Origin: Lentzea guizhouensis
Lineage (GTDB): Bacteria > Actinomycetota > Actinomycetes > Mycobacteriales > Pseudonocardiaceae
Assembly: GCF_001701025.1 (NCBI RefSeq)
Contig: NZ_CP016793.1
Span: 5,952,001-6,016,000, forward strand
Direction: 5' to 3'
DNA length: 64,000 bases
Numbering within the stretch: the stretch's first letter is position 1; each line of letters starts with the position of its first letter. The notes under the pieces are model-generated. The model did no database searches. It saw nothing but the letters and a program-made list of their open reading frames with translations, and was not told the DNA's origin. Shown here piece by piece: positions 1 through 64,000 of the stretch. The position numbers and the translations under genes were made by a program.

Positions 1-790
1 TCTCGATCGTGTCGTCGAAACCCCTGCGCTGCCGGCTTGACCCGATCAGGACCGTGCCCGCCTGCGTCGACTCGACCACGCCGGAGGTCTGCAGGTCGGC
101 GTTACCGCTCGCGACCGCGCCGACGTAGTCCGCGTCGTAGACCTTGTGCCGGATGGTGCCGGGGAGCGGGGTGGTGACGATGACGACGCCCCGGCGCGGC
201 AGCACGTTGACGCCGAAGCGGCTCGCCCACGGGCCGGTGGCGTTGACGACGGCGCCGCAGTGGATGACGCCCTGGTCCGTGGTGACCGATCGGCCGTCCG
301 TCGTGGACGTCTCGGCTGTGACGACCTTGATGCCGCGCAGCAGGGTCCTCGTTGCCTTGACCGGGTTGAGCTGGGCGTCTTCGAGGTAGTGGATTGCGGC
401 GGTGATGGCCGGGGTGAGGTGGGGCTCGTGCTCGCGGGCTTCTTGCGGGGTGATCTCGCACGCGTCGATGCCCGCTGCCCGTTGCTTCGCGGCGAACTGC
501 CTGAGGGGTTCGACGGCCTGTTCGGTCGTGGCGACGACCAGCCCGCCCTTCTCCTCCCACTCGGCGTCCAGCGCCAGCTCCGGCCAGAGCTGCCTGCTGG
601 CCTTGGCGAGCTCCAGCTCCGGCCCCGGCTCCTTGTCGCTGACCAGCACGTTCCCCTCGCCGGCCGCGCTGGTGCCCGACGCCGGCCCACGGCGGTCGAC
701 GACGAGGACGTCGAGCCCGCGCACGTGCAACGCCTGCGCACACGCGGCCCCGATGATGCCCGCTCCCACGACCACGACGTCCGGGTGCAT
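1..790 (-). CDS. FAD-dependent amine/amino-acid oxidase (DAO family), C-terminus beyond window
   Basis: The product starts MHPDVVVVGAGIIGAACAQ, a Rossmann FAD-binding fingerprint (VVGAGIIG) followed by a second beta strand ending VVDRRG. A stretch near residue 45 (GTSAAGEGNVLVSDKEPGPE) matches the flavin-contact region of glycine-oxidase/sarcosine-oxidase-like DAO proteins, which oxidise secondary or D-amino acids to imino acids with release of hydrogen peroxide. About 263 codons lie in the window and the C-terminal substrate and FAD-closing part runs off the left edge. The ATG at 788-790 has a GGAGG ribosome site just upstream. It lies 27 bases downstream of the XRE-cupin gene on the same strand, so the two are probably one transcript. 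The exact substrate cannot be told from the sequence. Confidence 0.85.
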   Translation of the reverse strand, partial: MHPDVVVVGAGIIGAACAQALHVRGLDVLVVDRRGPASGTSAAGEGNVLVSDKEPGPELELAKASRQLWPELALDAEWEEKGGLVVATTEQAVEPLRQFAAKQRAAGIDACEITPQEAREHEPHLTPAITAAIHYLEDAQLNPVKATRTLLRGIKVVTAETSTTDGRSVTTDQGVIHCGAVVNATGPWASRFGVNVLPRRGVVIVTTPLPGTIRHKVYDADYVGAVASGNADLQTSGVVESTQAGTVLIGSSRQRRGFDDTIE

Positions 791-800
791 CGCCACCTCC

Positions 801-816
801 GTTCAATACAATGAAC
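801..816. promoter_or_regulatory. Palindrome between XRE-cupin gene and FAD oxidase
   Basis: GTTCAATACAATGAAC has perfect five-base arms (GTTCA/TGAAC) around a six-base centre. It lies in the 27-base gap between the regulator stop and the oxidase ribosome site. An operator for the adjacent XRE protein is the natural guess. Its position inside the transcript, not upstream of the regulator, is unusual, so an internal promoter/operator or an mRNA structure is possible. Confidence 0.4.
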
Positions 817-817
817 G

Positions 818-1363
818 TTAGTGCTTCGGATACTCCAACACCAGTACCGAGCTGACCTCACCCCCGACCGTCTCGTACAGGTGCGGCACCGAGCCGGGGA
901 AGCACACGTAGTCGCCGGGCCCGAGCTCGAACGGCTGCTCGGTCGGCCCCACCTTCAGCCGCCCGCTGGTGACCAGCACGTGCTCCTTGCCGGGATGACC
1001 TTCGCTGGTCTGCGTCGCGCCCGGCCGCACCCGCTGGTCGTAGATCTCGATGACGGTGTCCGCGATGTCCATCCTGCGCATCAGCCGCAGGTCCACCGCG
1101 TTGCTGCTGAGCTGCTCCACGTCCCTGGCCCTCACCAGGATGACCTCCGGCGCCGTCCGCTCGGTCACCAGCTCCGACACGGGCACGTCCAAAGCGTTCG
1201 ACAAACTGAACACCGTCTCGATCGTCGGATTCCCCGCCCCGCTCTCCAGCTGCGACAGCGTGCCCTTCGCGATCGACGACCGCCGCGCGAGCTCCGACAA
1301 CGACAACCCGCGCTGCTCGCGAAACGCCCTGATGTTGGCGCCGAGCACCCGACCCGCACTCAT
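818..1363 (-). CDS. XRE-family transcriptional regulator with C-terminal cupin
   Basis: About 181 residues. Residues 1-60 form an XRE helix-turn-helix (LSELARRSSIAKGTLSQLE is the second and recognition helix). The C-terminal 70 residues are a cupin barrel ending ELGPGDYVCFPGSVPHLYE, the usual small-ligand domain of this class (PuuR/SutR-like). Such proteins usually sense an amine or amino acid and repress its catabolic genes, which fits the oxidase immediately downstream. The start chosen is the ATG at 1361-1363 (MSAGRVLGANIRAF); an ATG six codons upstream (1379-1381) is also possible. Only about 30 bases separate it from the divergent TerB-like gene, so the two share a promoter region. Confidence 0.85.
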   Translation of the reverse strand: MSAGRVLGANIRAFREQRGLSLSELARRSSIAKGTLSQLESGAGNPTIETVFSLSNALDVPVSELVTERTAPEVILVRARDVEQLSSNAVDLRLMRRMDIADTVIEIYDQRVRPGATQTSEGHPGKEHVLVTSGRLKVGPTEQPFELGPGDYVCFPGSVPHLYETVGGEVSSVLVLEYPKH

Positions 1364-1393
1364 ACCTCGAGATCGTTGCATAGGCTTGCTCTT

Positions 1394-1780
1394 ATGACTG
1401 TCTACTCGGAGGCGGAGGGCGAAACGCTCCGCACGGCCGTTTTCGGCGCCATGGTCCTGGTCTCCACCGCCGACCCCGGCGCCGTCGACGAGGAGAGCTA
1501 CGCGGGCATCCGGGCGATGTCGCTGCTGTCGGACGACCTGCGTGCGGTTGTTTCCGCGGCGCCGCCGGTGTTGCCGCGGGGGTCTGCGTCCGATGTGGAG
1601 GACGGGGTGCTGGGGGCGTTGAGGGCGGCTGTTCGGATCGTTGAGGAGCGGGAGCCGCGGGATGTGCCGATCTTCCGGGCTGCCGTGACGGAGATGTGCC
1701 GGTCGGTGGCCGGGGCGGATGGGGCGGTGGCCGGGGCGGAGAAGGCGATGGTGGAGCGGGTGGTGGCGGCGCTGGGGTGA
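1394..1780 (+). CDS. TerB-like helical protein
   Basis: 128 residues, acidic and mostly helical. The C-terminal pattern (VTEMCRSVAGADGAVAGAEK followed by VERVVAAL) resembles the TerB/tellurite-resistance-associated helical fold, where an acidic D-G-x-(V/L)-x-x-x-E motif repeats. No signal peptide or membrane segment is visible. It is divergent from the XRE-cupin gene and followed by a long non-coding stretch, so it is probably monocistronic. TerB-like proteins are often linked to membrane stress and metal binding, but nothing nearby (no TerD or TerC) supports a specific role. The family call is from pattern recognition only. Confidence 0.55.
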   Translation: MTVYSEAEGETLRTAVFGAMVLVSTADPGAVDEESYAGIRAMSLLSDDLRAVVSAAPPVLPRGSASDVEDGVLGALRAAVRIVEEREPRDVPIFRAAVTEMCRSVAGADGAVAGAEKAMVERVVAALG

Positions 1781-1944
1781 GCCCGCCCTTGGGGGCGTGC
1801 TGGGGCCGCGCTGGGGCGCGGCTGTTTCCTGGGGCTCCGCCCCAGACCCCGACACTCCCAAAGAAGCCCTCCACCTCCGCCACTCTCAGGTAGATGGCAC
1901 GCCTGTTGCTCAGAGCGGCTGCGCGTTGCGTTGTTGGTTGCGTT

Positions 1945-2088
1945 GCGGTGGATGGCTTCCCCGTCCAGCACCACAGAGCGCGCCAGACCTGGGGAGTCAT
2001 GTCAAGCGGGCGAAAAGCGTGCCCGCTTGACATGACTCCCCAGGCCCGGCAAACGATCGGAGCGCTAGACGGGGAAGCCATCCACCGC
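1945..2088. repeat. Nested inverted repeat, 144 bases, REP- or MITE-like
   Basis: The outer arms are 21 bases and perfect (1945-1965 against 2068-2088; core GATGGCTTCCCCGTC / GACGGGGAAGCCATC). The inner arms are 24 bases and perfect (1988-2011 against 2021-2044; core GGGGAGTCATGTCAAGCGGG) around a nine-base loop. The two arms are joined by about 22 bases on each side that do not pair. This is far longer than an intrinsic terminator and carries no coding capacity. A non-autonomous mobile element or a REP-type palindrome is likely. Confidence 0.7.
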
Positions 2089-2119
2089 GGGACCGCTCGA
2101 TTTGGGCGGGTTGGCTTTT

Positions 2120-2174
2120 CGTCTCGCCTTCGGCTCGATCCGGGGGTGCTTCACGTCTCGCCTTCGGCTCGATC
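2120..2174. repeat. Direct repeat, two 21-base copies
   Basis: The core CGTCTCGCCTTCGGCTCGAT followed by C occurs at 2120-2140 and again at 2154-2174, spaced 34 bases start to start. Each copy contains the CCTTCGG motif common in actinomycete intergenic repeats. Function unknown. Confidence 0.6.
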
Positions 2175-2402
2175 AAAGCAAGGGCCTTCGGCCCGGACCC
2201 GACTTCGCTCGGCTCGGCAGCGCTTGGTTCCGGCAGAGCAGCCCCGGCAGCGCCAGCCTTCGCAGCGCAGGTCCCTGAACTGTCAGACCCCCTGAGTACC
2301 GTGGGCCGCGGGGGAGCCAAAACGCGAGGGGACCCCTGCGTCAGCCTGCCCGCAGGCCCGCGCCGCACCCGCTGCCCCGCCGCGCGACCCGGTGGGCTCA
2401 GC

Positions 2403-3263
2403 TCACGTCGCGCTCGGCCTCGAAGCCAGCCACGCGCTGTGCTCCTTGCTGATCGCACCCTCCGCCTCCGCCACCGCGGCCGCCCACTCGGGTTCTTCGA
2501 CGTCCGCTAGCCGTTCGTAGATCAGAGCCAGGTCGCTGGCCGCTGCCGCGTACCCCAGGAACAGGTTTTCGTGTTGCTTCAGGCCCAGCCAGGCCGCTCC
2601 GCCTGCGACCGCTGCTGCCATGACGCCTGACATGTCGACGTCCCAGGCGCCCATGACGCGGGCGCCGGCGAAGAGGATGGCCACGAACTCGCCGGCGATC
2701 AGCAGCATGCGCCAGAGGTTGGCGCGGAACTCGTTGGTCGTGGCGCGGCGGCGGTACCACTCGAGCTGGTCGCGGACGCGGCCCTCGCGGTAGGCGGTGC
2801 GGCGGGCGGGGAAGGGTTGGGCGCGGAGTTGTTCGCGGCGTTCGGCACCGGTTGGGTTGGTGCTGGCGAGCGGGAGTTTCTTGCCCTGTTCGGAGACGAC
2901 CTCGGCGATCATGAGTTGCAGTGAGTGCTTGGCGTTGGGGCCGGTGAAGGGGTCGCCGATGACGGCGTAGCGCCAGACCAGGGACTTGATCTGCTCGGCG
3001 ACGGCGCGGCCCGCGTTCCACTTCTGTTCGGGGTGGGTGGCCCAGAGCAGGATTTCGGCGAACAGGGCCACGAAGAAGCCGGCCAGTGCCACGAAGGCCC
3101 AGATGTCGTAGCCGCCGCCGACCTTCCACTTGAAGGCACCGCCGATCGCGGCCACGACGGCGCTCATCAGGCGGACCCTGCTGAGCAGCAACGTCTGCCG
3201 CTGGCCGCGTCTGGACGCCTCGTCCGCGTCGTGGAAAAAGCCGGGCAAGTCCGCGTCGGTCAT
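2403..3263 (-). CDS. SLATT/DUF4231-like two-helix membrane protein
   Basis: About 286 residues. Two hydrophobic pairs are visible: residues roughly 32-75 (VVAAIGGAFKW... and WAFVALAGFFVALFAEILLW) and roughly 195-240 (LLIAGEFVAILFAG and VMAAAVAGGAAWLGL), separated by a long charged helical stretch. This layout matches the SLATT/DUF4231 group, which in bacterial conflict systems acts as a membrane effector next to nucleotide-sensing partners. No sensor or synthase gene sits beside it here. The ATG at 3261-3263 is preceded by a GGAGAGGGAG ribosome site; an upstream ATG six codons earlier lacks one. The gene stands alone on the minus strand, so its partner, if any, is not evident. Confidence 0.6.
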   Translation of the reverse strand: MTDADLPGFFHDADEASRRGQRQTLLLSRVRLMSAVVAAIGGAFKWKVGGGYDIWAFVALAGFFVALFAEILLWATHPEQKWNAGRAVAEQIKSLVWRYAVIGDPFTGPNAKHSLQLMIAEVVSEQGKKLPLASTNPTGAERREQLRAQPFPARRTAYREGRVRDQLEWYRRRATTNEFRANLWRMLLIAGEFVAILFAGARVMGAWDVDMSGVMAAAVAGGAAWLGLKQHENLFLGYAAAASDLALIYERLADVEEPEWAAAVAEAEGAISKEHSAWLASRPSAT

Positions 3264-3391
3264 GTGCTCCCTCTCCGCCAACGCTGATCGTCTGCCTCCG
3301 AACGTTGTGGTATCACGTCTGGTCTCCCGGCGGGGCGGGTACTGATCACGAGCTGCGGGTGTTCACCCGGACAGTCGAGGGCTCTCGATGT

Positions 3392-3418
3392 CGATCGATG
3401 GGCGATATCGCTCGATCG
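3392..3418. promoter_or_regulatory. Nested palindrome upstream of GH29 gene
   Basis: CGATCGA (3392-3398) and TCGATCG (3412-3418) are inverted arms enclosing the perfect palindrome GCGATATCGC (3402-3411). It lies in the 250-base gap between the divergent SLATT-like and GH29 genes, about 95 bases before the GH29 start. A regulator site is plausible; no dedicated regulator gene is adjacent. Confidence 0.35.
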
Positions 3419-3512
3419 CTCCGATGAGTGCGGCCCAAGTCAGTCGAAGGCGGGTTTGACCGCCGTCGATGACGGTGCAATCATCGGATCTCTCGCCGCC
3501 GCCCTGACGAGG

Positions 3513-6404
3513 ATGCGATGGGTCATGGGCTTACGGAGTTTGTGCGCGGCTGTGGTGGCCGCGTTGCTCGCCGGGCTTCTGCAGACGACCGTCTCGGCAG
3601 CCGCGGCGCAGGAGGTGCGGCACCCGAGGCAGGAGTGGTTGCGCCAGTCGACCGCCGGTCTGTTCTTGCACTGGGGCATGTTCACCGCGCCGAAGCACCT
3701 GGACTGCGCCGAGTGGGAACGCGACGTCACCGGTGGCGGGTGGACGCCGGACTACTGGATCGACGAGGCGCGCAAGCTCGGTGCCTCCTACGTGGTGCTG
3801 GCGACGTTCCACAGCCGGCTCGGGTACGCGCGGCCGTGGCCGTCGAAGGTTCCCGGCAGCTGTGCCACGCAGCGGGACCTGCTCGGTGAGCTCGTCGAGG
3901 CGGGCAAGGCCAAGGGGGTCGAGGTCGTCCTCTACATGACCGACGACCCGCAGTGGCACAGCGAGCAGGGGGTGCAGATGCTCGACTCGAAGGCCTACTC
4001 CGACCACCGGGGCGAGCAGGTCGACCTCACCACGCGCGAGGGCTTCGGCAAGTACAGCTACGACCTGTTCTTCGAGGTCATGGAGAAATACGAGGACCTG
4101 GCCGGGTTCTGGATCGACAACGACAACGAGTACTGGGAGCGCAACAGGCTTTACGAGCAGATCCGGCAGTTGCGGCCGAACTGGTTGCTGTCCAACAACA
4201 ACGAGGACACGCCGATCATGGACACGGTCTCCAACGAGCAGAAGACCGGCATGTTCCCGTCCTACGACTACCCGGCGGCGACGTTCACGCCCATGCCGCG
4301 GCTCTCCGAGGCTTGCTACAAGCTGCCCAACACCGGCGACTGGTGGTACGACGGCGGCAGCCACGCCGTGGACACGCGGCTCAACACCGGGCGGTACGTC
4401 GCGAACGCGGGTTCGTCGATCAAGTCGCTCATGGCGGAGACGCCGATGGTGAACGGGAAGATGCCCGCGCAGCAGGAGGCGTTCAACAACTTCATGGCGG
4501 GCTGGGTGCCGCCGATCCGCGAGTCCGTCCAAGGCGTCGAGGGTGCCGGATACCTGTACGGCGGGATGCAGCCGGGCTTTTGGAACGACGGCGCGCACGG
4601 CGTGATCACCATCAACCCGAAGACCGGCAGGCAGTACGTGCACGTGGTGACGAAGCCGCGCGCCGACTTCGTCCGGTTGCGGGACAACGGGTACCGCGTC
4701 ACAGGCGTGAAAGACCTGCGCACCGGCGAGCAGATGCGGTTCTCGCAGTCCGGCGGGCACCTGACGATTGAGGGCATTACGAGTTGGGACGAGTACGACA
4801 CCGTGTTCGCCGTGGAAACCGCCGGGCAGCAAGGCTTCTACACCGGTGTCCGTGCCTCGGCGACGTCGTCGAAGGCGGGTTTCCCGGCGGTGAACCTCAC
4901 CGACGGCAGTCACGAGACCTACTGGGATGCGAGCGCCGCGCAGCCCGTCTCCGTCTCGCTCGACCTGGGGCGGCGCAGGCAGGCCGCGTTCCTCGCGGTC
5001 AGCCAGCGCGAGTCGTCGCCGACCCACGCGCGGGTCTCGTTCGGCCGGCCGGAGGACTCGGCGCGGATCAAGGACTACCAGGTGACCGCGTCCGACGACG
5101 GCCGCACCTGGTGGCACGTGCGCACCGGCGCGTTGCCGTCCGCGCGCGGCACGCGGTTCATCGACATCGGCAGGCAGGAGGCGAGGTTCCTCAAGCTGAC
5201 CGTGCTGGGCACCTGGAGCGGTCCGCAGGCGCCCGTCCACTTCAAGGAGCTGAAGATCGACGAGATCCGCGTCGGCCACAGCTACCCGCGCGGACTCCGC
5301 GCCGGCGCGCTGGAAGCCGAGCACGCGGCGCGGTCCGGTGCTGCCCGCGGCGAGTCCTGCGCTGCCTGTTCCGGCGGCCGTCAGGTGACCGGGCTCGGCG
5401 GCGGTGAGAGCAACGCCGTGACCTTCCGCGATGTTTCCGTTGCCACAGCAGGCAATTACCGGCTGCAGCTGGACCTGACGGCCGCTACGGCGACCAGCGT
5501 CTCGGTCTCCGTCAACGGCGCCGCACCGCTGTCCGCGACCGTGCCGGAGGACCGCGCCGACGTGCCTGCGCCGACCTCGCTCGCCGTGCCGCTGACCGCC
5601 GGCCGCAACACGATCAAGGTGTTCGGCACGGGCCGCCTCGGCCTGGACCGCGTCTCGGTCGGCGGCCTGCCGCCGGCGAGCTACACGCCGAAGACGACGC
5701 TGACCGTGCAACCCCATGGCGTGCAATGGGCCGGGCCCGGTCAGCAGTCCGTGAAGATCACCGCCCGCCTCCGCCTCGACGCCGACGACCAGGTCGACGA
5801 CGTGTCGCTGGTGCCCACCGTGCCCGCCGGGTGGACGCTGACCGGCAACCCCGCCACCGCGCCGTCGATGCGCCTCGCGGGCCTGCTGGAGGGCACCTGG
5901 ACCGCGACCTCACCGGCAGGTCAGGACGTCGGCACGGTCAGCCTGCCGGTCGGGGCGTCGTTCCGGCTGCTCGGTGCCGATCGCGGGGTGTCCGGTGCGG
6001 TGCCGGTGCGCACGCGGCCGGCGGACCGGCTGTTCGTGCGGGAGGCGGAGGACTCGGCGAACACGTTCGGCAGCACCGGGTTGAGCAACTGCGGCGCGTG
6101 CTCGGGAGGGGAGAAGGTGCGCAACATCGGCGGCAGCCCGGACGCCGCCGTGACGTTCCCGAACGTGGTCGTCCCCGCCGCCGGCAGCTACCGGTTGTTC
6201 GTCCGGTTCACGGTCAACGGGCCGCGCTCGTACTTCGTGACGGTGAACGGTGGCCCGCCGGTCGAGGTGGAGGTCGACGGGCTCGGCAACAACACCCCGT
6301 ACGTCACCGAGATCCCGGTGACGCTCAACGCCGGTGCCAACACGATCAGGTTCGGCAACGACAACGCCGGCGCACCCGACCTGGACCAGGTCGCGATCGG
6401 CTGA
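3513..6404 (+). CDS. Secreted GH29-like alpha-L-fucosidase with discoidin and CBM35-like modules
   Basis: About 963 residues. A signal peptide (MRWVMGLRSLCAAVVAALL... to ...VSAAAAQ) is followed by a GH29-type barrel: GLFLHWGMFTAPKH near the N-terminus, then GFWIDNDNEYW, whose aspartates are candidates for the catalytic nucleophile in the position GH29 enzymes use. After about residue 430 comes a discoidin/F5-8C module (YWDASAAQPVSVSLDLG), then two copies of a CBM35-like carbohydrate module (each starting EAE, with CxxCSGG and ending LDxVxxG) flanking an NPCBM/NEW3-like linker. It probably trims fucosylated polysaccharide outside the cell. The start is an in-frame ATG at 3513 rather than an upstream TTG at 3456. 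It is monocistronic and followed by a hairpin. Substrate is inferred from family only. Confidence 0.8.
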   Translation: MRWVMGLRSLCAAVVAALLAGLLQTTVSAAAAQEVRHPRQEWLRQSTAGLFLHWGMFTAPKHLDCAEWERDVTGGGWTPDYWIDEARKLGASYVVLATFHSRLGYARPWPSKVPGSCATQRDLLGELVEAGKAKGVEVVLYMTDDPQWHSEQGVQMLDSKAYSDHRGEQVDLTTREGFGKYSYDLFFEVMEKYEDLAGFWIDNDNEYWERNRLYEQIRQLRPNWLLSNNNEDTPIMDTVSNEQKTGMFPSYDYPAATFTPMPRLSEACYKLPNTGDWWYDGGSHAVDTRLNTGRYVANAGSSIKSLMAETPMVNGKMPAQQEAFNNFMAGWVPPIRESVQGVEGAGYLYGGMQPGFWNDGAHGVITINPKTGRQYVHVVTKPRADFVRLRDNGYRVTGVKDLRTGEQMRFSQSGGHLTIEGITSWDEYDTVFAVETAGQQGFYTGVRASATSSKAGFPAVNLTDGSHETYWDASAAQPVSVSLDLGRRRQAAFLAVSQRESSPTHARVSFGRPEDSARIKDYQVTASDDGRTWWHVRTGALPSARGTRFIDIGRQEARFLKLTVLGTWSGPQAPVHFKELKIDEIRVGHSYPRGLRAGALEAEHAARSGAARGESCAACSGGRQVTGLGGGESNAVTFRDVSVATAGNYRLQLDLTAATATSVSVSVNGAAPLSATVPEDRADVPAPTSLAVPLTAGRNTIKVFGTGRLGLDRVSVGGLPPASYTPKTTLTVQPHGVQWAGPGQQSVKITARLRLDADDQVDDVSLVPTVPAGWTLTGNPATAPSMRLAGLLEGTWTATSPAGQDVGTVSLPVGASFRLLGADRGVSGAVPVRTRPADRLFVREAEDSANTFGSTGLSNCGACSGGEKVRNIGGSPDAAVTFPNVVVPAAGSYRLFVRFTVNGPRSYFVTVNGGPPVEVEVDGLGNNTPYVTEIPVTLNAGANTIRFGNDNAGAPDLDQVAIG

Positions 6405-6415
6405 TCCCCTTGCGG

Positions 6416-6447
6416 GGACGGCACTCCACCTCGGTAGGGTGCCGTCC
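6416..6447. terminator. Hairpin after GH29 gene
   Basis: GGACGGCAC (6416-6424) pairs with GTGCCGTCC (6439-6447) across a 14-base loop, ending two bases before the start codon of the next gene. It could terminate the GH29 transcript; it would also occlude the translation start of the following gene if read through. Confidence 0.5.
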
Positions 6448-6449
6448 TC

Positions 6450-7301
6450 ATGGGGGACGAGTTGCGGCGGCTGCACTTCGCGGCGGGGTTCGGGACGGCT
6501 CGAGAGGTGGCGGGCCTGCTCGACCAGGTCGACGACGTGGACGCGGTCTTCGACGACCGCACGGCGTTGTGGCAGGCGGTCAACGGGCGCAACTTCGACA
6601 CCGTCGAGCTGCTGCTGGCCGCGGGCGCCGACCCGGCCCGGCAGATGATGTCCGGCTGGTCGCCTGCCCGCCTGAGCCTGACCACCGAGCACCCCCTCCC
6701 CACCGACGAGGTGCTGACGGCGGAGGAACGGGCGGCCGTCGCCGAACGGGACCGGCTCGTCGCGGCACTCGGGCGGAATCCCGATGTCGACGGCTTCAGC
6801 ATCGCCTGCGTCGGCGGCATCGACGCGGACGAGGCCGTGCGCAGGCTGGACGCCTCCGCGGTGCCCGCCGACGAGCTGCCCGACGACCTCGACGACTGGT
6901 GGGAGGAACCGTTCGGCGACGACAACGAGCTCGCCGTCGGGATCACGGACGTGCCGGGCGGCTGCGTGGTCATGCAGCCCTGGTACTTCAACGCCTCCAC
7001 GCCGGTCGTCGCCGGCAAGCTGTCCGTCGGCACGGTCGTGTACAGCATGTACGCGAACCCCAAGAGCGGGAACCAGGGCCGCATCGACCGCGACGGCGCG
7101 GTCGTGGACTGGGACCTGCACCCCGGCGGGCCGCCCAACGCCGCCAACAGCACCGCTGACGTGCTGCTCATCCACCTGTACGCACGCCAGGCCGTGGCTT
7201 GCTGCTGCGCCTACGCGGGGCTGCGGCCGACCGACAGCAAGGCGTTCACCGAGCCGGACCGGTGGCTGCTGCTTCCCGACCGGGACTACTGGCACGCATG
7301 A
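6450..7301 (+). CDS. Ankyrin-repeat protein with DUF6461-like domain
   Basis: 283 residues. The first 65 residues are two ankyrin repeats (LHFAAGFGTAREVAGLL and ALWQAVNGRNFDTVELLLAAGADP). Residues about 105-283 form a second domain starting DGFSIACVGGIDADEAVRRL and containing GGCVVMQPW and SMYANPKSGNQG. This resembles the actinobacterial DUF6461 family, whose function is unknown. The next gene encodes the same second domain without ankyrins, so this pair arose by duplication. The stop overlaps the next start (ATGA), so they are co-translated. No secretion signal or membrane segment is seen. The role is unknown; ankyrin repeats suggest protein binding. Confidence 0.7.
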   Translation: MGDELRRLHFAAGFGTAREVAGLLDQVDDVDAVFDDRTALWQAVNGRNFDTVELLLAAGADPARQMMSGWSPARLSLTTEHPLPTDEVLTAEERAAVAERDRLVAALGRNPDVDGFSIACVGGIDADEAVRRLDASAVPADELPDDLDDWWEEPFGDDNELAVGITDVPGGCVVMQPWYFNASTPVVAGKLSVGTVVYSMYANPKSGNQGRIDRDGAVVDWDLHPGGPPNAANSTADVLLIHLYARQAVACCCAYAGLRPTDSKAFTEPDRWLLLPDRDYWHA

Positions 7302-7864
7302 TGGGGTTCATGGGGGATGACGAAGCGGTGCGGGAGCGCGATCGGCTCGTGACGGCACTCGCCGGGCTGCCCGCGGGCGACGGGTACAGCCTGGGCTGCG
7401 TCGCGGGGCTCGACGCGGAGGAGGTGGTCCGCCGGCTCGGCGCGCGACCGATCGACGTGACAGCGGACGAGTTGCGGCTGTGGGGCGAGATCGACCCGTT
7501 CAGCGCGGAGGCCGAAAGCACCGTCGGGGTGAGCACGGTGCCCGGCGGGTGCGTGGTGCTGCAGCCGTGGGGCTTCGCCGCCGCGGACAACACCCTGCTC
7601 AACCGCCTGTCCGAGGGCACCGTCGCGTACGGCATGTACGCGAACCCGAAGAGCGGCAACCAGGGCGGCGTCCACCGCGACGGCGTGACCGAGGCCTGGG
7701 ACCTGCACCCCGGCGGTGGCGTCGACGACGACGAGCCCGACGACGTGCTGGCTGCCCTCTACGAGGACGAGCCGGTGGCTTACTGCTGCGCCTTCGTCGG
7801 CCTCAAGCCGACCGACCACCGCGCCTTCACCAGCCCCGACCGGTGGCTGCGGCTGCCTTCCTGA
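7298..7864 (+). CDS. DUF6461-like protein, paralogue of upstream gene
   Basis: About 188 residues from the overlapping ATG at 7298; an internal ATG at 7310 gives MGDDEAVRERDR, which parallels the N-terminus of its neighbour (MGDE) and may be the true start. It shares with the upstream protein the segments GCVAGLDAEEVVRRLGA, VPGGCVVLQPWGF, MYANPKSGNQGG and WDLHPGG, and ends with the same FTxPDRWL tail. The two are tandem duplicates. Function is unknown. The acidic, tryptophan- and glycine-rich domain looks globular and cytoplasmic. Confidence 0.7.
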   Translation: MMGFMGDDEAVRERDRLVTALAGLPAGDGYSLGCVAGLDAEEVVRRLGARPIDVTADELRLWGEIDPFSAEAESTVGVSTVPGGCVVLQPWGFAAADNTLLNRLSEGTVAYGMYANPKSGNQGGVHRDGVTEAWDLHPGGGVDDDEPDDVLAALYEDEPVAYCCAFVGLKPTDHRAFTSPDRWLRLPS

Positions 7865-7909
7865 GCACACGGGGTGCTGTTCTCAGCTGCCACCGCGCAT
7901 GATGGAGGG

Positions 7910-8740
7910 ATGCTGGAAGCACTGCGGCGGCAGCTGAGCAACGGCCTGTTCGAGATGGTCGTGGGTCCTGATCGCGAGGAACAGGCACAGAGCATCCACA
8001 ACGCGCCCGGCCCGCGCATGTTCGCCGACGACCGCCCGATCCGGCACGTGCACGCCGACCACGCCATGTTCATCGGCGGTCTGCGGGCGCTGCTGCTGCA
8101 GTCGTTGCACCCGCTGGCGATGGCCGCGGTGGCGCAGCACTCCGACTACCGCACGGACCCGTGGGGCCGTTTGCAGCGTACGAGCCTGTTCGTGGGCGTG
8201 ACCACGTACGGCACGAAGGCCGATGCGCACAAGGCGATCGACAAGCTGGCGCACATCCACTCGTACATCCACGGCACCGCATCGGACGGGCGCGCCTATC
8301 GGGCCGACGACCCGCACCTGCTGCAGTGGGTGCACGTGGCCGAGGTGGACAGCTTCCTGCGCTGCCACCGGCGGTACGGCGAGAAGCCGCTCGACGACTA
8401 CGACGGCTATGTGGCCGACATGGCGGTGATCGCGCGGGCCATGGGCCTCCAGGACCCGCCGGAGACCGTCCAGGAGCTCGACGACCGGATCAACGCGTAC
8501 CGGCCGGAGCTGAAAGGCACGCAAGAAGCTCGGGAGGCCGCCCGGTTCCTGCTGCTCAAGGCGCCGCTGCCGTTCGTCGCGAAGGGCCCGTACGCGGTCC
8601 TGAGCGCCACCGCCGTGGCCACCCTGCCGGTCTGGGCGCGCATCCCGTTGCGGCTGCCCTACCTGCCGATCTCCGAAGCGACCGGCGTGAAGCTCGCCGG
8701 GCACGCGTTGATGCGCGGCCTGCGCTGGGTCACGAGCTGA
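7910..8740 (+). CDS. Oxygenase MpaB/DUF2236 family protein
   Basis: 276 residues. The block HADHAMFIGGLRALLLQSLHP near residue 45, followed by HSDYRTDPWGRLQRT, is typical of the DUF2236/MpaB/latex-clearing-protein family, whose studied members bind haem b through histidines and oxidise substrates with dioxygen. LLQWVHVAEVDSFL and the C-terminal LPVWARIPLRLPYLPI also fit. The ATG at 7910 sits almost on a GGAGGG tract; a GTG 12 codons upstream is an alternative. Its last 11 bases overlap the convergent hydrolase gene. The substrate is unknown. Confidence 0.8.
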   Translation: MLEALRRQLSNGLFEMVVGPDREEQAQSIHNAPGPRMFADDRPIRHVHADHAMFIGGLRALLLQSLHPLAMAAVAQHSDYRTDPWGRLQRTSLFVGVTTYGTKADAHKAIDKLAHIHSYIHGTASDGRAYRADDPHLLQWVHVAEVDSFLRCHRRYGEKPLDDYDGYVADMAVIARAMGLQDPPETVQELDDRINAYRPELKGTQEAREAARFLLLKAPLPFVAKGPYAVLSATAVATLPVWARIPLRLPYLPISEATGVKLAGHALMRGLRWVTS

Positions 8741-9494
8741 GGAAGTCCACCACCAGCGGTGAGGCGACCGAGCGGAACTCCTCGAAGTAACCGTGCCGTG
8801 CGCCTTCGATGAGCTCCATGCGCGCGTCGGGGATCCGTTCGGTGATGAGCGGGGCGTTCGCGGTCGGGTTGAAGATGTCGTCGGTGCCGTGCACCACGAG
8901 AGTCGGGCACTTGATGGACGGCAAGGCGTCCCACGCGTCGTGCTCGCCGCTCGCCAAAAGGTGCAGCTTGCGCGCGTAGGGCGGCATCTCAGGGTCGCCG
9001 AGCGTGTTGAACGGGCCCCGGTACGCCGGCGTGTACATCAGGTCGACGAGTGCTTTGCGCGCCTTCATCTGGTCGACCTGTGCCAGCGACTTGCGCACCT
9101 CGGGGCTGCGTTCGACGGCGTGCGGGCCGCCGGGGGAGGTGCAGCCGAGCACCAGCTTCGCGACGCGGTCCGGGTGTGACGCGGCGATCCACTGCGCGAT
9201 CCGGCCGCCCATCGAGGTGCCGTAGACGAACGCCTCCGCGATGCCCGCGTCGTCGAGCACGGCCACGCAGTCCGAGGCGAAGAGCCGCGTGCTGTACGGC
9301 AGGTCCGGCTTGTCGCTGGAACCGGTCCCGCGGTTGTCCATGGTGATCGTGGTGAAGGCGGACGTGAAGTCCGGCAGCACCTGGCGCCACCACCGCGACG
9401 AGTTCGACTGGCCCGCGATCAGCAGCAGCGGCGGCCCCGACCCCTCGACCGAGTAGAAGAGGGCTGTTCCGTCGGAAGCACGGGCGTGGGGCAC
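8730..9494 (-). CDS. Alpha/beta hydrolase
   Basis: 254 residues with the full alpha/beta-hydrolase triad: nucleophile elbow GTSMGG near residue 93, acid in HGTDDIF, and histidine in GARHGYFEEF close to the C-terminus. The oxyanion region is LLLIAGQSNSSRWW and the strand after it ends DNRGTGSS. No signal peptide. This is the generic esterase/haloperoxidase-like class (3-oxoadipate enol-lactonase is the closest named relative), so the substrate cannot be assigned. It converges on and overlaps the MpaB-like gene and is divergent from the chitinase gene. Confidence 0.85.
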   Translation of the reverse strand: MPHARASDGTALFYSVEGSGPPLLLIAGQSNSSRWWRQVLPDFTSAFTTITMDNRGTGSSDKPDLPYSTRLFASDCVAVLDDAGIAEAFVYGTSMGGRIAQWIAASHPDRVAKLVLGCTSPGGPHAVERSPEVRKSLAQVDQMKARKALVDLMYTPAYRGPFNTLGDPEMPPYARKLHLLASGEHDAWDALPSIKCPTLVVHGTDDIFNPTANAPLITERIPDARMELIEGARHGYFEEFRSVASPLVVDFLSS

Positions 9495-9529
9495 GACCGG
9501 TGAGTCTACGACCTTGATTTTCCGATAGA

Positions 9530-9541
9530 TGGTCTAGTCCA
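9530..9541. promoter_or_regulatory. DasR-type operator (dre) upstream of chitinase
   Basis: TGGTCTAGTCCA matches the chitinase control element TGGTCTAGACCA at 11 of 12 positions. It lies about 50 bases before the chitinase start. In streptomycetes this site is bound by the GntR repressor DasR, which releases DNA on binding glucosamine-6-phosphate and so couples chitinase expression to N-acetylglucosamine metabolism. DasR itself is not encoded in the window. Confidence 0.7.
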
Positions 9542-9591
9542 ATTCGGGGTGGACCCCCTGCCGGCCGCCACGCGTGAGGGATGGAGCAGCC

Positions 9592-11082
9592 ATGACGTTG
9601 TTCGCTCGAATAGCCGCGGTGGCGGCACTGGTGCTCGGCACCGTGATCGTGAGCCTCGCCCCTGCCAGCGCCGCCGGAGTCACGGCGACGTTCGCCAAGC
9701 AGTCCTGGGCCACCGGCTACACCGCGACGGTCACGGTCAAGAACGAGACCAGCGCGGCCATCAGCTCCTGGAAGGTCGAGTTCGACTACCCGGCGGGCAC
9801 GAGCGTCGGCGCGTACTGGGACTCGTTGCTCACCAAGAGCGGCAACCACCACACGTTCGTCAACCGCGAGTACAACGGCTCGGTGGCCCCCGGCGCGAGC
9901 GTCACGTTCGGCTTCAACGTGAGCGGCACCGCGGACCCGCAGAACTGCACCATCAACGGTGCGGCGTGCACGGGCGGCGGCACCTCGCCGACCACGACCA
10001 CCACCACTACGACGACCACCACGACCACTACTACGACGACGACCACGACCGGTCCGCCTCCCACGGGTTCGCTGCCGCGCAAGGTCCTCGTCGGTTACCT
10101 GCACGCGAGCTTCGCCAACGGCTCCGGCTACATCCGGATGCGTGACGTGCCGGACGAGTGGGACGTGATCAACCTGTCGTTCGCCGAGTCGACCAGCGCC
10201 ACCAGCGGCGAGCTCCGGTTCGCCCAGTGCCCGGTCGCGGAGTGCCCGAACGTCGAGTCCGAGGCCGAGTTCATCGCGGGGATCAAGGCCCAGCAGCAGA
10301 AGGGCAAGAAGGTCCTGATCTCCATCGGCGGCCAGAACGGTCAGGTGCGCCTGGAGACGACCGCGGCCCGCGACGCGTTCGTGCGCTCGGCGTCGGCGAT
10401 CATCGACAAGTTCGGCCTGAACGGCCTCGACGTCGACTTCGAGGGCCACTCGCTGTCGCTGAACGCCGGTGACGTCGACTTCAAGAACCCGACCACGCCG
10501 GTGATCGTCAACCTGATCTCCGCGCTGAAGTCGCTGAAGTCCCGCTACGGAGCCAACTTCGTGCTCACGATGGCACCGGAGACGTTCTTCGTGCAGGTCG
10601 GCTACCAGTTCTACGGCGGCGCGGGCGGCGGCGACTCCCGCACCGGCGCCTACCTGCCGGTGATCGAGGCGATGCGCAACGACCTGACGCTGCTGCACGT
10701 CCAGCACTACAACTCGGGCCCGATCATGGGCCTGGACAACCAGTACCACTTCATGGGCGGCCCCGACTTCCACATCTCGATGGCGGACATGGTGCTCGCC
10801 GGGTTCCCGGTGCGCGGTGACTCGACCAAGTTCTTCGCACCGCTGCGCCAGGAACAGGTCGCGATCGGCCTGCCCGCCTCGGTCAACGCGGGCAACGGGT
10901 TCACCTCCGTCGCGGACGTCCACACCGCTTTGAACTGCCTCACCAAGGGCACCGGGTGCGGCAGCTACAAGCCGAAGGGCGTGTACCCGAACCTGCGCGG
11001 CCTCATGACGTGGTCGATCAACTGGGACAAGTTCAACAACTACGAGTTCTCCAAGCAGCACCGGGCCTACCTGCCCAGGTAG
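9592..11082 (+). CDS. Secreted chitinase: CBM2 plus GH18
   Basis: 496 residues. Signal peptide (RIAAVAALVLGTVIVSLAPASA), then a CBM2-type module (about residues 28-125, beginning TATFAKQSWATGYTATVTVK, aromatic surface residues and one disulphide CTINGAAC), a pure threonine linker of about 20 residues, and a GH18 barrel. The barrel contains the catalytic motif as LNGLDVDFEG, with the acid E at the last-but-one position, plus LISIGG and MTWSINWD typical of bacterial ChiD/ChiC-like enzymes. It hydrolyses chitin outside the cell. The ATG at 9592 follows a GGAGCAGCC ribosome site. A DasR-type operator lies upstream and a strong hairpin follows. Confidence 0.93.
   Translation: MTLFARIAAVAALVLGTVIVSLAPASAAGVTATFAKQSWATGYTATVTVKNETSAAISSWKVEFDYPAGTSVGAYWDSLLTKSGNHHTFVNREYNGSVAPGASVTFGFNVSGTADPQNCTINGAACTGGGTSPTTTTTTTTTTTTTTTTTTTTGPPPTGSLPRKVLVGYLHASFANGSGYIRMRDVPDEWDVINLSFAESTSATSGELRFAQCPVAECPNVESEAEFIAGIKAQQQKGKKVLISIGGQNGQVRLETTAARDAFVRSASAIIDKFGLNGLDVDFEGHSLSLNAGDVDFKNPTTPVIVNLISALKSLKSRYGANFVLTMAPETFFVQVGYQFYGGAGGGDSRTGAYLPVIEAMRNDLTLLHVQHYNSGPIMGLDNQYHFMGGPDFHISMADMVLAGFPVRGDSTKFFAPLRQEQVAIGLPASVNAGNGFTSVADVHTALNCLTKGTGCGSYKPKGVYPNLRGLMTWSINWDKFNNYEFSKQHRAYLPR
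9991..10050 (+). repeat. ACN codon microsatellite (poly-threonine linker)
   Basis: About 20 consecutive threonine codons (mostly ACC, ACG and ACT) link the CBM2 and GH18 domains. Length of such tracts varies between strains and can be mis-assembled. Confidence 0.85.
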
Positions 11083-11090
11083 CCGCCGCC

Positions 11091-11127
11091 GGTGGTTCCG
11101 CCGTCGTCCCCCGGCGGCGGAACCACC
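11091..11127. terminator. Bidirectional terminator hairpin
   Basis: GGTGGTTCCGCCG (11091-11103) pairs perfectly with CGGCGGAACCACC (11115-11127) around an 11-base loop. It sits exactly between the convergent stops of the chitinase and the phosphorylase-fold gene. Confidence 0.8.
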
Positions 11128-12501
11128 TCAGCAGTCCTGCCGGAACGCCAGGTGCAGCCGGCTCGTGATCTCGTCCGCCGCCTCCTGCGGACGGGTCAGC
11201 AGCGTGTGGAACGGCACCGCGTCGCCCGACAGCACCCTGATCCGCGCCGCCGTGCAGACCCCGCCCGTCCCGTGCTCGGTCAGCCCGGCGGCCGGTTCCA
11301 GCCCGGCGGCGACGACGACCTCGGCCGGCGCCGGGAGGCCGGACAGCTCGGCGAGCAGCCGCACCGACCGTTCGACCTGCGCGCCCAGCGCGGTGCGGTC
11401 GAGCACGGACCCGTGGGCGTTGTACCGCAACGGCGACCACGCGCAGCGCTGACCGGTGCGGTGCACGGCGAGCCCGCGGTGACCGTCGGGGTTGGGCGCC
11501 GACCGCACCCACGCGGCGTGCTCCGTGCGGTCCGAGGTCAGCCGGTCGGTGTCGGTGAAGAACGCGTGCCTGCGACCGTGCGTGCCGAACAGCTCCTGCA
11601 GCCGTTCCAGCGCGTGTGTCTCCAACCGCCCGTACTCGTCCATCGGCACGAGGTGCACTTCGACGGCGCAACGCTCGACCGCCGAGCTCGTGCCGGTGAG
11701 ATCGGTGCGCCAGGCGAGCTCCACCGGCCGGCGCAACGTCAGCGTGGTGGTGCTCGGGGGCGCCGAGGCGAACAGCTCGGTGGCGACGGCGATCGTGAAC
11801 GCCGCCGCGTTGCCGGCCGCGACCGACTGCCACCCGGCGCGGTCGGTCTCGTGCTTGCGCCCGTCTGCCTTGTCGCTGATGCCGCGCACCGCCAGGAACG
11901 GCGCCCGGTTCAGGTGCGCCGCCTTCGCCGTGCCCGCGCTCTCCAGCTCGACGGCGGCCGCGTCCGAGTAGTGCTCCCGCAGGACCTGCGCCGACGGCGT
12001 GATTCGCGAGTTCAGCACGACCGCACCGGCCGCGATCGGCCGGAAGTGCACCCTGGGCGCGGTCGGCAACCGCCACCGCCCGTCCCGGCTGACCGAGCGC
12101 GCGATCTGCTCCAGCTCGTGGTCGGCCTCCCACGCCTGCGGCCGCGCCCCGAAGCCGTTCTCACCCTCGAACCCGCCGTGGTACCCGTAGACCTTCGTGG
12201 CCACGACCACGGCCCCCAGATCCAGGTCGTCGTGCAACGCTCCCGCGATCCCGGCGAAGAACACCGCTCGCGGCCGGAACTCCGCGATCGCCCGCTCGGC
12301 CAGCACCGCCGCCGGCTGGTTGCCCGCCCCCGCGTTCGCCAGCGCCACCCGCCCGGTGCCACCGCGGATCCGGCCGACCTCGAACCGCGTGCCGGTGGCG
12401 TGGCGACGCACGGCGGGGCCTTCGAGGTGGTCCCTGACCGCGGCGTACTCGCTCTCCAAGGCCGTCAGCACGACAACGATGTCGGTCGCTTCGATCGTCA
12501 C
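11128..12501 (-). CDS. Nucleoside-phosphorylase-fold protein (MTAN-like) with unknown C-terminal domain
   Basis: 457 residues. Residues 1-235 match the PNP_UDP_1/MTA-SAH-nucleosidase fold: IVVVLTALESEYAAVRDHL at the start, FFAGIAGALHDDLDLG, then AVELESAGTAKAAHL and VRGISDKADG, the segments that hold the ribose-binding glutamate and catalytic aspartate. The remaining 220 residues are a separate domain with no family I recognise (beta-rich start VEVHLVPMD, then helical). Housekeeping MTAN is about 230 residues, so this is not a simple methylthioadenosine nucleosidase. In actinomycetes this fold is often fused to signalling or conflict modules. Start is GTG at 12501 after an AGGA site; a 14-base palindrome lies just upstream. 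No operon partner. Confidence 0.7.
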   Translation of the reverse strand: MTIEATDIVVVLTALESEYAAVRDHLEGPAVRRHATGTRFEVGRIRGGTGRVALANAGAGNQPAAVLAERAIAEFRPRAVFFAGIAGALHDDLDLGAVVVATKVYGYHGGFEGENGFGARPQAWEADHELEQIARSVSRDGRWRLPTAPRVHFRPIAAGAVVLNSRITPSAQVLREHYSDAAAVELESAGTAKAAHLNRAPFLAVRGISDKADGRKHETDRAGWQSVAAGNAAAFTIAVATELFASAPPSTTTLTLRRPVELAWRTDLTGTSSAVERCAVEVHLVPMDEYGRLETHALERLQELFGTHGRRHAFFTDTDRLTSDRTEHAAWVRSAPNPDGHRGLAVHRTGQRCAWSPLRYNAHGSVLDRTALGAQVERSVRLLAELSGLPAPAEVVVAAGLEPAAGLTEHGTGGVCTAARIRVLSGDAVPFHTLLTRPQEAADEITSRLHLAFRQDC

Positions 12502-12507
12502 CTTGAT

Positions 12508-12521
12508 CCTGTCCTGACAGG
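12508..12521. promoter_or_regulatory. Palindrome upstream of MTAN-like gene
   Basis: CCTGTCCTGACAGG has perfect six-base arms around a CT centre, seven bases before the GTG start at 12501 and overlapping the likely ribosome-binding site. It may be an operator or a translation-control hairpin. Confidence 0.35.
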
Positions 12522-12688
12522 TGCACTCCTGCAGGCAAGCTACCTGCTGGAACGCGATTCCCCCTGACGTGTCCGGTTTTTGTCAATGAACCGTCGACTT
12601 CGCACGTCCAGTCCGCAAGTCCATTGTGGACAGCATCTCGGGGCGGTGGAACAACTGATTCGGTTCGGAAATGTGGTAGACGGATGAC

Positions 12689-13183
12689 ATGGGCGACTTG
12701 ACCATCAGGCCGGCGCGACCCGAAGACCTCGGTTCGCTGGCCGAACGGCTCGGGCAGGACCGCTACTTCGCCGACCGCCTCGACCGGCAGTCGGAAGGCA
12801 GGGGAGTGCTGCTCACGGCGTGGCTCGACGATCTGGTGATCGGCAACGTCTACCTCTGGCTGGAGGAGGCCGAGGAGCCCGAGATCCGCGCACACCTGCC
12901 GGGAACGCCGCTGGTCACCCACCTGGAGATCCACCGCGACCACCGCAGGCAGGGCGTCGGGACCAGCCTGATCGGCGAGGCCGAGCGGCTGCTGGCCGAC
13001 CGCGGGCACGGCGAGGTGGCACTGGCCGTCGAGGTGAACAACACCGCCGCGGCCAAGCTCTACCTTCGACTGGGCTACCAGGACTGGGGCTACTCGCCGG
13101 TCGAGTGCTACTCGCCAGCCGACGAGAACGGGCACCGCGACGTGGAGATCTGCGACGTGATGGTGAAGGCGCTCGGCCGTTAG
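12689..13183 (+). CDS. GNAT-family N-acetyltransferase
   Basis: 164 residues. A classical GNAT fold: the N-terminal strand TIRPARPEDLGSLAERL, motif A THLEIHRDHRRQGVGTSLI (the Q/R-x-x-G-x-G/A acetyl-CoA pyrophosphate loop), and motif B NNTAAAKLYLRLGYQD. It transfers an acetyl group from acetyl-CoA to an unknown amine. The ATG at 12689 is chosen; no strong ribosome site is seen and a leaderless transcript is possible. Its TAG stop overlaps by three bases with the stop of the convergent glycosyltransferase gene (TTAG junction). Confidence 0.88.
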   Translation: MGDLTIRPARPEDLGSLAERLGQDRYFADRLDRQSEGRGVLLTAWLDDLVIGNVYLWLEEAEEPEIRAHLPGTPLVTHLEIHRDHRRQGVGTSLIGEAERLLADRGHGEVALAVEVNNTAAAKLYLRLGYQDWGYSPVECYSPADENGHRDVEICDVMVKALGR

Positions 13184-14310
13184 AAGTACGTGGTGATGTG
13201 CGTGAGGCCCAGGTGGGCGATCACCTTGCCGAGGTCGCTCTCGCGTGGCGCGTGCTGCTGGTGGTGGTCGAGGTGCTTCTGCCAGGCCGACCGGTCCTTC
13301 CGCCAGGCGTCCACGTACTCCTCGCACCACTTCGGCTGGATGAACCGGGAACGGCCCAGAGCCGCTGTCAGCGAGCGGAGCTTCTTGGCCTTGCGGTCGG
13401 GAAGCATCTCGGTGCTCTTCGTCAGTTCCATCGTCTCGAGGATGAACTTCTTCCGCTTCACCAGGTACTGGCTCCAGTAGCGGGCGTCCGCGTGCTGCAA
13501 CGGCCTGCCCTCGTCCAGCAGCCAGAAGAGCCCTTCCGCGAGAACATCGCCGAACTCCTCCGCCCTGGCCCGCTCTTCGACGTTGAACGGGTCGTACGGC
13601 TTCTGGACGGCAGTGCCGATGACCGTGGTCCTGCGCAGCTTCCGGTCGCCGAGCAGGAAGAACCAGTCCTCGTTGTAGATGTCGGGGAAGAACGAGGACG
13701 TCGTACCGGCGTGCACCGCCATCGCGCCGCCGCCGACGAACATGTCCTGTGCGCCGCCCGCCTCGCGGTAGGCGTGGCAGACGACCGAGTTGTCGGGGTA
13801 CCCCTCGATCTTCAAGCCGACTCCGGCGTGGTCGTCGGTGAGCGCTGCCGCCTTGCCGAGGTCGGACGGGTCGGGAATCTCGATGTCGTCGTCCAGGAAG
13901 ACGATCCGTTCCCACTTCGCCACTCGCGCCAGCAAGAGCCCGAGGTTGCGCTTCAGGCTGAGATCGCTCCGCGGTTCGAACCTGGTGCCCTTCAGCCGGG
14001 CACACGTCTCGAACTCGGGCAGGAGTCTCGGTGGGAGATCGTCCACGTCGATCGCCAGCGCCTCCACGCCCGCCGCCGCCGCCCGTCGCACCACTCCGAC
14101 GGTGGACGTGTCATTCGTGCTGCACAAAGCCACCAGGACGCAGCCGAGCGCCGCTGCCAGGTCGATCGCGTGCTGTACGGCGCGCGGTGGGCGGATGGTG
14201 GGCACGATGATCGCCTGCACCTGTGCGGGAGGCGTGGGTCTCGGCGCGACGAGCAGACCGCGGTGTGAACCGTGGTGGTGTTCGGAGCGGACCCTGGTGG
14301 CGTTCTTCAC
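13180..14310 (-). CDS. Glycosyltransferase-like (GT-A) protein coupled to XRE sensor
   Basis: 376 residues. Residues about 30-260 have a GT-A nucleotide-sugar fold: the first strand QAIIVPTIRPP, then IVFLDDDIEIPDP, a DxD-type metal/nucleotide motif. Later GGGAMAVHAG and YNEDWFFLLGDRK match the acceptor/catalytic side. The C-terminal 110 residues are charged and helical. No membrane segment or signal peptide is present, so any product is made in the cytoplasm. It starts four bases after the stop of the XRE-sensor gene, so translation is probably coupled. The pairing of a regulator and a soluble glycosyltransferase is the only functional clue; acceptor and donor are unknown. Confidence 0.75.
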   Translation of the reverse strand: MKNATRVRSEHHHGSHRGLLVAPRPTPPAQVQAIIVPTIRPPRAVQHAIDLAAALGCVLVALCSTNDTSTVGVVRRAAAAGVEALAIDVDDLPPRLLPEFETCARLKGTRFEPRSDLSLKRNLGLLLARVAKWERIVFLDDDIEIPDPSDLGKAAALTDDHAGVGLKIEGYPDNSVVCHAYREAGGAQDMFVGGGAMAVHAGTTSSFFPDIYNEDWFFLLGDRKLRRTTVIGTAVQKPYDPFNVEERARAEEFGDVLAEGLFWLLDEGRPLQHADARYWSQYLVKRKKFILETMELTKSTEMLPDRKAKKLRSLTAALGRSRFIQPKWCEEYVDAWRKDRSAWQKHLDHHQQHAPRESDLGKVIAHLGLTHITTYF

Positions 14311-14314
14311 AGGA

Positions 14315-15379
14315 TCACGCTGACCATTCGTGCAGGAGGTGGTCGTCGCTGGTCCAGTCCGGCGTGATCACCGTGCCCTGCAGGACGGGCACCCGGCTGA
14401 GGATGCTGAACGAGTCCAGGCCGGCGAACCGGCTCCGGGCGTGGGCGGTGTTGCGGTCGCGGAACCGGGCGTCGGTCAGCGCACGGACAGCTCCGAGCAC
14501 TCCGCGGGAGAAGGCGCCGTTGCACATGGTGACGGTGCGCTTCTGGTTGAAGGGGTTGCGCGACCGGTAGAAGAGCGCGACGTCCTCCTCGAGCACCTGG
14601 CTGTTGCCGACCTTGCGCAACTTCGGCAGGAACGTCTTGACCTCCACGTCGTCGTCGACCTCGAACCCGCTCACGTCCGTGTCGTCGGGACGCTGTTGCT
14701 GGCGTATCGGCAGGTCGATGCGGTGCAGGAGTTCGGCGGTGATCTGGTTCCAGTCGACACCACCCAGCAGCACCAGGTGGCTGGAGCTCTCGTCGGCCGT
14801 GAGAATCCCTGCTCCTGGACGTACGCGCACGGTGTTGGTCGGGTTCATCGCACGGATGTGGCCGTGCAGTTCGAACAGGGAGTCCAGGTCCGAGTACTGG
14901 TAGAGCTCGACGTAGTCGGGGTCTTCCGGACCTGCCCCGGGGAGCTGTGTGCGCAGGCGTTCGGGCAGCTTGGAACACACGATGGTGATGTCTTCGTGGG
15001 GAGGCAGCCGCCACAGGTTGTCCGCGTCGGGTGGCACGTTCTCGGCAGGTGACTCGCCCAGCGCACGGGTGCGCAGCACGATCAGTTCGGCGAGCAGAGC
15101 CTCCCTGGCCGCCTGTTCCTCGTCGCTCAGGGAGGCCAGCACCCGGTACGGCTGCCTCTCGACCGATCGGCTCGTGGCGAAGAAGGTGGCGTAGGCCTCC
15201 AGTCGCTGCTCTGGAGGCACCACCGGGTTCCGCTTGTGCTCCCACGACGAGATCAGGGGGACGCTGACCTTGAACGCCTCCGCCAGCTGCTCCTGGGTGA
15301 TGGGCTTACCAGGCCAGCCCCTGGTGCGCAGCGACCGGAGTCGCCGCGCGAGCTGGAGTGCCGGTTCCGCGGAGGTCAC
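14315..15379 (-). CDS. XRE-type regulator with large C-terminal sensor domain
   Basis: 354 residues. Residues about 8-60 are an XRE helix-turn-helix (ITQEQLAEAFKVSVPLISSW). The rest is a conserved actinobacterial domain: DITIVCSKLPERLR, then YVELYQYSDLDSLFELHGHI, and HLVLLGGVDWNQIT, which looks like a Rossmann-like ligand or nucleotide fold. Later VKTFLPKL and EEDVALFYRSRNPFN are conserved in relatives I recall from streptomycetes, which have no assigned function. Start is GTG at 15379 after an AAGGA site. The gap to the divergent cyclase-like gene contains five copies of a TTCAG(T/C)T-type motif, so the protein probably controls both directions. The glycosyltransferase gene follows immediately. 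Confidence 0.75.
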   Translation of the reverse strand: MTSAEPALQLARRLRSLRTRGWPGKPITQEQLAEAFKVSVPLISSWEHKRNPVVPPEQRLEAYATFFATSRSVERQPYRVLASLSDEEQAAREALLAELIVLRTRALGESPAENVPPDADNLWRLPPHEDITIVCSKLPERLRTQLPGAGPEDPDYVELYQYSDLDSLFELHGHIRAMNPTNTVRVRPGAGILTADESSSHLVLLGGVDWNQITAELLHRIDLPIRQQQRPDDTDVSGFEVDDDVEVKTFLPKLRKVGNSQVLEEDVALFYRSRNPFNQKRTVTMCNGAFSRGVLGAVRALTDARFRDRNTAHARSRFAGLDSFSILSRVPVLQGTVITPDWTSDDHLLHEWSA

Positions 15380-15391
15380 GCCATCACGTCC

Positions 15392-15580
15392 TTCAGCTGA
15401 ACTTCAGTGCAAGGAGCTGGCAACACTGGTTCATCGCCGGGTGTCAGGCCACCATTACAGCCGGGTTCAGTAACCCGATGGTGTGTATGTGGCAATCTTC
15501 CAAGCTATTGCTCGGACTTCAGTTGAGCCCTACTCTCAACTATAGACATAAACCCTAGATCAACTGAAGTTAACTGAAGT
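15392..15580. promoter_or_regulatory. Cluster of five ACTTCAGTTGA-type operators
   Basis: In the divergent gap the same half-site recurs: TTCAGCTGAA (15392-15401, perfect palindrome), ACTTCAGTGC (15401-15410), ACTTCAGTTGA (15516-15526), and its exact inverse TCAACTGAAGT (15560-15570), followed directly by TAACTGAAGT (15571-15580). The gap is also AT-rich for this genome around 15540-15560, as expected for promoters. The copies flank both start regions. They are probably binding sites for the neighbouring XRE protein. Confidence 0.65.
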
Positions 15581-15653
15581 ACATCGCTCTACCGGGTGAC
15601 CATCACCAGTGCCCGAACCTCCGCACGCTTCGAAGGTCAGGAGGCGGGGAGCC

Positions 15654-16232
15654 ATGAGTACCCCCTCGATACAACCGTGTCAGCGCACGATCCTCGCTGT
15701 AGGCATGGCGCCGTCGCAGGCCTGCGGCAACTCGGTGAAGGGGCGGCTGCGCGCGGCCATGATCGCGCTCGTCGAGCAGGCCCTGGTGGACAGCGGGGTG
15801 ACCGCTGACCTGCGGGACCGGTACGTCGACCGCGGCGACTGGCTGATCGTGCTGGTCCACCCGACGGACAGGATTCCGAAGACCTGGTTGCTGACCAGGC
15901 TCGTGCCGAAGATGAAGGCGCTCCTCGACGAGCGCAACGCCGGGCAGTACTACCCGCTGCGGCTCAGGCTCGTGATCCACCCCGGTGACGTCACGTGCGA
16001 CGACCTCGGGTGGTTCGGGGAGGACATCGACATCGCGACCGGTCTGCTCACGGCGTCGGCGCTCGAGCAGACCACGGCGCCGCTGGTGCTGGTGGTGTCT
16101 GACCAGATCCACCGCTCGGTCATCAGGCACGGGTACGACGGGGTCGACGACTGGGTGTTCGTGCCGTTGCCCAGGGTCGAGGTGGCGGGGGAGGAGTGCA
16201 AAGGATGGGTGCACGTCCCGGACGAGGTGTGA
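15654..16232 (+). CDS. Degenerate class III nucleotide-cyclase-like protein
   Basis: 192 residues. The order of segments follows the adenylate/guanylate cyclase homology domain: RTILAVGMAPSQACG (where active enzymes have V-D-I-x-G), DRGDWLIVLVHPT (second metal aspartate retained), PLRLRLVIHPGDVTCDDLG (the G-E/D-V segment), and EDIDIATGLLTASALEQ (the N-x-A-x-R-L segment, altered). The first catalytic aspartate is replaced by glycine, so it may bind rather than make nucleotides. Related actinobacterial proteins often sit beside regulators or effector domains. The ATG at 15654 has a strong GGAGGCGGGGAG site. Divergent from the XRE-sensor/glycosyltransferase operon and followed by a terminator. 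Confidence 0.65.
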   Translation: MSTPSIQPCQRTILAVGMAPSQACGNSVKGRLRAAMIALVEQALVDSGVTADLRDRYVDRGDWLIVLVHPTDRIPKTWLLTRLVPKMKALLDERNAGQYYPLRLRLVIHPGDVTCDDLGWFGEDIDIATGLLTASALEQTTAPLVLVVSDQIHRSVIRHGYDGVDDWVFVPLPRVEVAGEECKGWVHVPDEV

Positions 16233-16233
16233 G

Positions 16234-16274
16234 GCGTGGTTCCCGTTGCCGCGGCACGGCAACGGGAACCACGC
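16234..16274. terminator. Bidirectional terminator hairpin
   Basis: GCGTGGTTCCCGTTGCCG pairs perfectly over 18 bases with CGGCAACGGGAACCACGC around the loop CGGCA. It lies between the convergent cyclase-like and TenA-like genes. Confidence 0.85.
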
Positions 16275-16281
16275 CCGGTCG

Positions 16282-16923
16282 TCACGCCAGCGTCGACCAG
16301 AACTGCAGCTCGTAGGCCTGCAGCAGCCGGCCGTAGCGCCACGCGTGCCCAGGCTGCCAGCCCGCGTCGAGCGCCGCCTGGATCGCCGCGACCGCCCGCT
16401 CCTCCAGCTGGGGTGCGGGGGTTGCGAAGAAGTCGACGAACGCGCAGGCCTCGTCGTCGAAGCCGTAGTGTTCGCGCAGGCCCTTCGCCATCCGCGCGCA
16501 GTAGCCGCCCCACGCGGTGAAGTTCGCGAGGATCGCCAGGATCACGTCCGTCGGCTCGCCGTTGACCGCCATCCACGCCTGGTAGGCGGGGTAGGCCTGG
16601 CAGCCGGGGAAGGGTTCGTAGGCGTGGAAGTCCTTGGCCGGCATGCCGGCCGCGCGCGCCAGCGGCTCCAGCATCGGCAGCACCAGCTCCTCGCCGCCTG
16701 CCAGAAGCGTGAAGAACGCCCGCGCGTCGGGTTCCTCCGCCTTCGCCGCCAGTGCGAGGAATGTTCGCCAGTCCGACGAGACGATGTGGTTCTCCTCGGC
16801 GGCGAACGTCGCGATCACAGCGCGCGGCGCTTCGCCGGTCTCGATCAGCTTGACCACGAGGTTGTCGTGCTCACCGGGATGCAGCTCCGTCCGGATGCGC
16901 GTGACCAGGTCCTTTGCGTTCAT
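16282..16923 (-). CDS. TenA/PqqC-type haem-oxygenase-fold protein
   Basis: 213 residues, all helical. The segments EENHIVSSDWRTFLALAAKA, GMPAKDFHAYEPFPGCQAYPAY and AWGGYCARMAKGL match the TenA/THI-4/PqqC fold. Studied TenA enzymes hydrolyse aminopyrimidine in thiamine salvage, and PqqC-like ones act as oxidases. No thiamine or PQQ genes are near, and I do not see the TenA active cysteine in a convincing context, so function is open. The ATG at 16921-16923 is chosen over an upstream start at 17007 that would overlap the divergent gene. Convergent with the cyclase-like gene; divergent from a DUF6204 gene. Confidence 0.7.
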   Translation of the reverse strand: MNAKDLVTRIRTELHPGEHDNLVVKLIETGEAPRAVIATFAAEENHIVSSDWRTFLALAAKAEEPDARAFFTLLAGGEELVLPMLEPLARAAGMPAKDFHAYEPFPGCQAYPAYQAWMAVNGEPTDVILAILANFTAWGGYCARMAKGLREHYGFDDEACAFVDFFATPAPQLEERAVAAIQAALDAGWQPGHAWRYGRLLQAYELQFWSTLA

Positions 16924-16993
16924 GAACCGCGATTCTTCCCCACCGCGGAAATCGTTGGCCAGAGCGCGGGGCGTTCCTGCACGATGTTCCCTC

Positions 16994-17320
16994 GTGGCTG
17001 AACACACCTACCGAGTCCTCGTCCGCGGCCGCTTCGCCGACCTCACCGAAGACCAGCGCGCACACCTGCGGGAGCAGCTCCAGGGCTTCGACTTCCTGCG
17101 CAGCGGCGGCTTCACCGAGGAGGGCGCGCTGACGTTCGACGAGAAGCTCGACTTCTTCAGCTACCGGGTGATCCTCACAGCGGCGGAGAAGCCGGACGAG
17201 GCGGGACTGCGGCGCGCGTCCACGGCGCTCGACGAGCTGGGCGTCGACTTCCAGGGGCTCAAGGCCAAGGTCACCGACATGGACGAGATGAAGATCAACA
17301 AGCCGAAACGGCTGAGGTGA
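16994..17320 (+). CDS. DUF6204 family protein
   Basis: 108 residues from a GTG start (VAEHTYRVLVRGRFADLTEDQR). The pattern of VRGRF, then FDFLRSGGFTEEGALTFDEKLDFFSYRV, and the helical SxxLDELG region matches the small actinobacterial DUF6204 family of unknown function. Compact alpha/beta ferredoxin-like size, cytoplasmic, lysine-rich tail. A hairpin follows the stop. Confidence 0.75.
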   Translation: MAEHTYRVLVRGRFADLTEDQRAHLREQLQGFDFLRSGGFTEEGALTFDEKLDFFSYRVILTAAEKPDEAGLRRASTALDELGVDFQGLKAKVTDMDEMKINKPKRLR

Positions 17321-17325
17321 CACAG

Positions 17326-17370
17326 GCGTCCCCGCACTTCCGGCCGTGCGGACCGGGAGTACGGGGACGC
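17326..17370. terminator. Terminator-like hairpin
   Basis: GCGTCCCCG (17326-17334) pairs with CGGGGACGC (17362-17370). The intervening bases contain further pairing (CCGGC/GCCGG-like). It lies between the convergent DUF6204 and RICIN/beta-helix genes. Confidence 0.6.
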
Positions 17371-17396
17371 GTGGTGGAGCTCCGCTCAGCGGAGGA

Positions 17397-19532
17397 TCAC
17401 GGGTAGTGCGCCAGGTAGGCCTCGGTTGACCCGGCTGTTGCCGTACCGCCGGAGTTGTTGACGATCCGCTGGATGGTTCCGTTGCCGCCCAACGACACCG
17501 TCACCATGCTGTGGAGCCTGACCCCGGGGTTGTCCGGGACCTCGAACGCACGGTCGGCCGTGACGCTCGCGTTGTAGCGCATGTAGATGTAGCTGCCCAG
17601 GCCCCACGCCTCGTGCGAGGTGACGTGGTTGGCCACCTTGTACGCCGCGTAGCCGCGTGTGGAACCGTTCATCCACGCCGCCTGGTTCGGTGCCTCGTAA
17701 GGCATTTCGTTCTGGTAGAAGTACGTCCGGCCGCCCTGGCCGTTCCAGATGGTTTGGTACTTCTGGTAGTGCTCGACGAACAGGCCGTACATCGTCACGT
17801 TGTTGCCGTTGACGATGAGCCCGGTGTCCGCCGTGTTCACGTCCCAGCCGACGCCGTAGGAGTGGTCGCCGCGCCACAGCCAGAGGTGGTCGCCGATCAC
17901 GTCGTGGCTGTTGACCACCAGTGACGTGGTGGCCCTGCCGATGGCCGAGCCGCCGATGCGCACGTACAGGTCGTGCACCGAGGTCGGGTTGGCCTGGTGG
18001 CGCGCGGTGCTGCCGGGCGCGCCGATCTGCATCAGCAGCGGGGAGTTGGCCGGGGCCGCGTCGATCAGCAGGCCGGCGATCTTCACACCGTCCACATCGG
18101 CCACGTCGATCGCCATGTTCCCGTTGGTGGGCATGACGGTCGCGAGTCCGAGGCCCATGACCACGGTGTCCGGGCGGGTGACCCGGATCGGCTCGCCGAC
18201 CTGGTGGACGCCCGGCGTGAGCAGCAGGTGCTTGCCGGCGGCGAGCTGCTGGTTCATCGTCGCGGCCGAGGTGCCCGGCTTGGCGATGAAGAACTGCGAC
18301 AGCGGGATGTTGGTGCCCTGCTGCTGCCCGGTCGCCCACGTGGTGCCGCTGGTGTTGCTGCGCAGCGCGGGGACGAACACGTTGTAGCTGCCGGAGCCGT
18401 CGACGTTGAGGAACGGCTTCTCCCGGATCACGGGCGTCTGCGCGACGTTCGTGTACGGCGGTTCCGGGAACGAGGTCTGCGGGGCGTTGCGCGCACCGAC
18501 GAAGACCATGTTCCAGTTCTCGCCGGTCCACGAGCCCCACTCGGTGTTGCGCGACAGCCACTGCTGCTGCGAACCGGAGCGGACCTGGCCCGTCACCACG
18601 GAGTCGGCGAGGAAGCCGCCGCTGGACCAGCCGCCGTCGTCGAGCTGCATGTTGCCGTAGACCTTGGTGCGGCGCATCGCGGAGGCCTGCGAGACGGCCC
18701 ACGTGTTGGTGCCGCTCGGCGGGCGCACCGCGAGGTTCTCCGCGCCACGCCAGAAGTTGTGCGTCGCGTTGCCCTGGAACCAGTCGGCCTCGACGTGCAC
18801 CTGGCCGTTGATCGTCACGCCGTCCGGCAGCAGGCCCAGGCCGAGGACCTGGGTGAAGAAGCCGATGTTGACGTCGACGTTGTAGTTGCCGGGCTTGAAC
18901 ATGATGGCGTACCGGCGGGCGTCGTACTGCCCCTCTTCCTGCTGCCGGAAGACCTCGTCGAGCCGCGCCTGAATGGTGCTCGCGGGCATCGACGGGTCGA
19001 AGACCAGGACGTTCGGGCCGAAGTCCGGCTGGCCGGGGTTCGGATTGCCGGAGGTGAGCCGGAAGAGCTGCGCGTTGGTCCCGTTGCAGGTGTACTGGAC
19101 CAGCTGGACGTCGTTCGCGGTCGCGCCAGGCACGTCCAGGCACTTGCCGCTGTGGCGGCTGACGAACCGGTAGGTGTCGGTACCCACCTGTTCCGCGCGC
19201 CACTGCTGGTTGTTCGCACTGAAGGACTGCCACATGTGGATCGCCGCGCCGTCCGCGGTGGACACGTTCGAGACGTCCCAGACAGCACCTTCACCGACCG
19301 TGTAATAGCCATCGCTCGTGGGCGTGAACTTCCACGTCTGACCAGAGCAGGCCTGTTGCCGGAGCTGCGCGCCGTTCGCCGATCCCAGCGACTCCACGCA
19401 TTTCCCGCTACCGACGTTCGTCACTTGATAAGCGGTTCCTGGCACCACGTCGGCCTGCGCCGCGACCGTCCACACCGGAACGATCGCTGCTGCTGCCAAC
19501 GCTGCCACCAGCAGGGGGGTTCTCACGGTCAC
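17397..19532 (-). CDS. Secreted RICIN-lectin (CBM13) plus beta-helix protein
   Basis: About 711 residues from GTG at 19532. Signal peptide (LLVAALAAAAIVPVWTVAAQA), then a RICIN beta-trefoil of about 130 residues (YQVTNVGSGKCVESLG, GAAIHMWQSFSANNQQW, HSGKCLDVPG: the Q-x-W repeats), then a long domain starting NVLVFDPSMPASTIQARLDEVF. Repeated strand-turn elements (GVKIAGLLIDA, GDHLWLWRGDHSYGVGW, GLIVNGNNVTMYGLFVEHYQ) point to a right-handed parallel beta-helix, as in glycan-degrading GH55- or lyase-like proteins. Relatives are often mislabelled adenylyl cyclase. It probably binds and acts on polysaccharide outside the cell. An operator-like palindrome lies between it and the divergent ArsR gene. 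A TTG at 19601 is a less likely start. Confidence 0.7.
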   Translation of the reverse strand: MTVRTPLLVAALAAAAIVPVWTVAAQADVVPGTAYQVTNVGSGKCVESLGSANGAQLRQQACSGQTWKFTPTSDGYYTVGEGAVWDVSNVSTADGAAIHMWQSFSANNQQWRAEQVGTDTYRFVSRHSGKCLDVPGATANDVQLVQYTCNGTNAQLFRLTSGNPNPGQPDFGPNVLVFDPSMPASTIQARLDEVFRQQEEGQYDARRYAIMFKPGNYNVDVNIGFFTQVLGLGLLPDGVTINGQVHVEADWFQGNATHNFWRGAENLAVRPPSGTNTWAVSQASAMRRTKVYGNMQLDDGGWSSGGFLADSVVTGQVRSGSQQQWLSRNTEWGSWTGENWNMVFVGARNAPQTSFPEPPYTNVAQTPVIREKPFLNVDGSGSYNVFVPALRSNTSGTTWATGQQQGTNIPLSQFFIAKPGTSAATMNQQLAAGKHLLLTPGVHQVGEPIRVTRPDTVVMGLGLATVMPTNGNMAIDVADVDGVKIAGLLIDAAPANSPLLMQIGAPGSTARHQANPTSVHDLYVRIGGSAIGRATTSLVVNSHDVIGDHLWLWRGDHSYGVGWDVNTADTGLIVNGNNVTMYGLFVEHYQKYQTIWNGQGGRTYFYQNEMPYEAPNQAAWMNGSTRGYAAYKVANHVTSHEAWGLGSYIYMRYNASVTADRAFEVPDNPGVRLHSMVTVSLGGNGTIQRIVNNSGGTATAGSTEAYLAHYP

Positions 19533-19595
19533 AGGGTGGAGCCGGTTTGTTGCAACCGTCAACGAACTTGCCTGTTTCCGGTCCTGTTCCGGTAT

Positions 19596-19613
19596 TGACA
19601 AATGATTTTGTCA
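19596..19613. promoter_or_regulatory. ArsR-type operator overlapping start of regulator
   Basis: TGACAAATGATTTTGTCA has perfect seven-base arms (TGACAAA/TTTGTCA). It covers the ATG at 19602 of the ArsR-like gene and lies about 65 bases from the divergent RICIN gene start. It is probably the regulator's own operator; the ATG inside it suggests a leaderless transcript. Confidence 0.55.
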
Positions 19614-20132
19614 AATGAGACCGTGCTGGGCGTGGAGCTCTCCCCGCTACGCCGCTCACTGCTGGAGCTGCTGAAGTCACCCGCCTCGGCGACCCAGCTC
19701 GCGGCCGCCCTGCAGCTGCCCAGGCAGCGCGTCAACTACCACGTGCGCGCCCTGGAGCAGGCAGGACTCGTCGAGCTGGTCGAACAACGCCAGCGCCGCG
19801 GCTGCGTCGAACGCGTGCTGCGCGCCCGGCCGGGCCGGGAGATCGCGGCCGACGTGCAGGACCAGTTCGCCGCGACGCACCTCGTGTCGGTCGCGCAGGA
19901 CACGGCCCGCGAGGTCGAACGGATGTCCGGCGCGGCCGCGGACACCGGAAAGCGCTTGCTCACGTTCACCGTCGAGACCACCGTCCGCTTCGGCGAGCCG
20001 GGAGCCGTCCACGAGTTCACCAGCGACCTCGCCGAAGCGGTGCGGCAGCTCGCGTTGAGGTACGACACCGAATCAGGCCGCCCCTACCGGGTGGTCGCGC
20101 TGGGGCATCCAGGAGGTTCCGATGAGCGATGA
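19602..20132 (+). CDS. ArsR-type winged-helix regulator
   Basis: 176 residues. Residues about 12-75 form a winged helix: SPLRRSLLELLKSPASATQLA, then LPRQRVNYHVRALEQAGLVEL, with the wing EQRQRRGCVERVLRA. The C-terminal 100 residues are helical and probably form the dimer/ligand domain. It overlaps the start of the SRPBCC gene by 11 bases. This ArsR-AHSA1 pairing is common in actinomycetes, where the SRPBCC partner is the usual target. No metal-binding cysteine pair is visible. The ATG at 19602 has no ribosome site and lies inside a palindrome. Confidence 0.85.
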   Translation: MILSNETVLGVELSPLRRSLLELLKSPASATQLAAALQLPRQRVNYHVRALEQAGLVELVEQRQRRGCVERVLRARPGREIAADVQDQFAATHLVSVAQDTAREVERMSGAAADTGKRLLTFTVETTVRFGEPGAVHEFTSDLAEAVRQLALRYDTESGRPYRVVALGHPGGSDER

Positions 20133-20694
20133 AGGCGTCCGGATCGAGATCACCGTGGCCGCACCGGTCGAGGAGGTGTGGCGGTCGTTCCGCGAGAAGG
20201 AGAAGATCCGGCACTGGCACGGCTGGGACCTCCCGGAGCTGGATGCGGAGATCGACCACATCTACTTCCAGAACGCGCGGGAGGACGGCACCACGCTGGT
20301 CCTGCACGGCCACGACACGTTCGAGCTGTCCGCCGCCGACGGCGGCACGCGGGTGGTGTGCACGCGTGCGCCCAAGGGCACGACGCCGGAGTGGGACGAG
20401 TACTACGACGACATCACCGAGGGCTGGATCACGTTCCTGCACCAGCTGAAGTTCGCGCACGAGTTCCACCCGGGGCAGGCGCGGCGGACGTTGTTCTGGC
20501 CGGCGGAGGTCGCGTTCGACGTGGACGGGAAGACGTTCTTCGAGTCGGCGAACCAGCGTGGTGTGGTGGTGGAGGAGTGGGGGCCGGGGCTGCTGGTCAG
20601 CAGCGCGAAGATGACGGTGGTGACCACTTACGGGTTCTCGGACGAGGAGCTGGAGGCGTTGCGGCGCAGGGGTGAGGCGGCAGTGGCGGGCTAA
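20122..20694 (+). CDS. SRPBCC (AHSA1-like) protein
   Basis: 190 residues. Starts MSDEGVRIEITVAAPVEEVW, the first beta strand and helix of the START-like SRPBCC fold, then EGWITFLHQLKFAHEFHPG, the long cavity-lining helix typical of AHSA1 proteins. These bind hydrophobic ligands or act as co-chaperones. The ligand is unknown. AGGAGG ribosome site precedes the ATG. Co-transcribed with the ArsR regulator. Two small hairpins lie downstream. Confidence 0.85.
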   Translation: MSDEGVRIEITVAAPVEEVWRSFREKEKIRHWHGWDLPELDAEIDHIYFQNAREDGTTLVLHGHDTFELSAADGGTRVVCTRAPKGTTPEWDEYYDDITEGWITFLHQLKFAHEFHPGQARRTLFWPAEVAFDVDGKTFFESANQRGVVVEEWGPGLLVSSAKMTVVTTYGFSDEELEALRRRGEAAVAG

Positions 20695-20764
20695 CGTTCG
20701 CGCCAGTGCGTCACGAATGCACTCCGCAGCGCCTCCCTCCACCGGGAGCGGCGCTGCGGGCCGC

Positions 20765-20802
20765 ACCTCGATGCCACCCGAGGTGGCAACGAGGTTCGTT
20801 GC
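20765..20802. terminator. Paired hairpins after SRPBCC gene
   Basis: ACCTCG/CGAGGT (20765-20784) and GCAACGA/TCGTTGC (20786-20802, three-base loop) follow one another. They lie in the 160-base gap before the TIR gene and could terminate the ArsR-SRPBCC transcript. Confidence 0.5.
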
Positions 20803-20858
20803 GCCAGAAGGGTGACGCCGTTTTGTGAAGCGCCTCCCAGAGATCACGATCGGAAGCC

Positions 20859-21452
20859 GTGGGCTACGAGTGGGACGTCTTCCTGAGCTACACGCGCAAC
20901 GGCGGTGGCGACGTGTGGGTCCGGGAGCACTTCTACCGGGCCCTGCGCGAGTGGCTGGGCAACGAGATGGCCGACGAGCCGCGGATCTTCGTGGACTGGG
21001 ACCAGGACGGCGGCACGAGCTGGCCGGACAGCCTGGAGCGGGCGTTGTTGCGGTCGAAGGTCATGGTGGCCGTGTTGTCGCCGCCGTACTTCCGGTCTGC
21101 CTGGTGCCTGGCTGAGTGGGAGAGCATGTGGGAGCGGCACCGGGCGCTCGGGTATGGCACCACGGACCACCCGCGGCACCTGATCCTGGCGGTCAGGTAT
21201 GCGGATGGGCAGCACTTTCCCGCTGAGGCGCAGTCGACGCTGCTGAGGGACTTCACGCCGTGGAACAAGCCGTTGGCGTATGAGGTGTACAGCCGGTCGG
21301 CGCAGTACGAGCACTTCTACACGGCTGTGCAGCAGTTTGCCGAAGAGGTGGCGAAACGCATCGAGGAAGTGCCACCGTGGAACCCCGAGTGGCGTGTGGT
21401 GCGGCCGCCGCTGAAACCAGGGCTGCCTCCCGGCCCGTTGCCGAGGTTGTGA
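20859..21452 (+). CDS. TIR-domain protein
   Basis: 197 residues. Starts YEWDVFLSYTRNGG (TIR box 1), then PRIFVDWDQDGGTSW (box 2 region), LLRSKVMVAVLSPPYFRSAW and CLAEWESMW. The glutamate at residue 86 after W-C-L-A is in the place of the catalytic residue in NAD-cleaving TIR enzymes. The C-terminal 60 residues are helical and proline-rich. Starts at GTG 20859 after a GGAAG site. Its stop overlaps the GTG start of the downstream ATPase gene (GTGA), so the two are co-translated. Probably a TIR effector or scaffold in a bacterial signalling or conflict system. NADase activity is inferred, not shown. Confidence 0.88.
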   Translation: MGYEWDVFLSYTRNGGGDVWVREHFYRALREWLGNEMADEPRIFVDWDQDGGTSWPDSLERALLRSKVMVAVLSPPYFRSAWCLAEWESMWERHRALGYGTTDHPRHLILAVRYADGQHFPAEAQSTLLRDFTPWNKPLAYEVYSRSAQYEHFYTAVQQFAEEVAKRIEEVPPWNPEWRVVRPPLKPGLPPGPLPRL

Positions 21453-23803
21453 TCGGCGTGATCGTCACCTTCTACTCGTACAAGGGCGGTGTCGGCCGTT
21501 CGTTCTGCCTGGTCAACGTCGCCGTGCAGCTCGCGCGGTGGGGCAACCGGGTGCTGTGCGTCGACTTCGACCTCGACGCGCCGGGGTTGCACGAGTACTT
21601 CCGGCCCTACCTCGACGGGGTGCCGCAGAAGGGGCTGGTGGAGGTGGTGGCGGGTGAGGTGGAGTGGCAGGACGCGGTGAGCGCGGTGGCGGTGCCGGAC
21701 ACCGACGGGCTCGCGTTGCTGGCGGCCGGGCGGATGGACGAGACGTACGCGGACCGGGCGCAGGCGTTGTCGTGGCCGGAGCTGTTCGCGCGGCACGACC
21801 TCGGGTGGCGGTTCGAGAAGATCCGGCAGGAGTGGCTGGCGGAGTACGACTACGTGCTCATCGACTCGCGCACCGGCATCACCGACATCGGCGGGATTTG
21901 CACGGCGCAGCTGCCGAAGGTGCTGGTGTTGTGCGTGGCGCCGAACCAGCAGAACCTCGACGGCACGCTGGACGTCGCGCGCAGGGCGGCGGTGGCGCGC
22001 GACAAGCTGCCGTACGACCGGGCCGGGTTGCTCTTCCTGCCGGTGGCGTCCCGGTTCGACGGGCGGGAGGAGTACGAGCGGGCGCGGTCGTGGCGGTCGG
22101 TGCTCGCGGAGAGGTTCGCGGACCTGTACTCCAGCTGGATGCCCGCGGACAACGGTGACGCCGAGCCGGAGCTGGGGCTGGTCGAACGCACCACCGTGCC
22201 GTACCTGCCGTACTGGAGTTTCGGCGAGGAGATCGCGGTCATCGACGAACGCAGCGGCAACCCGGACACCGTGTCCTACTACATGGACAACATCGCGGCG
22301 TTGCTCGCGCACGGCCTGGCGGACGCGGACGTGCTCGTGTCCAACCGTGACACCTATGTCTCCGCCGCACGTGAACGCAGCAATCGCTCACAAGGCCAGG
22401 GATACCGCTACGACGTGCTGGTGCACGGCACGTCCGAGCGCGCCATCGGGCTGACCGAGGAGCTGGCGAGGCTGGGCGTGCGGGCGGTGCGGGGGCGGCT
22501 GGCCGAGCTGTCGATGGCGCGGCACTTCGTGGTCGTCGACCCGCCCGCGCGGCCGTCGGCGGGCATCCAGGAGATCCTCGACCAGGCGCAGCTCGACAGC
22601 GGCCGGCTGGTCGTCGCGGTGGTGGAGGCCGACGCGGACGGGCCGCGTCAGCTCGTGTCGGTCCGGCTGGTCTACACCTCGGACGGTGCCGCCGACCTGG
22701 CCGTCACCGTCGCCGGGCTGCTGCCGGGCGGTGGGGTGCGGTGGGAACGGGTGCTGGTCGCCGCGGCGTCCGTGCTCCGAGGGCGAGGAAACGTCGAGGC
22801 TGCCTTCGCGCTCGCCACCCGTGCGGTCGGCAGCACCGGGCGGCCGGTCGACTCGCTGCTGCTGCGCGGCCGGATCGCCCACGAGCTCGGCCGGCTCGAT
22901 GACGCCCGCGACGACCTGCAGACCGTGCTCAACCGGGTGCCGCGCCAGTCCGCGCAGGCGCACCAGGCCTACCGGCTGCTCGGCGCGATCCACCGCGACT
23001 CCGGTGACTTCACCGCCGCGGTCACCGACTTCGACCTGGCGCTGGGCTCCGAGGCGAGCCCACGCGACCACGCGCTCGTGCACCGCGACCTCGCCCGGAT
23101 CGCGTTGCTCACCGGCGACTACGAGGTCGCCACGGCCAAGTTCGAGAACGCACGGGCGGTCCTCGGCGCCACCGACGCGGTGCTGGCGGCGGAGCTGGCG
23201 TTCGAGCTGGGCTCGCTGCGCGTCGACCGCGGTGAGTTCGCCGAGGCGCTCGACCTGCTGAACCTCGCCCTCGAGTCGCAGCGGCTGACCACCGATGACC
23301 GGGTGACCGCCCTGCGCCAGCTCGCCTACCTGCACACCCAGGCCCGCCAGTACGAGGCCGCCGCCGATCACCTGCGCCAGGCCCTCACGCTCGTGTCCTC
23401 CGGCGACGTCGTGGACATCGCCGTCGAGCTCTCCCAGGTGCAGCGCGAGGCCCACGGCACCGACGCCGCCAACGACGAGCTGGAAGCCGTGCTCACCACC
23501 CTGGACCCGGCCGACCGGCGGTCCAGGGCACGGCTGCGCGAGGCCCAGGGCAACCTGCAGCTCGACAGCGGCGACGTGGACCTCGCGGTGGCGGCGTTCG
23601 AGGGCGCGCTGACGACGTTCCGCGGCCTGGGCGACCGGGCGGGGGAGGTGCGGGCGCTGATCGGGCTCGCCGGGGCGTTCCAGGACCGCGACTACGACCG
23701 CGCGTTCGCCGCCTGGGACGAGGCACGGCGGCTGCTCACCAGGTTGCGGGGCTCGGAGGCCGACCTGCTGCGGCGTCAGCTCGACGCCGTCGACCCCAGG
23801 TAG
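21449..23803 (+). CDS. KGGVGR-motif SIMIBI ATPase with TPR repeats
   Basis: 784 residues. Starts VIGVIVTFYSYKGGVGRSF, the variant deviant-Walker A KGGVGR, in which the usual final lysine is arginine. VLCVDFDLDAPG (Walker A' partner) and YDYVLIDSRTGITDIGG (switch II) follow. Residues about 300-430 hold a small alpha/beta segment beginning YDVLVHGTSERAIGL that may be a degenerate TIR-like domain. From about residue 430 to the end are TPR units (for example VDSLLLRGRIAHELGRLDDA, YRLLGAIHRDSGDFTAAVTD). It overlaps the TIR gene by four bases. The ATPase may sense or gate the TIR effector while TPRs bind a partner. Its 3' end overlaps the convergent oxidase gene by 28 bases. Confidence 0.85.
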   Translation: MIGVIVTFYSYKGGVGRSFCLVNVAVQLARWGNRVLCVDFDLDAPGLHEYFRPYLDGVPQKGLVEVVAGEVEWQDAVSAVAVPDTDGLALLAAGRMDETYADRAQALSWPELFARHDLGWRFEKIRQEWLAEYDYVLIDSRTGITDIGGICTAQLPKVLVLCVAPNQQNLDGTLDVARRAAVARDKLPYDRAGLLFLPVASRFDGREEYERARSWRSVLAERFADLYSSWMPADNGDAEPELGLVERTTVPYLPYWSFGEEIAVIDERSGNPDTVSYYMDNIAALLAHGLADADVLVSNRDTYVSAARERSNRSQGQGYRYDVLVHGTSERAIGLTEELARLGVRAVRGRLAELSMARHFVVVDPPARPSAGIQEILDQAQLDSGRLVVAVVEADADGPRQLVSVRLVYTSDGAADLAVTVAGLLPGGGVRWERVLVAAASVLRGRGNVEAAFALATRAVGSTGRPVDSLLLRGRIAHELGRLDDARDDLQTVLNRVPRQSAQAHQAYRLLGAIHRDSGDFTAAVTDFDLALGSEASPRDHALVHRDLARIALLTGDYEVATAKFENARAVLGATDAVLAAELAFELGSLRVDRGEFAEALDLLNLALESQRLTTDDRVTALRQLAYLHTQARQYEAAADHLRQALTLVSSGDVVDIAVELSQVQREAHGTDAANDELEAVLTTLDPADRRSRARLREAQGNLQLDSGDVDLAVAAFEGALTTFRGLGDRAGEVRALIGLAGAFQDRDYDRAFAAWDEARRLLTRLRGSEADLLRRQLDAVDPR

Positions 23804-24978
23804 CTGTCGAGGAACGCGTTGCGGAACACGCCCTTCGGGTCGTGCTCGCGCAGCAGCGCCCGGAAGTCGTCCCACTTCGGGTAGCGGGCGGCCAGCAACG
23901 GCGCCGGCACGGTGAAGAGCTTGCCCCAGTGCGGCCGCGGCGCGATCGCCTCCTCCAGCCGCGGCAACAGCTCCAGCACCCGCGCCGGGTCCGGCACCCA
24001 GGTGAAGTGGATCGCCAGGCTGTCCCGGTCGCAGGCGGGGCTCAGCCACTGCGGCTCGGCGGAGATCGTGCGGATCTCGCAGGCCTGCACCAGCGGCGAG
24101 ATCACCGTCGACATCTCCGCCAGCGCCCGCAACGCCGTCACCGCACGGGTGCGCGGCACGAAGTACTCGGTCTGCAGCTCCGCACCCACCGACGGGGTGA
24201 ACTCGGCCCGGAAGTGCGGCAGCCGCTCGTGCCACGGCCCCGGCACGCCGTCCTGCACCGTGCACCGCGACGGCGGCTGACCCACCACCGGGTGCCGCGG
24301 CCCGTCCGCCCTGCGGCCGGGGAAGGGGAACTCGGGATCACCCACCCGGTGCTTCACCCACAGCGTCGCACCGCCCTGCCAGTCGATGAACGCGCTCACG
24401 CTGTACGCGCCGTCGAAGACCTGCTCCAGCGACCCGAGCAACGTCGTCCACGCCACGTCCTCGTACACCGTCTGCGCCACCTGGAACGACGGCACCACGT
24501 CCAGCTCGACCGCCGTGACCACGCCCAGCCCGCCCAGCGACACCACCGCGCCCGGCGAGGTCAGCGACACCACGGACCCGTCGGCGCGCATCACCTCGAC
24601 CGCGCGCACCGCACCGGCCAGCGAACGGGCACCGGACCCGTGCGTGGCCGTCGTGACCGCGCCCGCCACGGTGATGTGCGGCAACGACGGCATGGTGTGC
24701 AGCGCCAGACCGGCCGCCTCCAGCCGCGGGGCCAGCTGTGCAAGGGTCATGCCGGCGCTCACCCGCACGGTCGGCCCGCTCACCTCGAACTCGTCGGGCA
24801 TCGCCGCGAGCGACACCAGCGTGCCGGTCGTGTCGGCGACCGTGCTGAACGAGTGCCCGGTCCCGACGACGTGCACGGCGGCGGCACCGCGCACCACGGC
24901 TCGCAGGTCGTCGGCCGACTCCGGCGAGACGACCGAGGCCGCGGAGAACGTGACGTTGCCGGCCCAGTTGGTCCTCAT
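23776..24978 (-). CDS. FAD-linked alditol/xylitol oxidase-like flavoprotein
   Basis: 400 residues. VVGTGHSFSTVADTTGTLV contains the histidine that carries covalent FAD in alditol oxidase (AldO) and related VAO-family enzymes. LPHITVAGAVTTATHGSG, the next conserved FAD contact, follows. The C-terminal DFRALLREHDPKGVFRNAFL is the family tail. These enzymes oxidise polyols or aldonolactones and release hydrogen peroxide. The substrate cannot be fixed by sequence. The ATG at 24976-24978 (MRTNWAGN) is the start. It is divergent from an O-methyltransferase gene with a palindrome between them. Confidence 0.85.
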   Translation of the reverse strand: MRTNWAGNVTFSAASVVSPESADDLRAVVRGAAAVHVVGTGHSFSTVADTTGTLVSLAAMPDEFEVSGPTVRVSAGMTLAQLAPRLEAAGLALHTMPSLPHITVAGAVTTATHGSGARSLAGAVRAVEVMRADGSVVSLTSPGAVVSLGGLGVVTAVELDVVPSFQVAQTVYEDVAWTTLLGSLEQVFDGAYSVSAFIDWQGGATLWVKHRVGDPEFPFPGRRADGPRHPVVGQPPSRCTVQDGVPGPWHERLPHFRAEFTPSVGAELQTEYFVPRTRAVTALRALAEMSTVISPLVQACEIRTISAEPQWLSPACDRDSLAIHFTWVPDPARVLELLPRLEEAIAPRPHWGKLFTVPAPLLAARYPKWDDFRALLREHDPKGVFRNAFLDSYLGSTASS

Positions 24979-25030
24979 GCACACACGGTAAGCGCCGAAC
25001 CGTGCAGTCGTTCCACGCTATTGCTTCAGT

Positions 25031-25051
25031 GTCAACTAAAAACAAGTTGAC
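25031..25051. promoter_or_regulatory. Operator-like palindrome between oxidase and methyltransferase
   Basis: GTCAACT (25031-25037) is inverted exactly as AGTTGAC (25045-25051) across a seven-base A-rich centre. It lies in the 95-base divergent gap, about 53 bases from the oxidase start and 23 from the methyltransferase GTG. The right arm also resembles a TTGAC -35 element. Confidence 0.45.
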
Positions 25052-25073
25052 CCCGGTGGAAGCGTGGATCTTC

Positions 25074-26057
25074 GTGGCACACGAAAACGACGTACAAGCG
25101 CTCTGGCGGATGGCCGGCCTCGTCACCCCGATGGCCCTGCGGGTCGCGGTGAACCTCGGCCTGCCGGACCTGCTGACCGAGCCGGGCACCGCCGACCAGC
25201 TCGCCGCCGGCCTCGACATCTCCCCGCTGGGCCTGGACCTGCTGCTCGGTCACCTGGTCACGCTCGGCGTGCTGGAACGCACCGGCGACGGCTACCGCAC
25301 CACGCCGTTCGGCGCGCACCTGCGCCGGGACGCGGACAACGGCCTGGCGAACCTGCTCGACGCGAGCACCGCCGCCGGCCGCGCCGACCTGGCGTTCATC
25401 GACCTGCAGCACAGCGTCACGACCGGCGAGCCCGCTTACCCGCTGCGCTACGGGCAGGACTTCTGGTCCGACCTGGACGAGCACCCGCACCTGCGGCGGG
25501 CGTTCGACGAGCAGATGGCGTTCCGGATCCGTGAGCAGCTGCCGCAGGTCGTCGCCGGGTTCGACTGGGCCCGGTTCGGCAGGATCGTCGACGTCGGCGG
25601 AGGTCCCGGCCGGCAGCTCGCCGCGATCCTGGCCGCGCACCCGCGGGTCAGCGGGCACCTGGTCGACCTCGACGTGACCGAGGCGCGCAAGGCGTTCGAG
25701 CCGCTGGGCGACCGTGCGCAGGCCACGGTGGGCAGCTTCTTCGACCCGTTGCCGTCCGGTGACGCCTACCTGTTGTTCGACGTCCTGCACGACTGGGACG
25801 ACGAGCACGCCGAACGCGTCCTGCGGCGTTGCGTCGAGGCGATGCCGGACGACGGCCGCGTGCTCGTCGTGGAGGCGGTCGGCGGGTTGAGCGCCGGCAC
25901 CGAGATGGACCTGGTCATGCTGGTCCACTTCGGCGGCCGGGAACGGCGGGTGGAGGAGCTGGAGCAGGTGGCGGCGGCGGCCGGGCTGGTGCTCGACCAG
26001 GTCGTCGAACTGACTTCGCAGCGCCACCTGCTCGAGTTCCGCGAGGTCACTCGTTGA
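25074..26057 (+). CDS. SAM-dependent O-methyltransferase (COMT-like)
   Basis: About 327 residues from GTG 25074 (MAHENDVQALWRMAGL), which fits the family's usual N-terminus; GTG 25056 is an alternative. The N-terminal 100 residues are the dimerisation winged helix (LRVAVNLGLPDLLTEPG). The SAM fold shows VDVGGGPGRQLAAILAAHP (motif I), the acidic strand LVDLDV and LLFDVLHDWDDEHAERVL, which holds the usual catalytic region. The closest named class is the plant COMT/DnrK group that methylates phenolic or polyketide hydroxyls. No biosynthetic cluster is present. The last 11 bases overlap the convergent siderophore-interacting gene. Confidence 0.85.
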   Translation: MAHENDVQALWRMAGLVTPMALRVAVNLGLPDLLTEPGTADQLAAGLDISPLGLDLLLGHLVTLGVLERTGDGYRTTPFGAHLRRDADNGLANLLDASTAAGRADLAFIDLQHSVTTGEPAYPLRYGQDFWSDLDEHPHLRRAFDEQMAFRIREQLPQVVAGFDWARFGRIVDVGGGPGRQLAAILAAHPRVSGHLVDLDVTEARKAFEPLGDRAQATVGSFFDPLPSGDAYLLFDVLHDWDDEHAERVLRRCVEAMPDDGRVLVVEAVGGLSAGTEMDLVMLVHFGGRERRVEELEQVAAAAGLVLDQVVELTSQRHLLEFREVTR

Positions 26058-26829
26058 GTGCGGCGGTCCGTTCCTGCGCTTCGGCGAGGTCGTCGGCGGT
26101 CGGGGCATCGTCCTGGGTGAGCGCGCGTCGCCAGTAGCCGGCGAACTCGATGTCCTCCTTGGACACTCCGAGGTCGACGAAGTGCCTGCGCAGCAACCGG
26201 ACCGCCGAGGCCTCCCCGCCCAGCCACACCCACACCGAGACGGGCACCTCGACCTGCGTCACGACGGACACCAGATCTTCTCCGGCACTGCGGTGGACCC
26301 ACCGCACGCCGGGGAGGTCCTGTTCCTCCGCGGGGTCCTCGACCTCGACGAAGGCGAGAAAGTCCTGTTCTGGAGCCAAGATCTCCAGCAACGACCCGAT
26401 CGCGGGCAACGCGGTCTCGTCACCCGCGAACACCAGCAGCCCGGCGGAACCGAGCGGCCGGGCGTAGTCGCGGGACGGCCCGAACCGCCCGATCACGTCG
26501 CCGGGTTTCGCGGTCGCCGCCCACCGTGCCGCCGGACCGTGGTCGCCGTGCAGCACGAAGTCGACGGTCAGCACGCCGCCGGCCAACGCGCGCACGGTGA
26601 AGCTGCGCATCCACGGCCGTGCCTCCTCGGGGATGGCGAGGTAGGCCAGGTACCAGGTGCCGGTGTCGGTGTCCTCGGAGACCAGCGCCGTGCCGCCGGG
26701 CTTGGGGAACAACAGCTTGAGCTGCTGGTCGGGCCAGGTGCCGAGGTCGGCGAGGCCGTCACCGGTGAACGTCACGCGGGTCATGCGCGGGGTCAGCGGG
26801 GTGACCTCGCGGACTGTCAGCAGGCTCAT
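26047..26829 (-). CDS. Siderophore-interacting protein (FAD-dependent ferric reductase)
   Basis: 260 residues. The ferredoxin-reductase fold of the SIP/ViuB family is clear: an FAD-binding barrel with RSFTVRALAGG (the R-x-(Y/F)-T-x-R motif), then the NAD(P) half with GDETALPAIGSLLE and VWLGGEASAVRLLRRHF. Such enzymes use NAD(P)H to reduce ferric-siderophore complexes in the cytoplasm. Its ATG overlaps the UvrA2-like stop (ATGA), so it is translated as the second gene of that operon. The pairing with an antibiotic-type ABC protein rather than a siderophore transporter is unusual. Confidence 0.9.
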   Translation of the reverse strand: MSLLTVREVTPLTPRMTRVTFTGDGLADLGTWPDQQLKLLFPKPGGTALVSEDTDTGTWYLAYLAIPEEARPWMRSFTVRALAGGVLTVDFVLHGDHGPAARWAATAKPGDVIGRFGPSRDYARPLGSAGLLVFAGDETALPAIGSLLEILAPEQDFLAFVEVEDPAEEQDLPGVRWVHRSAGEDLVSVVTQVEVPVSVWVWLGGEASAVRLLRRHFVDLGVSKEDIEFAGYWRRALTQDDAPTADDLAEAQERTAALNE

Positions 26830-29081
26830 GCGAGGTACTCCCTGAGGTGCTGCGCGGTGAGCGTGCCGGAGTTGGCGACCAGGTCGCCGGGCGTGCCGGT
26901 GAACACGACCTGCCCGCCGTCGTGCCCCGCGCCGGGACCCATGTCGATGATCCAGTCGGCGTGCGCCATGACGGCCAGGTGGTGCTCGATGACGACCACG
27001 GTGTTGCCGGCGTCGATGAGCTGGTCGAGCAGGCCGAGCAGCTGGTCGACGTCGGCGAGGTGCAGGCCCGAGGTCGGTTCGTCCAGCACGTAGGTCGCCG
27101 CCTTCTCAGCCATGTGGATGGCGAGTTTCAAGCGTTGCCGTTCGCCGCCGGACAGGGTGGTGAGCGGCTGGCCGAGGGAGAGGTAGGACAGGCCGACGTC
27201 GTGCAGCCGGGACAGCACGGTGTGGGCCTGGCCGGACGTGAAGAAGTCGCGGGCCTCGGCGACCGGCATGGCGAGCACGTCGCTGATGTTCTTGCCCCGC
27301 AACGTGTAGCGCAGCACCTCGGGGGTGAACCGCTTGCCCTCGCACTTCTCGCACACGGTGGCGACGCCGGCCATCATCGCGAGGTCGGTGTAGACGAGGC
27401 CGATGCCCTTGCAGTGGGTGCAGGCGCCTTCGGAGTTGGCGCTGAACAGCGCTGCCTTGACACCGTTGGCCTTGGCGAAGGCGGTGCGGACCGAGTCGAG
27501 CAGGCCGGTGTAGGTGGCGGGGTTGGACCGCCGCGAGCCGCGGATCGGTGACTGGTCGACGGTCACGACGCCGGGTCGTGTGCGCAGTGAGCCGTGGATG
27601 AGCGAGGACTTGCCGGAGCCCGCCACGCCGGTGACGACGGTCAGCACCCCGAGCGGGATGTCGACCGTGACGTCGCGCAGGTTGTTCTGCGACGCGCCGG
27701 AGATGGTCAGGAACCCCTTGGGGGAGCGGAACTCGGACCGCAGCTTGGCGCGGTGGTCGAGGTGGCGGCCGGTGAGGGTGCCGGAGGAGCGGAGGCCGGC
27801 GACGTCGCCGGAGTAGCAGAGGTGGCCGCCGTTGACGCCGGCGCCGGGGCCGAGGTCGACGACGTGGTCCGCGATGGCGATGGTCTCGGGCTTGTGCTCG
27901 ACGACCAGGACGGTGTTGCCCTTGTCGCGCAACCGCAGCAGCAGGTCGTTCATGCGCTGGATGTCGTGCGGGTGCAGGCCGACGGTCGGTTCGTCGAACA
28001 CGTAGGTGATGTCGGTGAGCGAGGAACCCAGGTGCCGCACCATCTTCACCCGTTGCGACTCGCCGCCGGACAGCGTCGAGGACTCGCGGTCGAGCGAGAG
28101 GTAGCCCAGGCCGATCTCGACGAGCGAGTCGAGGGTGCCGCGCAACGTGGCCAGCAGCGGTGCCACCGACGGGTCGTCGAGCGAGCGCACGAACTTCGCC
28201 AGGTCGCTGATCTGCATCGCGCAGCAGTCCGCGATGTTCAGGCCGTTGATGCGTGATTCCAGCGCCGCGGAGTTCAGCCGGGCGCCGTGGCAGTCCGGGC
28301 AGACGGCGAACGTGACCGCGCGGTCGACGAACGCGCGCACGTGCGGCTGCATCGACTCGCGGTCCTTGGCGAGGATCGTGCGCTGCAGCTTCACGACCAG
28401 GCCCTCGTAGGTGACGTTGGTGCCGCCGATGTCGATCTTCGTCGTCGGTTTGTGCAGGAGGTCGTGCAGCTCCTGCTCGGTGAACGACGCGATCGGCTTG
28501 TCGGGGGAGTAGAGGCCCGAGTGCGCGAGGACCCGCCAGTACCAGGTGTCGACGCCGTAGTTCGGTGCGTCGATCGCGCCCTCGTTGAGCGACTTCGAGC
28601 GGTCGACGAACGCGTCGACGTCGATCGTGGTGACCTTGCCCAGGCCCTCGCAGGACGGGCACATGCCCTCGGGCAGGTTGAAGCTGAACGCGCCGGACGT
28701 GCCGACGTGCGGCTGACCGAGGCGGCTGAACACGATCCGCAGCATCGTGTGGGCGTCGGTGGCGGTGCCGACGGTCGAGCGGGAGTTCGCGCCCATCCGC
28801 TCCTGGTCGACGATGATCGCCGCGCTGAGGTTGCGCAGCCCGTCGACGTCCGGGCGGCCGATCGAGGGCATGAACGACTGCAGGAACGCGGTGTAGGTCT
28901 CGTTGATCATGCGCTGGGACTCGGCCGCGATCGTGCCGAAGACCAGCGAGGACTTGCCGGAACCGGACACGCCGGTGAAGACGGTCAGGCGGCGTTTGGG
29001 GATGTCGAGCGACACGTCCGCGAGGTTGTTCTCCCTGGCCCCGCGGACCTCGATGACGTCATGGCTGTCGGCGGCAGTCAT
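26826..29081 (-). CDS. UvrA2/DrrC-like ABC-class ATPase
   Basis: 751 residues with two ABC domains. First Walker A GVSGSGKSSL, signature LSGGESQRVK, then FDEPTVGLHP. Second Walker A GVAGSGKSSL, signature LSGGERQRLK, then LDEPTSGLH. Zinc-finger cysteine pairs CPSCEGLG and CTHCKGIG are kept. Length is about 200 residues short of UvrA (about 950), as in the class II UvrA group, which includes the daunorubicin self-resistance protein DrrC. These proteins are thought to clear DNA-bound drugs or lesions. Start is ATG 29081. A divergent TetR gene with two operators probably controls it. It is not the housekeeping UvrA, judged by size. Confidence 0.88.
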   Translation of the reverse strand: MTAADSHDVIEVRGARENNLADVSLDIPKRRLTVFTGVSGSGKSSLVFGTIAAESQRMINETYTAFLQSFMPSIGRPDVDGLRNLSAAIIVDQERMGANSRSTVGTATDAHTMLRIVFSRLGQPHVGTSGAFSFNLPEGMCPSCEGLGKVTTIDVDAFVDRSKSLNEGAIDAPNYGVDTWYWRVLAHSGLYSPDKPIASFTEQELHDLLHKPTTKIDIGGTNVTYEGLVVKLQRTILAKDRESMQPHVRAFVDRAVTFAVCPDCHGARLNSAALESRINGLNIADCCAMQISDLAKFVRSLDDPSVAPLLATLRGTLDSLVEIGLGYLSLDRESSTLSGGESQRVKMVRHLGSSLTDITYVFDEPTVGLHPHDIQRMNDLLLRLRDKGNTVLVVEHKPETIAIADHVVDLGPGAGVNGGHLCYSGDVAGLRSSGTLTGRHLDHRAKLRSEFRSPKGFLTISGASQNNLRDVTVDIPLGVLTVVTGVAGSGKSSLIHGSLRTRPGVVTVDQSPIRGSRRSNPATYTGLLDSVRTAFAKANGVKAALFSANSEGACTHCKGIGLVYTDLAMMAGVATVCEKCEGKRFTPEVLRYTLRGKNISDVLAMPVAEARDFFTSGQAHTVLSRLHDVGLSYLSLGQPLTTLSGGERQRLKLAIHMAEKAATYVLDEPTSGLHLADVDQLLGLLDQLIDAGNTVVVIEHHLAVMAHADWIIDMGPGAGHDGGQVVFTGTPGDLVANSGTLTAQHLREYLA

Positions 29082-29107
29082 TGCCTGTGCTTCCCCCGGG
29101 AATGATT

Positions 29108-29155
29108 CTTTATGCCGTAAAGTGTGAGTCGTCGAGGTTACTTTACGTTGTAAGG
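29108..29155. promoter_or_regulatory. Two TetR-type operators
   Basis: CTTTATGCCGTAAAG (29108-29122) and CTTTACGTTGTAAGG (29141-29155) share the pattern CTTTAyGnyGTAArG and are spaced 33 bases start to start, about three helical turns. They lie between the UvrA2-like start and the ribosome site (AAGGAG) of the TetR gene, so they can control both. Confidence 0.7.
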
Positions 29156-29164
29156 AGTGGCAAG

Positions 29165-29953
29165 GTGGTCGTCTACGCCGGGCAGGGCGATCCCCGCCGT
29201 TCGATCGAGCTGCTCTGGCGTGCGGGCACGAGCCAGGAGAAACGCCCTGGTCCCAGGCCCGCGCTGAGCGTGGACGCGATCGTCGACGCCGGGATCGCGG
29301 TCGCCGACGAGGCCGGGATGGCCGCGTTGTCGATGCGCGCGGTGGGGGAGCGGCTCGGGCGCACGGCGATGGCGCTCTACACCTACGTGCCGGGCAAGAA
29401 CGAGCTCGTCGACCTCATGTACGACCGCGCGCTGGCGGAACTGCCGACCTCCTACGACCTCGCCGACGGCTGGCGTGCGGCCGTGACGCAGTGGGCGCAC
29501 GACTCGTGGGAGTTCTTCGGCCGTCACCCGTGGGTGCTGCAGGTGTCGCAGGCCCGCCCGGTGCTCGGGCCGCACGAGTTCGCCGTGGTCGAGTCGCTGG
29601 CGGCGGTCCTCGTGACGACCGGGCTGCCCGGCCGTGAGCTGCGCGGGATCGTCGGGGCGATCAACTACTTCGTCCGCGGCGCGGCCCAGACGATCGCCGA
29701 GGCGCGGGCCGCCCGCACCGCGACCGGGGAAGGCGACGAGGAGTGGTGGTACGCGCGGTCGGCCGTGCTGATGGAGGTCGAACCGGACCTCGCCACGAAG
29801 TTCCCGATGCTGCACCTGCTGGAGACCGACCGCGAACCCGTCGACCCCGAGCTGCCGTATCTGGAGAACGACGCGGTCGAGAACTTCCAGGGCGGGCTGA
29901 AGGTGTTGCTCGACGGCGTCGAGGCGGCCGTCGCGGCTGTGGCAGAACCGTGA
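29165..29953 (+). CDS. TetR-family regulator
   Basis: 262 residues from GTG 29165, which has an AAGGAG site eight bases upstream. An N-terminal 40-residue extension precedes the helix-turn-helix: VDAIVDAGIAVADEAGMAAL, then RAVGERLGRTAMALYTYVP and KNELVDLMYDRAL. The C-terminal half is the TetR_C-type ligand pocket with GIVGAINYFVRGAAQ. It is divergent from the UvrA2-SIP operon and is probably its repressor, released by a drug-like ligand. The related paired operators sit in the gap. Confidence 0.88.
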   Translation: MVVYAGQGDPRRSIELLWRAGTSQEKRPGPRPALSVDAIVDAGIAVADEAGMAALSMRAVGERLGRTAMALYTYVPGKNELVDLMYDRALAELPTSYDLADGWRAAVTQWAHDSWEFFGRHPWVLQVSQARPVLGPHEFAVVESLAAVLVTTGLPGRELRGIVGAINYFVRGAAQTIAEARAARTATGEGDEEWWYARSAVLMEVEPDLATKFPMLHLLETDREPVDPELPYLENDAVENFQGGLKVLLDGVEAAVAAVAEP

Positions 29954-29999
29954 CACGGTCCCCACAGGTGGCTCACATTTCCCCGATGGGATCTCCGGC

Positions 30000-31049
30000 A
30001 TGGCAACCATGCCCAAGATCGGCAAAGCAGCGGTGGTCGTCGCGGCCGCGTTGGTGCTGACCACGCCGGCCACCGCCACCTCCAGTCCTGCCCGCCACGA
30101 CGTGACGAGGGTCGAGTACTCACTCGGTGACCGGGCGTTCCAGGTGCCCGGCTTTCACCGCGAACCGGGAGGTCCCGTCGCGGACCTCGAGCTCACCGCG
30201 GTCGTGCACGCGCCACGCAGGCTCGTCGGCAAGCGGCCGCTGGTGCTGCTCGCGCACGGCTACTGGCAGCCGTGCCAGGACGGCACGTGGACCTGGCCGT
30301 GTCCCCGGGGTGACGCGTTCCCGAGCTACCGCGGCTACGACTACCTGGGCGAGGAGCTGGCGCGTCAGGGGTTCGTGGTCGTGTCGGTGAGCGCGAACGG
30401 CGTGAACGGCGGCGAGATGGGCCAGCCCGCCGACATGGCCCGCGCGAAGCTCATGAGCAAGCACCTGGAGATGTGGCGCGACCTGAACGACGGCAAGGGC
30501 CCGCTCGCCGGCGAGCTGCGCGGGTTCCGCGGCCACGTCGACCTCACGAACGTCGGCACGCTCGGTCATTCGCGCGGTGGTCGTGGCGCGGTCTGGCAGG
30601 CCTCGGACAACCACGCCGCCGACCTGCCTGCCGGGGTGCGGATCCGCGCGGTGCTGCCGCTGGCACCCGCCGACTACTACGCGCCCGACCCGGAGGCGCC
30701 GGAGAACCTCGACTACCGCATCACCGAGATCCCGTTCGCGGTGCTCACCGGCAGTTGTGACGGCGCGGTGAACGGCGGTTCGTACGTCGACAACGCCAAG
30801 GGCCGCAACCGCTTCCCGATCCACGACGTCACCGCCGTCAACGCCAACCACGACTTCTTCAACACCGCGTGGACCTACGACGACGACAGCACCTGTCCCG
30901 ACCGGGCGCTCACCCCGCAGCAGCAGCGTTCCGTCGCCACCACCTACATCCCGGCGTTCTTCCAGCAGTACCTGAACAACCGCCGCAGCCCGGTCGTCGA
31001 CCGCGGCCGTCCCGGCATCGACGTCGTGACGCATCAACCGATCGGCTAG
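30000..31049 (+). CDS. Secreted alpha/beta hydrolase
   Basis: 349 residues. Signal peptide (AAVVVAAALVLTTPATA). The fold shows LVLLAHGYWQPCQDG at the oxyanion strand, the nucleophile elbow GHSRGGRGAV, the acid near LTGSCDGAV and NANHDFFNTAW with the likely histidine. Two cysteine pairs suggest disulphides. It looks like a secreted esterase or dienelactone-hydrolase-like enzyme; no lid domain is evident. Start ATG 30000 (or ATG 30009). A weak ribosome site. Confidence 0.8.
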   Translation: MATMPKIGKAAVVVAAALVLTTPATATSSPARHDVTRVEYSLGDRAFQVPGFHREPGGPVADLELTAVVHAPRRLVGKRPLVLLAHGYWQPCQDGTWTWPCPRGDAFPSYRGYDYLGEELARQGFVVVSVSANGVNGGEMGQPADMARAKLMSKHLEMWRDLNDGKGPLAGELRGFRGHVDLTNVGTLGHSRGGRGAVWQASDNHAADLPAGVRIRAVLPLAPADYYAPDPEAPENLDYRITEIPFAVLTGSCDGAVNGGSYVDNAKGRNRFPIHDVTAVNANHDFFNTAWTYDDDSTCPDRALTPQQQRSVATTYIPAFFQQYLNNRRSPVVDRGRPGIDVVTHQPIG

Positions 31050-31144
31050 TCCTCGGCCCTACTTCCGTCGGCCGCGTCAAGGCCTTTGACGGATCCCGTC
31101 CCCCTTCCGCTGCTGCCAAGGTGGTGGTGGAAGGGGGAAATTCC

Positions 31145-32692
31145 ATGCTGAAACCCATCGCGCTGCTCTCCGCGGCGCTCGTCGTGCTGACCGCCGTCCC
31201 CGCTGACGCGCATCCCTCCGGCGACTGGTCGGGCTGGACCAAGGACCTCGCCGGCACCAGGCACAACGCCGCCGAGTGGCGCATCAACCAGGGCACCGTC
31301 GGCAAGCTCAAGGTGAAGTGGGCGTTCGCCTACGAGAGGGGTGACTACAACACCGCCCGCAGCCAGCCCGCGGTCGTCGGTGACACGATCTACTTCGGTG
31401 GCCCCGACGGCAAGTTCTACGCCCGTGACGCCCGCACCGGCCGGGCGAAGTGGGAGTTCGCACTGCCGGAGTCACCCCGCTACGCCTTCAACTCCGACGG
31501 CCCGACCGTCTCGAACGGCAAGGTGTTCTTCGGCGACAGCACCGGCCGGCTGTTCGCGCTCGACCAGCGCACCGGCCGCGAGCTGTGGCGCGCGCAGACC
31601 GACGACAACGTCGCCGCGATGCTCACCAGCTCGCCGATCGTCCACGGCGGACTCGTCTACGTCGGCACGTCCAGCGCGGAGAACACGTTGCCGCGCGACT
31701 ACCCGTGCTGCACGTTCCGCGGCCACGTCGACGCCTACGACGTCAGCACCGGTGCGCTGGTGTGGCGGCACTACACGGTCCCGGAGCCGGTCGAGGTCGG
31801 CACGTGGCCCAACGGCGCCAAGCGGTTCGAACCGTCCGGCGCCGGGGTGTGGAGCTCGCCGGTGATCGACCGCAAGACCGGCACGCTCTACGTCGGCACC
31901 GGCCAGAACTACACCGGCAAGGGCGGCCAGTTCGACTCGCTGCTGGCACTGGACGTGCGCACCGGCCGGGTGAAGTGGACCAACCAGGTCACCGACGCCG
32001 ACACGTGGCGCAGCGCCTGCAACGAGCCCGACGCCGAGGGCTACTGCCCCGGCCTGAAGGACAACACCAACCTCGACTACGACATCGGCGCGACGCCGAA
32101 CCTGTTCGAGGTCGACCGCCGCCAGCTCGTCGGTGTCGGCCAGAAGTCCGGTGTGTACCACGTGTTCGACGCCAAGACCGGTCAGGTCGTGTGGCGCCGC
32201 CAGCTCGGCGTGCCGCTGCCCAGCGGTGGCATCTCGGGCATCCAGTGGGGCTCGAGCTACGACGGCAAGCGCCTCTACATCGCGACCTACTTCGCCGACC
32301 CCGGCAAGCTGTTCGCGGTGGATCCGGGCACGGGCAAGGTGCTGTGGGAGACCGCGGCACCCGAGGACGGCTGCTCCACCGGTGGCGCGGCGGGCCAGGC
32401 GAACTGCGCGCGGGCCCACGGCGTTCCGGTGACCAGCACGCCCGGTGTGGTCTACCTGGGTGCGGGTGACGGCAAGTTCCGCGCCTACAACTCGCGCACC
32501 GGCGCGATCCTGTGGACGCACGACACCGTGCAGGACGTGCGGGGCGTCAACGGGCTGACCGGGCGCGGCGGGTTCATGGCCGGGCCGGGCAGCGGGGCGG
32601 TGGTGTCCGACGGCATGGTCTACGTGCAGTCCGGCTACTGGCCCGAGTTCGAGAACCCGCACGGGCACGTGCTACTCGCGTTCGGCCTGTAG
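31145..32692 (+). CDS. Secreted PQQ-type seven-bladed beta-propeller protein
   Basis: 515 residues with signal peptide (LLSAALVVLTAVPADAHP). Seven propeller blades are marked by the pattern A-x-D-x-x-T-G-x-x-x-W: FYARDARTGRAKWEF, LFALDQRTGRELWRA, VDAYDVSTGALVWRH, LLALDVRTGRVKWTN, YHVFDAKTGQVVWRR, LFAVDPGTGKVLWET, and FRAYNSRTGAILWTH. A vicinal cysteine pair (YPCCTF) and two further pairs occur. Vicinal disulphides are a mark of PQQ alcohol dehydrogenases, where they contact PQQ. The overall plan resembles polyvinyl-alcohol/alcohol dehydrogenases. GGAAGGGGGAAA ribosome site before ATG 31145. Its 3' end overlaps the convergent SARP gene by 21 bases. Whether it binds PQQ is untested. Confidence 0.8.
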   Translation: MLKPIALLSAALVVLTAVPADAHPSGDWSGWTKDLAGTRHNAAEWRINQGTVGKLKVKWAFAYERGDYNTARSQPAVVGDTIYFGGPDGKFYARDARTGRAKWEFALPESPRYAFNSDGPTVSNGKVFFGDSTGRLFALDQRTGRELWRAQTDDNVAAMLTSSPIVHGGLVYVGTSSAENTLPRDYPCCTFRGHVDAYDVSTGALVWRHYTVPEPVEVGTWPNGAKRFEPSGAGVWSSPVIDRKTGTLYVGTGQNYTGKGGQFDSLLALDVRTGRVKWTNQVTDADTWRSACNEPDAEGYCPGLKDNTNLDYDIGATPNLFEVDRRQLVGVGQKSGVYHVFDAKTGQVVWRRQLGVPLPSGGISGIQWGSSYDGKRLYIATYFADPGKLFAVDPGTGKVLWETAAPEDGCSTGGAAGQANCARAHGVPVTSTPGVVYLGAGDGKFRAYNSRTGAILWTHDTVQDVRGVNGLTGRGGFMAGPGSGAVVSDGMVYVQSGYWPEFENPHGHVLLAFGL

Positions 32693-35264
32693 CTTCCGCT
32701 GGATGTGGCCGACGGGCTGGTCCGCGGCGCGGAACAGCTCGACCGCCTTCCTCCAGGCCAGTTGTGCCTCCTCGGCGGCGCCCGCGGCAGCGTGGGCGTC
32801 GCCGAGCTGGTCGTGGGCCTGGGCGTTGAGCATCCGGTCGCCACCGCGTTCGTAGAGCTCGATTGCCTTCGACCACGCCCGCACGGCCGCCGCGTGGTCG
32901 CCGCGGACCAGGTGCACGGTGGCGAAGTTGTCCCACGCCTCGCCCTGGCCGAGCGGGTGGTCCAGCTGCTGCCACAGCACCATCGCGCGTTCCCCGTAGG
33001 CCAGCGCGGGTTCCGCCTCGCCGAGTTTGCCGTGGGTCCACGACAGGCCGTTCAACGCATTCGCCTGGCCGTAGATGTTGCCGCTTTCCTCGTACAACGC
33101 CAGCGCGCGCCGGGTGTACTCGATCGCCTGGTGCGTCTGGTCGTCCGGGCACAGCATCGCGAGGTTGACCAGCACGTCCGCCTGCGTCGCCGGGTCGTCC
33201 GCGGCCACCTCCAGCGCCCGTTCGAGTGCCCTGGTCGACTCGGTGAGCTGGTTGAGGCGGCCGTGTGCGCGGCCGAGGTTGATCAGCGTGCGGGCGAGGC
33301 CGTGCGGGCGGTCGAGCCGTTCGAGTGCCTCGACCGCGAGCTGCTGGGAGGTCAGCAGGTCCTGGTAGTGGCCGATCCGGTCCAGCACGTCGGCCAGTGA
33401 CCAGCCGATCAGCCACGTCTGCGCCGGCGTGCCCTGCCGCATCGCCGCCATCAACGTCGGGTGTTCGGTGACCAGCCACCGGATGGCCTCGTCGTGGGAG
33501 GCCGGTGTCCGCACGACCGCGCCTTCGACCGGCCCGGTGGTGTCCGGGCGCCGGCGGCTCTGGGTCATCGCCACGGCCATCTCGACGCCGGTGAACGCCA
33601 GGTGGTCGAGCAGGCGGTGCTGGGCCTGGGCGCGTTCGGTCTCCTGGCTGAGCTCCGCCGCGTAGTCGCGCAGCAGGTCGTGGCAGGTGAAGCGACCGGG
33701 GGAGGGTTCGTCGAGCAGGTTGGCGCCGGTGAGCTCGGCCAGCAGGGCGGTGACGTCGGGCAGGCCCGCCAGCGACGCGGCGCCGTCCGCGCTGATGTCC
33801 GCGCCCGGCATCACCCCGAGCAGCCGGAACAGCCGCAGCGCCGCCGGGCTCAGCGCGTCGCACGAGTGCGAGAACACCGACCGCAGATCCGCTGTGACGT
33901 CATCGTCGTCGGCGAACGCGTCCAGGTCCGCGAGCTCGTCGGCCAGCGCCGCCAGCGGGAACTCCGGCTGCGTCGCGGCACGGGCGCCCGCCACCGCCAG
34001 CGCGAGCGGCAGCCGCGCACCGGCGCACCACCGTGTCGAGCGCTTCCGGCTCCGCTGCCGCCGGTCCCGGCCGATCCGGCTCGCCAGCAGCTCGCGGGCG
34101 TCGTCGGCGGCAGCAGGCCCAGCGCCACGGGGTGGGCGTCCGGCAACGGGGTCAGCGCAGCCCGGCTGGTGACCACCACGTGGCTGCCCCGCGACCGCGG
34201 CAGCAGCGGCTCGACCTGCGCGACGTCCGCGGCGTTGTCGAGCAGCAGGAGGATCCGCTTGCCGCGCACGGTCTCCCGCAGCAGCTCGGACTGGCCGGCC
34301 AGGTCGTGCGGCACCCGCGCCCGCGGCACGTCCAGCGCGGCCAGGAACCGCAGCAGCGCGTCGCCGGGGCTGACCGCGCGGGACGGGCCGAACCCGTGCA
34401 GGTTCACGTAGAGCTGGCCGTCGGGGAACCGGGAGGCGTTGTGGTGCGCCCAGTGCACCGCCAGCGAGGTCTTGCCGACGCCGCCGGTGCCGGTGATCAC
34501 CACGACCCGGCCGGTGCCCGGTCGAGCGCCGCGAGCTCGGCCGCGCGGCCGGTGAACGGCTTGGGCCGCGGGCAGCTGCCGCGCGCCGCCAGCAGCCGGC
34601 GGCGCACGGTGGTCAGCAGCCCGCCCGGCTCGGCACCCAGCTCGCTCGCCAGCCGCGCCACCACGGAGTCCAGGTGCGCCAACGCTTCCTGCGTGCGGCC
34701 GGTGCCGTGCAGCGCCTCGACCAGCTGGGCCGCGACGCGTTCGTCGAGCGGCTGCCCGGACGCCTGCAACCGCAGCTCGTCGACCAGCTCGGCGTGCCCA
34801 CCCGCCTGCAACCGCGCGTCCACGTGGTCGCGGCGCACGGCCTCGAACTCGGCGGCGAACGAGGCCCGCAGCTGCCGCGCCCACGGCGTGTCCAAAGTGG
34901 ACAGCAGTGGTTCCTGGGCCAGCGCCAGCGCCGCACCGGGGTCGGTTGCCGCCAGCGCGCGGAACCGGTGCAGGTCGACCGACAGCGGATCGACCCGCGC
35001 CACGTACCCGCTGCCCTCGCGTGAGATCACGCCGGGGACCGCCTGCCGCAAGCGCCACAGCCACGTCCGCAGCTGCCCGCGCGCCCGTTCCGGTGCGGCG
35101 GCGCCCCAGACGCGGTCGACCAGCTCGTCCGCGCCGACCGCGACGCCGGGTGTCACGAGCAGGACGCCCAGCACGGCCCGGCGCTGTGCCTGGCCGAGAT
35201 CCACCTCGCGGTCCGCCACCCACGCACCGACACCGCCGAACACCGTGAACCGCACGGTGATCAC
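32672..35264 (-). pseudogene. SARP/AfsR-type activator (BTAD, NB-ARC, TPR), frameshifted
   Basis: About 864 residues if frames are joined. Residues 1-90 are an OmpR-type winged helix (GADELVDRVWGAAAPERARG), followed by the BTAD helices (LLSTLDTPWARQLRASFAAE). The NB-ARC part has VVVITGTGGVGKTSLAVHWA and ILLLLDNAADVAQVEPLL. The TPR part (ARTLINLGRAHGRLNQLTES and similar) closes the protein. The reading frame changes near 34,515 and, in three closely spaced places, around 34,015, 34,059 and 34,105. All are short losses in G/C runs with the protein continuing normally, which favours sequence errors over decay. The start is GTG 35264, six bases after the epoxide hydrolase stop, so the two may be co-transcribed. 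SARP proteins usually activate secondary metabolite genes. Confidence 0.75.
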
Positions 35265-35270
35265 CGTAGC

Positions 35271-36353
35271 TCAGCTCAGGAAGGCCTCCCGGATCTCGCG
35301 CACGACCAGCTCGGGCACCTCGAACGCGGCGAAGTGCCCGCCGCGTTCGACTTCTTGCCAGCGCACGATGTTGTGGTTGCGCTCGGCCATGCGCCGGATC
35401 GACACGCCCACGTCGTGGGGGAAGACCGAGACCGACGTCGGCACCGGCGAGTCCGGCTCCAGCTCTCCCCAGGCCTCGAAGCCCTCCTGGTAGTAGCGTG
35501 CGGCCGAGCCGGCCGTGCGGGTGAACCAGAAGATCGACACGTTGGTCAGCAGGGCGTCGAGCGGGATCCCCACGGCGGGGTCCGACCACGTGTGGAACGC
35601 CCACTCGATCCATTCCAGCTGCGCCACCGGCGAGTCCGTGAGCGCGTAGGCGACCGACTGCGGACGCGTCGACTGGATCGACACGTACCCGAACTGCTCG
35701 TAGTCGTACTTGTAGGCCTTCTCGACGCCCAGCCGCTCGGCCTCGACCGACATGTCGGCGTTCTCCTGCGTGACGTGGGCGGAGAAGATGTGGTTGAGGT
35801 GGATCGCCCGCACGCGCGGCGCGTCGAGCAGGCCGAGCTCGCGGGTGAGCAGCGAGCCGAGGTCGTAGCCGTGCGCCAGGTACCGGTCGTAGCCCAGCCG
35901 CCGCATCAGCGTGGCGACCATCCCGGCCACGCGCGACACGGTCCAGCCCAGCTCGCGGGTCGGCCCGGAGAACCCGAAACCGGGCACGGTGGGCACGACC
36001 ACGTGAAAATCGCGGCTCAACGGCTCGATGACCTGCTCGAACGCGAAACCGGTGCAGGGCCAGCCGTGCGCGAGCAGCAGCGGTTCCGCGTCCTCCTTCG
36101 CGCTGCGGACGTGCAGGAAGTGCAGCGGTGCGCCGTCGATCTCGGTGACGAACTGCGGGATCTTGTTGAGCCGGCGCTCGGTCTCGCGCCAGTCGAAGCT
36201 CCGCCACTGCCGCGCGAGGTCCTGCAGGTGGGCCAGGGGTGTGCCCTGGGCCCAGGTGGCGCCTTCGGGGGAGATCGGCCAGCGGGTCTGGTCGAGGCGG
36301 GCGTGCAGGTCGTCGAGGTCGGCCTGCGGGATGTTGATCTCGAACGGCTTCAT
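35271..36353 (-). CDS. Epoxide hydrolase (microsomal type)
   Basis: 360 residues. The N-terminal EHN segment (LDQTRWPISPEG..TWAQGTP) is typical of the epoxide hydrolase N domain. The catalytic fold has the oxyanion HGWPCTGFAFE, the nucleophile aspartate in AHGYDLGSLLTRELG, and the closing histidine in ERGGHFAAFE. Tyrosines of the cap domain that polarise the epoxide are plausible in KAYKYDYEQFGY. It turns epoxides into diols. ATG 36353 is chosen; the reverse start lies beside the WYL operator, so it is probably regulated by that protein. Confidence 0.88.
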   Translation of the reverse strand: MKPFEINIPQADLDDLHARLDQTRWPISPEGATWAQGTPLAHLQDLARQWRSFDWRETERRLNKIPQFVTEIDGAPLHFLHVRSAKEDAEPLLLAHGWPCTGFAFEQVIEPLSRDFHVVVPTVPGFGFSGPTRELGWTVSRVAGMVATLMRRLGYDRYLAHGYDLGSLLTRELGLLDAPRVRAIHLNHIFSAHVTQENADMSVEAERLGVEKAYKYDYEQFGYVSIQSTRPQSVAYALTDSPVAQLEWIEWAFHTWSDPAVGIPLDALLTNVSIFWFTRTAGSAARYYQEGFEAWGELEPDSPVPTSVSVFPHDVGVSIRRMAERNHNIVRWQEVERGGHFAAFEVPELVVREIREAFLS

Positions 36354-36370
36354 GCTCACGACGCTAAGGG

Positions 36371-36399
36371 CACTGTAGGACAGATATGGTCCTACAGTG
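36371..36399. promoter_or_regulatory. WYL-regulator operator overlapping its own start codon
   Basis: CACTGTAGGAC (36371-36381) is inverted exactly as GTCCTACAGTG (36389-36399) around a seven-base centre. The last three bases are the GTG start of the WYL gene, and the left arm is 18 bases from the divergent epoxide hydrolase start. It is well placed to control both genes. Confidence 0.75.
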
Positions 36400-37335
36400 T
36401 CCTCCGCGCGACTTTTGAAGCTCCTCGGTCTGCTGCAGTCGCGGCGCGAGTGGTCCGGTGTCGAGCTCGCCGACCGGCTCGGCGTCAGCACCCGCACGGT
36501 CCGCCGCGACGTCGACAAGCTGCGCGACCTCGACTACCCGGTGCACGCCAGCATGGGCACCTCGGGCGGCGGCTACCGGCTCGGTTCCGGGGCGAGCCTG
36601 CCGCCGTTGCTGCTCGACGACGACGAGGCGGTGGCCGTGGCGGTCGGGCTGCGCACCGCGAGCGGCATCGAGAACATCGGCGAAACGGCCGTGCGCGCGT
36701 TGCTGAAGGTCGAACAGGTGCTGCCGTCGGCGTTGCGGCACCGGGTGGCGGCTCTGGAGATCGCGACCGTTCCGCACACCGGCTCGCCGCCCGCGGTCGA
36801 CGCGGCCCAGCTGACCGCGGTGGGCACGGCGTGCCGCGACCGGCAGCGGATCCGGTTCACCTACGCCGACCACGCCGGCGAGCAGTCCGAGCGCGAAGCG
36901 GAACCGCACCGGCTCGTGACGTGGGGACGGCGCTGGTACCTGGTGGCGTGGGACACCGCGCGTGACGACTGGCGGACGTTCCGACTCGACCGGATGACGT
37001 TGAGGACCCCGTTCGGGGCCAGGTTCACGCCGAGGGAGATCCCGGGTGGCGATCCGGGCGCGTTCGTGGCGGCACGGGTGGCCGGTCGCTGGCCGGTGCA
37101 GGGCGTCGTGCGGTTGAGCGTTTCCGCACGCGAGGCCGTGAGCTGGAAGAGCTACGGCGAGGTGGAACCGGTCGACGAGAACTCCTGCTTCGTGAAGGTC
37201 GGTGGCGAGACCATGGACGACGTGGTGTTCATGCTCGCGAGCATCACCGTCGACTTCGAGGTCGTGTCACCGCCAGAACTCTCCGATGCACTGGTGCGAG
37301 CAGCCGACCGGTTCCGCCGGGCGGCGAAACTCTAG
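36397..37335 (+). CDS. WYL-domain transcriptional regulator (YafY-type)
   Basis: 312 residues. Residues 1-60 are an HTH_11 winged helix (EWSGVELADRLGVSTRTVRR). Residues about 130-240 are a WYL domain with QRIRFTYADHAG, RRWYLVAWDTARDDWRTFR, containing the W-Y-L triplet, followed by a WCX extension. WYL regulators often bind nucleic acids or nucleotides and control stress or defence genes. GTG 36397 lies at the end of a perfect operator palindrome. Divergent from the epoxide hydrolase gene. Confidence 0.88.
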   Translation: MSSARLLKLLGLLQSRREWSGVELADRLGVSTRTVRRDVDKLRDLDYPVHASMGTSGGGYRLGSGASLPPLLLDDDEAVAVAVGLRTASGIENIGETAVRALLKVEQVLPSALRHRVAALEIATVPHTGSPPAVDAAQLTAVGTACRDRQRIRFTYADHAGEQSEREAEPHRLVTWGRRWYLVAWDTARDDWRTFRLDRMTLRTPFGARFTPREIPGGDPGAFVAARVAGRWPVQGVVRLSVSAREAVSWKSYGEVEPVDENSCFVKVGGETMDDVVFMLASITVDFEVVSPPELSDALVRAADRFRRAAKL

Positions 37336-37404
37336 AGCTTTTCTCAGGCTGCTGACAGCAGACTCTTGGCCACGAACGGCTGACTGGAGTGCAGGGAGGT
37401 CGCC

Positions 37405-38049
37405 ATGCTGATCGAGCACACCACGCCGTTGGGCGCCGCGCTGACCGTCACCGGCTCGTCCGACCGCGGCCCGCGCACCCACAACGCCGACGCCTACGCC
37501 TCGCACCGCCGCACGTTCGTCCTCGTGGACGGCGTCGGCGACTCGGCAGCCGCCACCGAGGCCGCCCACGCCGCCGCCCAGGCAGCCGCACTGCTCACCG
37601 ACCCGGTAGCCGCGATCTTCGCCGCCCGCGACGCACTCCAGCTGCACACCGGCGACGCCGTGATCGTCGTGGCCGTCGCACGCGTCGAGGGCGGGTTCGA
37701 CCTCGCGTGGGCCGGTGACGCCCGTGCGTACGCCTCGGACGGTGAGGACCTCGTGCAGGTCACGACCGACCACACCGTCGCCGAGTACTTCCGCGAGCGC
37801 GGAGTCGTGCCCCAGCCGAGGCTGGAGCACGTCGTCACCAACACCGTCCGCCACGCGACACCGGAGAACATCGGCCGCGCCACCACCCGCGCACCCCGGC
37901 TCGTGCTCGCCTCCGACGGCGTTTATGGCCCGTTGGGCCACAACGGCATCGAAGCCATCATGGCCGGCCACGCCTCAGCCGACCGCCTCGTCCGCGCCGC
38001 CCTCTACGCCGGTGGCACTGACAACGCCACCGCCCTCGTCGTCACCTGA
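37405..38049 (+). CDS. PP2C-family serine/threonine phosphatase
   Basis: 214 residues. All metal-binding motifs are seen: SDRGPRTHNADAY (first aspartate motif), FVLVDGVGDS (the D-G pair), LAWAGDARAY (motif 5 region), LVLASDGVYG (motif 8 aspartate) and GGTDNATALVV (final D-N). This is the minimal PPM fold, likely a cytoplasmic regulator of serine/threonine phosphorylation. No kinase gene is adjacent. Strong GGGAGG ribosome site. A long hairpin follows. Confidence 0.9.
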   Translation: MLIEHTTPLGAALTVTGSSDRGPRTHNADAYASHRRTFVLVDGVGDSAAATEAAHAAAQAAALLTDPVAAIFAARDALQLHTGDAVIVVAVARVEGGFDLAWAGDARAYASDGEDLVQVTTDHTVAEYFRERGVVPQPRLEHVVTNTVRHATPENIGRATTRAPRLVLASDGVYGPLGHNGIEAIMAGHASADRLVRAALYAGGTDNATALVVT

Positions 38050-38086
38050 CCGGTCACCCACACGTACCTCTCCCGCCCCACTTTCG

Positions 38087-38139
38087 CGCACGCGGGGAGC
38101 TTTCGTACTACAGGAGCGGACGAAAGGCCCCCGCGTGCG
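38087..38139. terminator. Bidirectional terminator hairpin
   Basis: CGCACGCGGGGAGCTTTCGT (38087-38106) pairs with ACGAAAGGCCCCCGCGTGCG (38120-38139), with two mismatches and a 13-base loop. It lies between the convergent PP2C and Ku genes. Confidence 0.75.
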
Positions 38140-38180
38140 GCGGCAGCAGGGCGGGGGGTGACGGTGAGTCACGAGGAGGG

Positions 38181-38981
38181 CTAGCTGGCCTTCTTGCGCT
38201 TCTTCTTGCTCGCCTCGACGCTGCGCTGCAACGCCTCCATGAGGTCGATGGCCTCGGTGGCGCCGGCGGGCTCGGCCTCGACGACGACCTCCTTGCCCTT
38301 CTGCTTGGCCTTGATCAGCTTGTTGACCTTCGCGGTGTAGGTGTCGCGGTAGTCCTTCGGCCGCCAGTCGTCCGACATCGACTCGACCAGCGACACCGCC
38401 ATGTCGAGCTCCTTGCCGCGCGGCGCCTTGCCCTGCGGTGCCACGTCCAGCACGTCCTTCGGCTTGCGGATCTCGTCGGCGAAGAAGAGCGTGTGCACCG
38501 CGAGGAAACCGTTCTCCTCCTTGAGCGCGGTCAGGTACTGCTTGCCGCGCATGACGAACAACGCGATCCCCGCCCGGTTCGTCTTCTTCATCGCCTGCGC
38601 CAGCAGCAGGTACGGCCGGGAGAACTCCTCCTTGGCCGGACCGAGCCAGTAGGTCTTCTGGAAGTACACCGGGTCGATCTCGTCGAGGTCCACGAACGCC
38701 TCGATGTCGAGCGTGCGCGACCGGCCGGGCGCGATGTCGTCGAGCTCCTCCGGCTCGACGATCACGTACTCGCCGCTGTCGACCTCGTGGCCCTTCACGA
38801 TCTTGTCGTAGGGCACCTCACGGCCGGTGCGCTCGTTGACGCGCTTGTACCGGATGCGGTCCGACGTGCCGCGCTGGAACTGGTTGAAGTGCACCGTGTG
38901 GTCCTGCGTGGCGCTGTACAGCTCCACCGGGATGTTCACCAGTCCGAACGAGACGGACCCGCTCCAGATCGCGCGTGCCAT
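38181..38981 (-). CDS. ku: Bacterial Ku protein
   Basis: 266 residues. Starts MARAIWSGSVSFGLVNIPVELYS, the standard Ku opening, and continues FHFNQ-like VHFNQF, then IDPVYFQKTYWLGP and YLTALKEENGFLAVHTLFFADEIR of the ring core. The C-terminal tail is lysine-rich (KKKRKK). Ku binds DNA ends in non-homologous end joining and usually works with LigD, which is not adjacent. ATG 38979-38981. The basic tail is typical of actinobacterial Ku that can bind DNA internally. Confidence 0.95.
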   Translation of the reverse strand: MARAIWSGSVSFGLVNIPVELYSATQDHTVHFNQFQRGTSDRIRYKRVNERTGREVPYDKIVKGHEVDSGEYVIVEPEELDDIAPGRSRTLDIEAFVDLDEIDPVYFQKTYWLGPAKEEFSRPYLLLAQAMKKTNRAGIALFVMRGKQYLTALKEENGFLAVHTLFFADEIRKPKDVLDVAPQGKAPRGKELDMAVSLVESMSDDWRPKDYRDTYTAKVNKLIKAKQKGKEVVVEAEPAGATEAIDLMEALQRSVEASKKKRKKAS

Positions 38982-39041
38982 GCGGGGGAGGTACCCGTTT
39001 TCGAGCCGTCGGAACCCGGCGAGGCGTTCTAAGGTCAGGGT

Positions 39042-39536
39042 GTGAGAGTCGTCGTGCTGTCCGATACCCATGCTCCGCGTTTCTGGAAGCGGTGCCCTCC
39101 GGCCGTGGCCGGTCATCTGCGCACGGCCGAGCTGATCCTGCATGCGGGTGACGTGTGTGTGGCGCCCGTCCTCGACGAACTCGCGCAGTACGCGCCCGTC
39201 GTCGCGGTGTGCGGCAACAACGACGGGCCGGACGTCGTGGCGTGGGGCTCGCCGGAGACGGTCGAGGTCGACATCGCGGGCCTGCCGGTGGCGATGATCC
39301 ACGACAGCGGCCAGAAGACCGGCCGGCTCGCCCGCATGCGCCGCCGGTTCCCCGACGCGCGGCTGGTCGTGTTCGGGCATTCGCACATCCCGCTCGACGA
39401 ACAGGACGCCGATCTCCGCATCTTCAACCCCGGCTCACCCACCGACAAACGCCGCCAGCCGCACGGAACCCTCGGCCTGCTCGACATCGAGGACGGCGTC
39501 CTGCTCAGCGCGCGGATCGTCCCCGTCACACCATGA
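39042..39536 (+). CDS. YfcE/MJ0936-type metallophosphoesterase
   Basis: 164 residues. Motifs in order: VVLSDTHAP (D-x-H), LILHAGDVC (G-D), VCGNNDGP (G-N-N-D), AMIHDSG, and VVFGHSHIP (G-H-x-H). This is the calcineurin-like metal-dependent phosphodiesterase fold of the YfcE/MJ0936 group, with probable activity on phosphodiesters; the in vivo substrate is unknown. The GTG start is 60 bases from the divergent Ku start. Followed closely by the beta-lactamase gene. Confidence 0.9.
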   Translation: MRVVVLSDTHAPRFWKRCPPAVAGHLRTAELILHAGDVCVAPVLDELAQYAPVVAVCGNNDGPDVVAWGSPETVEVDIAGLPVAMIHDSGQKTGRLARMRRRFPDARLVVFGHSHIPLDEQDADLRIFNPGSPTDKRRQPHGTLGLLDIEDGVLLSARIVPVTP

Positions 39537-39550
39537 GTATCTTGTAGATC

Positions 39551-40426
39551 ATGGCCGTTTCTCGTCGTGCGTTCCTCGCGGTGGCAGCAGTTCCACTGGC
39601 CGGATGTGCTGCGACACCACAGTCCGCGCCGTCGTCGACGCCGTCAACGCCTCCCGCGCCGACCACGACCACGCCCCCGGCCAGGCACGACCAGCTCTTC
39701 GCGCTGGAACAGAAGTTCGGCGCCCGCCTGGGCGTCTTCGCCGGCCGGGGCGACCGCACCGTCGAGCACCGCGCCGACGAGCGGTTCGCGTTCTGCTCGA
39801 CGTTCAAGGGCCTCGTGACCGCCGCCGTGCTGGACCGCGACGTGCCGCTGGACACCGTCGTCCGCTACACCGACGCCGACCTGATGAAGAGCTCGCAGAT
39901 CACCCGCCAGCACGTCGCCACCGGCATGTCCCTGCGCGACCTGTGCGACGCGGCGGTCCGCTACAGCGACGGCACGGCCGGGAACCTGTTGCTGCGCACC
40001 ATCGGCGGCCCCGCCGAACTCACGACGTACCTGCGCGGCCTGGGCGACGAGGTGACCAGGATGGACCGGTGGGAACCCGACCTCACCTCCGCGGTCCCCG
40101 ACGACCCGCGCGACACCAGCACCCCGCGGGCACTGGGCACCACCTACCGCAAACTGGTGGCGGAGAAGCAGTTCCTGCGCGACCTGATGGAACGCAACAC
40201 CACCGGTGGCCAGCGGATCCGCGCGGGCGTGCCGAAGGACTGGAAGGTCGCGGACAAGACCGGCACCGGCGACTACGGCACGATGAACGACGTCGGCCTC
40301 GCCTGGCCGCCGGCCGGTGAACCACTGCTGATCTCGCTCATGTCCAGCAAACCCACCGCCGACGCGCCCTACGACCAGGCCCTGCTCGCCGAGGCGGCCG
40401 CCTACGTCATCACCGCTCTGCCTTGA
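39551..40426 (+). CDS. bla: Class A beta-lactamase, Tat-type lipoprotein
   Basis: 291 residues. The N-terminus MAVSRRAFLAVAAVPLAGCAA has a twin-arginine motif and a lipobox (LAGC), so it is exported folded and anchored. A proline/threonine spacer follows. Catalytic motifs: S-T-F-K in FCSTFKGLV, S-D-G in AVRYSDGTAGN (usual form SDN), E-x-x-L in RWEPDLTSA, and DKTGTGDYGT (KTG). All residues needed for penicillin hydrolysis are present. The S-D-G form is shared with mycobacterial BlaC, which is inefficiently inhibited by clavulanate. The 3' end overlaps the convergent DUF2185 gene by 17 bases. Confidence 0.92.
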   Translation: MAVSRRAFLAVAAVPLAGCAATPQSAPSSTPSTPPAPTTTTPPARHDQLFALEQKFGARLGVFAGRGDRTVEHRADERFAFCSTFKGLVTAAVLDRDVPLDTVVRYTDADLMKSSQITRQHVATGMSLRDLCDAAVRYSDGTAGNLLLRTIGGPAELTTYLRGLGDEVTRMDRWEPDLTSAVPDDPRDTSTPRALGTTYRKLVAEKQFLRDLMERNTTGGQRIRAGVPKDWKVADKTGTGDYGTMNDVGLAWPPAGEPLLISLMSSKPTADAPYDQALLAEAAAYVITALP

Positions 40427-41726
40427 CGAACCCGTCCGCGCCGCGCTCGAACGCCGAACCGGACGGTGCCTCGAACAGCTCTTCGAGTGCGGGCTCGGCC
40501 TTGATCAGGTCACGCAACGGCACGACCGCCGCGTTGGCGGAGTCGTCCACGTACTCCTGCGACTCGTCACCGGCGAACACCCGCCAGCCGCTGTCCCCGT
40601 CGTGGTCGGGGTCCTCGCGGTAGAGCCACCCGGCGGGCACGCCGTCGCGGGCCACCCGTGCCGACACGATCGCGGCCTTCGCCAGGTCGCCGAACCACAG
40701 CCGTTCGAACCGCCGTTGCCGCACCACGATCTCCGGCGCGCCGAGCTCGACGCGCACCCGCAGCAGCGTGCCGTCGGCGGCCAGGTCGCGGAACACCGGG
40801 AACGCGCCGTCTCCCCAGGTCGTGAACCAGCCGGTCATCGTCGCGCCGCCGACCTCGATCGTGCCCGACCCGGTGGTGCTGGAGCGCATCTGCCGCAGCA
40901 CCCGGAAGTGGTCGTCGTGCGGCCGGAAGTCGAACGCGAACCGCAGCCCCTGCTCCCGCAACGCGGTCAGCTCGCCGTGCAGGACCCGCACCTGGTCGAG
41001 CGTCAGGCCGGCCCAGAGCCGCTCATCGTCCCCACTGGACGGTGGCACCGACACCCGCGCCGCCACCTCGTCCGCGTCCCCGCCCCAGAAGGCGAGGTCG
41101 AACCGGTCGTCGGCGGAGACGTCGCTGCTCCACGCGGACAACGCCACCGGGTCGGCGAACAGCAGCCGCGCCTCGTCCACCAGCACGTACCCGCACGCGA
41201 CCGACGCCGCCACCTCGCCGTCGGCGCACCGCACCCACACCGAGTGCCAGTTGCCCCGGTCAGGCCCGCCGGGGTCCATCCGCTCGCCCAACACCTGCAC
41301 CGGCCCGGCGGGTACGCCGCGCACCGCCACCGCCCAGATGCCGTGGAACGGCACCTCGACGCCATCAGGCTGATCGTCGAGCAATGCGCGCACGCGCCTC
41401 ACGTGCGGCATCCGCGCTATCTGCCGCACGGACGCGTCGAGCCCGGTCCGCGCCACCGCCGACACGACGGGTTCGCCGCCGGCGTTCAGGTCGAACGCGT
41501 ACCGGCCCTTCACCACGGCCAGGTCGAGCAGACCAGCCGCCTCCCGCGCCTGCGGACCGACGATCTCGAAGTCCGCTGCGGCGTTCGCGCGCGCCACGAC
41601 GCTCTCCGGCGCGTCACCTCCCTCCAGCACCGGCGGCCGGTCGCCCGACCACATCCGGACCAGTCCGAAGTCGACCAGCAGCAGCTCACCTGACGGAAAG
41701 GACACCGTCCCCAGCAGTTCCGGCAC
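40410..41726 (-). CDS. Immunity-like protein with C-terminal DUF2185 (Imm33-type) domain
   Basis: 438 residues. The last 95 residues match DUF2185: AAIVSARVARDGVPAGWLYR, then HDGDSGWRVFAGDESQEYVD, and APSGSAFERG at the end. Residues 1-120 and 130-250 hold two further beta-rich units (VACGYVLVDEARLLFADP resembles DUF4241-type immunity proteins). Such multi-domain proteins resemble poly-immunity proteins that protect against polymorphic toxins. No toxin gene is next to it. GTG 41726 start overlaps the end of the upstream hydrolase gene by 41 bases. No signal peptide. Confidence 0.6.
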   Translation of the reverse strand: MPELLGTVSFPSGELLLVDFGLVRMWSGDRPPVLEGGDAPESVVARANAAADFEIVGPQAREAAGLLDLAVVKGRYAFDLNAGGEPVVSAVARTGLDASVRQIARMPHVRRVRALLDDQPDGVEVPFHGIWAVAVRGVPAGPVQVLGERMDPGGPDRGNWHSVWVRCADGEVAASVACGYVLVDEARLLFADPVALSAWSSDVSADDRFDLAFWGGDADEVAARVSVPPSSGDDERLWAGLTLDQVRVLHGELTALREQGLRFAFDFRPHDDHFRVLRQMRSSTTGSGTIEVGGATMTGWFTTWGDGAFPVFRDLAADGTLLRVRVELGAPEIVVRQRRFERLWFGDLAKAAIVSARVARDGVPAGWLYREDPDHDGDSGWRVFAGDESQEYVDDSANAAVVPLRDLIKAEPALEELFEAPSGSAFERGADGFVKAER

Positions 41727-42468
41727 GCGGCGAGCTTGTCACACGCGCCCACTGCGCGAGCGTCGGTCCGAGCACTTCGTACACGCGCGGGTCGAACGCC
41801 ATCCCGGTGTGCGTGCTGCCCACCTCGACGCACTCGGCGTACGGGTCCTGGCACAGCTCCCACGGCACGATGCCGTCCGCTCGCGAGAAGAACGAGATCG
41901 CCGGCACCCGCAACGGCTGGGTCATCGACGCGATGTTGTCCTGGTAGCACGGCCCGGTGATGCAGTCGGCGTTGAGCAGGCCGGGAAGCCCCGCCGCGGA
42001 GAGCCTGGTGAGGAACCGGGCGATGCGCATGACGTTGGGGTGCGCGCCCAGCGGGTCGAGCACCGGGCTGCTCATCATCACCAGGCCGCGCACCAGGTCC
42101 GGCCGCCGGGCGGCGGCCAGGCGTGCGAGGCCGCCGCCGCGGCTCTGGCCGAGCAGGACAACGGGGGCACGGGTCCGCTCGGCATGTCGGACGAGACTCG
42201 CCATGAGCCGTTCGAGCAGGTCGGTCGTGCAGCCGACGGTGAACCCGACCTTGGCGCTGACCGGGACGTACCCGCGGGCACGCAGCCACCACGACGCCGG
42301 GGCGAGACTGATGTCGCCCGCGCCGAAACCGGGCACCAGCACGACGCCGAGGCCGCCGCCCTCGGCCGGGTCGGCGTTGCGCCACACCGGATGGCGCATG
42401 AGCCTCGGCACGTCCACGAGCGCCCGGAAGGCACTCTCCCGTGCAGCAGATCGCACACCGTCGAACAT
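41686..42468 (-). CDS. Lipase-like alpha/beta hydrolase
   Basis: 260 residues. The fold shows VVLVPGFGAGD (oxyanion), the nucleophile elbow LLGQSRGGGLARLAAAR, an acid in FFSRADGIVPW, and histidine in GSTHTGMAFDP. A membrane-type signal is not evident. It resembles bacterial triacylglycerol lipases or acyltransferases of the LipB/EstA type. Substrate unknown. Same strand as the DUF2185 gene and overlapping it by 41 bases; the frameshifted discoidin gene lies 39 bases upstream. Confidence 0.8.
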   Translation of the reverse strand: MFDGVRSAARESAFRALVDVPRLMRHPVWRNADPAEGGGLGVVLVPGFGAGDISLAPASWWLRARGYVPVSAKVGFTVGCTTDLLERLMASLVRHAERTRAPVVLLGQSRGGGLARLAAARRPDLVRGLVMMSSPVLDPLGAHPNVMRIARFLTRLSAAGLPGLLNADCITGPCYQDNIASMTQPLRVPAISFFSRADGIVPWELCQDPYAECVEVGSTHTGMAFDPRVYEVLGPTLAQWARVTSSPRAGTAGDGVLSVR

Positions 42469-42507
42469 GCGTCGTGGTTTGCCCTGGGATCGTGCCCTAA
42501 ACCAGGG

Positions 42508-45370
42508 TCAGCGCACCGTGACGCTCGTGAGTGACGCGTCGCCCGGCCGCCAGCGCGTCGAGACGGCCACGTACCTGGCATCGGTTGCGGGGCCGTAGGT
42601 GCGGCCGTCCACGCTGTAGGAGACGGTGTGCGCCGGCTCCCGCCCGTCCGTCCACTTGAGCCGGACGTGCCCGATCCGGTGCACCGCGCCGAGGTCGACG
42701 ACCATCCGCCCGTCGCGCCCCGGTGTCCACGCCGTCCGGTCCTCGCCGTCGACCGCGCGGGCCGGATCGCTCATGCCGGGCGGCAGCACGGAGTTCGGGA
42801 ACGTGACGCGGCCCAGCGCGAGGTCGTCGACCGGAAACGCCTGCGCGCCGGGCATGGTCACCGTGCGGTCGCCGCGGCCCAGCACGACCCGCAGCGCGCC
42901 GCGCGTGGGTCGCGTGAACCGCGCCGGACCGCTGAACGTGCGGTGATGCCGGCCGGGATGCCGCGGACGGTGAACCACGGCGCCTCGACCCGTGCGGTGG
43001 CGGCGGGCAGCGTGAGGTCGTAGGAGATGCCGCCGGCCGTGGTGACCTGGGTGCCCCGGTACAGCCGCGAGCCGCGCACGTGGACGGTGCCGGTGACGTC
43101 GGCGTCCGACAGGTTGAACACGGTGAGGAACCCGTCCGCGCCGCTCGCCAGCACCGACGGCGGGCACTGCGGGGGAGCCTGCGCCGCGATCGCCCGCAGG
43201 TCGGCGCGCACGTAGCCCTCGACGAGCCCGGCGGGCACCGTGATCGTGTCGCCCTCGACCCTGATCGGCTCGGCGCCGCGCGCGACGAACCCGGCGGGCC
43301 GTCGACGTCCAGCCAGCCGGCGTGCTCAGGTCCGGCCGCGGGTACTCGGCGACCGTCGTCCACGCGGCGCGTCGGCCGACGTCTCGATCCGGTAGGCGCC
43401 CGCGGCGGTCTCCCAGCGCAGCCGCACGGTGCTCACCTGTGTTCGGCGCCGAGGTCCACCGCGAGCCAGCTGTCAGCCCGGCCGCGGTCGGTGCGGGAGA
43501 CCGCCCAGCGGGTGTCCGGGTCGCCGTCGGTGGCCATGGCGGGCGTGCGGCCGGTGTCGTGCGACGACGCCGTGGCCGGCTTGCCGCGGGCGAGGTCGCC
43601 GTTGACGTCGAAGTCGAACACCGAGTAGCCGTAGGTGGGATGCGGTCGCACGCCGACCATGCGGACGTGGCGGGCGGTGGTCGCCGGGAACGTCAGCTCG
43701 TCCACCCGGAAGGTCTCCCTGGCGCGCACGACCGCCGTGCCCGCGGCGCTCCGGTAGGTGCGGGTGCCGGTGAGGATCCCCGGCATGGCCAGGTTGTGCA
43801 CGTCCACGCGGCCCGGCGCGGGCAGCGCGCACACGATCGTGCCGGTGGGCAGCGTAGCGGTGCCGGCGAACCCGTCCGCGAACGCCAGCAAGCTCGCCGT
43901 GCCGTCGAAACCGTCGCGAACCCGTTGGTACACCACGGTGTTGCGCTGGGTGACCGCCTTGGCAGGCAGCAGCATGGGGGTGGTGCCGCTGATCGTGAAC
44001 AGCCAGTCGTCGTGCGCGGGCTGCCAGGCGAACTTCGTGAAGCCCGGCTTGGTGACCGTGGCGGCCCAGGCGGCGGTGGACTGATGGGTGAGCAGGCCGG
44101 GGTCGGCGCCGTGGTCGATCGTGAGCGAGGCGCGGGTGAAGAAGTCCTGTTCGGACACCGGAGCCGGCGCCGGCCGCAGCTGGTGCAGCAGGTAGCTGAT
44201 CGCGAGCTCGGCCCGTGCCTCCGGCTCGTACTTGGCCTCGCCGGAGAACTTCGCCAGCCGGTACGTCGGCGGGTGCGCCTGGTAGGCGAGCAACCGGGAG
44301 GCCAGCGCGACCTCCGCGCGGGCCGCCATCGGGTCGCGCAGCACCGTGGAGCGGAACGCGAGCGGGATGACGTCACGGCCGTAGAGGTGCTCGCGGTCGT
44401 CGACCATCGGCATCAGCGGCTCACCGGCGTCGCTCATGTTCGCGAGGATGGTGCGCCACAACAGTTCCCCGTTCGGTTGCCTGGTCAGCACCTCGGGCAG
44501 CGGACGGCCGGCGAGCAGGAAGTGCACGGCGTTGCGGCCCGACGTGCGCCACAGCTCCTCCTGGTAGTGCGGGCCGAACGAGCCGTGGTTCTCGACGATG
44601 AACGTGTCGTGCAGGTTCGTCGCGGTGTTGGCCGAGATCGGCACGCCGTCGACCAGGGCCGGGTTGGCGAGGTCGGCGGCGGGCAGCCCCGCCTCGTTGC
44701 GGCTCCACCGGCCGAACGCCTCCCGCCAGCCGGGCCCGTCGCCGTGCCAGGCCAGACCGGGTGCGAGCGCCTGGGCGTAGACGCCCATCTCCTCCAGCTT
44801 GGTGTCACCGCGGTGGCCGCCGACCAGGCCGTTCGGGGTCCAGCCGCCCGACCGCGGGTCGTTGCCGGTGCCGAGCGAGGTCGTGTAGTCGGCCTGGCCG
44901 CGGGCGATCGTCTCGACGTGCGAGCGCGTCTGCGCGTCCAGGTCCGGCCACAGCAGGCGGGCGGCCAGCACGAAGTAGGACTGGAACGTGGTGTCCCAGA
45001 ACAGCGTCTTGCCCCACTCGGTGCCACCGGCCAGCACGTTGCTCGCGGCGAAGTGCCTGATGGTGGCCAGCGTGCGGGCTTTGAGCACGTCCTTCTCGAC
45101 ACCGGCGAGCGCGGCGTCGTAGGTGCCCCTGGTGAGCAGCACGGCGTTGCCGAGCACGACCGCGAACCCGAAGTCGGTGCGCCGGTACCGGCCCGCTGTC
45201 TCGTCGAACTGGGTCTCCGACCACCGCGTGTGGCGCAGCAGCACCTCGTAGTACACGTCAGCGACACCGTGCTCCAGGACACCATGTTCCTGGGCTTGCG
45301 CGATCCCGGGCGTCACGGCCAGCAGGCCGGTGGCGTAGAGGAACTGCCTGCGGTTGATCAGCCATGACAT
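42508..45370 (-). pseudogene. Secreted all-helical enzyme with discoidin modules, frameshifted
   Basis: About 950 residues when frames are joined. Start MSWLINRRQFLYATGLLAVT has a twin-arginine-type signal. The next 430 residues are helical with TLFWDTTFQSYFVLAARLLWP and VENHGSFGPHYQEELW, suggesting an (alpha/alpha) toroid glycoside hydrolase or lyase. A discoidin module (SRTDRGRADSWLAVDLGAEH) begins near residue 630, followed by a beta-rich part and a second discoidin (MVVDLGAVHRIGHVRLKW). The frame changes near 43,437, 43,367, 43,330, 43,291 and 42,941, each consistent with loss of one base, while the protein continues. Five independent losses in one gene with intact flanking sequence look like sequence errors. 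The substrate is unknown. GGGAG ribosome site. Confidence 0.65.
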
Positions 45371-45473
45371 CGTTGTCAACTCCCGAGGTGAGACCGCTGA
45401 CATCGTGTGTGGACGGCCCCCTCCGGTCAAGGTGCTGGCGATTATCAGTCGATTTGCGGACAGATGAGGGAAT

Positions 45474-45491
45474 CTTCATCTTGGTCTCATG
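45474..45491. promoter_or_regulatory. Response-regulator box upstream of small membrane gene
   Basis: CTTCATCTTGGTCTCATG ends at the ATG of the small membrane gene (45489). Its 16-base core TCATCTyGGyCTCAyG recurs at 47,765-47,780, upstream of the transporter. The direct-repeat form is typical of OmpR/PhoB-type response regulators. Confidence 0.55.
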
Positions 45492-45785
45492 TCGGGCGCG
45501 GGCTTCAGGGGCAGGCTGGGCCGCATGCTGCCGTCCGCACGCACGGGCACGCTCCTCGTGGCCGTGCTCAGCGTGGCGTGCGCGGTCGCCGCCGTGCTGC
45601 TCGTGCTCACCGTGGTGCGGCCGGTGCCACCGCAGGTGCGCGCGCCAGAGGTCCAGATAGGACGATCCGCCCCGCCGACCACCCCGCCCGTGACCGCCAC
45701 GCCCACCCCCACGCCGGCGTCGACCCCCGGCGCCGTGCTGCCGCCACCGCCGCCGGTCACCGACGATGACGACGAGGACGACTGA
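45489..45785 (+). CDS. Small single-pass membrane protein with acidic tail
   Basis: 98 residues. One hydrophobic helix (TGTLLVAVLSVACAVAAVLLVL) follows a short basic N-terminus, so the N-terminus is inside. The outside part is proline/threonine-rich (PPTTPPVTATPTPTPASTPG) and ends in a run of aspartates and one glutamate. It is not a known family. It lies directly upstream of the sensor kinase gene and shares its transcript, so it may be an accessory sensor or a metal/cation-binding probe. The start lies on the response-regulator box. Confidence 0.6.
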   Translation: MSGAGFRGRLGRMLPSARTGTLLVAVLSVACAVAAVLLVLTVVRPVPPQVRAPEVQIGRSAPPTTPPVTATPTPTPASTPGAVLPPPPPVTDDDDEDD

Positions 45786-45786
45786 C

Positions 45787-47085
45787 TTGCCCGCACGCGT
45801 GAAGATCATGTGCTGGCTCCTCGGCCTCATGGCACTCGTGCTCGCGACCGTCGTGGTGGTCGTGTGGCGGCTGCTGCTCGTCGAGGTCGACGACCGGGTG
45901 AACCGGGCGCTCGAACAGGAGACCAACGAGTTCAGCACCTACGCCGAGACGCACTCGGGCACCGCGCGGTCGGTGACCGAGGCGCACCTGAAGCTGCAGT
46001 ACCCGGACGAGTTCGAGCTGCACCTGGCCGTGCTGCCCGACGGTGTGGTCGTGCAGCGGGCCGACCACACCCACCCGCTCGACCACGACCGCTCAGTCGT
46101 GAACGCCATCGTCGCGGCACCGCGGTCGTGGGGCGTGGCGGCGACGGCGGCGGGCCCGTTCCGCTGGGCGAAGGTGCACGCGACGGCCGGCGGCACGGAC
46201 GTGTGGTTCGTGACCGGCTACTTCGAGGACGGCGTGACCGGCCCGGTCGACTCGACCGTGCGCGTGCTGGTCGTGGTGTCGCTGATCGGGCTGCTGATCG
46301 CCGCGCTGATCGCGTGGCTGGTGGCGGGGGTGATCCTGGCACCGGTGCGCGCGGTCCGGCAGGCCGCCGAGCAGATCACCGAGGACGACCTGACCCGCCG
46401 CATCACCGTGTCCGGGCGTGACGACGTGGCCGCGCTGGCCTCGCAGTTCAACGCGATGCTGGACCGGCTGGAGCAGGCGTTCCGCGAGCAGCGCGAGTTC
46501 CTCGACGACGCCTCGCACGAGCTGCGCACGCCGATCACGATCGTGCGCGGCCACCTGGAGCTGCTCGGCGACGACCCCTTTGAGCGGGCCGAGGTCGTCC
46601 GGCTGTGCACCGACGAGCTCGACCGGATGGCGCGGCTGGTCGAGGACCTGTTGCTGCTGGCCAAGGCCCAGCGCCCGGACTTCCTGCGCCCGGTACCGGT
46701 CAGCCTGCCCGAGCTCACCAGCGACATCGACGCGAAGCTGCGTGCGCTGGGCGACCGGCGCTGGGTGCTGGACTCGATCGCGGAGGGGGAGGCCGTGCTG
46801 GACCCGCAGCGCATCACCCAGGCCGTGGTGCAGCTGGCGTCGAACGCGCTGCGGTACACATCCGCCGGCGCCGAGATCCGGTTCGGGTCCGCTGTGGACG
46901 GTGTGGTGTCGTTCTGGGTGGCGGACTCCGGCTCCGGTGTGCGGGACTCGTCCCGGCTGTTCTCCCGCGCCACCGGCCTCGGCCTGCCGATCGTGAAGGC
47001 CATCGCGGAAGCCCACAACGGGCGCGTGCGGGTCGCGTCGGTGCCGGGCGAGGGAGCGACGTTCACCGTGGAGGTGCCCAGATGA
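45787..47085 (+). CDS. Two-component sensor histidine kinase
   Basis: About 432 residues from TTG 45787 (GAGGA site); ATG 45766 is an alternative. Transmembrane helix 1 (IMCWLLGLMALVLATVVVVVW), an extracellular domain of about 120 residues, helix 2 (VLVVVSLIGLLIAALIAWLV), HAMP, then HisKA with FLDDASHELRTPITIVRGHL (phosphorylated histidine) and HATPase with LASNALRYTSAG (N box), VADSGSGVRD (G1) and ATGLGLPIVKAIAEAHNG (G2). It signals to the response regulator, whose start overlaps its stop (ATGA). The stimulus is unknown. Confidence 0.93.
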   Translation: MPARVKIMCWLLGLMALVLATVVVVVWRLLLVEVDDRVNRALEQETNEFSTYAETHSGTARSVTEAHLKLQYPDEFELHLAVLPDGVVVQRADHTHPLDHDRSVVNAIVAAPRSWGVAATAAGPFRWAKVHATAGGTDVWFVTGYFEDGVTGPVDSTVRVLVVVSLIGLLIAALIAWLVAGVILAPVRAVRQAAEQITEDDLTRRITVSGRDDVAALASQFNAMLDRLEQAFREQREFLDDASHELRTPITIVRGHLELLGDDPFERAEVVRLCTDELDRMARLVEDLLLLAKAQRPDFLRPVPVSLPELTSDIDAKLRALGDRRWVLDSIAEGEAVLDPQRITQAVVQLASNALRYTSAGAEIRFGSAVDGVVSFWVADSGSGVRDSSRLFSRATGLGLPIVKAIAEAHNGRVRVASVPGEGATFTVEVPR

Positions 47086-47735
47086 CCGGCCGGATCCTGA
47101 TCGTGGAGGACGAGGAGCGGATCGCCTCGTTCGTGGAGAAGGGACTGCGCGCCAACGGTTTCTCGACCTCGGTCGTGTCGTCGGGTGCGGACGCGCTGTC
47201 GTGGGCGGCGTCGTTCGACCTGGTGGTGCTCGACCTCGGCCTGTCCGACGTGGACGGCTTCACGGTGCTGCGCTCGATGCGCGCGGAGGGGATCGCCACG
47301 CCGGTGATCATCCTGACCGCACGCGACTCGGTGCACGACACGGTGGCCGGCCTGTCCGGTGGTGCCGACGACTACATGACCAAGCCGTTCCGGTTCGAGG
47401 AGCTGCTGGCGCGCGTGCGGTTGCGGCTGCGGCCACCCGGCGTGCCCGAGGCGACGGTGCTGTCGGCCGGGACGCTGTCGCTGGACCTGCGCACCCGGCA
47501 GGCCGTGCTGCCGTCCGGGCCGGTGGACCTGACCGCGCGGGAGTTCGCGTTGCTGGAGCTGTTCCTGCGCCATCCCGGGCAGGTGCTGGTGCGCGAGCAG
47601 ATCCTGTCGCACGTGTGGGGGTACGACTTCGACCCGGGGTCCAACGTGGTCGACGTCTACGTCCGGTCGCTGCGGCGCAAGATCGGTGCGGAGCGGGTGG
47701 AGACCGTGCGGGGGATGGGCTACCGCCTCGTGTGA
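47082..47735 (+). CDS. OmpR-family response regulator
   Basis: 217 residues. Receiver domain: ILIVEDEERIASFV (acidic pair), VVLDLGLSDVDGF (phosphorylated aspartate), IILTARDSVHD (threonine switch), DYMTKPFRFEELLA (lysine). C-terminal winged helix: LTAREFALLELFLRHPGQVL and VVDVYVRSLRRKIG, ending VRGMGYRLV. Start overlaps the sensor stop. It probably binds the repeated box before the small gene and before the transporter. Confidence 0.95.
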   Translation: MTGRILIVEDEERIASFVEKGLRANGFSTSVVSSGADALSWAASFDLVVLDLGLSDVDGFTVLRSMRAEGIATPVIILTARDSVHDTVAGLSGGADDYMTKPFRFEELLARVRLRLRPPGVPEATVLSAGTLSLDLRTRQAVLPSGPVDLTAREFALLELFLRHPGQVLVREQILSHVWGYDFDPGSNVVDVYVRSLRRKIGAERVETVRGMGYRLV

Positions 47736-47763
47736 CGGATGCTCGTGACTGGATGAAGGTCCT

Positions 47764-47780
47764 CTCATCTCGGCCTCACG
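47764..47780. promoter_or_regulatory. Response-regulator box upstream of transporter
   Basis: CTCATCTCGGCCTCACG, of which bases 47,765-47,780 match the core TCATCTyGGyCTCAyG found upstream of the small membrane gene at 45,474-45,491. It lies about 35 bases before the transporter start. Confidence 0.55.
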
Positions 47781-47813
47781 CTGAGGTCAGCGCCGGTCGG
47801 CAGGGTTGTCGGC

Positions 47814-49679
47814 ATGATCGTGACGCTGGCGGTGTTCGTGGTGGCGGTGGTGCTGTGGGTCTGCACCCCGCTCGACGACACGTTCGTGGCCGTGGCCGCC
47901 GTGGTGGCGCTGCTGCTGTTCGGGGTGCTGCCGGCTTCGGCCCTGGCGGTGCTGGGCGGCTCCACGACGTGGCTGCTGATCGCGGCCTTCGTGCTGGCGT
48001 GCGGGGTGACCGCGTCGGGCCTGCCGGGGCGCCTGGCGTCGGCTCTGGTCGGCCGGGCCCGTTCGGTGCGCGGCCTGTTCCACCTGGTCGCCGTGGCGTT
48101 GTTGCTGACGGCGTTCTTCGTGCCGTCGACGTCCGGGCGCGCGGCGCTGGCGTTGCCGGTGTTCGGCGCCCTGTCGGAACGGCTGGACCGCCGGGTGACG
48201 CGCGCTCTGGGCGTGCTGTTCCCGTCGGTGATCCTGCTGACGGCCGTCGCCACGCTGGTCGGGGCGGGCGCGCACCTGATCACGAGCTCACTGCTGGAGT
48301 CGGCGACGGGTCAGGGCATGGGGTTCGGGCAGTGGCTGCTGCTCGGGCTGCCGCTGGCGGTGGTGAGCGCGCACGTGACGGCCGAGATCGTGCTGTGCTG
48401 TTCACGACGCGAGCGGACCGCGCGACACCGCTCGCCGGTCCGCTGACCAGGACACGCTGCGGCTCGCCGTTCCCGTCGCGCGCACCTCGCAGCGTTCCGG
48501 CGCGCCAGCACACGTGCTCGCCTTCCGCTCGCACGGCCGCAGCGTTCCGGCTTGCCCAGCACCTCGCTCGCCACTCCCGAGCCGCGCGCCACTCCTGACC
48601 GCGCACCTTGCCGCTCGCGCTCCCGAGCCGCGCCTGCCGCTCGCCGCTCCTGCGCCGCGCACTCACTCGCCACCGTCGCAGCGCGGAGCGAGGGTCCCCT
48701 CCAAGGGGTCCCCTTTTCCAATTCTCCCAGACAGCACCGACAATTCCGGCCGCTCGCCCGTCTGCGCAGCTCAACGCTCACCAAGCCGGAACTCACCGCG
48801 CTCATCACCGTCCTCACGGTCTCCGCCCTCTGGCTCACCGAACCGTGGCACGGCCTTCCGCCCGAGATCCCCGCCCTCGCCGCTCGCACGGCCCGCAGCG
48901 TTCCGGCCTTGCCCAGCGCACCTCGCCGCTCGCCACTCCCGAGCGCGCCACTCCTGACCCGCGCACCTTGCCGCTCGCCGCTCCCGAGCCGCGCGCCCTG
49001 CCGCTCGCCGCTCCTGCGCCGCGCACTCACTCCCTCGCCACCGTCGCAGCGCGGAGCGAGTCTGCGCAGCTCAACGCTCACCAAGCCGGAACTCACCGCG
49101 CTCATCACCGTCCTCACGGTCTCCGCCCTCTGGCTCACCGAACCGTGGCACGGCCTTCCGCCCGAGATCCCCGCCCTCGCCGGCGCCGTCGCCATCACCG
49201 CCCCGCGCCTCGGCACCACCACCCTCAAGCACGCCCTCACCACCGTGCCGTGGGACCTCCTGATCTTCATGGCCGCCACCACCGCCCTCGGCACCGCGCT
49301 GGTCAAGTCCGGCGCCGCCCACCACGCCGCCCACCTCATCACCACCGAGGCCCTGCTGCCGACCGTGATCGCCGTCAGCCTGCTCGCCCACCTTGTGATC
49401 CAGTCGCGCTCGGCCCGCTCGTCCGTCCTGGTGCCGATCGTCATCCCGCTCGCCGCCGCCGCGGGCCTCAACCCCGCCGCCCTCGCGTTCGCCTCCACCG
49501 CGGCCGCCGGCTTCTGCCACACGCTCACCTCCTCCGCGAAGCCGGTCGCCCTGTTCTCGCACGCCTACCGCCCGCGCGACCTGCTCAAGCTCTCCGCCGT
49601 CCTCGCCCCGGTCACCGCACTGCTCGTGTGGACCTGCGCCACCCAGCTGTGGCCGCACCTCGGCCTCCCACTGCACTAG
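47814..49679 (+). pseudogene. SLC13/DASS-type carrier split by repeat-rich insertion
   Basis: The N-terminal half (47,814-48,409) starts MIVTLAVFVVAVVLWVCTPL and shows about five helices, including VPSTSGRAALALPVFGAL of the first scaffold repeat. A one-base loss near 48,397 breaks the frame after AHVTAEIVL. The C-terminal half (from 49,061) begins LTKPELTALITVLTVSALWL and contains the second repeat QSRSARSSVLVPIVIPLAAAAG and the helix FASTAAAGFCHTLTSSAKPV. These are the paired motifs of divalent-anion:sodium symporters. About 650 bases with repeats separate the halves. The gene sits between the two-component system and a glycerate kinase, so the substrate may be glycerate or a dicarboxylate. 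Confidence 0.6.
48528..49182 (+). repeat. Tandem-type duplication inside the carrier gene
   Basis: A 123-base segment is present twice without a difference, at 48,760-48,882 and 49,060-49,182, exactly 300 bases apart and in the same frame. It encodes the start of the second carrier half. Each copy is preceded by a CTCGC/CCGAG-rich block of about 165-178 bases (48,528-48,692 and 48,883-49,060). The two blocks differ mainly by one-base gaps in runs. An insertion with duplication or an assembly fault is likely. Confidence 0.75.
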
Positions 49680-49691
49680 AAAGGAACCCCG

Positions 49692-50825
49692 ATGCGCTTC
49701 CTCGTCGCCCCCAGCGGTTTCAAGGAGTCCCTCGACGCCGTGGCCGTCGCCGACGCGATCGCCGCCGGCATCCACCGCGTCGTCCCCGGCGCCGTCGTCG
49801 ACAAGGTCCCGCTCGTCGACGGCGGCGAAGGCTCCGCCGCCGCCCTCGCCGAGGCCACCGGCGGCACCCTCGTCCCGGCACTGGTCACCGGCCCCACCGG
49901 CGACCAGGTCCCGTCCCACTTCGCCCTGCTCGGCGGCCCCGGCCCGCGCACCGCCGTCGTCGAGATGGCCGCCTGCGCGGGCCTCCGCCTGGTCCCCAAG
50001 GACCACCGCGACCCGACCACCACCACGACCTACGGCGTCGGCGAGCTCATCAAGGCCGCCCTCGACCTCGGCGTCGACCACGTCCTCATCGGCTGCGGCG
50101 ACTCCGGCACCAGCGACGGCGGCGCGGGCGCGCTGCAAGCACTCGGCGCCCACGTCCTCGACGCCCACGGCCGCGAAATCCCCCGCGGTGGCGCCGCTCT
50201 CGCCCGCGCCCGCACCCTCGACCTGTCCGAAGTGGACCCACGTCTGGACAAGGTGGACATCACCGTGGCCTGCAACCCGCACAACGTCCTGACCGGCCCC
50301 CGCGGCGTCGCTCGCGTCTTCGGCCCCCAGAAGGGCGCCACCCCACCCCAGGTCGACCAGCTCGCCGCCGCACTGGACAACTGGGCGAACCTCCTCGGCG
50401 ACGTCCACACCATCCCCGGCGGCGGCGCCTCAGGAGGCCTCGGCGCCGGCCTGCACGCCCTCGGCGCCACCCTCGTCCCGCGCTTCGACGTCATCCTCGA
50501 CCACTCCGACCTCGACGCCCGCCTCCCGCACGCCGACCTCGTCATCACCGCCGAAGGAGCCATCGACGCCCAGACCCCGCACGGCAAGGTCCCCGCCGAA
50601 GTCGCCCGCCGCGCCAAGCGCCACGGCAAGCCCGTCATCGCAATGGCCGGCACCATCGGCGCCGACGCCCGCGTGAACCACGACGTCGGCATCGACGCCT
50701 ACACCAGCATCATCGCCGCACCCGTCGCGCTCGACACGGCCATCGCGACTGCCGCGTGCCTGCTGACGGACGCGACCGAACGCACGTTGCGGCTGGTGCT
50801 GGTCGGGGCGGCGCTCACCCGGTGA
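49692..50825 (+). CDS. Glycerate 2-kinase (GlxK/GarK type)
   Basis: 377 residues. FLVAPSGFKESLDAVAVADAI and VPLVDGGEGSAAALAEATGG are the N-terminal family blocks. GCGDSGTSDGGAGALQALGA and ACNPHNVLTGPRGVARVFGPQ hold the nucleotide and glycerate sites, and PGGGASGGLGAGL follows. It phosphorylates D-glycerate at the 2-position with ATP. A GAAAGGA ribosome site precedes ATG 49,692, 12 bases after the carrier stop, so it is in one operon with the transporter and is probably used for uptake and entry of glycerate. The last 11 bases overlap the convergent NlpC-like gene. Confidence 0.92.
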   Translation: MRFLVAPSGFKESLDAVAVADAIAAGIHRVVPGAVVDKVPLVDGGEGSAAALAEATGGTLVPALVTGPTGDQVPSHFALLGGPGPRTAVVEMAACAGLRLVPKDHRDPTTTTTYGVGELIKAALDLGVDHVLIGCGDSGTSDGGAGALQALGAHVLDAHGREIPRGGAALARARTLDLSEVDPRLDKVDITVACNPHNVLTGPRGVARVFGPQKGATPPQVDQLAAALDNWANLLGDVHTIPGGGASGGLGAGLHALGATLVPRFDVILDHSDLDARLPHADLVITAEGAIDAQTPHGKVPAEVARRAKRHGKPVIAMAGTIGADARVNHDVGIDAYTSIIAAPVALDTAIATAACLLTDATERTLRLVLVGAALTR

Positions 50826-51426
50826 CCGCGATCTCCTCACCCAGCTTCGCCCCGTCCAGCAGCTCCAGGTCGTCCCCGCTCCAGAACCTCCCCGGGTCGT
50901 ACCAGTTCGGCCGCCGCTTCGGCAGCAACCCCATCGCCTCGTACGTCACCGCCACGATCTCCGCGCAAAAAGCGCTCTCCAGCGTCGCGTCCGCCTTCGC
51001 GCGCAACGGAACGCGCCCGCGCACCCACCGCGACGCCAGCCGGGCGGTGGTCGGGAACGGCGTGCCGTCCAGGCGTGCGATCGTCTGCAGGGCCGCGTCC
51101 TCCATCTCACGGGTCACGGGGTGGTCGAGCTGCCGCAGCCACGCGCGCTGGCCGTACTTGTCGTGCCACGTCACCACGGCGTCGCGCAGGTCGTGGAGCT
51201 GGGCGCCGCGGTGGTGGGTGCCCGACCACATGTCCTTGAGCGACTTGCCGAGCTCCGCGTGCCACATGAGCGGCGGGAGGTCGTCGAGCACCACGGCCAT
51301 GCCGACGTGGTTGACCGGGCTGTTCGTCATGGCCTGGATCGCGCGGTCCGCGGCGCTGCGGCCGCGGAACACCCACACGTCACCGGTGCGGGTCAGGTCG
51401 ACGGCTTCGTCCAGGGTTATCGCCAT
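50815..51426 (-). CDS. YiiX/NlpC-P60-like permuted cysteine hydrolase
   Basis: 203 residues. LTRTGDVWVFRGRSAADRAI, NSPVNHVGMAVVLDDLPP with the histidine, and LESAFCAEIVAVTYEAMGLL with the nucleophilic cysteine have the permuted NlpC/P60 (DUF830/YiiX) order. Such enzymes cleave peptide, amide or lipid-amide bonds. No signal peptide is present, so it may act in the cytoplasm. ATG 51426 (MAITLDE); an upstream ATG is possible. It is divergent from a 53-residue membrane peptide with only 19 bases between. Confidence 0.7.
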   Translation of the reverse strand: MAITLDEAVDLTRTGDVWVFRGRSAADRAIQAMTNSPVNHVGMAVVLDDLPPLMWHAELGKSLKDMWSGTHHRGAQLHDLRDAVVTWHDKYGQRAWLRQLDHPVTREMEDAALQTIARLDGTPFPTTARLASRWVRGRVPLRAKADATLESAFCAEIVAVTYEAMGLLPKRRPNWYDPGRFWSGDDLELLDGAKLGEEIAVTG

Positions 51427-51445
51427 GACCACGTAGCCTAGGCAC

Positions 51446-51607
51446 ATGAAGCTCTGGAAGGTGCTCGGGATCGCCGCGTTCGCCGGTGTCGCGGCCAGTG
51501 GTGCGCTCGTGGCCCGCAACCAGCGCCGCCGGGCCGCCTACACGCCGGACCAGGTCAGGGAGCGGTTGCACGAGCGGCTGGCCGACGCGAACCGCGCCGA
51601 GAACTGA
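51446..51607 (+). CDS. Small conserved single-pass membrane protein
   Basis: 53 residues: MKLWKVLGIAAFAGVAASGA then VARNQRRRAAYTPDQVRERL and a short charged tail. One hydrophobic helix with a basic cytoplasmic stretch (RNQRRR) and a helical tail (RLHERLADANRAEN). Similar short proteins occur in many actinomycetes and have no known role. Codon usage is like the neighbours. It lies between the divergent hydrolase and the convergent ArsR gene. Confidence 0.75.
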   Translation: MKLWKVLGIAAFAGVAASGALVARNQRRRAAYTPDQVRERLHERLADANRAEN

Positions 51608-51610
51608 GCT

Positions 51611-51967
51611 TCAGTCGTGGTCGGGCTGCCCGGTGAGGTGGTGGTCGGCCGCGTTGACCGCCTCGGCAAGCAGCCTGCGCACGTGCCCGCCGCGCGCCCG
51701 GTAGAGCGAACGCCTGCCGTCGCGCCGCACCGTCACCAGACCGGTCATCCGCAGCTTCGCCAGGTGCTGTGACACCGCGGGCCGCGCGATCTCCACCTTC
51801 TCCGCGAGCGTCGTCACGTCGTACTCGTCGCCGCACAGCAGCCACAACATGCGCAGGCGCGTCGGGTCGGCCAGCATCCGGAACCCGTCGACGGCGGCCT
51901 CGACGTGCTCGCCCGGCGGGAGTTGTTGCCAGAACTCCGCTGTTGCCACATGGTCGCTCTCGCGCAT
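51611..51967 (-). CDS. ArsR/SmtB-type metal-responsive regulator
   Basis: 118 residues from ATG 51965-51967 (MRESDHV); a GTG 17 codons upstream is an alternative. Winged helix: GFRMLADPTRLRMLWLLCGD, then VTTLAEKVEIARPAVSQHLA and TGLVTVRRDGRRSLYRARG. The C-terminal GHVRRLLAEAVNAADHHLTGQPDHD is histidine/aspartate-rich and may bind metal, as in NmtR-like sensors. A cysteine follows LWLL. It is divergent from an MFS gene with a histidine-rich tail, so it probably represses that exporter until metal is bound. Confidence 0.85.
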   Translation of the reverse strand: MRESDHVATAEFWQQLPPGEHVEAAVDGFRMLADPTRLRMLWLLCGDEYDVTTLAEKVEIARPAVSQHLAKLRMTGLVTVRRDGRRSLYRARGGHVRRLLAEAVNAADHHLTGQPDHD

Positions 51968-52006
51968 GAACGCATGTTGCCACCAATTGGCATGGTCGAC
52001 GAGTGC

Positions 52007-52016
52007 GCACATGTGC
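52007..52016. promoter_or_regulatory. Palindrome between ArsR and MFS genes
   Basis: GCACATGTGC is a perfect 10-base palindrome within a longer imperfect one (TGCGCACATGTGCACA). It lies 17 bases before the MFS start and 40 bases from the ArsR start, where SmtB-type operators are found. Confidence 0.45.
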
Positions 52017-52032
52017 ACATATATTGCGGCAC

Positions 52033-53349
52033 ATGCACGTTGTGCTGAGCAACCGCACTTACCGCCACCTGTTCGGCGCGCAGGTCGTCGCGCTCACGGG
52101 CACCGGGCTCGCGACCGTCGCGCTCGGACTGCTCGCCCACGACCTGGCCGGACCGGACGCGGGCGCCGTGCTCGGCACCGCGCTGGCCGTGAAGATGCTG
52201 GCTTACGTCGGCGTCGCTCCGATCGCGGCCGCGGTGCTCGGCGCGTTGCCGCGGCGTGCGGTGCTCGTGGCGCTCGACCTCGTGCGCGCGGCGGTGGCGG
52301 TCGCGTTGCCGTGGGTGGACCAGATCTGGCAGGTCCACGCGCTGATCTTCGTGCTGCAGGCGGCTTCTGCCGCGTTCACGCCGCTGTTCCAGGCGACCAT
52401 CCCGGACGTGCTGCCCGGCGAACGCGACTACACCCGCGCGCTCACGTTGTCGCGCCTCGCCTACGACCTGGAAGGTCTGCTCAGCCCCACGATCGCCGCC
52501 GCGCTGCTCACGTTCGTCACCTTCAACCACCTCTTCGTGGGCACCGCGATCGGGTTCGCTGCCTCGGCGGTGCTGGTGGTCTCGGTCTTCCTCCCGCGCC
52601 CACGACCGATCACGCGCAGACGAGGCCGCACGACCCGTGGCATCCGCATCTACCTCGCCACGCCACGGCTGCGCGGCCTGCTCGCCGTGCACCTCGCCGC
52701 CGCTGCCGCCGGGTCCATGGTGCTCGTCAACACCGTCGCCCACGTCCGCGACGGGCTCGGCCGAGACGCGCCTGACGTCGCGATCGCGTTGGCAGCAAAC
52801 GGAATCGGCTCACTGGCCGCCGCTCTCGTGCTACCGGGGCTGCTTGATCGCGTCGCTGATCGCGCTGTAGTGCTGAGCGCATGCGTCACGTTGACCGTCG
52901 CGCTGTTCGCTGGAACCACTGCTGCAGCAACCAGCTGGACCGGCGTGCTGATGCTGTGGGCGCTGATCGGCGCGGGATGTTCCTTCGCGCTGACGCCGGG
53001 AGCGCGGCTGCTGCGCCGTTCCGCGGACGAGACCGACCGGCCCGCGTTGTTCGCGGCGGACTTCGCGCTCTCGCACGCCTGCTGGCTCGTCTGCTACCCG
53101 CTGGCCGGTTGGGTCGCGAGCGCGGCCGGCGCCACCGCGGCCTTCATCGTGCTCGGCGTGGTCACCGCGGCCGCCACCGTGGCCGCAGTCCGGCTGTGGC
53201 CGACGTCCGATCCCGAGGTCGTCGAGCACGTCCACGACGACCTCGAGCCGGACCACCACCACCTGTGCGACGCGGTGCTCGCCGGGGGAGGATGGCGGCA
53301 CGCGCACCCGTTCCGCATCGACGACCACCACGAACGCTGGCCGCGCTAG
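52033..53349 (+). CDS. MFS exporter with histidine-rich C-terminus, probable metal efflux
   Basis: About 438 residues from ATG 52033 (MHVVLSNRTYRHLFGAQ). Twelve hydrophobic helices are suggested (e.g. VVALTGTGLATVALGLLAHDL, MVLVNTVAHVRDGLG). The final 45 residues are histidine- and aspartate-rich (VVEHVHDDLEPDHHHL, then WRHAHPFRIDDHHERW), a tail often seen in Co/Ni/Zn exporters. The ArsR gene is divergent. Its last four bases overlap the convergent DHA2 gene. Metal specificity is unknown. Confidence 0.8.
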   Translation: MHVVLSNRTYRHLFGAQVVALTGTGLATVALGLLAHDLAGPDAGAVLGTALAVKMLAYVGVAPIAAAVLGALPRRAVLVALDLVRAAVAVALPWVDQIWQVHALIFVLQAASAAFTPLFQATIPDVLPGERDYTRALTLSRLAYDLEGLLSPTIAAALLTFVTFNHLFVGTAIGFAASAVLVVSVFLPRPRPITRRRGRTTRGIRIYLATPRLRGLLAVHLAAAAAGSMVLVNTVAHVRDGLGRDAPDVAIALAANGIGSLAAALVLPGLLDRVADRAVVLSACVTLTVALFAGTTAAATSWTGVLMLWALIGAGCSFALTPGARLLRRSADETDRPALFAADFALSHACWLVCYPLAGWVASAAGATAAFIVLGVVTAAATVAAVRLWPTSDPEVVEHVHDDLEPDHHHLCDAVLAGGGWRHAHPFRIDDHHERWPR

Positions 53350-54704
53350 ACCTCCGTCTTCGCCACGGCCGTCCCGGCGGGAATGAGCCGGAAAGCCACC
53401 CACGCCGCTACAGCGACCAGCGCCGCCGCCACCAGCGCCGTGCCCTGCACCGCCTCGGTGAACGTCCCCGACACCGCCCACGCCGACAGCACCGTTCCGA
53501 GGACCGCGATCCCCATCGCCGCGCCGAGCTCGTAGGCCGTCTCCGACACCGCCGACGCCGCACCCGCCTTGTCCGCGGGCACCGCCGACACCACCGCGTC
53601 CGTCGTGAGCGTCAACGCCAGCCCCACGCCGCCGCCGATGACCACCAACGCCACCGCGATCGACGCGTAGACCGCCGAGATCCCGATCAGCACCAGCCCG
53701 CCCGCGCTCACCAGCAGACCCAGCGCGATCGCCCGCCCACGCCCCAGCCGGCGCACCACCGGCCCGATGAACGCGATCACCACCAGCCCGGCGATCCCGA
53801 GCGGCAGCTCCCGCAGCCCGGCCTCCAGCGGCGAGTAGCCCAGCACGTTCTGGAAGTACTGCGACAGGAAGAACACCAGCCCGGTCATGGCGAACACCGC
53901 GATCACCGTCGCCCCCACAGCACCGGAGAACGCCGGCTTGCGGAACAGCCCCACGTCGAACATCGGGTGCTCGGACCGCTGCTGGCGCCGCACGAACAGC
54001 CACAGCCCCGCCACACCGACCACCGCGGCGACCAGCGCCGTCCACGACGTCCCGCCCAGCGCGACCTCCTTGACCGCGTACACCAGCGGCACCACGCCGA
54101 CCGCGGACAGCGCGGCGGAGACCAGGTCGAACGGCCCCGGCTCCGGGTCACGCGACTCCGGCAGCCAGATGTAGCCGAAGACCAGCAAGACCACCATCAC
54201 CGGCAGGTTGATGATGAACACCGAACCCCACCAGAAGTGCTCCAGCAGCACCCCACCGACCAACGGCCCCATCGCCGCACCCGCGGTCGCCATCCCGGCC
54301 CACACCGCGACCGCCTTCGTGCGCTGCGCCGGGTCGGTGAACATGTTCCGGATGATCGACAGCGTCGACGGCATGATCGTCGCGCCCGCCACGCCCAGCA
54401 GCGCCCGCGCCACGACCAACCACCCCGCCGACGGCGCGAACGCGGCCACCAACGACGCGGCCCCGAAGCCGAAAGCGCCGATGAGCAGCAGTTTCTTGCG
54501 GCCGATCCGATCGCCCAGCGTGCCCATCGTGACGAGCAGGCCGCCGAGCACGAACGAGTAGACGTCGCCGATCCACAGCACCTCCGCCGCCGACGGCGCC
54601 AGGTCCTGCTGCAACGCGGGCAACGCCAAAGCCAGCACCGTGCCGTCGACGGCGATCAACAACAACGCGAGCGCGAGCACACCCAGTGCCGCCCACTTGC
54701 GCAT
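53346..54704 (-). CDS. DHA2-family (14-TM) drug efflux MFS transporter
   Basis: 452 residues. Starts MRKWAALGVLALALLLIAVD, then GTLGDRIGRKKLLLIGAFGF (motif A), ARALLGVAGATIMPSTLSII (motif C-like) and GMATAGAAMGPLVGGVLLEH. The FALG-like RPG of DHA2 is seen as WVAFRLIPAG at the C-terminus. This is the QacA/SmvA-type proton/drug antiporter class that expels cationic compounds. Divergent TetR gene with a palindrome between them controls it. Stop overlaps the convergent MFS by four bases. Confidence 0.9.
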   Translation of the reverse strand: MRKWAALGVLALALLLIAVDGTVLALALPALQQDLAPSAAEVLWIGDVYSFVLGGLLVTMGTLGDRIGRKKLLLIGAFGFGAASLVAAFAPSAGWLVVARALLGVAGATIMPSTLSIIRNMFTDPAQRTKAVAVWAGMATAGAAMGPLVGGVLLEHFWWGSVFIINLPVMVVLLVFGYIWLPESRDPEPGPFDLVSAALSAVGVVPLVYAVKEVALGGTSWTALVAAVVGVAGLWLFVRRQQRSEHPMFDVGLFRKPAFSGAVGATVIAVFAMTGLVFFLSQYFQNVLGYSPLEAGLRELPLGIAGLVVIAFIGPVVRRLGRGRAIALGLLVSAGGLVLIGISAVYASIAVALVVIGGGVGLALTLTTDAVVSAVPADKAGAASAVSETAYELGAAMGIAVLGTVLSAWAVSGTFTEAVQGTALVAAALVAVAAWVAFRLIPAGTAVAKTEV

Positions 54705-54720
54705 GACGCCTCCCTTTGCC

Positions 54721-54760
54721 GACCACTTGGTCTGTTAATCTAACGTACCGTCTGGACGGT
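54721..54760. promoter_or_regulatory. Two palindromes for TetR regulation of DHA2 gene
   Basis: ACCGTCTGGACGGT (54747-54760) has perfect six-base arms and GACCACTTGGTC (54721-54732) perfect five-base arms. They lie in the 84-base gap between the DHA2 and TetR starts. The first matches the common TetR operator type. Confidence 0.65.
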
Positions 54761-54788
54761 CGGCTAAGCAAACGATAGGTTGATCACC

Positions 54789-55349
54789 ATGCCCGGAGAG
54801 CAGCGCAACGCCCCTCGTACGCGTCGCGAGGTCCTTGACGCGGCCGCGCGCGCGTTGGTCGCGAACGGCCCGAACGTCAGCCTCGACGCCGTCGCGAAGG
54901 AAGCGGGCGTGTCCAAGGGCGGCCTGCTGCACCACTTCCGCACCAAGCAGGCGTTGCTCGCCGGCCTCATCGACGAGTGGTTCGAGCACTACGACGCCGC
55001 CGTCGAGAGCCTCCTCGAACCCGAGGGCACCCCGGGACGCTGGACGCGCGCGCACATCCGGGCGACGTTCGCCGAAGAAGAAGACGATCTGTGGGCTCAC
55101 CCGTCCGTCGTAACGGCGCTGCTCGGCGTTCCCGAGGTGCAGCAGCGCATCGACACGGCCGCGGACCGCTGGCGCCGGCAAACCGATTCAGACGGGTTGC
55201 ACCCGCAGCGCGCCGATCTCATTTCCCGTGCACTCGACGGGGTGACGCTCAGCGATCTGCTGTGGCGCGGCCAGGAGACCCGTGAACACCGCGAAAGCAC
55301 CCGTGACCTGCTGCTGAAGCTCACCGAGCAGGACGGCCCGCTCGTCTAG
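54789..55349 (+). CDS. TetR-family repressor
   Basis: 186 residues. Helix-turn-helix: TRREVLDAAARALVANGPNV, then SLDAVAKEAGVSKGGLLHHF. C-terminal ligand domain is short and helical. ATG 54789 chosen; TTG 54780 is in frame. It is divergent from the DHA2 exporter and probably its repressor. Confidence 0.9.
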   Translation: MPGEQRNAPRTRREVLDAAARALVANGPNVSLDAVAKEAGVSKGGLLHHFRTKQALLAGLIDEWFEHYDAAVESLLEPEGTPGRWTRAHIRATFAEEEDDLWAHPSVVTALLGVPEVQQRIDTAADRWRRQTDSDGLHPQRADLISRALDGVTLSDLLWRGQETREHRESTRDLLLKLTEQDGPLV

Positions 55350-55444
55350 GTTTGTCCACCGATCGTTGTACAGCGGAACAACAGTGAGACCGGACAACAA
55401 AATGTGCGTACCGTCGGAAGTGGTTGCACTCCGGGGGGAGCCAA

Positions 55445-56365
55445 ATGCCGATTGTGTTGTCCGAATCCGCGCCCAGGGGACGCGGACTCACGATTCTCTT
55501 CGAGTTGGAAGATCTGGCCCGAACCCGCTTCGCATCGGCGCCGCTGCCGATGTACGAGCTGGTGTTCACGGTGCACAGCGGCAACTGGGACCGCCTGCTG
55601 CTACCCCAGATCCGCCCCCTCGCCGAACTGGTCCGCCCGGGACGCTTCATCCCGGACTTCTTCAACTCCGCGCGCACCGACTTCGACGAGGCCGTCCGCC
55701 AGGTCCTCGACGTGCCCGCCACCCGCGTGCGCGACCAGATCGCGAACATGCTCGGCACCACCTCACCGTGGCTGCGCTCGTTCGCCGCCGGCACCCCGAC
55801 CTCCCGCCAGGACCTGCGCACCGCCCTGAACGCCGGCTTCCGCGACCTCATCGAGCACAACTGGTCGGAAACCCGCCAGGCCTTCGACGCCGAGGTCCGC
55901 CTGCGCTCCAGCCAAGCCGTCACCGGAGGCCTCGGCGACCTGCTCGGCAACCTGCACCCGTCGATCTCCTGGACCGCCCCGGCCCTGCACGTCGAACTGG
56001 CCTGGGACACCGAGATCTCCCTGCGCGGCACCGGCATGCTCATCGTCCCGGTCCTGCACGGCCTCACCCGCCCGGCCGTCTCGATGTTCGCCGAACCGCA
56101 GCCGTTGTTGTTCTACCCGGTCGCCACACCGCAACCGAGCGGCGCGTCGCTCGAGTTGGCTCTCGGTCGCACCCGCACGCTGGTGCTGCGTGCGCTGACC
56201 TCGGAGCGCACCACCACCGAACTCGCCAAGCACGTGGGCATCAGCCTGCCGACTGCCTCGCAGCACGCGACGGCGTTGCGGACTGCCGGGTTCGTGTCGA
56301 CCCACCGCAACGGGCGCTCCGTCCGCCACCGCCTGACACGTCGGGGCTGGGAACTGCTCAACTGA
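55445..56365 (+). CDS. ArsR-like regulator with large N-terminal domain (DUF5937-type)
   Basis: 306 residues. Residues 1-220 form an unusual domain starting MPIVLSESAPRGRGLTILFE with RFASAPLPMYELVFTVHSG. It resembles the N-terminal DUF5937 of streptomycete ArsR-type proteins. Residues 230-306 are a winged helix (TSERTTTELAKHVGISLPTA, then SQHATALRTAGFVSTHRNGR). The ligand is unknown. ATG 55445 follows GGGGGGAGCC. No clear target gene; a long non-coding stretch follows. Confidence 0.75.
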   Translation: MPIVLSESAPRGRGLTILFELEDLARTRFASAPLPMYELVFTVHSGNWDRLLLPQIRPLAELVRPGRFIPDFFNSARTDFDEAVRQVLDVPATRVRDQIANMLGTTSPWLRSFAAGTPTSRQDLRTALNAGFRDLIEHNWSETRQAFDAEVRLRSSQAVTGGLGDLLGNLHPSISWTAPALHVELAWDTEISLRGTGMLIVPVLHGLTRPAVSMFAEPQPLLFYPVATPQPSGASLELALGRTRTLVLRALTSERTTTELAKHVGISLPTASQHATALRTAGFVSTHRNGRSVRHRLTRRGWELLN

Positions 56366-57068
56366 CTCCGGGGACGCCTCTGGCTCCGTGGAAGGCCCGC
56401 ATGACCGCTCCGTTGCGGTACCGCACCGACCCGAGCCCATGAGCGCTGGCGACCAGGCTGTGTGCCTCTTGCGTCAGGCTCGGGCGGATTTTGTTCTGGC
56501 GCAACGGGTTGATCCGACAGCGGCGGTTGTGGGGAATGGTGGTGGGCCCGGCTGGGGTGGTGAGCCCGGCTGGGGTGGTGGGCGCGGCCTAGTGCCGTTC
56601 GCTGATCCCGCTGGGGCGGCTGTGTCGCTCGGATCGGCCGGATTCGCTGTGCCTCCGCGCTTGCGGAGCCCGCTCGGTCCGCTGAGCCCGTTCAGTCGGC
56701 TGTGGGCGGTGCCTCTGCTGTACGTTCCGGCGTCAACCGCGTTCGCTGAGCCTGCTCCGCGCGCCGTTTCTGCCGGGTGCCGCGCGTGACCCAGGCCCGC
56801 TGCTCTGTCCCCAGCGCTGCCCGCCCCTGCCCTGCCCGCGAACACGGCCGTGCCTGGTTGCTGCCGCGTGCCGACCGCCGATGCCCGGCCGTCTCTCACT
56901 CGAACGAGTGAAGCTCGTCCTGATCCACGCCTGGGGTCGTCTGATACGCGGCACGAACCACTCCCCATTCGCGCCCGCAATGAGGAAACGCGGGAGGGGG
57001 CGCCGGGTTTGTCCCGTCGGGTGAGCGTGCGGCGGTTCTGGCGGTCGGGCTGGGGGTGGGGCGTGAGG
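56366..57068. other. 700-base non-coding region, low-complexity G/C repeats
   Basis: No gene is evident. It holds an 18-base tandem repeat (56,546-56,581), runs of CCGGCTGGGG and GCTGAGCC, and arginine/glycine/proline-rich shadow frames. Composition resembles the repeat blocks in the carrier gene near 48.5 kb. It may be an insertion-prone spacer between the regulator and the convergent SWIM operon. Confidence 0.5.
56546..56581. repeat. Tandem 18-base repeat, two copies
   Basis: GCCCGGCTGGGGTGGTGA (56546-56563) is followed directly by GCCCGGCTGGGGTGGTGG (56564-56581). Function unknown. Confidence 0.6.
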
Positions 57069-58893
57069 TCAGCGTGTGTCGGCCGTGACGAGGAGGCGGA
57101 GGTGGGCGGTGAGCCAGGTTTGGGTGGTGGGGGTGTCGGCGAAGGCGGTGAGGTGGGTTGCTGTGGTGCGCAGGCCCAGGTGGTGGAGGTGGGTGGCGAC
57201 CTCGCGGGTGCGGGTGAGGAGGCTGGGGGTGAGGTGGTCCAGGCCGCGGTGGGCGGATTCGGAGAGGACGGTCAGGGCGGTGTCGATGGCTGTGGTGAGG
57301 GGGTCGGAGGTGGTGTGGGTTGGGGGGAGGGGTTGTGGGGTTGTGTCGGTGGTGAGGTCGGGGACGACTACGCCGGTGGAGGTGTGGACGGCCAGTGGGG
57401 TGATGAGGAGGGTGCCGCGGTGGCGGCGGATGGTGCCGGTGATGGTGGTGGGGGCGTTGGCCAGGGCGGTGGCCAGGGCGTCGAGGGAGTGGGGGGCGAT
57501 GGCGCGGTGGGTGGCTTCGAGGGTGCAGGTGCCCGTTGGGTTGTGGAGGGTGGCGGTGAGGCGTTGGGCGGCGGGGTCGTAGGCGAGGTCGGAGATTTCG
57601 GTGAGGTGGATTGCGCGGACCAGTTCGGCTTCGACACGGGCGCGGACCTGACGGGGTGGGAGGGCCGCCAGGTGGGCGGCGGTGGCGGGGTAGTCGTTGA
57701 CGGTCAGGTGGGGTGGGAGGTGGGTCCAGGCGGTGCCGACCGGGGTGATGGAGGTTTTGGCGACCCGGCTGGTTTTGAGGGTTACGGCGCGGCTGGCGTT
57801 GCGGGTGGCTGATTCCGAGACGACGTTGGAGGCGGCCAGGAGGGTTGCGGTGCGGAGAGGGGTGTCGCGTTGGACGAGGACCACGTCGCCTGAGGCGAAG
57901 TAGACGTCGGCGGTGGTGGGGGTGCGGAGGCGGGCGCCCAGGGCGGTGAGGCGGATGCGGCGGAGTTGGGATTCGGCTGGTTCGTCGTAGCCGAGGGTTT
58001 CGGCTCGGGGGGGCGGTGGAGGTGGTGCGGGCGTGGAGTTCGGTGAGGAGGGCGGCGAAGCGGGTGGCGTCGTAGTCGGCGTTGCGGGTGCGGTAGGCGG
58101 TGAGTTGGGCGAGGAGGTCGGTGATGACGGCGGCCGGCCAGTGGAGGCGTTGGGTGGTGAGGTCGCGGTGGAGGCGTTGCCAGGCGGCGTCGAGGACCTC
58201 GCTCGCGTTGGTGGCGCCGTCGAGGAGGAGTTGGTCGAGGAGGTCGGTGACGGCGGTCAGGTCGGTTGCGGTGGTGGGGGTGCCGCCGACGTCGACCGTG
58301 TCGGTGTCGGTGCCGGTTTGGGTCGCTGCGCGGAAGGCCCAGACGGCGAGGGCGGTGGCCTCGTCGCGGTTGACGGCGTCGGTGTGGACGTAGGCGAGGT
58401 CGCCGGGGACCAGGAAGCTGACCGAGCAGGTGGGGAGCTCGGCTTGGGCGGTCGGGTCGGCGGGGGTGGGGTGGCGGAGCTTGGCGCGGTAGCCGGCTTG
58501 GAAGGCGCGGCGGGCGCGGCGGAGGGTGCGTTCGCCCATCAGGGAGGTGAGGTCGTCGTCGGTCACCGTGCCGGGGGACCAGAGCGGGGCCGGCTCGGCC
58601 GCGGGCGTGGGGGTGGTGGCCTGGGTGCGTTGGTAGGTGAGGACGACGGCGATGCGGTGGCGGCAGACGCCGGAGGCGCCGCAGCTGCAGGGTGCGGCGT
58701 CCAGCGTGGTGTTCGGGGGGAGGGTTGTGGTGGTGCCGTCGGGGAACTTGGCCTGGACGGTGCCGGTCGGGTCGGTGTCGAGGGTGGGGACGGTGCCCGC
58801 GTCGAGCTCCTTGGTGGCGCGTTTGAGCAGGCCGCGATTGGCCAGGGCCGCCAGGGCGTCGGGGGTGAGGGCGAGCAGGTCGGGTCTGGTCAC
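57069..58893 (-). CDS. SWIM zinc-finger protein, frame break at homopolymer
   Basis: About 608 residues when frames are joined. A GTG start (VTRPDLLALTPDALAALANR) overlaps the stop of the VWA gene (GTGA). The SWIM motif is CSCGASGVCRHRIAV (cysteines at about 69, 71 and 77, histidine at 79), which binds one zinc and often recognises DNA or proteins. The second half (YFASGDVVLVQRDTPLRTAT...) is a long helical/beta domain with no family recognised. The frame changes at a run of seven G on the plus strand (58,007-58,013), consistent with one extra or two missing bases, while the protein continues on both sides. Sequence error or, less likely, slippage. Last gene of the five-gene operon. Confidence 0.75.
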
Positions 58894-59993
58894 CTGAGTT
58901 TCTCCGCAACGAATTCCGCTAGCTCGCCTGGGGTCATCGCGCCGACGTGGGCGCCCACATTGGCCAGGCGCTGGCCCAGCACGCGGTCGTAGTCCGGGTT
59001 CGCCTCGTCGTCGAGCGCTGCCAGGCAGAGCACGTGGGTGCCCTGTTCGCACAGGCCCTTCACGGTGCGCACCAGGCGGTCGGGGTTGCCGCCCTCGTAG
59101 AAGTCGCTGATGATCGCGACGATCGCCCGGCGCGGGCTGTCGACGAGGCCGGCGCCGTACTCGGTGGCCTTGGCGATGTCCGTGCCGCCGCCGAGCTGCA
59201 CCTTCATCAGGAGCTCGACCGGGTCGGTCACGTCGGAGGTCAGGTCGACCACGTTGGTGTCGAACGCGATCAGGTGCGTGTGCAGGCCCGGCAGGCCCCA
59301 CAGGCAGGCCGCGGTGACCGCCGAGTGGATCACCGAGCTGGTCATCGAGCCGGACTGGTCGACGAGCAGGACCACCTGCCACTGCTCGACGTGCTTGCGG
59401 GTGCGGGAGAAGAACTTCGCGTGCTCGATGGAGAGCTTGCGCTCTTCCGGTTGGTAGCGCCGCAGGTTCGCCCTGATCGTGGCGCGGAAGTCGAAGTTGC
59501 GCGAGTTGCGGTGGATGCTCGGCTGCCGCGACCTGGTGCCGCTGAACGCTTGGCGCACCTCGGTCTTCAGCTTCTCCATCAGCTGCTTGACGACCGCCTC
59601 GACGATCTTGCGGGCCATCGCGAGCACGGCGGGGTTCATCAGGTGCTTGGTCCGCAGCACCGCGCGCAGCAACGCCGCGTTCGGCTCGATCCGTTGCAGC
59701 ACATCGGGATCTGTCACGATGTCGGTGATCTCGTAACGTTCGACGGCGTCGCGTTCCAGCCGTTCGATCGTCTTGCGGGGGAACAGGGTGTGCACCTCGT
59801 CCAGCCAGTCGACGGTCTGCACCACCGAGTCCTCGTTGCCGCCCTTGCGCACGCCGCGTTCGGCGAGCTCGGGATCTCGGCCGTAGAGCCACTCCAGTGC
59901 GGCGTCCCGGCGGGCCGCCTCGCCCTGCAGGCTGCCGGTGCACCGGGAGGCGGGCTCACCGAGGATCAACCGCCAGCGTTCCAGGTCCGTCAT
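58890..59993 (-). CDS. VWA-domain protein with MIDAS site
   Basis: 367 residues. Residues about 1-200 are helical. The VWA domain begins QVVLLVDQSGSMTSSVIHSA (MIDAS D-x-S-x-S at 212-216), continues LGGGTDIAKATEYG (threonine position) and IVAIISDFYEGG (aspartate). Such VWA proteins work with MoxR AAA+ ATPases as metal-dependent protein-interaction partners. The start overlaps the DUF5682 stop (ATGA) and the stop overlaps the SWIM start. No signal peptide. Confidence 0.85.
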   Translation of the reverse strand: MTDLERWRLILGEPASRCTGSLQGEAARRDAALEWLYGRDPELAERGVRKGGNEDSVVQTVDWLDEVHTLFPRKTIERLERDAVERYEITDIVTDPDVLQRIEPNAALLRAVLRTKHLMNPAVLAMARKIVEAVVKQLMEKLKTEVRQAFSGTRSRQPSIHRNSRNFDFRATIRANLRRYQPEERKLSIEHAKFFSRTRKHVEQWQVVLLVDQSGSMTSSVIHSAVTAACLWGLPGLHTHLIAFDTNVVDLTSDVTDPVELLMKVQLGGGTDIAKATEYGAGLVDSPRRAIVAIISDFYEGGNPDRLVRTVKGLCEQGTHVLCLAALDDEANPDYDRVLGQRLANVGAHVGAMTPGELAEFVAEKLR

Positions 59994-62191
59994 GCCAGTC
60001 CGCCCTTCACCAGCAACGCGTCCACCCGCTGCTCGATCGCCATCGCCTCCGCCACGACCACCGGATCGGTGTCGAGACGGGTCAGGCTCCGCGCGTCGCC
60101 CGCGACCCCGCGGTGCGCCAGCACGGTCGCCGCGATCGTTTCCCGTTCCCTGGGCGGGAAGTAGCTGAAGGCGAGCCGCAACGCGGGCAGCGCCACCAGG
60201 AACTCCTCCTCGTCCATCGCGCTGACCAGCTCGTCCAGCACCCCGACCAGCTCGGGGCTCGCCAGCACCTCCTCGCGCGCCACGGCGAACAACCCGGCCA
60301 GCCAGTCGCCCAGCGCCGCGATGCTCCTGACCTTCCGCACGTCCGGCTGCGCGCCCAGCGCCCAGGCCAGCCCGAGTGCCGCGCCACGCAGGTCCGGCGG
60401 CGCCTGCACGTCGTCGCTCACGCGGGTCGCCACGCCCGTGACGTCCGCGACGTCCAGTGACAGCGCGGACTTCGCGTGCAGCACCGCGTCCCTGGTCGCC
60501 GCCATCGCCCGCAACCGGTCGGGATCGGCCGGCGCCGGCCCGCCGTGCAGGCCCTCGACCAGCCACAGCACCCTGGTCGTGCCCGTGTCGATCACCGCGC
60601 CCAGCAACGGGTCCTTCGCCGTGCCGAACAACCGGTCGTGCCGCCACAGCCCCAACACCCCGCTCAGCACGTGCCCGAGCGTCGCGAGGTCACCGGTGTC
60701 CCGCACGCCCTCGTTGAGCGTCTCCTTGACCCGGCCCGACAACGTCGAGATCCCGCACAGCACCGCGTCGAACAGGATTCCGGCCAGGTCCTGCAGCTGG
60801 GCGTGCCGCGCACGGCGTTCGAGCGCCACCCCGGCCGCCTCCGGCAGCGTGGCACCGTGCTCGGCGGCCTCGATCAACGCCGCCAGCCGCTCCTCGACGG
60901 GCCGCAGCCCCCATTCCTCGTCGAGCTGCGGCGCCGCGCCCTGGGACGGTCCGCTGACGCGGTCGAAACCGGGGATCCGCAGCACCCGCAGCCGGTGCAG
61001 GATCCTGCTGCGCTCCAACGCGGCCGGGTCCGTGAGGTCGAGCGAGACCTTGCCGGCGTGGTCGAGGCCGTGCGTGCGCAGCAGCTCTTGCACGGCGCCG
61101 ACCAAAGGCGGCGCGGGTGTGCTCGGGTGCAGCCGCCCGACCTGGTCACCCCGCAGCGCGCCGATCATCTCGACCAGCGCCGGGTGCGCGCCCGGCTGCA
61201 ACGTGCCGCGCCGCGTCCACGGCGGCGGTTGCGTCAGGTCCTCGGAGATCAACGCACTCGTCAGGCCGTCCAGCACGTCGGTGCGCGTCGGGTGCTCGTG
61301 CCCGCGCAACCTGGCCAGCGCACCGGCCTGGGTGTGCGCCGCGATCAGGTCCGCCGTCGACACCGGCTGCTGCCTGCGCCGCAGCCGGGTCGCCACCGAC
61401 TCGACCAGCCAGTCCGCCGCCCGCCGGGAGCCCTGTTCCCACACCTGCTGGTAGTAACCGGGGGACGGCATGCCGGACTGGTAGCCGGTGAACGCGTCCA
61501 GCCGCGCGTGCGAGTACGGCACGAGGTAGCTGGCGCCGCGGTCGCGTTCGGGCACCTCCGGCCACTCGGTGCCGCCGTCGAGCATCGCCTGCAGAGCCGG
61601 TGTGTGGAAACCGCCGGTGACCACGACGACCGGCCGTTCACCGGCGTCGTGCACCGCTGCCCGCACCCAGCGCGCCATGTACTCCTCGCGCGCCGCGTCA
61701 CCGACGTCCGCCGTGGCCGTTCCGCGCACCAGGTCGAAGTACTCGGCCAGCCCTCGCGGCTCCTGCTCGGACTCGAACAGGTGGTCCCACAGCACGTCCA
61801 CGTTGTCGACCGCGAACTCGGCGCACAGCCGCTCGACGACCTCGGCGTACCGCAGCTCCGCGTCGGCGTACCGGTTGCTGACGTCGTGGAACGACTCGTG
61901 CCACGCGGGCAGGTCGATGAACCTGACCTCCGCACCGCACCCGCGTGCCTCCGCGATGGCCACCCACTCCGGCGAGTAGTCGCAGAACGGGGCCCACGAC
62001 GCGTGGTCGTCGGAGTAGCTGAACAACGCGATCGGCAGCTCGTGGCCCAGCAGCAGCTCGTCGATGCGCTCGTTGAAGTCGGCGGGACCCTCGATCAGCA
62101 CGTACGCGGGCTGCTGCTCGGCGATGGTGGCGGCGACCAGCCGGGCACAGGCGGGACTGTGGTGGCGGACGCCGACGAACACGGCCCCCAT
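59990..62191 (-). CDS. DUF5682 protein, EreA/ChaN-like fold suspected
   Basis: 733 residues. The N-terminus GAVFVGVRHHSPACARLVAA, then YVLIEGPADFNERIDELLLG, and VVVVTGGFHTPALQAML gives conserved H-x-S-P, E-G-P and T-G-G-F-H-T signatures that resemble the TIKI/EreA/ChaN hydrolase superfamily. The C-terminal 350 residues are a helical repeat-like domain (LAALIEAAEHGATLPEAAGV, VLSGVLGLWRHDRLFG). It is found together with MoxR and VWA genes in many actinomycetes; function unknown. Start overlaps the MoxR stop by one base (TGATG). Confidence 0.75.
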   Translation of the reverse strand: MGAVFVGVRHHSPACARLVAATIAEQQPAYVLIEGPADFNERIDELLLGHELPIALFSYSDDHASWAPFCDYSPEWVAIAEARGCGAEVRFIDLPAWHESFHDVSNRYADAELRYAEVVERLCAEFAVDNVDVLWDHLFESEQEPRGLAEYFDLVRGTATADVGDAAREEYMARWVRAAVHDAGERPVVVVTGGFHTPALQAMLDGGTEWPEVPERDRGASYLVPYSHARLDAFTGYQSGMPSPGYYQQVWEQGSRRAADWLVESVATRLRRRQQPVSTADLIAAHTQAGALARLRGHEHPTRTDVLDGLTSALISEDLTQPPPWTRRGTLQPGAHPALVEMIGALRGDQVGRLHPSTPAPPLVGAVQELLRTHGLDHAGKVSLDLTDPAALERSRILHRLRVLRIPGFDRVSGPSQGAAPQLDEEWGLRPVEERLAALIEAAEHGATLPEAAGVALERRARHAQLQDLAGILFDAVLCGISTLSGRVKETLNEGVRDTGDLATLGHVLSGVLGLWRHDRLFGTAKDPLLGAVIDTGTTRVLWLVEGLHGGPAPADPDRLRAMAATRDAVLHAKSALSLDVADVTGVATRVSDDVQAPPDLRGAALGLAWALGAQPDVRKVRSIAALGDWLAGLFAVAREEVLASPELVGVLDELVSAMDEEEFLVALPALRLAFSYFPPRERETIAATVLAHRGVAGDARSLTRLDTDPVVVAEAMAIEQRVDALLVKGGLA

Positions 62192-63261
62192 CAGCCGGGC
62201 AGCAGGTGCCGGGCGCGGTGCAGCTCCTGCCACTGCTTGCCCTTCCTGCGCGGCGCGTGCTGCTCCAGGTACCGCCGCAACCGGGCCAGGTCGTCGGCGT
62301 TGTCCTTGGCCGCCGTGCCCGCCAGGCACTCGACGACGTCGGCCGCGGACCCGTGCTCACCGCGCAGGAACCAGCCGCGCAGTCCGACCGCGTGCGCCAC
62401 CGACACCGCCTCCGCCGTGCTCATCACGGTGGTGAGCCGGTCGGTGCCCTCGCGCAGGTCGCGGAACGTCCGCACCAGCACCTCCAGCACGTCCCGCTTC
62501 GGCGCGAGCTGCACGCCGGAGCGCTCCAGCAGCTTCGCCGCCTCCTGCTCAACCAGCGCGAGCTCGGTGTCGAAGTCCGCGATCGGGAACACCGTCTCGA
62601 AGTTGAACCGCCGCTTGAGCGCCGCGCTCATCTCGTTGACACCGCGGTCACGCGTGTTCGCGGTGGCGATCACGTTGAACCCGTCCTGCGCGAACACCAT
62701 GCCGTCCGGGCCGTTCAGCTCACCGATCGCCATCACCCGGTCCGACAGCATCGACAGCATGCAGTCCTGCACCTCGAGCGGGCAGCGGGTGATCTCCTCG
62801 AACCGCACGACCTTGCCCTCGGCCATGCCCCGCAGCATCGGCGCCGGCACCAGCGACCGCGGCGAAGGTCCCTCCGCCACCAGCAACGCGTAGTTCCACG
62901 AGTACTTGATCTGGTCCTCGGTGGTCGCCGCGCCACCCTGGATCGTGAGCGTCGACTCGCCGCACACCGCCGCCGCGATCAGCTCGGACAGCAGCGACTT
63001 GGCCGTGCCCGGCTCACCGACGAGCATCAGCCCGCGGCTCGTCGCGAGCGTCACCAGTGCCCTGTCCACAAGGGACGGGTCGCCGACGAACTTCTTGGTG
63101 ATGCCGCGCTTCTCGTCGCCGACGACGAACCGGCGCGCCGACTCCAGGCTCAGCGCCCAGCCCGGTGGTTTCGGCGCGGTGTCGGAGTCGCGGAGCCGGG
63201 CCAGCTCACCCGCGTAGCGGACCTCGGCCGGCGGGCGCTGCATCGTCTGGGTGCTGGTCAT
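62191..63261 (-). CDS. MoxR-family AAA+ ATPase
   Basis: 356 residues. Walker A GEPGTAKS at residues 82-89, Walker B VVRFEEITRCPL (glutamate in place of the usual first aspartate), sensor-1 NVIATANTRDRG and the arginine-finger region ALKRRFNFETVFPI. MoxR ATPases remodel protein complexes and pair with VWA proteins. ATG 63261 overlaps the stop of the DUF4132 gene (ATGA). Part of the five-gene coupled operon. Confidence 0.9.
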   Translation of the reverse strand: MTSTQTMQRPPAEVRYAGELARLRDSDTAPKPPGWALSLESARRFVVGDEKRGITKKFVGDPSLVDRALVTLATSRGLMLVGEPGTAKSLLSELIAAAVCGESTLTIQGGAATTEDQIKYSWNYALLVAEGPSPRSLVPAPMLRGMAEGKVVRFEEITRCPLEVQDCMLSMLSDRVMAIGELNGPDGMVFAQDGFNVIATANTRDRGVNEMSAALKRRFNFETVFPIADFDTELALVEQEAAKLLERSGVQLAPKRDVLEVLVRTFRDLREGTDRLTTVMSTAEAVSVAHAVGLRGWFLRGEHGSAADVVECLAGTAAKDNADDLARLRRYLEQHAPRRKGKQWQELHRARHLLPG

Positions 63262-64000
63262 GGCTGCAGGGACTCCAGTTCGGCGAGGAGCTCGGAGGTC
63301 GTGATCGGGTCGACCGGGTAGGTGGAGGGTGCGTTCTTGGGGGCGGACCAGCTGCCATGACCGCTGGGCGAGAACCAGACGCCGCTGAACCCGACCTCGG
63401 GGAACACGTCCATCGCGCCGACCGCGATGCCAGGGTCGAGAGAGGCCACCAGCGCGCCGCCACCGGGGAACGGCCGGGTGATCCAGCACTCGACACCGGC
63501 GTCCTGCGGTTCGCCGCGGACCCAGCCCTTCTTGGTGAGGCCGAGGATCTTGCCGATCGGGTAGCGCACGTCGCAGTACTTCTTCAGCCGCGGCAACAGG
63601 TCCTCACCGCGGGCCAGCACGTGCAGCGGCCGGCCCAGCTGCGGGAACGGCTGCAGGATCTCGTAGTCGGCGAACACCTCGCCCCACGCCGCCAACGAGT
63701 CCCCGAGCGTGACCGGGTGGGCGACGCGGATGACCGCGTCCTCGGGCAGCGTGACCTCGTCGTCGTTCGAGTCGGCGAACGTGCGGTCCTCGGCCAGCCG
63801 GAACGACAGCCCGGCATCGGTGATCCACACCAGGCGCCGGACGATGTGCCACAGCAACGGGTGCGCGGCCAGCACCGTGTGGAACTCCTCGGCGGTCCAC
63901 GTGCGCTGGTCGACCATCGCCCGCTCCAACCGCTGGATCTGGTCGGAGGCGATCGTGCGGACGTCCTTCTTCAACGCCGAGAACCGCTTGTGCTCCAGCG
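63258..64000 (-). CDS. DUF4132-family protein, N-terminus beyond window
   Basis: About 247 C-terminal residues are in the window; the open frame continues past the right edge. RRLVWITDAGLSFRLAEDRT, then DEVTLPEDAVIRVAHPVTLG and LQPFPQLGRPLHVL are the conserved C-terminal blocks of DUF4132. Full members are about 1000 residues and of unknown function, and often occur near SWIM, VWA or MoxR genes. It is the first gene seen of the coupled operon and its stop overlaps the MoxR start. Confidence 0.8.
   Translation of the reverse strand, partial: LEHKRFSALKKDVRTIASDQIQRLERAMVDQRTWTAEEFHTVLAAHPLLWHIVRRLVWITDAGLSFRLAEDRTFADSNDDEVTLPEDAVIRVAHPVTLGDSLAAWGEVFADYEILQPFPQLGRPLHVLARGEDLLPRLKKYCDVRYPIGKILGLTKKGWVRGEPQDAGVECWITRPFPGGGALVASLDPGIAVGAMDVFPEVGFSGVWFSPSGHGSWSAPKNAPSTYPVDPITTSELLAELESLQP

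Follow-up and report, generated by a model that had tools for sequence, protein, structure and literature searches.

The TIR and ATPase genes and their surroundings

The window, the whole stretch of DNA that was analysed, covers 64 kb of the 10.0-Mb Lentzea guizhouensis contig NZ_CP016793.1 (positions 5,952,001 to 6,016,000), and positions below count from its first nucleotide. Two genes on the forward strand form the unit described here. The first (20859..21452, +) has a GTG start and codes for a stand-alone TIR protein of 197 amino acids that matches TIR_2. The second (21449..23803, +) also begins with GTG and codes for a 784-residue protein that combines a KGGVGR-motif variant ATPase domain, a TIR-like domain and TPRs. 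The ATPase start codon at 21449 sits on the TGA stop codon of the TIR gene, which creates a GTGA overlap, and a gap of 164 bp (20695-20858) lies 5′ of the TIR gene. The first-pass annotation, made from the sequence without database searches, had proposed an overlapping two-gene unit with its own upstream gap, and this layout is borne out.

The unit is flanked on the left by an AHSA1/SRPBCC-like gene (20122..20694, +) and on the right by a gene for an FAD / D-arabinono-1,4-lactone-type oxidase (23776..24984, -), each of which has a match in 24/24 genomes of the genus. The ATPase and oxidase genes are convergent, and their 3′ ends overlap by 28 bp. A scan for sigma-70 promoters and terminators found none, a DNA alignment of upstream regions gave nothing informative, and no tRNA genes were found in the 64-kb window.

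The TIR protein

The TIR protein matches TIR_2 (PF13676) in Pfam with 52.3 bits against a cut-off of 28. Its TIR motif is SAWCLAEW, and the codon for glutamate E86 occupies 21114-21116. The glutamate that the first-pass annotation had singled out at residue 86 is indeed invariant across the 41 rows of TIR alignment A1, window included. The WCxxE motif is present in 60 of the 62 TIR homologues listed, the other two lying outside the slice searched. The invariance of E86 rests on this homologue list and on A1; the corresponding 31/31 from diverse pairs is uninformative because the scan pattern fixes YFRSxWCxAE. The closest named relatives are from Lentzea. The stand-alone TIR is a probable NAD-cutting enzyme.

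The ATPase domain and its P-loop

The ParA/MinD-like ATPase domain spans residues 1-310 (21449..22378, +). The window ATPase matches NF047398 (AAA_KGGVGR, 'KGGVGR-motif variant AAA ATPase') with 144.7 bits against a cut-off of 90, and the Pfam families AAA_31 and CbiA also score over their cut-offs. Among named homologues, 'Nocardia sp. NRRL S-836' supplies the nearest (90%) and Lentzea the next, and many of the closest named relatives bear the NF047398 family name. The earlier reading of a 784-residue ATPase with a KGGVGR P-loop followed by TPRs agrees with the translation and with the NCBIfam and Pfam matches. Its view of the partner as a ParA/MinD-like ATPase stands as far as the ParA-type family matches are concerned, but it overlooked that the protein has a TIR-like domain of its own and that the family is already named in NCBIfam.

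The Walker A consensus of ParA/MinD proteins is KGGxGK[ST]. The canonical lysine of this consensus is absent from the window ATPase, whose variant P-loop KGGVGR (K12-R17; 21482..21499, +; motif YSYKGGVGRS) reads KGGVGRS and carries R17 instead. This arginine is found in 119 of the 120 ATPase homologues listed (of 1204 found), and in 29/29 paired ATPases in a comparison whose pattern left residue 17 free. ATPase alignment A2, with 34 rows, shows no variation at residues K12, R17, D39, D41 and D139. In a set of 31 diverse pairs, D39, D41 and D139 are likewise kept in 31/31, and the counts for K12 and R17 are uninformative there since the pattern used fixed KGGVGR. Because these five residues are invariant and R17 is so widely shared among the homologues listed, the nucleotide site looks like one that is maintained. 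A plain ParA partition protein was considered and rejected on account of the arginine P-loop and the TIR partner.

A TIR-like middle domain

Behind the ATPase domain lies a putative degenerate TIR-like domain without WCxxE (residues ~319-425; 22403..22723, +), which was recognised by a transitive profile match and a structure model. Thirty window-type middle domains compared by hhalign with 18 mostly TIR_2-bearing homologues gave a probability of 98.7 (E 2.6e-15), and the same 18 homologues compared with the A1 TIRs gave 98.9 (E 2.1e-16). A direct hhalign comparison of the window-type middle domain with the A1 TIRs gave no significant match. These groups were drawn from the 119 of 162 proteins whose ATPase-domain end a pattern located.

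The AlphaFold model of residues 312-432 has a pLDDT of 84.6, the best PDB matches listed for it are TIRs, and its fold is near those of SPARTA TIR-APAZ and the SARM1 TIR. One alignment (A3), which misplaced the second subtype described below, was left out of the folding. Among ten diverse partners, Pfam finds TIR_2 behind the ATPase domain in six. Taken from profiles and model together, the middle domain looks like a degenerate TIR that is related to TIRs transitively. Because the ATPase partner thus has a TIR-like domain of its own, recruitment through TIR-TIR contacts is suggested.

The C-terminal tail

The remainder of the protein, residues ~430-784 (22736..23800, +), is predicted from Pfam TPR matches to form a TPR superhelix and is its fastest-changing part. 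The TPR-type matches fall between residues ~438 and 742. Nineteen homologues (P0067-P0085; the named ones are Lentzea) are 60-64% identical to the window protein overall, with 79-82% identity in the ATPase domain, 52-72% in the middle domain and 41-51% in the TPR part. When the full ATPase model was used as a Foldseek query, TPR and other repeat proteins were among the 50 matches listed, and no TIR or ParA protein was among these 50.

Tails also vary among the paired ATPases, which span 410 to 1220 amino acids past the motif (L053 and L065 are cut by contigs). Some tails combine TPRs with a cold-shock domain, NB-ARC with TPRs, or NACHT with FGE-sulfatase; others include GUN4 or additional TIRs, of which two match ThsB1 models.

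Recurrence of the pair across bacteria

A search for conserved TIR and KGGVGR neighbourhoods had been named at the outset as a check on the pair, and a rarely shared neighbourhood as grounds to discard it. In a scan of genome contigs based on A1, an ORF with the KGGVGR motif lies directly 3′ of the TIR on the same strand in 29 of 30 loci, so the pairing is conserved and the two genes are by no means rarely together. The scan pattern, YFRSxWCxAE, restricts the result to TIRs that carry this motif; the downstream ORF was recognised by the pattern FYS[YF]KGGVGR[ST]. In the 29 loci the KGGVGR motif lies 23-111 bp past the matched TIR segment, and in 21 of them a possible ATPase start is placed at -4 or -1 relative to the TIR stop. 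The lone unpaired locus, from Frankia (L068), is a weak partial match. The same neighbour at 29/30 related TIR loci, together with dN 0.034 and dS 0.264 for the TIR gene against a 90%-identical orthologue, makes the pair more than a chance arrangement. The coupled TIR / KGGVGR-ATPase / TPR pair is confirmed as real.

As we read the titles of the sequence records, several of which are MAG contigs, the paired loci come from eight phyla. The titles point to Actinomycetota, Anaerolineae, a cyanobacterium, Planctomycetota, Acidobacteria/Holophagales, Verrucomicrobiales, Archangium, Nitrosomonas and a deltaproteobacterium. From the ATPase side, a search gave at least 28 same-genus matches (E<=1.2e-81), and a TIR gene is directly upstream in 22/22 fetched same-genus ATPase loci, own locus included; these 22 loci overlap with the 29 pairs found from the TIR side. 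TIR and ATPase distances correlate with r 0.90 (n=31; 0/2000 permutations as high), a value that still includes shared ancestry. The set of 31 consists of 28 of the 29 paired loci together with L069, L079 and the window, and omits the contig-cut L065 and the unpaired L068.

In a sample of 396 genomes of the phylum, the wider KGGVGR family has an A1-type TIR within ~1.5 kb in four of nine non-own loci and none in the other five. At 1e-25, an A1-type TIR was found in 1/396 genomes of this sample (the window genome) and in 1/392 genomes of the genus of G082, where it is paired; neither sample had been selected for pairing, and eight candidates were scored per genome in both cases, so misses are possible. 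A1-type TIRs at this threshold therefore appear otherwise rare. Among viral contigs there were nine pattern matches, none of them confirmed as a relative, and plasmids yielded one record, from Sinorhizobium chiapasense, in which a KGGVGR protein once more comes after the TIR.

Accessory insertion and a second subtype in the genus

Within the genus, the window pair is present in 6/24 genomes (its own, G003, G007, G010, G019 and G022), with 2.9-5.3 kb between the flanking genes. In 14/24 genomes the pair is absent and the flanking genes are adjacent, overlapping or at most 170 bp apart; another 3/24 also lack the pair but have 0.7-1.5 kb between the two genes, and in 1/24 these are on separate contigs. 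The pair is accessory in the genus, and its gain or loss took place at a single fixed site.

The same genome carries a second TIR-KGGVGR pair (L001/L079), which is followed by a gene for a HerA-like ATPase. A HerA-like gene also follows the ATPase gene in 19/19 other second-subtype loci tested (tblastn with the N-terminal 300 residues). SIR2-HerA is one example of the known NADase-HerA defence systems. The second-subtype ATPase has matches in 22/24 genomes, and thus this subtype, unlike the window pair, is close to universal in the genus.

Relation to known systems

Several TIR NADase defences pair the TIR with a partner, among them Thoeris ThsA-ThsB, SPARTA (pAgo with TIR-APAZ) and SpbK. All three place a TIR enzyme under the control of a partner or trigger, which resembles what is proposed below for the window pair. 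The window partner differs from these: it is a ParA-like ATPase that includes a TIR-like domain, and not a SIR2-SLOG, Macro or Argonaute protein. Thoeris was rejected since the window TIR matches no ThsB model of PADLOC at E<=1, and its score against NCBIfam ThcB4 is 13.7 bits against a cut-off of 220. Weak ThsB matches were seen in two relatives, L055 (3e-3) and L001 (1e-4). The earlier claim that the partner is unlike those of studied TIR defences holds for the partner types just named, but FxsC-FxsT already places a TIR next to a KGG.GR ATPase.

FxsC-FxsT, part of the FxSxx-COOH systems (NF040588/TIGR04276 for FxsC, NF040586 for FxSxx_TPR), has the gene and domain order of the window pair. 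At locus L073, an FxsC gene (239 bits) is followed by a protein with AAA_KGGVGR, TIR_2 and NB-ARC domains that matches FxSxx_TPR with 328 bits (cut-off 300) and whose P-loop is KGGTGR. At L076, FxsC is over its cut-off and FxSxx_TPR, at 263 bits, is under the cut-off of 300. In the window, too, a KGG.GR ATPase gene with a TIR-like domain comes directly after a TIR gene. However, FxsC, the best named NCBIfam relative of the window TIR, scores 63.2 bits, under its cut-off of 130, and the window TIR is only 197 amino acids long. In addition, FxSxx_TPR is not among the best 25 of 29 NCBIfam matches of the window ATPase, and its tail is made of TPRs, with no NB-ARC among the Pfam matches listed. 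In the whole window genome no FxsC is over the cut-off, and the best score for the radical SAM protein FxsB is 25.3 bits against a cut-off of 370. Membership in the FxSxx systems was rejected on these grounds. Because the genome has neither FxsB nor FxsC over the cut-off, the pair is a stand-alone relative of FxSxx and not a member.

The same ATPase domain occurs in 'CATRA system-associated' proteins (PF20271), which NF047398 includes, and the name of the family says nothing about function. Comparison proteins P0133 and P0140 match PF20271, which is not among the best 25 of 27 Pfam families for the window ATPase (E<=0.1).

MinD/ParA-like domains that are predicted to be inactive have been described both for VMAP systems and for the AP-ATPases that belong to stand-alone peptide systems (Kaur 2020, PMC7159879). 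As presented in the sections considered here, these systems combine a ParA-like domain with TPR, AP-ATPase and TIR parts and belong to multicellular bacteria, and a stand-alone TIR-ATPase pair is not described in those sections. No MoxR-vWA or VMAP gene is among the six window neighbours tested. Because the nucleotide-site residues are invariant, the label 'inactive', as it appears in those sections, would need qualifying for the window ATPase.

A literature search on KGGVGR found nothing. Among the literature matches listed, with subscription papers outside the scope, no paper dealt with a stand-alone TIR-KGGVGR pair. The ATPase family name and the FxsC-FxsT layout are already known.

Possible functions of the pair

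We favour a model, to which we give about even confidence, in which the two genes make up a stand-alone, accessory conflict module composed of a catalytic TIR and a regulatory ATPase, the following switch mechanism included. The TIR would act on NAD+ as an effector or as the maker of a signal. The ParA-type domain would bind ATP and dimerise, and the degenerate TIR-like domain, acting as a homotypic adaptor, might bring the separate catalytic TIR into an assembly in which composite active sites form. The C-terminal TPR superhelix might restrain the complex until an invader or stress cue is bound, upon which NAD+ would be hydrolysed or an ADP-ribose signal made, and the cell would stop or die. 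Coupled translation from the overlapping genes, giving a fixed stoichiometry, would fit this scheme.

We looked for defence islands using 149 flanking ORFs from 23 loci, which were picked greedily with the longest first, so that some may not be genes. PADLOC at E<=1e-15, run on 91 of the 149, matched sixteen models, each in one member and with no comparison set; PDC-S01, PDC-S17, ThsB, C3a206 and C3a214 are among the models matched. The neighbourhood gives a defence role no support. As observations that point away from defence, we note the lack of an island signal and of viral relatives, the ordinary neighbours, and the near-universal sister subtype.

It is unlikely that the pair is instead a signalling or developmental module, a cousin of FxsC-FxsT linked to peptides or morphology in bacteria that are filamentous or otherwise multicellular. 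The TIR would then be a scaffold or would make a signal at a low level. The gene and domain order shared with FxsC-FxsT, the absent island signal and the matches of the related second subtype in 22/24 genomes would all suit such a role. However, neither FxsB nor FxsC is over its cut-off in the window genome, the window pair is accessory (6/24) at a fixed site, the tails differ widely, and pairs occur far beyond Actinomycetota.

A toxin-restraint arrangement, in which an antitoxin-like ATPase binds the TIR and silences it until infection causes the ATPase to be lost or released, would explain the tight gene coupling and the near-constant company of the two genes (29/30), and the TIR-like domain of the partner could cap a TIR surface. 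We think it unlikely, since a long partner with a fast-changing TPR tail suits sensing better and its nucleotide-site residues are invariant. Very improbable, in our view, is a true ParA/MinD-like partition or positioning ATPase that places a TIR assembly and uses its nucleotide cycle for localisation rather than switching. The ParA-family domain does keep its signature lysine, but arginine takes the place of the Walker A lysine in 119/120 homologues listed, and no ParB- or MinE-like gene is among the six window neighbours tested.

Beyond the conflict module favoured for the window pair, we offer more tentatively, as a possibility that we doubt, that such pairs constitute a distinct class of TIR immunity in at least eight phyla. 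In this class, a ParA-type ATP-sandwich dimer with a Walker A arginine would be the switch, and a catalytically dead TIR-like domain would seed the assembly of the live TIR. Swappable tails (TPR, NACHT-FGE, NB-ARC, GUN4 or TIR) would set sensing or additions, and FxsC-FxsT would be a RiPP-linked branch.

Implications

Plants, animals and bacteria all use TIR enzymes as a common currency of immunity, and a central question is what triggers the assembly of these enzymes. The pair can be tested directly, since it comprises two genes and one catalytic residue. If the proposal is true, a MinD/ParA-type ATPase that bears a TIR-like adaptor and has exchangeable tails would represent a new kind of TIR trigger. 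The unexplained KGGVGR ATPases would then gain a function, and the FxsC-FxsT part of FxSxx systems would be illuminated as well.

A second TIR-KGGVGR pair with a HerA-like gene

The Lentzea guizhouensis genome that contains the window carries a second pair composed of a TIR gene followed by a gene for a variant ATPase with the KGGVGR motif (L079:7971-13973, corresponding to G000:C1 ~5431970-5437972). The ORF that follows this pair codes for a HerA-like AAA ATPase of 1184 amino acids (PF01935, AAA_22), and a HerA-like third gene is likewise found behind the pair in all of the other tested loci of this subtype (19/19).

Domain fusions and neighboring TIR genes

Some KGGVGR ATPases carry a fused TIR domain at the C-terminus. 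Two of these domains, in L060:7585-9813 (6e-38) and L055:2915-4381 (3.5e-27), are matched by ThsB1 models of the Thoeris system. At L067:7618-9396, the KGGVGR ATPase carries at its C-terminus a second TIR, which belongs to the same family as the first and is interrupted by a stop or frame change. A cyanobacterial partner ATPase (L046:984-2804) ends in a GUN4-like domain, which is matched by PD-T4-6 of PADLOC (8e-38).

On a Sinorhizobium chiapasense plasmid (L069:1-8797), the 6 kb upstream of a TIR-KGGVGR pair contain three more genes annotated as TIR. At the position of the pair's own TIR, the record has only a short hypothetical protein.

The insertion site of the pair

In the window, 164 bp separate the TIR gene from the gene on its left flank; in the 90% identical relative G007 (L080:7026-9411), the corresponding distance is ~2.4 kb. 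In two other genomes of the genus, ORF reading places different genes at the site of the pair: a pentapeptide-repeat-like ORF in G006 (L083:4182-5216, minus strand) and SDR-like and TetR-like ORFs in G013 (L084:3624-5179). The different ORFs in G006 and G013 make the site a possible small hot spot for insertions.
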